Assembly: GCA_003550305.1 (NCBI GenBank) | Contig: QKYT01000634.1 | Span: 15,946 to 42,921 of the forward strand | Reading direction: 5' to 3' | Source: Glomus cerebriforme | Lineage: Eukaryota > Glomeromycota > Glomeromycetes > Glomerales > Glomeraceae | DNA length: 26,976 nt | Part shown: positions 1 through 26,976 of the stretch, piece by piece | Layout: every line of letters starts with the position of its first letter | Numbering within the stretch: the stretch's first letter is position 1 | Program-made: the position numbers and the translations under genes | The notes under the pieces: generated by a model | The model's input: the letters and a program-made list of their open reading frames with translations, nothing else | What the model was told of the DNA's origin: nothing | Databases searched by the model: none

Positions 1-140
1 TCTTCTTTTAGAAAAAGTTGATTTTGGACTTTATCACTTTACAGGTATTCTTTGGTGTCTCAACTAGTAACTTGTATTACTTCAGGCTTTGCTAACAGGT
101 GGTATTCTTTAGAATTACTGGATTTTTGGAATTAAATGAA
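1..140 (+). other. Short open frame entering from the left edge, unrecognised
   Basis: A plus-strand frame is open from about 22 to a TAA near 136, with ordinary-looking residues (several W, C and G) rather than AT-rich noise. An AG acceptor-like site (cactttacag, about 36-45) lies near its start. It could be the end of an exon or of a decayed element ORF beginning outside the window. I do not recognise it and assign no function. Confidence 0.15.
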
Positions 141-143
141 ATA

Positions 144-310
144 AGTAAGAAAGAGGGAATTCTAATCTAAACCACCAGCCAGTTAGGAGATACTCGACTA
201 TCTAACCAGTTTCCTTGCCTGATACGAGGAAGACCTCTATATACAGTATAAGGAAGAGAAGAGGAAGTTTAAAGGAATTTAAAAGCAGATAAGGAAAGTA
301 AGAGAAAGTA
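144..310 (+). repeat. Repeat family copy 1, single core unit
   Basis: This starts with gaattctaatctaaacc, then gatactcgactatct, then a core at 210-283 (ttccttgcctgata, gaggaagacctctatatac, agtataaggaag, a GA-rich stretch and a closing aaaggaatttaaaa). The same blocks, in the same order, recur on the minus strand at 3538-3776 and on the plus strand at 19316-19560. Copy 1 has one core where the others have two, and diverges after about 285. The core has a TATA-like string (ctatatacagtataagg). The family is unnamed to me; it could be a terminal or long-terminal-repeat segment of a transposon. Confidence 0.8.
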
Positions 311-483
311 AGGTTAAAGAGACTGAGAATCTAGTTTTTAAAATGGAAAAAAAAAGAAAGATAAAATTATAGAGAGAGAGAAAGTTTAAAGCAAGAATCC
401 AGTAAATCTAGTTTTTTAAATAAAAAAAATTTAAAAGAAAATTATAGGTATGATATTTATAATTTTTTTTTTATCTTTTGTAA

Positions 484-1869
484 TTTACAAATGATGTGTC
501 ATGAGAACTTATTATTATTAATTATATAATGTATTCACCAAATTTATTTATTTTTAATCACGAGCTAATCAGCTAGCCAAGTAAAGTATAATTGTGCACG
601 AGTCACAATCCATATTTTTTACGCATTGCATATTAGATCATAATTTCTTATTTTTTTTTTATTTTTTGGTCAATAATTAGGTAATTGTATCACACGAAAT
701 ATCAAAACAGTCATAATGAAATATTATTAAAATATATTACTGCTGATCACATGTGCAACAGTGAATTAATTAAACTATTATTTGAAGGAAATAATTCTCA
801 CAATGATTGATTCATATCGAAACTAAAAATCAAATAAAAATAATTTAATATAAATAAGGAAACCCTTGAAAAAAAGGGAAAATATGAAAAAAATATCTGC
901 AACCAGTCAAAGAAAGAAGCCTTATCTAAAAAAAAGTAAGAAAAAATTTTTATTTTAAAAAAATTAATAAATAAGAAAAATCTGATACCTATTAAAGAAT
1001 TCCTTAATTTTTTTTATATATAATTTTTTTAATTATATTTTTTTTTAAATTTTTTTAACTTTACAAATCATTTCCTCTGGATTTTCATTCCAAATAAAAC
1101 TTTTGAAGTTCCAACATAACTCTCTATGCACAATAAAATTCCATTGCCTGAAAATATTAAGTTTCTGTTACTGGGAGGATAATGCATTAAAAAAAATCNT
1201 CTTCAGAANATTCATCTTCGTGAAAATAATGAAAATAATAGATAATGAAGAAAAATTCAATTATTTATTTTGAAAAATGAAAANTTTTTGATGAATCTGA
1301 AAAAATAGACNGTAGACTATAATTTAAATTGCTTAATCATAATAATTTAATCTATTATTTATGTAAGATTTTAAGTTAAAATTAAGATTGCTATTTAATA
1401 ATTTTAAATATTTAAATAATTATCTTGACATTAATATTAGTTCAGTAAAATCAATTTTTAGAATCTATAAAATAGAAGATTAATAAATATAGATTAAAAT
1501 TATCATTTACCAATTAATCATTTTTATTAATATTTCAATTTCTTCATTTATAAAATTAAAGACTTAAATCTACGAATCTAAAACCATTTTTGCCAGATAA
1601 TTGATTAATAATAAAGATCATTAAATTATTCGACCAAAATGATTAATTTTTTGACTCTTTTTGGCAAATTATCATCACATGAATTGTAAATTTTGAACCT
1701 CCATCTTGTTTTCGTAAAAAAATCTATAATAAACATTAAACAGAAATTTGATTCATTTTAAATTTTCTTTAAGATTCATTAATTTGTTCTAAAAGAATCT
1801 TGTAAAATAAAATTGTTAGTATTCTCTTATAATAGATTAATTCTAATACAACAAATTTATTTATGAATA
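484..1869. other. AT-rich intergenic stretch, traces of coding only
   Basis: This is mostly A/T with homopolymer runs and several N. On the minus strand at about 1070-1175 one frame stays open with W-, C- and N-rich content before a gt donor-like site near 1070. That may be a relic exon, but no family is recognisable. Imperfect A/T repeats surround it. I see no RNA gene or complete ORF. Confidence 0.4.
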
Positions 1870-2484
1870 CCTGAAAATTCCTTACCTATAATATTATCAT
1901 TTTGTTCATATTAATCATCAGAATTCTTTGGTTCAGGAAGATTTTTAAAGTTAATTTACTTGTATATTTTCATGAATATACATAAGTTCAGATGAAATAT
2001 GGAGTAAATATCTAATCTTATTTCTCCAAGTTAATTTATCATAATTTGTATCCAAATAATTTTGTAATCTCACATTTTCTACATATTTCAAATATTTCAA
2101 AACTATTATATAACTTTTTGCTTTTGGATCTTGAGTTATTCCAACAATAAAATATTAACCTTCACTAATCTGTAATGTGATTTAATCTATATATAATAAA
2201 AAATAAATAAAATGTTTTAGTAAAAGTAAAATTTTCAAAATTGAATAATAATAATACTTAGAATTATCGAATTATCAATTTTACAAAGTTACAAAAATAT
2301 TTTGACCTTCCCTTTTCCAATTTACATTTTCATTATCCCAATTCGATATATGTCCATCAATCTGATTTGCTTTATACACTTTACCAAATCTACCTTCCGC
2401 AATATTTTTAATATTATAAAATTTATCAAAAGGTATCCATTCTAATGCATCATCATTATGATTAGTCCATAATTTGATAAATCA
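1870..2484 (-). pseudogene. Truncated protein kinase pseudogene (TKL-like, glomeromycotan type)
   Basis: The minus strand from 2481 reads an open frame of 66 codons ending at TAA (2281-2283). It holds the pre-kinase motif LEWIPFDKF, a glycine loop with GRFGKVYKA, then DGHISNWDNENVNW and a beta-3 approach. After a non-coding gap, about 2150-1960 reads the alpha-D/alpha-E region (LQNYLDTNYDKLTWRNKIRYL, ending SSELMYIHEN). Then, out of frame, comes a C-tail-like segment (PEPKNSDD) near 1930. The catalytic HRD loop, DFG motif and C-lobe are missing, so it cannot be an active kinase. The layout matches the expanded TKL-like kinases of arbuscular mycorrhizal fungi as I know them. The gap at about 2160-2280 may be a decayed intron. 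No start methionine is visible. Confident as a kinase remnant; the exact limits are approximate. Confidence 0.75.
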
Positions 2485-2520
2485 TTCAAGATTGTAATAA
2501 ACTTTATTGTATGAAATAAG

Positions 2521-3134
2521 TTAAATAATAAAACTAATGAATGATGAATTTCTATCCAAAAGACATTTATTATATTTATTGCGCTGAAATATTAAAATTA
2601 TGAATCAGTGGTATTTTTCTAAATTTTATTGTAATAAATAAATTTGTTAATTTTTTTTCTAATAAACTAGCTTAATAAGGGCATAATATTCTCTTATATT
2701 ATTTTATTAGCTAAGGAATATTTCATCAGTACTTCTCTACTTCATCTGATTGATAATCAAAATGTACGCCACCAAATCATCATATATTTTACTGTGCATT
2801 TTTAAAAAGAATATTTGTTACAAAATGTAAATTTATTACCATATATTTTGATTAAAATAATCTTTTTTCTATAGCCAGATAAGTTGTATGGTGTTGAAAT
2901 TATTTGTATTAAATTATTTCTAGACTTATTTTTACTTTTTTAGACTAAAAAAAATATATAAAAAAACTTTTTTTTTTTAATTTCGATTGTATAATATGTG
3001 TCAAAATTATTCACATATTTGTAAGCAAAATGTAAATATGTATGATTGTACTTTAGATAGTTTTTTATTTATTTAATAATTTTAAAGTTAACCTTTTTAA
3101 TGGTATTGAATCAAAAAGAAACAGTCATAGTTTC
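2521..3134. other. AT-rich stretch, no gene seen
   Basis: A/T-rich sequence with poly-T and poly-A runs. No frame has sustained non-biased amino-acid content and I see no repeats beyond simple sequence. It separates the kinase remnant from repeat copy 2. Confidence 0.4.
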
Positions 3135-3776
3135 TAATATATTATGTGACAAATTAAATTCCATATTTGGTTAATACTAGAAGGAAATCATGAGTCATTA
3201 ACATTTTTTTTAATNAAAAAATCATTTGTGTGATACATGAAAGTACAAACCAGTATGTGACTTATCATTATTGTATTGTTTGTAGTTTTTGACTCATTTT
3301 ATATTCTTTATATTTTAATTATATAAATATTGTCCTTTTTTTTCAAAATTCCATCTTATTTTTATGAAAAAATTTCAAATATATTCAAATATCCTTAGAG
3401 CTCATCACCTTATTTTAAACCATATTTTATCAGCTAATTATTATCCTAAGTTAATCTCTATTCATTTTAACAACCACTCCTTTAACCTCACATATTCTTT
3501 TAACAACTACTCCCTTTAACCTCACTTCCCCTTACCTTCCTTATACTGCATATAGAGGTCTTTCTCGTATCAGGCAAGGAAACCTGTAATACCAGTCAGT
3601 TAGTCGAGTATCTTCTATCTGGCGGGTTTGGTATTTTATCTTTTTAAATTCCTTTAAACTTCCTCTTCTCTTCCTTATACTGTATATAGAGGTCTTCCTC
3701 ATAACAGGCAAGGAAAGGCCAGTCAGATAGTTGAGTATATCCTATCTCTGGTCTGGTTTAGATTAGAATTCTTTTA
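3135..3776 (-). repeat. Repeat family copy 2, double core, inverted relative to copy 1
   Basis: Read on the minus strand from 3776, this begins gaattctaatctaaacc. It then has a core at 3716-3643, a spacer with ataccaaacccgccagatag, and a second core at 3583-3538. Further on, 3400-3135 matches the stretch after copy 3: both contain gctctaaggatat, then tggaattttg, then gtcacataatatattagaaac. The homology to 19316-19979 therefore spans about 640-660 bp, well beyond the cores. Its far end is set where similarity to copy 3 fades. With copy 1 it brackets the kinase remnant in inverted orientation. Confidence 0.8.
3467..3530 (+). repeat. Two-copy tandem duplication, about 33 bp
   Basis: Two consecutive copies of ttttaacaac(c/t)actcc followed by ctttaacctcac lie side by side, separated by atattc. 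They sit inside repeat copy 2, next to its second core, and are not obvious in copy 3. A local replication-slippage event is the simplest explanation. Confidence 0.75.
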
Positions 3777-4813
3777 TTTTCATCCTTAGTATTTTATCAT
3801 AATATGGGAGTAGTTCCGTATCATTTAAAGAGAACAAAAAAACAGCAAAAGGAAGACAATTTAAACGATCTACAGATCTAGAAGATAAGTTACGAAGTTT
3901 TGTCTATATTTTCCAGGGTGAAAGAGACCAAAAGATATAAAAAAAATGAACATAAAATATGGAGAAACAGCAAACAACCTAAAAGAACTTAATGATAATG
4001 GAAGAACTATAGTAATATAATAACAGAAGAATTATGCAAAACAGAGAAAACAAACAAATCAACATGTTTCCTTAAAGACAAGAAATAAAAAATGGAGTTG
4101 CATGGATTAAGGATAGAGAAAAACAAAATAGTAACAAAATCATTCAAAACAGAAACGAAGATAAAAATTATAATGAAAAGAAGGAATAGAGTGAAAAAAG
4201 AATCAGGAGAATTATTTACAATGACTAATTTGTTTGCTGTTGTAATCCTAAGACAATTGCTCTGATTTTCCATCAGACACGTCGATATAGATTTGCAGAT
4301 CATAAAACATGGCTTTTTTTGAGAATCATGTAATGTACGACTTCAACTCAATTCTAATTGGAAAATTATATATTAATGTGCATAGATAGTCACTAGAATA
4401 TGATAATTCATATTATTCAGTCAAATTCTATCCAGAAAGGAAGATATTATACAGAAGGAATGTATATTTGTGGGAGAGAATAAAGTACTGTATAAGACAT
4501 GGAAGATGACATAATGAATGAAATTTAATGGAGAATATTGTTGAAGATGCATGAAAATATAGAGAATATTAAATAATGTTGTATGGATTGCTAATAAATA
4601 ATATTGGATAAAATAATAAGCAATATTTGGATAAAATAGTAAAATTAATGATTTATTTAGAAGTTGATTTAATAGATAAATCAACTTAAAAATAAATAAA
4701 CTGTAATACCGTCTATATTGAAGCTTTGATGACATCAATATCTTTATTAACAGCATTGTTAATATTTTTTAATAATATTTATTTCTTTGTTTTATAAAGT
4801 ACAACAATAGCGT
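3777..4813. other. Mostly non-coding; a possible K/R-rich coding relic
   Basis: On the plus strand about 3805-3940 is open and reads a charged segment (SVSFKENKK, then STDLEDKLRSFVYIF) to a TAA near 3940. Further plus-strand K/R-rich frames lie at about 4090-4310, broken by stops. The content is more protein-like than the surrounding A/T sequence but I cannot assign a family. The long hydrophobic minus-strand frames across 4007-4303 and 4421-4756 are what an A/G-rich plus strand produces in antisense, and I do not call them genes. Confidence 0.3.
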
Positions 4814-5200
4814 TACTCTCCCTATAAAAAAGAATATCCGGACATTGCCATCAAAAATGTCTGGATGTATCCAGAAAATGTCATACACATCCAGAAAACG
4901 TCTGGAAAATTGCATACAGATCATGACAAAGTTGAAAATCAGTTATAAAATTGTAGATTTGTTCAAAATTTGGCAAGTTTTTTTTTATTTCATTAGATGC
5001 CTTTTTTTGATCCGCTGCATTAATAGGAATTCTCAGTATAGTTTCTGAGTACAATATCTGGACGTTGAGATATTGCAATATTCTAGAATGTCCAGAAATT
5101 GTCTAGGCGAGTTAATGTCTCAGTGTCCAGAATATTGCAATTTTCTGGACATTTTTGATGACAATTTCTGGACATTCTTTTTTTATAGGGCTAGTGAGTA
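4814..5200. mobile_element. MITE, about 387 bp, TA-flanked with terminal inverted repeats
   Basis: The left end reads tactctccctataaaaaag followed by aatatccggacattgccatc. The reverse complement of the right end reads tactcactagccctataaa followed by aaaagaatgtccagaaattgtcatc. These are terminal inverted repeats of about 50 bp, with the sequence beginning at TA dinucleotides at 4814-4815 and 5199-5200. The TA ends suggest a Tc1/mariner-superfamily non-autonomous element. It encodes nothing. Its interior is packed with both orientations of a tgtccagaa/ttctggaca motif, for example near 4875, 4890, 5085, 5127, 5143 and 5165. Short antisense and sense frames across it are not genes. Confidence 0.8.
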
Positions 5201-6189
5201 CAAATAATGGTTGAGATTGTTTATGAAGGTTTCCTGTCTTGATTTCTTCATGGATTATGTGTTCAGATGCTTCAGAGAATGATACTACAGCTGCTGTTTC
5301 TATTTTTCTTGTGCAGATTCTTGTAATTACAAAGAATCCAGTTACTGGCAACACCTCTTTAACAAAATAAAAAATAATCACAATATGATTTCGCCAATCT
5401 GAATTGCATAATTAAGGAAAAAACAACTTCCTGCTTCTTTTCTCCTACTTTAAAATCTTTCTTATAGTGTGATGTATAGCATCGGACATTATTATTGAAA
5501 GATCGAAAAGGCTGTATTATAAACAAGAAAATGGAAAATGAAAAAAAGTGGACAAGTTTTTTTACTGTAAACTTTAAAAAAAAAATTTTTGATCAATTCA
5601 TGACGCAATTGAATTACTTCATTATTTTCTTTTTCATTTCCTTTATTTAAATTACTTAACTAGAGCATGGTGACTTCATCACTGTTAAGTTATTCAATTA
5701 AAATACATTTTTTTAGATTATTATGGTTAGTTTTTAAACAATGACTTTAATTGATATTAAAAAATAAATTTATCAAAGCAAAAAAAAGGGGTTTATTTTC
5801 AATTGTTAAAACATTAAAAAAAAAATATTTTTTTTTTCTTGATTTGTATTCCTTCAAAAATGAAATTAATTATTTATTTACAATATTAATTAAAATTTTA
5901 ATATATATAGTAAAATAATTAAAATAATTTTGTTGTTATTAAAATTGGTTCTACAACAAAAATAATGTAAGAAAGTGATATAATTAATTATGAATAAAAT
6001 TATGTAAATAACTAAATTACAATATAATATTATTTATTGTTCTACCAATTGCATGANATTAAACTACTAAATTTCAAGCATTTTCGGACAAAATACAAAG
6101 TTATTTTACATAATGGCTAACTTTGAATTATTTTTAAAAAAAATGGAAATTAACAAACTAATTAAAAATTAACTCTATATATCAACACT
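5201..6189. other. Intergenic; possible coding relic 5201-5381 (minus), otherwise AT-rich
   Basis: On the minus strand 5381-5201 is open with non-biased content (VLPVTGFFVITRICTRK, then AAVVSFSEASEHIIHEEIK). The frame then runs into the MITE, where its last residues and stop at 5112 come from the transposon. This could be an exon relic interrupted by the MITE; no family is recognised. From 5400 to 6189 the sequence is A/T-rich with homopolymers and one N, and I see no gene in it. Confidence 0.25.
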
Positions 6190-6207
6190 TAATTTGAAGA
6201 ATAGGGA
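6190..6207 (+). repeat. Target-site duplication, left copy, of the ORF1-only retroelement
   Basis: The 18-bp string taatttgaagaataggga occurs here and, identically, at 16507-16524. Between the two lie the gag-like ORF, its 3' UTR and the nested LINE. Perfect 18-bp identity at the exact ends of a unit with an A-rich 3' end is what target-primed reverse transcription leaves. Confidence 0.8.
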
Positions 6208-7587
6208 AAAACAAAGACATGGAATAAACCAACTTGCCCAGTTAGTGAAAGGAACTGCCAACTACACAAAAGTAAATAGAAACTTTATATATTTAGTAAG
6301 AGGCATAGTAAGTAAATTTTATGAAGAAATACTGGACTATTTACACAACCAGTTAGAAGAGGCATTTGAGCAAAACCAAAGAAAGGATATATTAATTGAT
6401 ACGCTCAAAGTGAAGCTTGCGGTAGCAAAAAAGATGGAAGAATTAATGCCAGCTGCGATAATAACGTCATCATCTANGAATATGGAAATATCCAGTGGAT
6501 ATTCAATAAAAATACCAATAGATGTAGAAGATACATGCTGAGGATCAACATTAACAAATCTAACTAATAACACAGAAGAAAGGATTGTGATCACCAGGGC
6601 TGAAGAATCATATGTATCAAAATAAAATGATCAACAACCAAATAAGGATTATGAAATCATGGAAATTGATAAACTCATAGAAAATGAGAAAATTCTAATG
6701 AAANAACTCCTTTCTGAAAAAGGAAAGTCATCTTCAGAAAAAAGTTCCACCAAACAAAAAAGCAAAGAAAAAAATTTTACTCCTTATATTATTGNGGGAC
6801 ACATGGTACCTCCAAAATTAGAACATCATTTACGTGATATTATGTTATATGATATCCTGGGTAACTGGGATGCAGAAAAATTAACAGGNTAATTNACAGA
6901 GACTTAAGTTTATTAATTAAAGCCACATATCAAAACAAGGAAANTACCAATGTGTAAAAGCTATAGTTGTATTAAGAAGCAGGTTGATCAAAGCACTTAA
7001 ACAAAATGATGTTTGGCAATTAATGATTGGAGGCATTTATGTCAGATACTGTAGTTTTTAAGTGATTGGACTCTTGAAATATGTAAAGAAAGATTTTGAT
7101 ATTAAGCCATAATAAAAGATCTGGCAGATGATGTTGAAAAGAATAACCTATTTTTAAATGCAGAAGTGATGTTTAAACAGGGTTTCAAAGCCATTAAAAT
7201 TGTAAAAGATAACAAAGCAAGAGAAAAGCCATAGGTTTTTTTAAAATATTAAAAAATGTTAATAGAGCATGTCAAATATATTAATGTCAATGGTATTGAT
7301 TATAATTGGATTAGAGATATTCACCAATCTAAAGCTGAGAGAAAAAGTTCAGGCGGCAAGAATAAGGAGAAGAAATCTAATTCAAAAAAGGATTCAACTA
7401 AGAAAGATAATAAAAAGAACTGTCATCAAAGAAAAATAAGAGGAGGAAAGGACAAGATGGTTTTGCGGACATCTTAGAAGGCATAGTTAAAATGTTCAAA
7501 AAAGAGAAAAAGTTGAATCAAGAAAAGGAAAGAAAAATAAATTGCGTGGTGGTAGGGCTTGATTTAGTTTTGGAAAATAAAACTTGA
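6194..7587 (+). pseudogene. Gag-like ORF1 protein (glomeromycotan retroelement family), decayed
   Basis: One plus-strand frame runs from 6194 to about 6890, interrupted by stops at 6539-6541 (TGA) and 6623-6625 (TAA). It then continues through several frameshifts to a TGA near 7585. The N-terminal part is helical and charged (QLAQLVKGTANYTKVNRNF, then SKFYEEILDYLHNQLEEAFE, ending KMEELMPAA). Next comes an acidic and lysine-rich linker. The block around 6800-7060 (PPKLEHHLRDIMLYDILGNW, later YQCVKAIVVLRSRLIKAL) looks like an RRM-type gag fold. It ends in a Lys-rich tail (7330-7450). I recognise this order from abundant glomeromycotan gag-like proteins; a search should confirm. No polymerase follows. 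The first codons overlap the target-site duplication, so the true 5' end of the gene is missing. Several N bases fall inside. Confidence 0.7.
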
Positions 7588-7600
7588 TGTAAATTTGGAC

Positions 7601-7613
7601 TTTTTCTATAATT
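7601..7613 (+). repeat. Target-site duplication, left copy, of the LINE
   Basis: The 13-bp string tttttctataatt is identical to 16121-16133. The left copy abuts the A-rich (here T-rich) 3' tail of the minus-strand LINE; the right copy abuts its 5' end. The T-rich start of the site suits endonuclease nicking on the complementary A/T strand. Confidence 0.85.
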
Positions 7614-7950
7614 TTATTTTTTATTTTTATTTTTATTTTTATGATAGCGTGGATTCGCTACAGGTCTAGAAGTAACAAAAATAGAAAACTATAAGTGACT
7701 ATTTCTAAAATTACTAACGAAGTGTAGCTGAGCCCCAATGTGAGCTGTCTATGCCTAGCGAATACGATAGGTAAAACCAATCCACCCTCTATCTATCTAA
7801 AATAAAAATAGGAGCACTAAGTAAGGGATGAGTAAATGAAGAGAAATCTATACTAGAAATAAAATCAGTAAAAAATTTAAAACTATTATTACTAAAATAA
7901 ATTGATCTATGATGGGACCATGATCCCAAATGCAAAAAATTCGAAGAAGC
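7614..7950 (-). other. LINE 3' UTR with terminal hairpin and (TAAAAA)n tail
   Basis: After the ORF2 stop (7951-7953) the minus strand carries about 300 nt without a sustained frame. It then forms TAGCG-AATCCA-CGCTA (7646-7661), a 5-bp stem with a 6-nt loop. Directly downstream lies a tail of TAAAAA repeats (about 7614-7641) meeting the target-site duplication. A 3' stem-loop next to a short-repeat tail resembles the RT-recognition structures known in some LINEs; the role here is inferred. Confidence 0.65.
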
Positions 7951-8439
7951 CTAAATGAGCCATAACATGTCAGAAAAATTTGAAGGAGCCCGTCGAACTG
8001 GCGGGTCTTGTGTAGGGGTAATCCTAGCTGAGGAAACATTGTTCCGAGGTCCAGAGCGTGAAAATTTTGCACGTTTATCTCTATGTTTGATGTTTAAAGA
8101 TTTTTCCCAATCTATGCGGGCATTGCAATGGATGAGCCACGTGACTTTGCAGAGATCCATAAGTAAATAGTGTAAAAAGTCGAGCAAGTGACGTTGGCGA
8201 GGTTTCTTGGATGTGAAGATAACTTTAAACAAGTCATCAAGACTTTTAGGGATAATTTGATGAGAAAGCAGGATAAGATCCAGATTATGTTTAATCGAGG
8301 AGGTTGAAATATCTGTGAAACATGGGCAGTTTGCTATAGCAGAACGAATATGCTCAAGCAGATTTTGTTGGGTTCCAGTTGTTTATCATAGAGAAATGTA
8401 GCTAAAGAGGCAGCATGTGAGGTGATGAGGTTTACGATA

Positions 8440-9300
8440 AGTGGGGCATAAGAAGGACAAGTGATAATGTGTTCATTGCAATCTAAAAATAGATCACATG
8501 ATGGACAAGGAATATTGGATTTGGGGTAGATATGAGGAAAGTTTCTTTGTAATAAATCGCACGTGGGGAGAGAAAGGTTCAACGATTTAATTTTGTAACT
8601 GATATAGGAGCTTAGATCTGCCGACGTGGTGGTGGAAAAAGGGTTGTAATTTAACCAAAGTTTAGTGAGATTGAAGTCGACAGGAATCTGCTGACATTTG
8701 GAAAAAAGGTGAGAGTTATGAGAACAATTAATTAATTTGTTAAATTGTCGATAATTGAGAATATCTTTCGCCCATTTGCGCACAGGTCGATCGACTGGTC
8801 CTATATTTAGCCACGTAAGAGTGGTGTTATGGCGAGGTAGGTGTTTGAAATTTATATGTAAGGCCTCGGTAAGAAGCGCGCCAGCTTTAGCGAGACCGTC
8901 CGCCGTGTCATTGTAAATGTTGTTTGAATGGGCTTTCACTTTCGTTAATGTGACGTTCAAAGAATTGAATGAAATTATATATTTGATCGTAAGCCAAATC
9001 AAATGATTAGGTAGTTTGAGTAATTTTCGTGTTCCTGTGAGGGGATTAAGGACTTTGTGAAATATACGTATACAACTGGATGAGTCAGTATGTATGTCGA
9101 CAAGACATGAACGCGGACAAATTATTAGAGCCATGAGGATAGCCATAGCTTCTGAGCGTGTCGAAGAGGCATGATGGATAAGTTTTGAACTGAAGGTAAG
9201 TAGGTTGTCAGGATTGGTGGTTTCTACCCAACCTGAACCGGAGGAACATTGAAAAGTACCTATATTGGAAACCAAACCATCAGTGAAAAATGTGAGGTGG
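8440..9300 (-). other. ORF2 RNase H domain and C-terminal zinc motif
   Basis: RNase H signature residues in order: D in FTDG (9279-9281), E in STRSEAMAI (about 9150), D in IHTDSSS (about 9095) and D in NDTADGLAKAG (about 8905). These form the DEDD metal-binding set. The stretch from 9611 to about 8355 is in one open frame. Downstream, CPSCDLFLDCNEHIITC gives C-x2-C-x8-H-x3-C, the zinc motif often found after RNase H in LINEs. RNase H would remove the RNA strand of the cDNA hybrid. Confidence 0.88.
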
Positions 9301-10699
9301 GGTCTATTAAAGACTAGAGAGGACAAGGTTATTAATTTATTAATAGAAATAGAACATCCTAATAAAAGCCGTGAAATAAGGGGCGAGTTCGAGGGAAGTG
9401 GAGTAAAATTATCTGGAATAATAGGGGCCAAGGGTACTGAAACATTGTTATTGTGGGGAACACTGAGTGAATAAGTATAAATGTTAAAGATGAGTACTTT
9501 TAAAGTATTAATAGGTTGTGAGAGAAAAATAAAATGTTTAAAAGGTATATGGGGTAAATTATTAATAAAGGAACGATCCTTTTTGCATGTTTTAATGCGA
9601 TGAAGGTGCAAAGTTGGTGCGACAAAAATGCATTTAGGTCTAATGTCTCGGTGGAAGGGTGTGTGTAATTTACAACCAGGACAAGGAGATAGAATAGGTG
9701 GATATTTTTTTGGAGAATCAAAAATTGAAAAAGATCGGGGAGGATTATGAATCCAATGTTCGATAAAACTAATACTTTAAGAAAACGAGTCATTTTTTTG
9801 TTCAATGGTTCTTCCAAATAAAGCGGAAGACGAGGCTGCATGCCAATAGATTATCCATTCAGATTTTGGTCTGAAATAAAACTCTGATGAGATGGGGGGA
9901 ACATTATGAGAAGGAAGAATGGCTTTGGTAATAACAATGGGTTGTAATAGGCGACGATTGTCACCAATCGTATTTGGTCGATGTAACGTTGGTACCACTG
10001 CAGTTTGCGACCTGGGAGTTGTTTTAGCGGGTTGTGTGGATCTTGATTAATCTCGGACTAAGACTTTACATATTGGCCGTCTATAAGCATAAGTTGATCC
10101 TCAAAAATTAAAGTTCGTTTTTTCCAACTTCTAATGGTAGGAGGGTCAAATGGAAGTTTCTCTATAATAGCCGTTGAACCACCTTTAATAGTAGTGTCGA
10201 AAGATGGGGTGAAAGTACAGCCTATAGAAGAAAATTTTATTAGCGCTTTACTGAATGTGGTAAATGAAGGATATTTGGATTCGTCTATATTATGGAGTCT
10301 ATGTAAATCAGGCCAAAAAGGAAGCCAAAAATCTAATTGTGAATTGATCATGATTTGTCGTGCGATGTGAGCAAGGGTGGGGGAGCTTAAAATATAGCTA
10401 TATAAGGGTAAATGGGCTAAGATCTGGATATTGTTAAGATTTTGTATAAAAGGATTTAAATCAGAATAGATGACATTGTCATTTGTAGTTCGGGAGAGGT
10501 TCAGTTTGTGTTTGAAGAGTTGTTTAAGGGGTTTCATAATTTGATTTAATGTTGATTCACTAAGAAAAGTGAAGTTCATCATGTATTCTAGTTTCGGCAG
10601 AATCACTTTGTTAATAATATAGGTGGCGTGGTCGTGCGTAATGCATTTTTTCCTAAGAAGGAAGGCGTTGTATGATACAACTGATTTCATGTATGAAAT

Positions 10700-11700
10700 A
10701 GTTCCTTTGTCAATGTTGTTTGCATTAATATAGTAGCCTAAAATGCGTTCAGAGCATGCCTATATGGACTTCAGTTGTGATATTATTAATGTTTAGTTGA
10801 ACCGTTTTGTTGTGATAGGAGCGGTTATTGGTGAGAAGTTTGTATTTGTCGATGTTAATTTTGATTTTGGCGAAAGCATAAAATCTGTTGGCAATGGTGA
10901 AGAGTGATTGTAAATGGTCTAATGAATGACTAAACCAAGTGGTGTCGTCTAGGTAACCTATCACAGATAGGTTGTAAGATAAAGTTTGGTGAGATGCGGG
11001 GTTTAAAACATCCTTTAATTTTGTGGTGTTAATGGTCAGTTGATACGGTAGACAATTGATCATGGTGAACATAGGATCATAATATATGATCCATAAAAGT
11101 GGGGAGATTACTTCTCCTTGGTCAATACCGAATCGTATGTCATATAATTTTGATAGGCCATTATGTAAAATAATTTTGTTAGATCTGTTTGTGAAAAGGT
11201 TAATTATATTTGTGACAAAATCTAAAGGGATTTTGAGATGGAGCATAGCTATTTTGAGTAAATTAATGTCGACGCGGTCGTAGGCTTTGGATAGGTCCTG
11301 TAGGCCTATCTATAAGGGTTCCCGTTTATTTAGGTTAAAATGTTCTATTATGTGCTTGATATGGATTATTGGTTCGATCGTAGAGTGTCCTAAAAGGCTG
11401 GCTTGGTTGTTGTGTTCTAGAATTGGATGTGAGGATAGTATAATGTTAAGTCTGGTGGTTAATATTTTGACCAGGAGTTTACAGGTGGTTTCTAACAGGA
11501 TTATAGGTCTCGTATTATTAATCTGGCAATTCCAATCTTTTGGTTTAGGGATAGGGAAGAGCAATGCATCGTTCCATTCTTTAGGGTAAATATGGTGAGT
11601 TAATATAATGTTGAAAAAATCAACTAGGAATTGTTTAGTGTGGGTGTCCAGATGTTTGATATCTTCGTAAATGATACCGGAAGGTCCACTGGCTTTGTTA
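10700..11700 (-). other. ORF2 reverse transcriptase domain
   Basis: Recognisable blocks: NKASGPSGI (fingers, about 11690), TRPIILLETTCKLLVKIL, QASLLGHST, motif A with LSKAYDRVD (about 11290-11265, catalytic D), GIDQGEVISPLLW (about 11125-11090), and motif C with YLDD at 10944-10955 (catalytic Asp pair). A TAG at 11310-11312 sits just before motif A in unchanged frame. The spot reads like a lost Trp or Gln codon. A frameshift near 10753 begins the thumb region, where SERILGYYINANN resumes. Confidence 0.9.
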
Positions 11701-12699
11701 TTTGGCAAAGATAACATTGTGTCTTGTAGTTCTGTTAGGGTGATGGGGTCCATTTTGCGATTAAACCAATCAGTTTGGATATGAGGTTTTGGTGTGTAAA
11801 TATCTGCCCACTCTGGAGGTAGGTCTTGGTAAGTATCAGCAGTACATGGAGTTTCTTCTGATGTGTTTCCTAAATTTTGGAAATGATCGATGGTATGTTG
11901 TTCGATTTTATCGGGGTCAAGTGTTAGTTCTTCTGTATTGTCTTCGTGTGTAATGATAAGTCGGTCTAGCATAATACGTCTCGGTTTGTGGTTAAGTATT
12001 GAATTAATCATTCTACGTTGATTAAATTTTAAATTCTCATTTCTGATATTAATAAATCTATTAATTTGATTAATATTATGTTTTTCGGTAAGGTGTTGTC
12101 TGAGATTTTGTAGAAGAATTATTAATGATTTTAAAAAGGATTTGATCGTTGCGTAATTATGGACTGTGATAGTGCTGGGTAGAAGTGGAGATTTAATTTG
12201 GTAAAGGTTGCTAATTTTGCTTATATGGAATCTGTGTTTAGACCATTTGGACCAATAAGATTTCCAGTCCTCTTCGTTGGGTGTATTGTCAGTTGTAGGA
12301 GATATATAAAATTTTATATATTTGGTTTGAAATTTTTGAGTTATAGAAGAAATTAGGCTAATATTATTATTGAGTTGGCGAATGTTTAGTGGTAAGTATG
12401 AGTGGCCTTTATCTACTCGTGAGAGCTTGGGGATATGTTCTTGTTTGTTATGGTTGATGATATATTTAAGGTCGTCCCATAATCTATTAATATAAGAGGT
12501 AAGACGAGTATGTGAAGAGGGAATGTTAAGCGGGAGAGTAAATAGCGATTTAGAACTAAGTTCTGTGTTAGTTTGATATATGAGCCATTTGTGTTTGTCC
12601 ATGCATTTGTAATTGAATTTAGGTTCGTTGGAATTATTAAGAGTATTGTTGTGGTGTATAGAGTTATGATTTAGAAAAAATTGTATATCGAATAGGAGG

Positions 12700-13430
12700 C
12701 TAATAGCTTTGTGGTCTGTGTAAAAGTAATACGGTTGAATGTTAGTCTCCATAGTACCTAAACTATGTTCAGTTAAAGTTTTGTTTGCGAAAATTAAATC
12801 GATGCGTCGATTAGGCGGGGACGTGTCATTGATAGGCCATGTTGGTTTAGGGGTTTGATTATGAAAAGCGATAACATCTTTTAGTGCATGAGATTTTAAA
12901 ATACTAAAAATGTTGCTTTTCTAGGAAGGAGGTTTATTGGTTTTTTTGGTTTTGGTGTCTTTGGGATCAATGTTGAAGTCGCCAAGTATAAGTTGTTTAG
13001 ATTTTTTCTTGCTGTTGGATAATAGTATGTTGTTTAGATGATTGTTACATTTGATAGTTAATTGTTTGTGTGTGTTAGAATCAGATGCTGGTAGATAGAT
13101 TATTGAAACGTTGATCCACAGTTTATGTTTGAAACCTAAGTCGATAGATAAAATTCTTCCATTAAAAGTAGTGGTTCGTTGGATGTGTTTGTGAAGGTGC
13201 GTCAAAATTATGACGCTACATCCTGAGCCTTTGTTATTACCTGAGTCATCGTGGTATATATAATATTTAGTTTTTGTTCTATTAATGGGTATATATTTAT
13301 TAGTAGAAGCGTTTAAATTGCCGTGTAGACCAGTTTCAACCAGTCCTAGTAAAAAGAAGTTTTCTTTATCGAAGAAATCTAGGATGCCATCGAGTTTTGA
13401 GTTGAATCCTCCATGAATATTGATTACTCC
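12700..13430 (-). other. ORF2 endonuclease domain (APE/exonuclease-phosphatase fold), split by a TAG
   Basis: Expected active-site residues are all present, numbered from the ATG at 13532: N38 (VINIHGG), E66 (GLVETG), Y146 (SIIYLPAS), D185 and N187 (LGDFNID), then after the stop RRIDLIF, and D273-H274 (YTDHKAI). The only lesion is the TAG at codon 204 between GDFN and the RRIDLIF block; the reading frame is the same on both sides. This domain makes the first nick in target-primed reverse transcription. Confidence 0.85.
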
Positions 13431-13784
13431 TATTTTAATAAAGTCCTCTATAGGTGAGGAATGTATGTTGGTTAATTTTTTAATAGTAGTTCTTTTGTCC
13501 AAGTTTGCGTTTGAAGTTGTATTTGAGTCCATTGTGGGAAATATTCTTTTTGTTTCTATGTAAAAGTTGAAAGTAAAGATTAAAGTTTTGCAATTTGATA
13601 AAGTTGTTTGATTATGTAACAAGTAATTTGATATGTTTAAAAGTTAGTTTTGTTTGGTTAGTAAAATTTTGAGATAGAAGTTAAATTTGTTGTTGTTTTT
13701 GAAGTAAAAAAGAATTTATAAGATTTTATATAACAGTATTTAGATATTGATTAGTATATATTGAATGGTTGTTGGGTTAAGTAT

Positions 13785-16022
13785 TTAAGATGTCCATTTT
13801 CTGAGGGGATTGAAATTCCATTGGGATGTAGATGTTTCGCCGAGTCTACTTGAGGTTTCGTAGGGGTCTTGAAGGCTTTCCGTGAGAAATGAAGAATCTT
13901 CGTAATTTATGTTTTCCATATATTTTGATTCAGTATCGTTAATAAGGTGTTTTGGAGGGTTAATATTAAGTGAATATTTGTTAGTAGTTGTTTCTTTTCC
14001 AGTGTTGTCGTCTATTATAGATTCGATTGTTTTTAGGCTTCCTATATCTGAAAACGAGTCGATTTGAGGGTTAAAGTTATATTTATTAGTAGTTTTGTTA
14101 AAGGGTGTTGGGTTTATTTTTTCTTTTTTCCTTCTATACTGGGTGTCGTGTTTGTTTGCAGGTTGAATTGCTAGTACGTTCTGATTAAGTTCTTCAGTTC
14201 TGGTAATAACTATGTCAACTTTAGTATTGGTCTGCGAGATTTTTTCTTTATTATCGAGTACGTTTTTTTTGATATCGGTAATATCTTTTTGAATCGTTTG
14301 AAGAGCGTTGATTTTTTGGAGCGATTGTTGTAGTAACGATTTAAGTTCTGCATTTTCTTTTAAAATTTGTTGCAGTAGAATGTCATTCTGGTTTTGAGAC
14401 TGGTAAACCTTTTTTTGAGTATCTTTTGTTTGGGGTTGAGCATTGGTCTTGGACTGTTTGTGTTGTTGATGACGTTTAGTAGTGTTAAGGGGGTGTTTGA
14501 ATAAGAGACTTGAATTTCGAGTTGAATTGTGTAATAGTAGTCTATTGTTGTTGTTGGTTTGATTCAGTTTATCCGTTGTAGGTCCCATGTTAGCCGAGCA
14601 CATTTTGAAGTCATGTGAAGGGGATCCACAAATGGTACAGTGTTTCAATTTTGGATTCATAATGTAAATGTTGTGGTTGTTGATGTTAAGGGTTTTATTT
14701 TTACTGACGAAGTCTTTTTGTGTGATGTAGATGTAAGCTGATCTAGTGAGTCGTCTTCTGTCAGTTGGTACGAAGGTACAAGTTTTGGCATGAATTTTGT
14801 TAAGAAGAGGTTGTAGAGACTTTAATGTGCTGTTTATCAGTAAGCCAGTTAATTTATATTGATATGTAGTACGTTCAGTGTAGGCTATACTCTTGATTTC
14901 GTTTGGTAGTATTCTAATGTTGAAATCGCCTATTGTTAAAGACCATATGTTTTCGGTGACGATTTTTTGAACCGCTGATTGGTTTTCGAATTCGATTTTT
15001 AGTTGCTTGAAAAAGGAAGGTTTAGATTTTCTAGAGGATGGTTTAGTGACTTGTTTGCTATTAAAGCTTTTTGGTTCATAGAAATGGATGATTGGTCCGA
15101 TTTCTTTTGAGACCGTTTCTAAGATAATCAAATTATAAATGTGTTTAGGGATATCAACAAGTTTAACAGTTTTGTTGTATCTGGTTTCTAAAATGGAAGT
15201 AATGATTTGATCGAGGTATTGTGGTTCGTAATTGTAAAACTGGGTATTGAATTTACTAATATAGATGTTGTGTAAGCAGTTACGTTCAGCTTCATCGTAA
15301 AATGCTATTTTGACGATTTTTACTCTGTAGCAATTTTGTATACCCATGTAGCCTCTAAAGTTTTGGTTGTTAAGGAAGTGGCGTAAGATTTCCATTTAGA
15401 TTTTATGAATTGAGTTGTACGGGAAGTCATTGAGTATTGCGAATGACAGATGAAATTCAGTATTGTCATTTATGGTAAGATTTTCTGTGTCTGATATGGA
15501 AGTTATATTATTTGCATCATAGAAGTCACTGTTGATTGGTTGTTGGTATGGTGTGTGATGATCAACATTAGGGGGCGATTGTAAAAACGTGTTGAATGAA
15601 TTTTCATTGTTGATAATGTTGTTTGTGTCATGTAGGACATTTTTTCCTTTGTCTGAAGCATGAATGGAATGTGCTAGATTCTGGTAAGGCTTAGTAACAG
15701 CCGGTAACGAAGAAGACGAAGAGGATTGTTGGGATAAGTTGTTCGTTTCAATAGTGTTACCCATAATAATATCTCTATCGGATATATCGATTGTAGTAGA
15801 AATGACTGTAGTATTTTCTATGGTATCATTACTTTTATGTGTTTGTAAGGTGTTATTTGTTGTTGTTGGCGGTGGGCCATAAGTATCTTGGATTATAACT
15901 TGTTCGTTTTCTAAATTTGTATTTTTTATTTGAGGGTTTTCAGCGTTGTTAGCGATAGTTTGGCTTCTTGTAACTCTTTTTAGGGTTCCGGTAGAACTCT
16001 TGTTGGAGCGGACCGAGCTCAT
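13785..16022 (-). pseudogene. LINE ORF1 protein with CCHC zinc knuckle and coiled coil
   Basis: The frame is continuous from ATG 16022 (MSSVRSNK) to a stop at 13785-13787, 745 codons, interrupted once by TAA at 15396-15398. That TAA is followed at once by ATG (MEILRHFL). Residues 1-208 are S/T/N-rich and probably disordered. The second part has a conserved-looking block (MEILRHFLNNQNFRGY, then FYDEAERN). It also has a zinc knuckle C-T-I-C-x4-H-x4-C (14598-14639) and then a Q/N/K heptad-rich helix (about 14390-14180) suited to coiled-coil trimerisation. ORF1 proteins coat the element RNA. I treat the TAA as a nonsense mutation because frame and product continue; two natural ORFs are the alternative. 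ORF2 follows after a gap of about 250 nt. Confidence 0.85.
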
Positions 16023-16120
16023 GTTGTAGAAAGTTTATGTTAATAAAAAATTTTTTATTAAAGTGTGTCTATGTTTTCTACTAATTTGCTGCGGGATTTT
16101 AATAAATTTTTTGAGTTCAT
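16023..16120 (-). other. LINE 5' UTR
   Basis: The 98 nt between the 5' target-site boundary and the ORF1 ATG are A/T-rich on the minus strand and begin atgaactcaaaaaattt. Such a short leader may mean slight 5' truncation, or a promoter that extends into ORF1. No clear promoter element is visible. Confidence 0.6.
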
Positions 16121-16133
16121 TTTTTCTATAATT
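16121..16133 (+). repeat. Target-site duplication, right copy, of the LINE
   Basis: The sequence tttttctataatt is identical to 7601-7613. Beyond it (cgatcatgtatatag) the 3' UTR of the interrupted outer element resumes. Confidence 0.85.
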
Positions 16134-16506
16134 CGATCATGTATATAGTTTTTTGTTTACTTCTATTCCTGTCACGTGATTTATAGGAAAGCAGAGTAGA
16201 GTTAGTATTTATATTTAGGGATAAAATGGGAGGGTTAGAATTAGTCTTGAATTGTCATGGTCTACTTTCTCACCACGTAGAATAATAGGTAAGTATTTAG
16301 GTAAGTATTTATCAGTCATACTATCAGGTTAGTAATAGTGGTTAAATATCTGGTTGGCAGTTATCCTTAATGGATAGATGTTGACTAGATGATTAGATTA
16401 GTTTAGGTACCTTTCTGTAATATCTTTATAATGTAATTACATAGCTCTCATTTGACTATTCTTACATAATTAGAAGTGGGGTGTATAAAGATACAAAGTA
16501 AATAAA
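16134..16506 (+). other. 3' UTR and A-rich end of the ORF1-only retroelement
   Basis: This stretch has no gene in it. It is less A/T-biased than the DNA beyond 16530. It holds a tandem duplication of aggtaagtattt (about 16290-16314), a tcacgtgatttata motif (16172-16185), and ends in aaagtaaataaa just before the 18-bp duplication. By position it continues the sequence interrupted at 7613. Confidence 0.6.
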
Positions 16507-16524
16507 TAATTTGAAGAATAGGGA
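16507..16524 (+). repeat. Target-site duplication, right copy, of the ORF1-only retroelement
   Basis: Identical to 6190-6207 over 18 bp. A shorter partial copy (aataatttgaag) recurs at about 16536-16547, so a chance local repeat should be excluded. The exact placement next to an A-rich 3' end favours a duplication. Confidence 0.75.
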
Positions 16525-16554
16525 TCTCTCCCAGAAATAATTTGAAGCTAGATT

Positions 16555-16830
16555 AATGTGATATTCCAACAAATGCTTTTTGATGATAGTTATTACTCAG
16601 AATTTCTAATTGATTGTCTACCAGATATTGAGTCACAAACGAATTATCTACAGATAATGTTTTGGTTAATAATTATTCTAAAGATTTTTATCTTCTTCAC
16701 TCATATGATCACCAATTTTGCACATTCTGAGCCATTCTGAGCATTTGTCAAGATGTTCTTGCATATGTTTAGGATAAACCCATTTAAATTCTTTGTAACA
16801 ATATTTACATAGTATGCACTTTATTATTAT
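16555..16830 (-). pseudogene. BED-type zinc finger fragment (hAT-transposase-like N-terminus), broken
   Basis: The minus strand from 16818 reads CILCKYCYKEFKWVYPKHMQ and then EHLDKCSEW, giving C-x2-C-x10-H-x3-H-x4-C spacing as in BED fingers of hAT transposases. A TAG follows at 16678-16680. In another frame NSFVTQYLVDNQLEILSNNY runs to a TAA near 16554, resembling the segment after the finger in hAT proteins. It sits just downstream of the last kinase exon on the same strand. No hAT catalytic domain or terminal repeats are seen. It could also be a host BED protein relic. Confidence 0.5.
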
Positions 16831-16839
16831 CTTCTATCA

Positions 16840-17990
16840 TAATATTTCCATTTTTTAAGTTTGAAAAATACTTGTTGCATATCTGATATACCATTTGGAT
16901 TATCTTGCCAACATCCTAAAAAATATATATACAGTATATATATATTTTTATATTAACATCTATATTAATAAATGAAATAGATATTGAAACATACTTATAT
17001 AAATATTAATATAATCAATTGGCATATCAGAAATTGGAATTTCTCTTCCGCCATTTGAGATTTCCAACATAATGCTAGTTTTTGATAATGATCACTATAT
17101 AACTCAAATGGTTTTCATCCAGATGATATCTCCCATAAGAGTACTCCAACACTATATAAATCTGATTTCTTATTTGCTTTATAATGATCATTATTTGTTG
17201 GTCTTTTGAAATGTTATGGATAATATAAGGAACCATTCCAAGAAAATCTATCTGAGTTGATACTTTAGCCAATCTGCCAAAGTCTATCATATTCTGATGA
17301 ACTAATTTATTGTCTGAATGCTATTTTATAAAGTAAATATCATTAATCAATATATTAAATGTAATTCAAAAAATTATTTTAAAAAATAAAATACTTACCA
17401 GGTCATGATGAATAATATTTTTTAGATGTATACACGAAACTGCATCAGAAATTTGAATAGAAATTCAATTTTATATTCCGAAATTATCTTTTAAATAATT
17501 ATTCAATGTTCCGCTATTTGCACATTCAAGAATCAAAATAATTAGAATCTCTAATATTATGTCCATTATCTAAATTATATAAATAAAATTAAAAAAATTA
17601 ATTTAACTATCTGTATATTTTGTTTTTGAATATCATTTAATAAATTATCTTTTGGTAATGCCAAAAAATTGAATGAAATTTCCATTTCATGTAACAATTT
17701 TGTCTAAATAATAAAAATATACATACATATTTTTTTTTTAATTGAGACAATACATATTTTAATATTCATAATAGAAATAACATTATAATTTATATACCTT
17801 GTTAACAATTTCTTTTGCAATATACTTATAAAAAGATTTTAATGCAATAACAGAATCTGAAAACATTACCAAATGATCCAAAACCTATATGTTGAATATT
17901 TTAAATTCATAATCAAGGTAATTAATATGTCCTTTAGCAATGCCTTCCTTGACCCATGTATCAGTATTTTCATTATTGTAATTGATTGTC
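16840..17990 (-). pseudogene. Protein kinase pseudogene with introns (TKL-like, glomeromycotan type)
   Basis: Minus-strand pieces in kinase order: TWVKEGIAKGHINYLDYE (17965-17910), a glycine loop GFGSFGNVF (about 17890), ALKSF with the beta-3 Lys (about 17845), and an intron of about 95 nt (donor gt near 17798, acceptor ag near 17704). Then TKLLHEMEISF, a second likely intron (about 17630-17580), and GTLNNYLKDNFGI. HHDL stands at the HRD site, followed by a gt-ag intron (about 17400-17325). Next come DFGRLAK with the DFG (about 17280), FLGMVPYI, and, frameshifted, the APE/subdomain IX region (LYSVGVLLWEISSG). A final exon (CWQDNPNGISDMQQVF) ends near 16840. Frameshifts lie before GFGSFG, before ALKSF and after MVPYI; stops lie in the alpha-D/E region. 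HRD reads HHD, so Arg is lost. Cytoplasmic Ser/Thr or Tyr kinase by descent, now inactive. Confidence 0.8.
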
Positions 17991-17999
17991 ATTTTTTAA

Positions 18000-19315
18000 A
18001 GTTATTTATAATGCATTATATGTATCATGATATGAAAATGCATTTCACAAATATGTGATTCACAGAGATTACACCTCATAATGAATAACATCATATCAAT
18101 CAAAATTGCATGCAACAAATCTTTAAACACAAAGTACAATGTATTAGAAGTATATAATATAATCTCACTGATATAATCATTTGGTATTTAATGTATTATG
18201 TTCATGTTTCATGTTTTTAAACAATTAATATCGCTCTTTATTAATTAATTATTCATTTTTAGTAAATACAATAAGTTTATTAAAATTACATAAATTATAA
18301 AAAAAAAGAAAGAATATTATGTTTGAAGTAAAAAAATTTTGTAAAAATTGGTGAAATTATATCCCTTACTAAATAATAAACTAAAAATTAATATTATAAC
18401 TATTCTGTATGTCTTCTAAAATAATAAAATAACTATTGATATTTATTTATTATTAATTGATATCGATTTTTTTGTTGTCCTTTATTCCACCCATATACCC
18501 AGTTATTCGTATGATATTCTATTTATCTTATATCATATGATTTTAACTATTAACTTACTACTTTGATTTATTATTATTTCTCCCTTTTGTTCATAATTTA
18601 AATTTTTCTGGATTTACTTTAGACCTTGATATAAGCTCTAAATCTCCTGTTCTGAATTTCCTTTTATATTTGTTTCATCAATTTATTGTATGTTGGCTTA
18701 TTCTTTTTTGCTATGCCTTTCCATATGGTAGTGCCCTTCCATCAATTCCTTTAAGTTTTAGCTTTGCGAACATACTCCTCTTGGAACTCAAACACTTTGA
18801 TTTCCTCCTTCTTTCAATTCACATAGTATTTCATTCAAATTTCTACAGTATTGATTGTAAAGGAGCAATTGCTAATGGTGAAATAATTTTCTTCCAATCC
18901 ACCTTCTACAGCAAATTCTTCATTAATTTTGTCATTTACTATTATGTTATATGTTTTGTTAATTTCTTTTTGGTATCTTTTTCATACCCTTTTTCTCTCC
19001 AGTGCTCCTTTTATTTGTGGTATTTCTTATACATTATTACCAGTTAATTTTGTTGATGATAAAAAAATTTCACATTATATTCACCCTATTATACCATCTT
19101 GCTTTACACATCTCTTCTCCTGACTTAATTTTCTTCGTGAAAATCATAAAATATCAACTGTTTCTGCCTGAGTTATAAAACTTTGTTTGTGTCCATAAAA
19201 TGAATCCAAATTTATCTTTTAAATTCATTAAAACTTCATTTTTTCCAAATCTGGATGGGTGTTTGTATTACATGAGCTCATAAATAAAGTAGTCAAGCAA
19301 TAAGTATATAAGGAA
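18000..19315. other. AT-rich intergenic stretch; doubtful coding relic 18600-19050
   Basis: 18000-18600 is A/T-rich with no gene visible. From 18600 to 19050 the composition changes (C/T-rich plus strand). The plus strand gives a 125-residue hydrophobic frame (18670-19047). The minus strand gives broken but less biased pieces (INEEFAVEGGLEENYFTI near 18900; WKGTTIWKGIAKKNKPTY near 18720). Antisense of an A/G-rich relic explains the hydrophobic frame better than a gene does. No family is recognised on either strand. Confidence 0.3.
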
Positions 19316-19979
19316 ATGGAAAGAGAATTCTAATCTAAACCAAACCAGCCAGATCTGACTGGCCTTTCCTTGCCTGATATGAAGAAGACCTCATATACAG
19401 TATAAGAAAGAGAAGGGAAGTTTAAGGGAATTTAAAAAAAAATACCAAACCCGCCAGATAGAAGATAGAAGATACTCAACTAACTGACTGGTATTACTGG
19501 TTTCCTTGCTGATAGAGGAAGACCTCATATACAGTATAAGGAAGATAAGAGGAAATATAAAGGCAAGGAAATAGTTAAAAAAGGATAGAGAGAAAATAAA
19601 TTTTTGAATAATCATTAAGTAGTAATCCATCTTGCTAATAAAGTATTTTTAAAACAAGGTAATAAGCTCTAAGGATATTTTAATATATTTAAAAAAAAAT
19701 AATATGGAATTTTGTAGGTATTTACTGTATATAATTAAAATTATTAATGAGTCAAAGTTATATTAATTATACAATAATAAATTACATTACACAAAATTCT
19801 GATCATTGCTATTTGTTCACATGAAAAAGTTTCTATGATTTGTTAATGATTTATGATTTCTCTCTAATATTTAAAATTCACAATTAATTGATAAATTATA
19901 TATGATCAAAAAGGCCTAATTGAAAAAATTGATTAACCAAATATGGAATGTAATTTGTCACATAATATATTAGAAACTT
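19316..19979 (+). repeat. Repeat family copy 3, double core, plus orientation
   Basis: This begins gaattctaatctaaacc at 19324. It has cores at 19364-19437 and 19501-19560 separated by ataccaaacccgccagatag. It then shares gctctaaggatat (about 19668) and gtcacataatatattagaaac (about 19958) with the reverse complement of 3135-3400. Copy 3 has lost a few bases relative to copy 2 (cctcatatacag for cctctatatacag). The minus-strand hydrophobic frame at 19391-19630 is antisense to this A/G-rich repeat and is not a gene. Confidence 0.8.
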
Positions 19980-20533
19980 AATATTTTTTTGCAATATACA
20001 ATCAAAAAGAAGTCAACTGTTGTCAAATCTGGCTTGAAAATCAACAATCCAACACCAAACTAAACCTATTTAATAAGAGACTTGGTTAGTTTTTGTAAAT
20101 AAATAAAATAGGGTATAACTAAATTAGTATTTATCATGTTTAATATTATAAGAACAGAAAAATATTGAAAAACTTTATGTATGGATTATACTGACAACTT
20201 TATATTATAAAAATGAAGTTTCAATTTGAAAATTGTTATTGGTATTAAATATTTAAAGTTAAAATGATTAATTTCAAAATTATTATATTTCTTTCTCAGC
20301 TTTTAATTTTAATAAATCTTTTCTAGTTGATAATTACACAAAGCAAAAGTACATTGTATTTTTTGCTAGTGGATCCCTTCATCATTTAGTATTATTTTGT
20401 CTTTTCCTTCTTGCTCATTATCAAAATTTTGTTTGATATTATCTTGTTCTAATTTTATTTTAATATCATTATCATATTCACCAATATATGCTTCCATTTC
20501 AATATCATTATTATTTTCATGAACTAGGATTGA
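19980..20533. other. AT-rich stretch with a doubtful acidic minus-strand frame
   Basis: No certain gene. On the minus strand about 20533-20369 is open and reads an acidic, N/D/E-rich peptide (NNNDIEMEAYIGEYDNDIK) to TGA near 20367. It starts at the edge of the Tc1 element, so it could be an exon truncated by that insertion, but the far flank at 21862 shows no matching coding sequence. Low-complexity composition makes chance likely. Confidence 0.2.
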
Positions 20534-20617
20534 TATACTACCTAACAAAAGTAGCGAACTTCATTCTTTAACTTAATTCCCAGAACTGTACATAATAATT
20601 TGGGCTGAAATTTTAAC
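20534..20617 (+). repeat. Tc1 element left inverted repeat
   Basis: About 84 bp, pairing imperfectly with 21775-21861. The outer 30 bp and an inner block (gtacataataatt, then aaattttaac) are best conserved, which may mark outer and inner transposase-binding sites. Confidence 0.85.
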
Positions 20618-20722
20618 ATGTGTTAGTTTACATCCTATGTAAACAATGATGTAAACATTATTTTATTTATAAACATATTTCAAATGTAATTGACAAAATA
20701 GGAATTTGTACTACTTTACACT

Positions 20723-21734
20723 ATGTCTGATTTAACAAAGGCTGAATGCAACCAAATTATTGGCCTTTTTAAGGGTGGTGTTACAAAAGCAAATATTATT
20801 AAAATGCTTGGCTTTTCTAAAACCACAGTTCTCTGAACTATTTAAAACTCTTGTGAAGGAAAAAGTCTTAAAAATCAGCCACAAAGTGGCCGCCCAAGAC
20901 TTTTAAATTGTGAACACCAAAAAGCACTAAAAAAAATTGTTAAAGCTGATAGTCACCAATCAGCTGAACAAATAAAGAACAAATTTCAAGAAAAAACTGA
21001 AATTCAAGTTTCTACTAGGACAATAAGAAGAAATTTGCATGAGCTTAATATTTTTTCTCATATTCCAGCATGCAAACCTCTTCTTAGTAATAAACAAAGA
21101 GAAAATCACTTAACCTGGTGTATTGAAAAAAAAGACTGGTCTGTTAGAAAATGGAAGTCAGTTATCTGGAGTGATGAGAGTCACTTTACAATTTTTAAAA
21201 ATGATGGTTCAGGTCATGTTTGGAGAACTCCTGGAACACGATTCAATATTAAAAATATGGTTCCTACAGTAAAACATGGTGGTGGAGGTGTGATGATGTA
21301 AAATTGTTTTTCAGGGAAAGGATTGGGACCACTAGTAAAAGTTGATGGAAAAATGAAACATCATAATTATATTCAAATACTTGAATCACATTTACTTCCA
21401 TTAATTAATAATAATTTTAATGGAAAAAATTATTTATTCCAAGATGACAATACCCCAGTTCACACTGCTAAAAATATTAAAAAATGGATTGAAGCAAAAA
21501 AAAATAAAAATTTTGGAAAATTAGCTGAGTCAGTCATCTGACTTGAATCCCATTGAACATTCATGGTCAGAGCTGAAAAGGCACATTAGAAAACATCCCA
21601 GACCTGCAAAAAATGTGAAGGAATTGGAGCATGCTTTGCATGAAAAATGGGATAAAATTCTGAAGTACACTTTAACAAATTTAATTGAAAGCATACCACG
21701 CCAGATAAAGGCGTGTATTAAGAATAATGGCTGA
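20723..21734 (+). pseudogene. Tc1-like transposase, broken
   Basis: The ATG at 20723 (MSDLTKAECNQIIGLFKGG) opens the first helix-turn-helix. After stops TGA 20834-20836 and TAA 20843-20845 the same frame continues with the GRPR linker (SGRPRLL, about 20890) and the second HTH. The catalytic core follows: VIWSDES with the first Asp (about 21165), VKHGGGGVMM then TAA 21299-21301, NCFSGKGLGP, and LFQDDNTPVH with the second Asp (21446-21448). A frameshift in the A-run near 21497-21510 moves to the +1 frame, which carries SSDLNPIEHSW with the Glu at 21555-21557, and ends at TGA 21732-21734. Total of about 337 codons matches the family's usual 340. D2 to E spacing is about 35 residues, depending on how the indel is repaired, close to DD34E. 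It would cut and paste the element via its inverted repeats. Confidence 0.9.
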
Positions 21735-21774
21735 CCAACCAAATATTAGTTTTATATATAGTTACCTAATAACA

Positions 21775-21861
21775 GTTAAAATTTTGACCCTAATTATTAT
21801 GTACGTTTTTGAGTAATTAATAAAAATATGAGGTCTGCTACTTTTGTCTAGGTAGTGTATA
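21775..21861 (-). repeat. Tc1 element right inverted repeat
   Basis: About 87 bp, inverted relative to 20534-20617, starting 40 bp after the transposase stop. The outer end reads cactacctagacaaaagtag on the minus strand, next to TA. Confidence 0.85.
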
Positions 21862-22538
21862 TTAAAAATTTATTTAATTTTTAAAGAATCAAACAAATAA
21901 TTAATATTGTATTTTATAAAACATGACTAACAAAGAATAACTTTGTTTGTTTTATTTATAATTTCAATTCACATAAAAGAAGAAAAATAAGAAAATAAAC
22001 TTTTTATTATTTTCATCATAAAATTGAAATTGATTCTCTAGTTTATTTTTTTTTCAAAAAGATAAAAGGAAATTTTTTGGTAAAAACTAAACTGTGAACT
22101 ATTACAATGTACTGTATTTTTAAACACTCAAGATAATGAGTTGAACCCATTTTTTGAATTGGTATTATTTTGCATTGTAAATTTTTATATAATATCTATG
22201 AAAATGAAAGTTTTTTAAAACAAAATCATGATGAAAGTAAAATAATTTTGTACATCATTGAAGTTCAGCATTTGAAGATAAAATTAAAATGGAAATATTA
22301 TATTAGAAAGAAATTTATTAAATATTATGCATTCTTAAATCTTTTAAATATAATTACAGAAAGAGGAGAAAATAATAGTATACTTTTTTTATTGGCTATA
22401 AGTATATGTAAAATTTTTACCATTTCTTTAAATACTGATAAAAAAATGATTTCTAGCTTAATTATCAGTTGTGGTAATTAATCATAAAAAAAAAAATAAA
22501 TAAATTTTATTTTTAAATTATACAAATAAAAAAAAAAT
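21862..22538. other. AT-rich stretch, one doubtful K/I-rich frame
   Basis: A plus-strand frame at 22170-22481 is open for about 103 codons without an ATG start, reading K/I/N/Y-rich sequence (NHDESKIILYIIEVQHLKIK). Composition this biased is expected by chance at such A/T content, and no motif is visible. I do not call a gene. Confidence 0.2.
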
Positions 22539-22632
22539 TTTTTATCTTTAGGCTTGCAATTTTTTGGCTAATAAAAAAAATTTAATCTATCTTTAGCCTC
22601 AGCAATTTGGTTAAATAAACTCAAAAAATTTA
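22539..22632 (+). repeat. Imperfect tandem duplication, about 47 bp x 2
   Basis: Two adjacent versions of the same blocks: tatctttag, then gc(t/c)t(g/c)a, then caatttttggctaa or caatttggttaa, then an A-run and attta. The second copy ends with aaaaaatttaacc. Moderate divergence suggests an old duplication. Confidence 0.5.
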
Positions 22633-22639
22633 ACCCAAA

Positions 22640-23529
22640 AAGGTTGGATTTTTTAGCATGCTGTAAGTAGTATGATTTTTATTGTTTTTGTAGTATTGTT
22701 TTAATAATTAAGATCATTTATTATATTTTTTTTTTATTAGAAAAAATGGTAAACTAAAAAAGTCATTTTCTTATTTTTTTAGGATTTTTTTTTTAGTTTC
22801 TTTAAGATTAGACCCTCAGAGGGCTTTGAAACGCAATAATGTAGCACAACATTGTTGCCACAGTGATTGGGTAACTGAGTCATTTTCTTTTGCTATTTTC
22901 ATCTAATTTATTCACTAAAATACTAATACTAATGAAATGACTTTTTTTTTTTAATTATTTTCTCTAGTTGAATACTAATAAAATGAAGAGACGTCAGCCA
23001 GTTACTTTTTTACTGATAAACCATTATGTCATAGACTAACTTCTTATCCTAAATTGTTTGTATAACTTTCTTCTATTCCATTATAAAGTAATTTGTAAGA
23101 TTCACCTGTTAAAATCATCCTATAATAATTATTAATTTTTTCTGTCCTCATCATATGTCACCGATTATTTATTAATAATCATAAATCTTGCTCTAAATGA
23201 ATACCCATTATCATTTTCAAGTTTAGAAAAAATAATTGTTTATTATATGTAAAATATATAATTACTGTATCAAGATACCTAGTAATAAAATGAACATAAA
23301 TCTTATCTTTTACTCATTGATATTCAATCCTTACTGTAACTTCTGTAAAATTAATTATCTTTTTAATAACTGAAAAGTTTGTAATACTAGAAAAATTATT
23401 GTAAATTAAATGTACTATTAATAAAGCATAAAATAACATAACAAAGTAATAATCACGAATCAGTTTATCAAACAAGAATGAGATCATATATCATTAAAAC
23501 TAATCAATAATTAGTAACGAAGTTCTTGG
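22640..23529. other. AT-rich stretch, no gene seen
   Basis: A slightly more G/C-rich island at 22800-22880 contains caacattgttg. A loosely repeated aatactaat(g/a)aaatga block occurs at 22923 and 22972. The boundaries gtaactg at 22870 and cagttac at 23000 are inverted to each other, hinting at a small foldback unit, but the arms are too short to call an element. Nothing coding is seen. Confidence 0.3.
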
Positions 23530-23690
23530 TTATACTTAATTCGGGCTGGAATTAAAATTTGGCCAGAATTAATATAACGTTACAAAACTTAATTCCGGTC
23601 AAAGTTNAATGCCGGCCAGAATTAATATGTTAACTTTTGACCAGCATTAAAACTTTGATCGGAATGATAACAGACAAAGTATAAATTATT
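23530..23690. repeat. Foldback repeat rich in AATTCCGG/CCAGAATT motifs
   Basis: The arm at about 23586-23630 (acttaattccggtcaaagtt, then naatgcc) pairs imperfectly with 23632-23672, whose reverse complement reads cattccgatcaaagtttt then aatgctggtcaaaagttaac. Just upstream the same words occur again (cttaattcgggctggaatt, ggccagaattaatat). The unit looks like a palindromic, MITE-like or structural repeat; one N lies in the arm. Confidence 0.6.
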
Positions 23691-24470
23691 TTTAAAAGAA
23701 GACAAACAACTTCATAACACTTTTCATCTTTACTCTGTAAGTTCTCGTGATAATCTTGAGAAGTAACCACCACTATCATATATAGTTTCTTCACAAAAAA
23801 AAAATAAATAAACTAGGAAATATTTTAAAATTGATTAGTGATGAAAAGAGCAGGAAAATAGCAGAGTCTTTGAAACAGTCTAATAGATTGGATGTTTAAT
23901 ACATGGGAACACTTAAGAAATTTTCAAAATAATATTTGTCCTAAGTGTAACTGAAATTAGAAGGAGAAATAAATGAACACATACATATATGTAAAGATGA
24001 CATTTTTAAACAATTATAGAAAGAGATACTATCAGAAAAAATTAAGAAAATAGTATATGGAAGAAAATGATAAAAAATGAAAGAAATTAAATATAAAAAA
24101 AAAACAAAAAATTACAAAATTATAAAGGAAAATATGCTACTTTTCTTCATGAGATGATCACTAGCATGAAAAGGCACAATCTAAATTTCAGTATGAACAT
24201 AATTTTTATTATAAACCTACTTGAATAATTTTAATTTAATTGTAAATAATAAAAAAAATACATTTAAAATTATTAAAAAATAAGAAATAAAATCTAATAT
24301 TACTACTCCAGTTGTATTATTTTGTTATACTTTTTCTTGTAATTCCTTCATTATTATTTTTCATTTTATTTGAATGTTTTTTATTCTTATATTTTGTTTT
24401 TTATATCATTATTTCTTCCTATTTATCTATTGAAGATTTGTAGCGCAGCAATTACTCAAGCCACATTTAT
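23691..24470. other. AT-rich stretch, no gene seen
   Basis: A/G-rich to A/T-rich sequence with long A-runs. No reading frame of convincing composition on either strand and no recognised repeat. Confidence 0.4.
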
Positions 24471-24510
24471 ATCACGTGATCTATAATTCCGGCCGGCAAA
24501 TTCTGATGGA
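24471..24510. repeat. CACGTG plus AATTCCGGCCGG motif cluster
   Basis: The string tcacgtgatctata is followed by the G/C palindrome ttccggccgg, an island in extremely A/T-rich DNA. The first part matches tcacgtgatttata at 16172-16185 with one mismatch, and the second echoes the aattccgg words at 23530-23690. It may be a repeat terminus or a bHLH-type E-box; function is not shown by sequence. Confidence 0.4.
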
Positions 24511-24756
24511 AATTTCATTATTTAATTTCTCATTTATAACTAATTTATAAATTTTTTTTTTTTTTGAAAATTAAATTTATTTATGAAAATTATTTTTGCT
24601 TTTAAATGAAAACAAAAAAAAATGCGTGACATTCATAGAATTTGTTACAATAATATTAAGTAAACCCCTTCAATAACAAAAATGAAAAGTAAGATAATTA
24701 GAATAAATGTAAATTAAAAAATCAATTAAGTAATTTAGAAATAAAAGATGAAATAA

Positions 24757-25215
24757 ATACTTATAAGATTCTTTAATTTAGCTGACTTTTTGATACATTC
24801 TTACTTAAATCATGAGCTTTTTTGCCTGGTTTCTTTTTTTTCTAGCAGGAATAAATTGGTGATCCAAGTTCTTCTTTCCTTCATTTACAGTAGCAGGTAG
24901 TCTTTGTCTGGTGCTGCCAGATCCTTCTATTTTGCGCCACTTTGCAGATTCAACCTGAACATGAATCATGACACCACTTTTAACACAGATTGGATTTACA
25001 TTATGGTCAATATTGTAAAGAAATGAGGAAAGTCAAGGAACTGAGATCAATTTTGATGTGCAGTATCATTCTGCAAATTTTTCCCATGCAGTACGAAACT
25101 GTGGACCACAATTTTGAAATCATCTTTTATTTCTTCCAGGAAAATATTGAGTGCAGCATTGTCAATTTCACTAGTTTCTTTATTCAGATCCCTAAAAAGG
25201 TTATCAGTAAATTTC
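24757..25215 (-). pseudogene. C-terminal remnant of a glomeromycotan repeat-family protein (possibly MULE/SWIM-type transposase)
   Basis: Minus strand 24985-24790 reads MIHVQVESAKWRKIEGSG, then RQRLPATVNEGKKNLDHQF, then IPARKKRNQ. After a one-base frameshift it reads KAHDLSKNVSKSQLN and a stop near 24757. I recall very similar basic C-terminal tails on a large glomeromycotan family linked to SWIM-finger/MULE transposases, but no catalytic or SWIM residues are in view here. Upstream, 25215-25060 is open (SEIDNAALNIFLEEIKDDFK, then IVVHSFVLHG) and may be an earlier exon of the same gene. The 123-codon plus-strand frame across 24990-25361 is probably its antisense shadow. Confidence 0.45.
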
Positions 25216-25539
25216 AATTTGATATATTAAAGTCTGGAAATTACATGAACCTCCACTCAACAATTGATAACATTGTCAACCTTTCATTAATTTCTTGTGA
25301 AGATTTTGAAGATTTTTGTAAAGCTTCTTGTGAAACCAGTCCTACGCATAATGATGCATAAAAGGAATTATTCTTTGTGATGGTACCTAAAAGAAAAATA
25401 AAAAAAAATAAAAAAGATGATAATATTTCATATATAGATTACTTACCAAGTGCAATATATGTAAAAACTATTTGATCATTAGGCGTATAAAATAGTAAAA
25501 AATTTAAGATCGCAATGTTAACAATACACTAAAATATAA

Positions 25540-26400
25540 AACTTACTTTTGTGATTCTGGACAAAATTGGTTAATATTAACAGGCTCCCAAAATTCTAAT
25601 TAGGTTTTTGCCATGTATTTTCATTTAAAATTTCTATATATCCTGTTTTTGATTAATTAAGTATTCAGCATACTTTAAAAGATTAGTTGCATAAAATAGC
25701 AAAGGTTCTTTAAGCCAGGCAAATTTTGGTTTCCATCCATGGTAATTCAATGTAATTAATTAAAATTTTATAAAGATTTCACAATTCTTCTGAGTTAAAT
25801 GATTTTTTATATCTTTCAGGATGAGCTTGATCAAAAAAAACTAGTGAATAAAGCTGGAATTTTAAATTTATTATCCAATGTTTTGTAAGAATAACTATCA
25901 ACATACCAAATAGATTTTGTTAAATCAGAAACAATTTTTTTCCAATATTGTTTGCATTGTCTTTTTCTATCCAACCCTAATTAATTCATTCAAATCTATG
26001 CATAGCTGTTTCCAAGAATTTTTAGATGGTAATTTAAATTTTAAAAGATAACTAAGCATTGATGTAGTTCTCATTAATTCAAATGCATTAATAGTTTTTA
26101 TGGCTGGTTTGAATAGATCAGATATTCGTAAAGGGTTCCTCATTGGTTCATTATTAATAATTTAAATGTTTACATATTTTCCACACTGTTTAACAGTTTT
26201 ACATGCATTACATTTTAACCCTATTTTTTCCATCTCACTTGTTTTTGTATGATTAAAATATGCTACACAATTTTTTTCTCATAGTTCTGGTTTTAATAAT
26301 TCACAAGTTACTACATCTTTAAAAATTCTTTTATATTCATATTCTCATTAACAGGAAATCCTTTCCATTCAAATAATAGAAACAACATGTACAATTATAA
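25540..26400 (-). pseudogene. Decayed coding sequence, unrecognised, minus strand
   Basis: In 5' to 3' order several open blocks follow one another across frameshifts. They are CVAYFNHTKTSEMEKIGLKC with CNACKTVKQC (a C-x2-C-x5-C cluster, about 26240-26180), then PMRNPLRISDLFKPAIKTIN and LPSKNSWKQLCIDLNELIRV (about 26140-25985), then YWKKIVSDLTKSIWYVDSYS with KIPALFTSFF (about 25960-25850). These continue with DQAHPERYKKSFNSEEL, then WKPKFAWLKEPLLFYATNLL (about 25740-25660) and EFWEPVNINQFCPESQ (about 25590-25550). A gtaagt-like donor follows. W/C/P-containing content and steady order argue for a real but dead gene, about 280 codons in view. I do not recognise the family; a transposon protein is plausible. 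Confidence 0.45.
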
Positions 26401-26764
26401 TTGGCATATTTTTTATTAAAATAAAAAGTAACTTAAAATAAATTTTGATTTATCTATTTTATCTATGTAATCCAAGATTTGTTTCTGTGATGATAAACTA
26501 TATACAGTATAAAAAAATTAACTATATAAAAAAAATTGGGTGACCATATCAATTTTAAAATTTTGTGTTATAAGAATCTAAAAATTTTTTTTGCCCAGCC
26601 TTATGAATAACCAATGTTATCTATATTTTCCTTATTTGCATAAATATAATAAAAAGAAAAAAAGAGTTAAAAAGTTTGTTTAAGCAATAAAGTCAAAAAA
26701 GTAAAAAGGATAAAAGGGTTAAATTTTAAAGGTATCTGATAACCCATAAAAAAAAAAAAAAAAA
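26401..26764. other. AT-rich stretch, no gene seen
   Basis: A/T sequence with A-runs leading into the minisatellite. Neither strand shows a convincing frame. Confidence 0.35.
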
Positions 26765-26976
26765 AAAATCTATTACAAGGGAATCATTCATCATCTTGTA
26801 TAACTAAACTAAAAAAAAAAGAAAGAAAAAAAAAAGAAATATAATACAAGGATCTGCTTGTAAAAAAAAAAGTAATGTAATACAAAGAAAATCACCTATC
26901 TCCTTGTTTAACTAAAAGAAAAAAAAAAATAAATCAAATACAGAGGAATCACCATCTTGTTTAACTAAAATTAAAA
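26765..26976 (+). repeat. Minisatellite of A-run plus attacaagg/cttgttta units, running off the window
   Basis: Four units separated by A-runs of 9 or more begin near 26769, 26840, 26872 and 26930. Each has the plan tacaa-gg-aatcac-(cat)-cttgtttaactaaa. Unit 2 is shortened. Spacing is about 50-60 bp. Units differ by substitutions and A-run length, typical of an expanding tandem array; its right end is not in the window. Confidence 0.75.

Follow-up and report, generated by a model that had tools for sequence, protein, structure and literature searches.

A LINE nested antisense in an RRM-protein-only retroelement of Glomus cerebriforme points to a likely insertion hotspot at a 3'UTR hairpin

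Introduction

SINE/LINE pairs, such as UnaL2 and those of the CR1/L2 type, have a 3' stem-loop in common, and the LINE Tx1L targets the Tx1D transposon. To our knowledge, it is an open question what guides non-site-specific LINEs to their targets apart from a short T-rich word. Among non-autonomous retroelements, the mammalian HAL1 (half-L1) is described as encoding an ORF1-type protein only (PMC5753468). As to the endonucleases, the human L1 enzyme is described in PMC12809410 as cutting hairpin substrates, faster near hairpin bubbles, with no cut of single-stranded DNA and essentially none of pyrimidine-pyrimidine mismatches, and the R2 protein is reported to cleave branched DNA (PMC6895275). 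The fungal group concerned here is characterized, in a paper on R. irregularis, by many unclassified repeats (PMC11075540).

Herein, we describe a pair of nested retroelements in a 26,976-nucleotide stretch of the Glomus (Rhizophagus) cerebriforme genome (C774:15946-42921), referred to as the window. We conclude that they are ordinary nested retroelements exposing what is likely an unusual insertion hotspot. A search of titles and abstract openings, with most subscription papers outside its scope, found no description of the outer family or of such a hotspot, which is not proof of absence.

Results

Direct repeats and order of insertion

As summarized in Table 1, the window carries direct repeats of 13 bp and 18 bp, and the two copies of each were identical, as in the first-pass annotation, which had read them as two exact target-site duplications (TSDs). 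The 18-bp word TAATTTGAAGAATAGGGA bounds 6208-16506 exactly. That it might be a common repeat, a possibility raised in the annotation itself, was not borne out, because only four copies (three forward and one reverse) were present in the 112.5 Mb searched, two of them being the window pair; the 18-mer read backwards as a control gave 0 occurrences in the 112.5-Mb assembly. The 13-bp word TTTTTCTATAATT bounds 7614-16120, and since the adjoining bases are unlike on both sides (c/t before and t/c after), this duplication is exactly 13 bp long.

The annotation had further proposed that the outer element was inserted first and the LINE second, so that removal of the LINE would rejoin the 3'UTR of the outer element, and had suggested looking for the empty junction in paralogues. 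Such an uninterrupted copy was found on C751 (L070), which aligned to window positions 6223-7632 and then, without a break, to 16119-16162 and 16412-16506. Its 3'UTR is continuous over the predicted site, and the two pieces are thus contiguous in a copy without the LINE, so that the proposed order stands. In C146, both 3'UTR pieces also adjoin, but 7523-7613 and 16134-16290 are absent; as this deletion spans the junction, the copy speaks neither for nor against an exact empty junction. It is nearly certain that the window holds an antisense LINE with a 13-bp TSD within an older non-autonomous retroelement having its own 18-bp TSD.

Table 1. Features of the nested insertion, in window coordinates
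Feature	Position	Strand	Remarks
Outer TSD, left copy (18 bp)	6190..6207	+	Exact repeat
Outer retroelement, 5'-truncated, decayed ORF	6208..7600	+	Starts at about codon 41-48 of a ~495-codon ORF; aligned frame with 12 stops; found by tblastn and by genome protein search
Inner TSD, left copy (13 bp)	7601..7613	+	T5, left half of the hairpin inner stem (CTATA, 7606-7610) and start of the loop
LINE, 8507 bp, antisense to the outer element	7614..16120	-	Repeated TAAAAA tail at about 7614-7642 (left side, A-rich)
LINE ORF2, in pieces (stops, frame shifts)	8334..13643	-	Endonuclease-like, 12921-13643; RT, 10749-11309; RNase H, 8334-9776
LINE ORF1, one stop at 15396-15398	13785..16034	-	CX2CX4HX4C knuckle read by eye; homologues found
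Inner TSD, right copy (13 bp)	16121..16133	+	Exact repeat
Right half of the interrupted hairpin	16134..16163	+	TATAG, 16144-16148; T6, 16149-16154; GTTTA, 16155-16159
Outer element 3'UTR, continued	16164..16506	+	5' truncation of C868, C1111 and C755 falls at the base corresponding to 16164/16165
Terminal 3' stem-loop with A-rich tail, in common with an autonomous LINE (C480)	16422..16506	+	Alignment, covariation
Outer TSD, right copy (18 bp)	16507..16524	+	Exact repeat

The inner LINE

The inner element is a LINE (non-LTR retrotransposon), combining a reverse transcriptase (RT) and an endonuclease-like match with an A-rich repeat tail and a TSD. Its ORF2 matched RVT_1 (E 5.9e-12) and RNase_H (E 6.8e-11), as well as Exo_endo_phos at E 1.7e-4 with 21.8 bits, under the cut-off of 24.5, and the stops in both frames and frame shifts in ORF2 indicate that the copy is not intact.

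A genome search with the 3' end of this LINE gave 37 matches, one of them the query itself. The 25 loci read yielded 23 distinct 3' flanks, L067 stopping before the 3' end and L049 having the same flank as L056. Three of the 23 lay in the hairpin described below (the window, C826 and C66, the last a duplicate of C826), two of them independent, and the remainder were unrelated DNA in which no outer element was recognized. A site-specific LINE of the Tx1L or R2 type would have essentially all of its copies at one target, and the window LINE was thus not classed as such. A general preference of the family for hairpins was likewise set aside, the signal at 24 flanks, among which two pairs were duplicates, being marginal (KS p 0.049).

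Elsewhere in the window, a Tc1/mariner-like transposase remnant (HTH_Tnp_Tc3_2) lies at 20846-21301 (+) and a 34-bp tandem repeat in two copies at 3459-3525. Close to their 5' ends, outer elements and window-type LINEs have the short motif CCGCAG(T/C)A in common (L016, L018, L035-L038).

The outer family and its 3' end

The outer family unit is 1.95 kb in length and encodes a single RRM-type protein of ~475-495 aa. The outer copy had been called ORF1-only, which agrees with the family having one protein and with no RT being seen in the elements read; homology of that protein to LINE ORF1s, in turn, was not detectable beyond RRM-like folds. The outer ORF gave no tblastn match at E 10 in the C480 LINE stretch, and its hhalign probability against the ORF1 of window-type LINEs was 2.6%. 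No L1 ORF1p structures were noticed among the best 50 matches listed per fold search, and a Pfam search with outer-family proteins gave nothing above the cut-off. The AlphaFold model had a mean pLDDT of 42, with residues 331-410 at 59-79 per block, and, as the model is poor overall, the fold reading is limited to the RRM part.

The family accounted for at least 95 match rows in the genome, fragments being counted separately and 90 of 235 candidates scored. The protein of the C883 copy was 100% identical to Glomus cerebriforme C1645_863992, and the 17 homologues among the matches listed were all from Glomus cerebriforme (7989 candidates sharing most words scored). Flanking repeats of 13 and 16 bp were also recognized by eye around the C883 and C919 copies. 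With TSDs, 5' truncation, an A-rich end and no RT of its own, the outer unit has the features of a non-autonomous, LINE-mobilized element.

The last ~92 bp of the outer element agreed with the end of the autonomous C480 LINE at 80% over 92 columns. In the latter, an ORF1-like frame accompanies a frame of 1771 codons that contains endonuclease and RT domains, and no match to the outer protein was found in the 6.6 kb read there. An RT was located 2452-2495 bp upstream of the common tail, on the same strand, in at least five of 35 tail matches (C480, C1115, C928, C296 and C284), five being a lower bound with 150 of 301 RT candidates scored. In the terminal stem-loop, six of 28 pairs were kept by changes on both sides among 10 sequences. 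Since its 3' end matches that of an autonomous LINE without the outer protein, the outer element was probably moved in trans by LINE machinery. We infer, with good support, that the family consists of retroelements coding for an RRM protein only and mobilized in trans, the window subfamily by a LINE family with the same 3'-terminal stem-loop. Other outer subfamilies carry different 3' ends, including the C883- and C919-type tails, for which no partner LINEs were seen among the 150 of 301 RT candidates scored. A distant subfamily (L032, L042) resembles the window LINE in having terminal TAAAAA repeats, which suggests a different partner LINE.

The interrupted hairpin

The insertion point lies within a 42-bp hairpin of the outer 3'UTR that shows compensatory changes. 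In C883 and similar copies, a T5/T6 internal loop separates its 9-bp stem from a 5-bp stem that is closed by a 3-base loop. We examined 19 hairpin loci, from which the duplicates C66 (of C826) and C763 (of C788), the truncated copies C949, C281, C868, C1111 and C755, and the deleted C146 were excluded. Covariation was assessed at 14 of the 19 (14 sequences, 10 distinct), omitting the interrupted window, C612 and C788 as well as C751 and C826. Pairing was retained in 95.4% of cells vs. 39.7-51.9% when the partners were slid by 1-3 columns. Five of the 14 pairs were changed on both sides, a count reached by two of 500 shuffles, and the covariation score was reached by none of the 500, with the caveat that related sequences can exceed shuffles even without structure; the count of double-changed pairs is weak by itself, because the slid structures gave 0 to 4. 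The outer stem is weak in the subfamily of the window, and in minimum-energy folds of the empty sites the hairpin was absent from the window and C751 copies and partial in C612. An Rfam search of the window gave nothing at the gathering score.

Five other outer copies start at or in the hairpin. The starts of C868, C1111 and C755 coincide at a single base immediately 3' of the hairpin, that of C949 falls within the loop and that of C281 within the T-run on the right; such starts would fit stalling of reverse transcription there. Further truncated copies (C1, C969, C418, C275 and C156) start outside the hairpin. At L086 (C139:12721), 22 of 22 bases of the right arm were found, the 601 bases read there containing nothing else that matches the outer element.

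Recurrent insertion at the hairpin

Retroelements were present at four of the 19 hairpin loci, namely the window, C612, C826 (with two) and C1002, amounting to five events, all antisense, and 14 loci were uninterrupted (C751, C883, C919, C634, C598, C314, C119, C516, C888, C941, C850, C378, C492 and C948). Four of 19 is the rate among loci read at the 3'UTR, out of the 95 outer match rows, and not a genome-wide one. At C612, a different LINE occupies the hairpin at the same place and in the same orientation as in the window, with its own 15-bp TSD. Its RT was 50% and 48% identical to that of the window LINE over two pieces, and other genomic copies were much closer to the latter, at 82-84% (C940, C86, C699 and C927), 71% (C10) and 67% (C260), and further copies reached 52-56% (150 of 301 candidates scored). 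Given these identities, the window and C612 insertions appear to be independent, separate hits. C826 contains a tandem of two different LINE fragments, each of them antisense, and the left-arm target TGAAATAAACTTT is present there three times; the same arrangement, about 90% identical and with a common flank, recurs at C66, which was taken as a duplicate of C826. At C1002, a 16-bp duplication of the left arm encloses DNA with an outer-type frame on the opposite strand, this insert being read at its two ends, and a 5' inversion such as twin priming gives was observed. The nick positions were 8-9 nt apart between loci.

The hairpin of C788 is split at a TA by a TIR element (DNA transposon). This element (L083 and L085; L087 at C763), whose ends are TCAGTCAGTGGAAATGTCAG, is flanked within the hairpin by a duplicated TA, and the right flank at C763 is near-identical. 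Insertions elsewhere in outer copies were TIR-like by eye (C598, C948 and C826) or unclassified (C612, about 280 bp), and no LINE insertion away from the hairpin was recognized in a non-exhaustive reading of outer copies. Overall, the hairpin is likely a recurrent hotspot for retroelement insertion.

Discussion

Proposed mechanism and alternatives

In the mechanism that we propose, with less certainty than the nesting and the mobilization in trans, LINE-type endonucleases would nick the sense strand of the outer element at the T-rich 3'UTR hairpin, after AAACTTTTT or in the apical loop, and the T-rich 3' end at the nick would prime on the A-rich tail of the incoming LINE. Because the sense strand is T-rich on both arms, such a nick would offer a primer for A-rich tails, and the insertions would be antisense and would recur across outer copies and from different LINE families. 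Taken as a whole, i.e., a nested LINE, an outer family mobilized in trans, and LINE endonuclease nicking at the hairpin with tail priming, this explanation seems to us quite probable. Considerably more tentative, and in our judgment rather doubtful, is the idea that unrelated LINEs use the conserved hairpin, in the form of a DNA cruciform or of a stalled strand, as their landing pad, so that insertion would be guided by structure and biased in strand with no strict target sequence. The poor hairpin in the window's subfamily and the 8-9 nt differences in nick position count against a structural cause, and so does the behavior of the human L1 endonuclease, by which single strands were not cut and pyrimidine-pyrimidine mismatches essentially not (PMC12809410).

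The simplest alternative is that LINE endonucleases merely nick T-runs and meet those of the hairpin by chance. The priming ends are indeed T-rich, and A+T makes up roughly 71-81% per kb of the window outside the LINE. The site itself is rich in T, since of the 26 T5+ tracts counted in the C883 element three lie in or at the hairpin. However, 18 of these tracts belong to the opposite strand, and still every insertion seen is antisense; the chance of three further loci falling in one tract would be about 6e-5 with equal tract use, or about 0.0015 with the three hairpin tracts taken as one target, and no LINE was recognized elsewhere in the outer copies read non-exhaustively. A plain T-tract preference thus appears unlikely. 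From the same tract counts, a T-run by itself would seem insufficient, to which a structural cue would be the natural, if less certain, addition, given the cleavage of branched DNA by R2 (PMC6895275) and of hairpin substrates by the human L1 endonuclease (PMC12809410). The LINE might instead have entered during the outer element's own insertion, with the hairpin stalling second-strand synthesis and the T-rich 3' end left by the stall serving as primer on a LINE RNA. This would account for the antisense orientation and the T-rich sense-strand primer, and other copies that are 5'-truncated at the hairpin suggest polymerase stalling, but stalling does not alone yield a 13-16 bp duplication, and we hold this route to be decidedly unlikely.

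The recurrence could also be only apparent, had one ancestral LINE insertion been copied as a composite, with the window and C612 as its descendants. The two agree in site and orientation, and where alignable their outer copies are 69-73% and their LINEs 66-68% identical; composite duplication does occur, as C826 and C66 demonstrate. Nevertheless, many copies at other loci resemble the window LINE more closely than the C612 LINE does, and the paired TSD copies agree within each locus and differ between loci, which makes common descent very improbable. The remaining alternative concerns the outer unit, which, encoding an RRM protein with no RT seen, might be taken for a retrocopy of an ordinary host gene rather than a mobile element. 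Against this stand its abundance in the genome as counted above, the presence of full-length copies, flanked by repeats of their own and similar to one another at the 5' as well as the 3' end, and its LINE-type 3' end, and a host-gene origin is in our view most improbable of all. The preferred reading remains LINE endonuclease nicking at the T-rich hairpin of an outer family mobilized in trans, and the shape of DNA or RNA may contribute to the choice of insertion site.

Comparison with known systems

The occurrence of more than one LINE family at one conserved hairpin, in the same orientation and with empty sites in the same genome, provides a natural and testable case of target choice, and the outer family is a clear example of a protein-coding parasite carrying a LINE 3' end. 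Like HAL1, the outer element is non-autonomous, with one protein and no RT, but its ORF lacks detectable homology to the ORF1 of either the partner or the window LINE, the link being the common 3' end. In this respect it resembles the SINE/LINE pairs, having a terminal stem-loop and tail common to an autonomous LINE, with covariation, and differs from them in its long protein-coding ORF and its separate 3'UTR hairpin. The results on structured DNA with the R2 and human L1 endonucleases were obtained in vitro and in clades other than that of the window LINE. As with Tx1L in Tx1D, the host of the LINE is itself a mobile element that is entered at a recurrent site; here, in contrast, the site is used by more than one LINE family and by an outer-type element, and the window LINE family resides mostly elsewhere.
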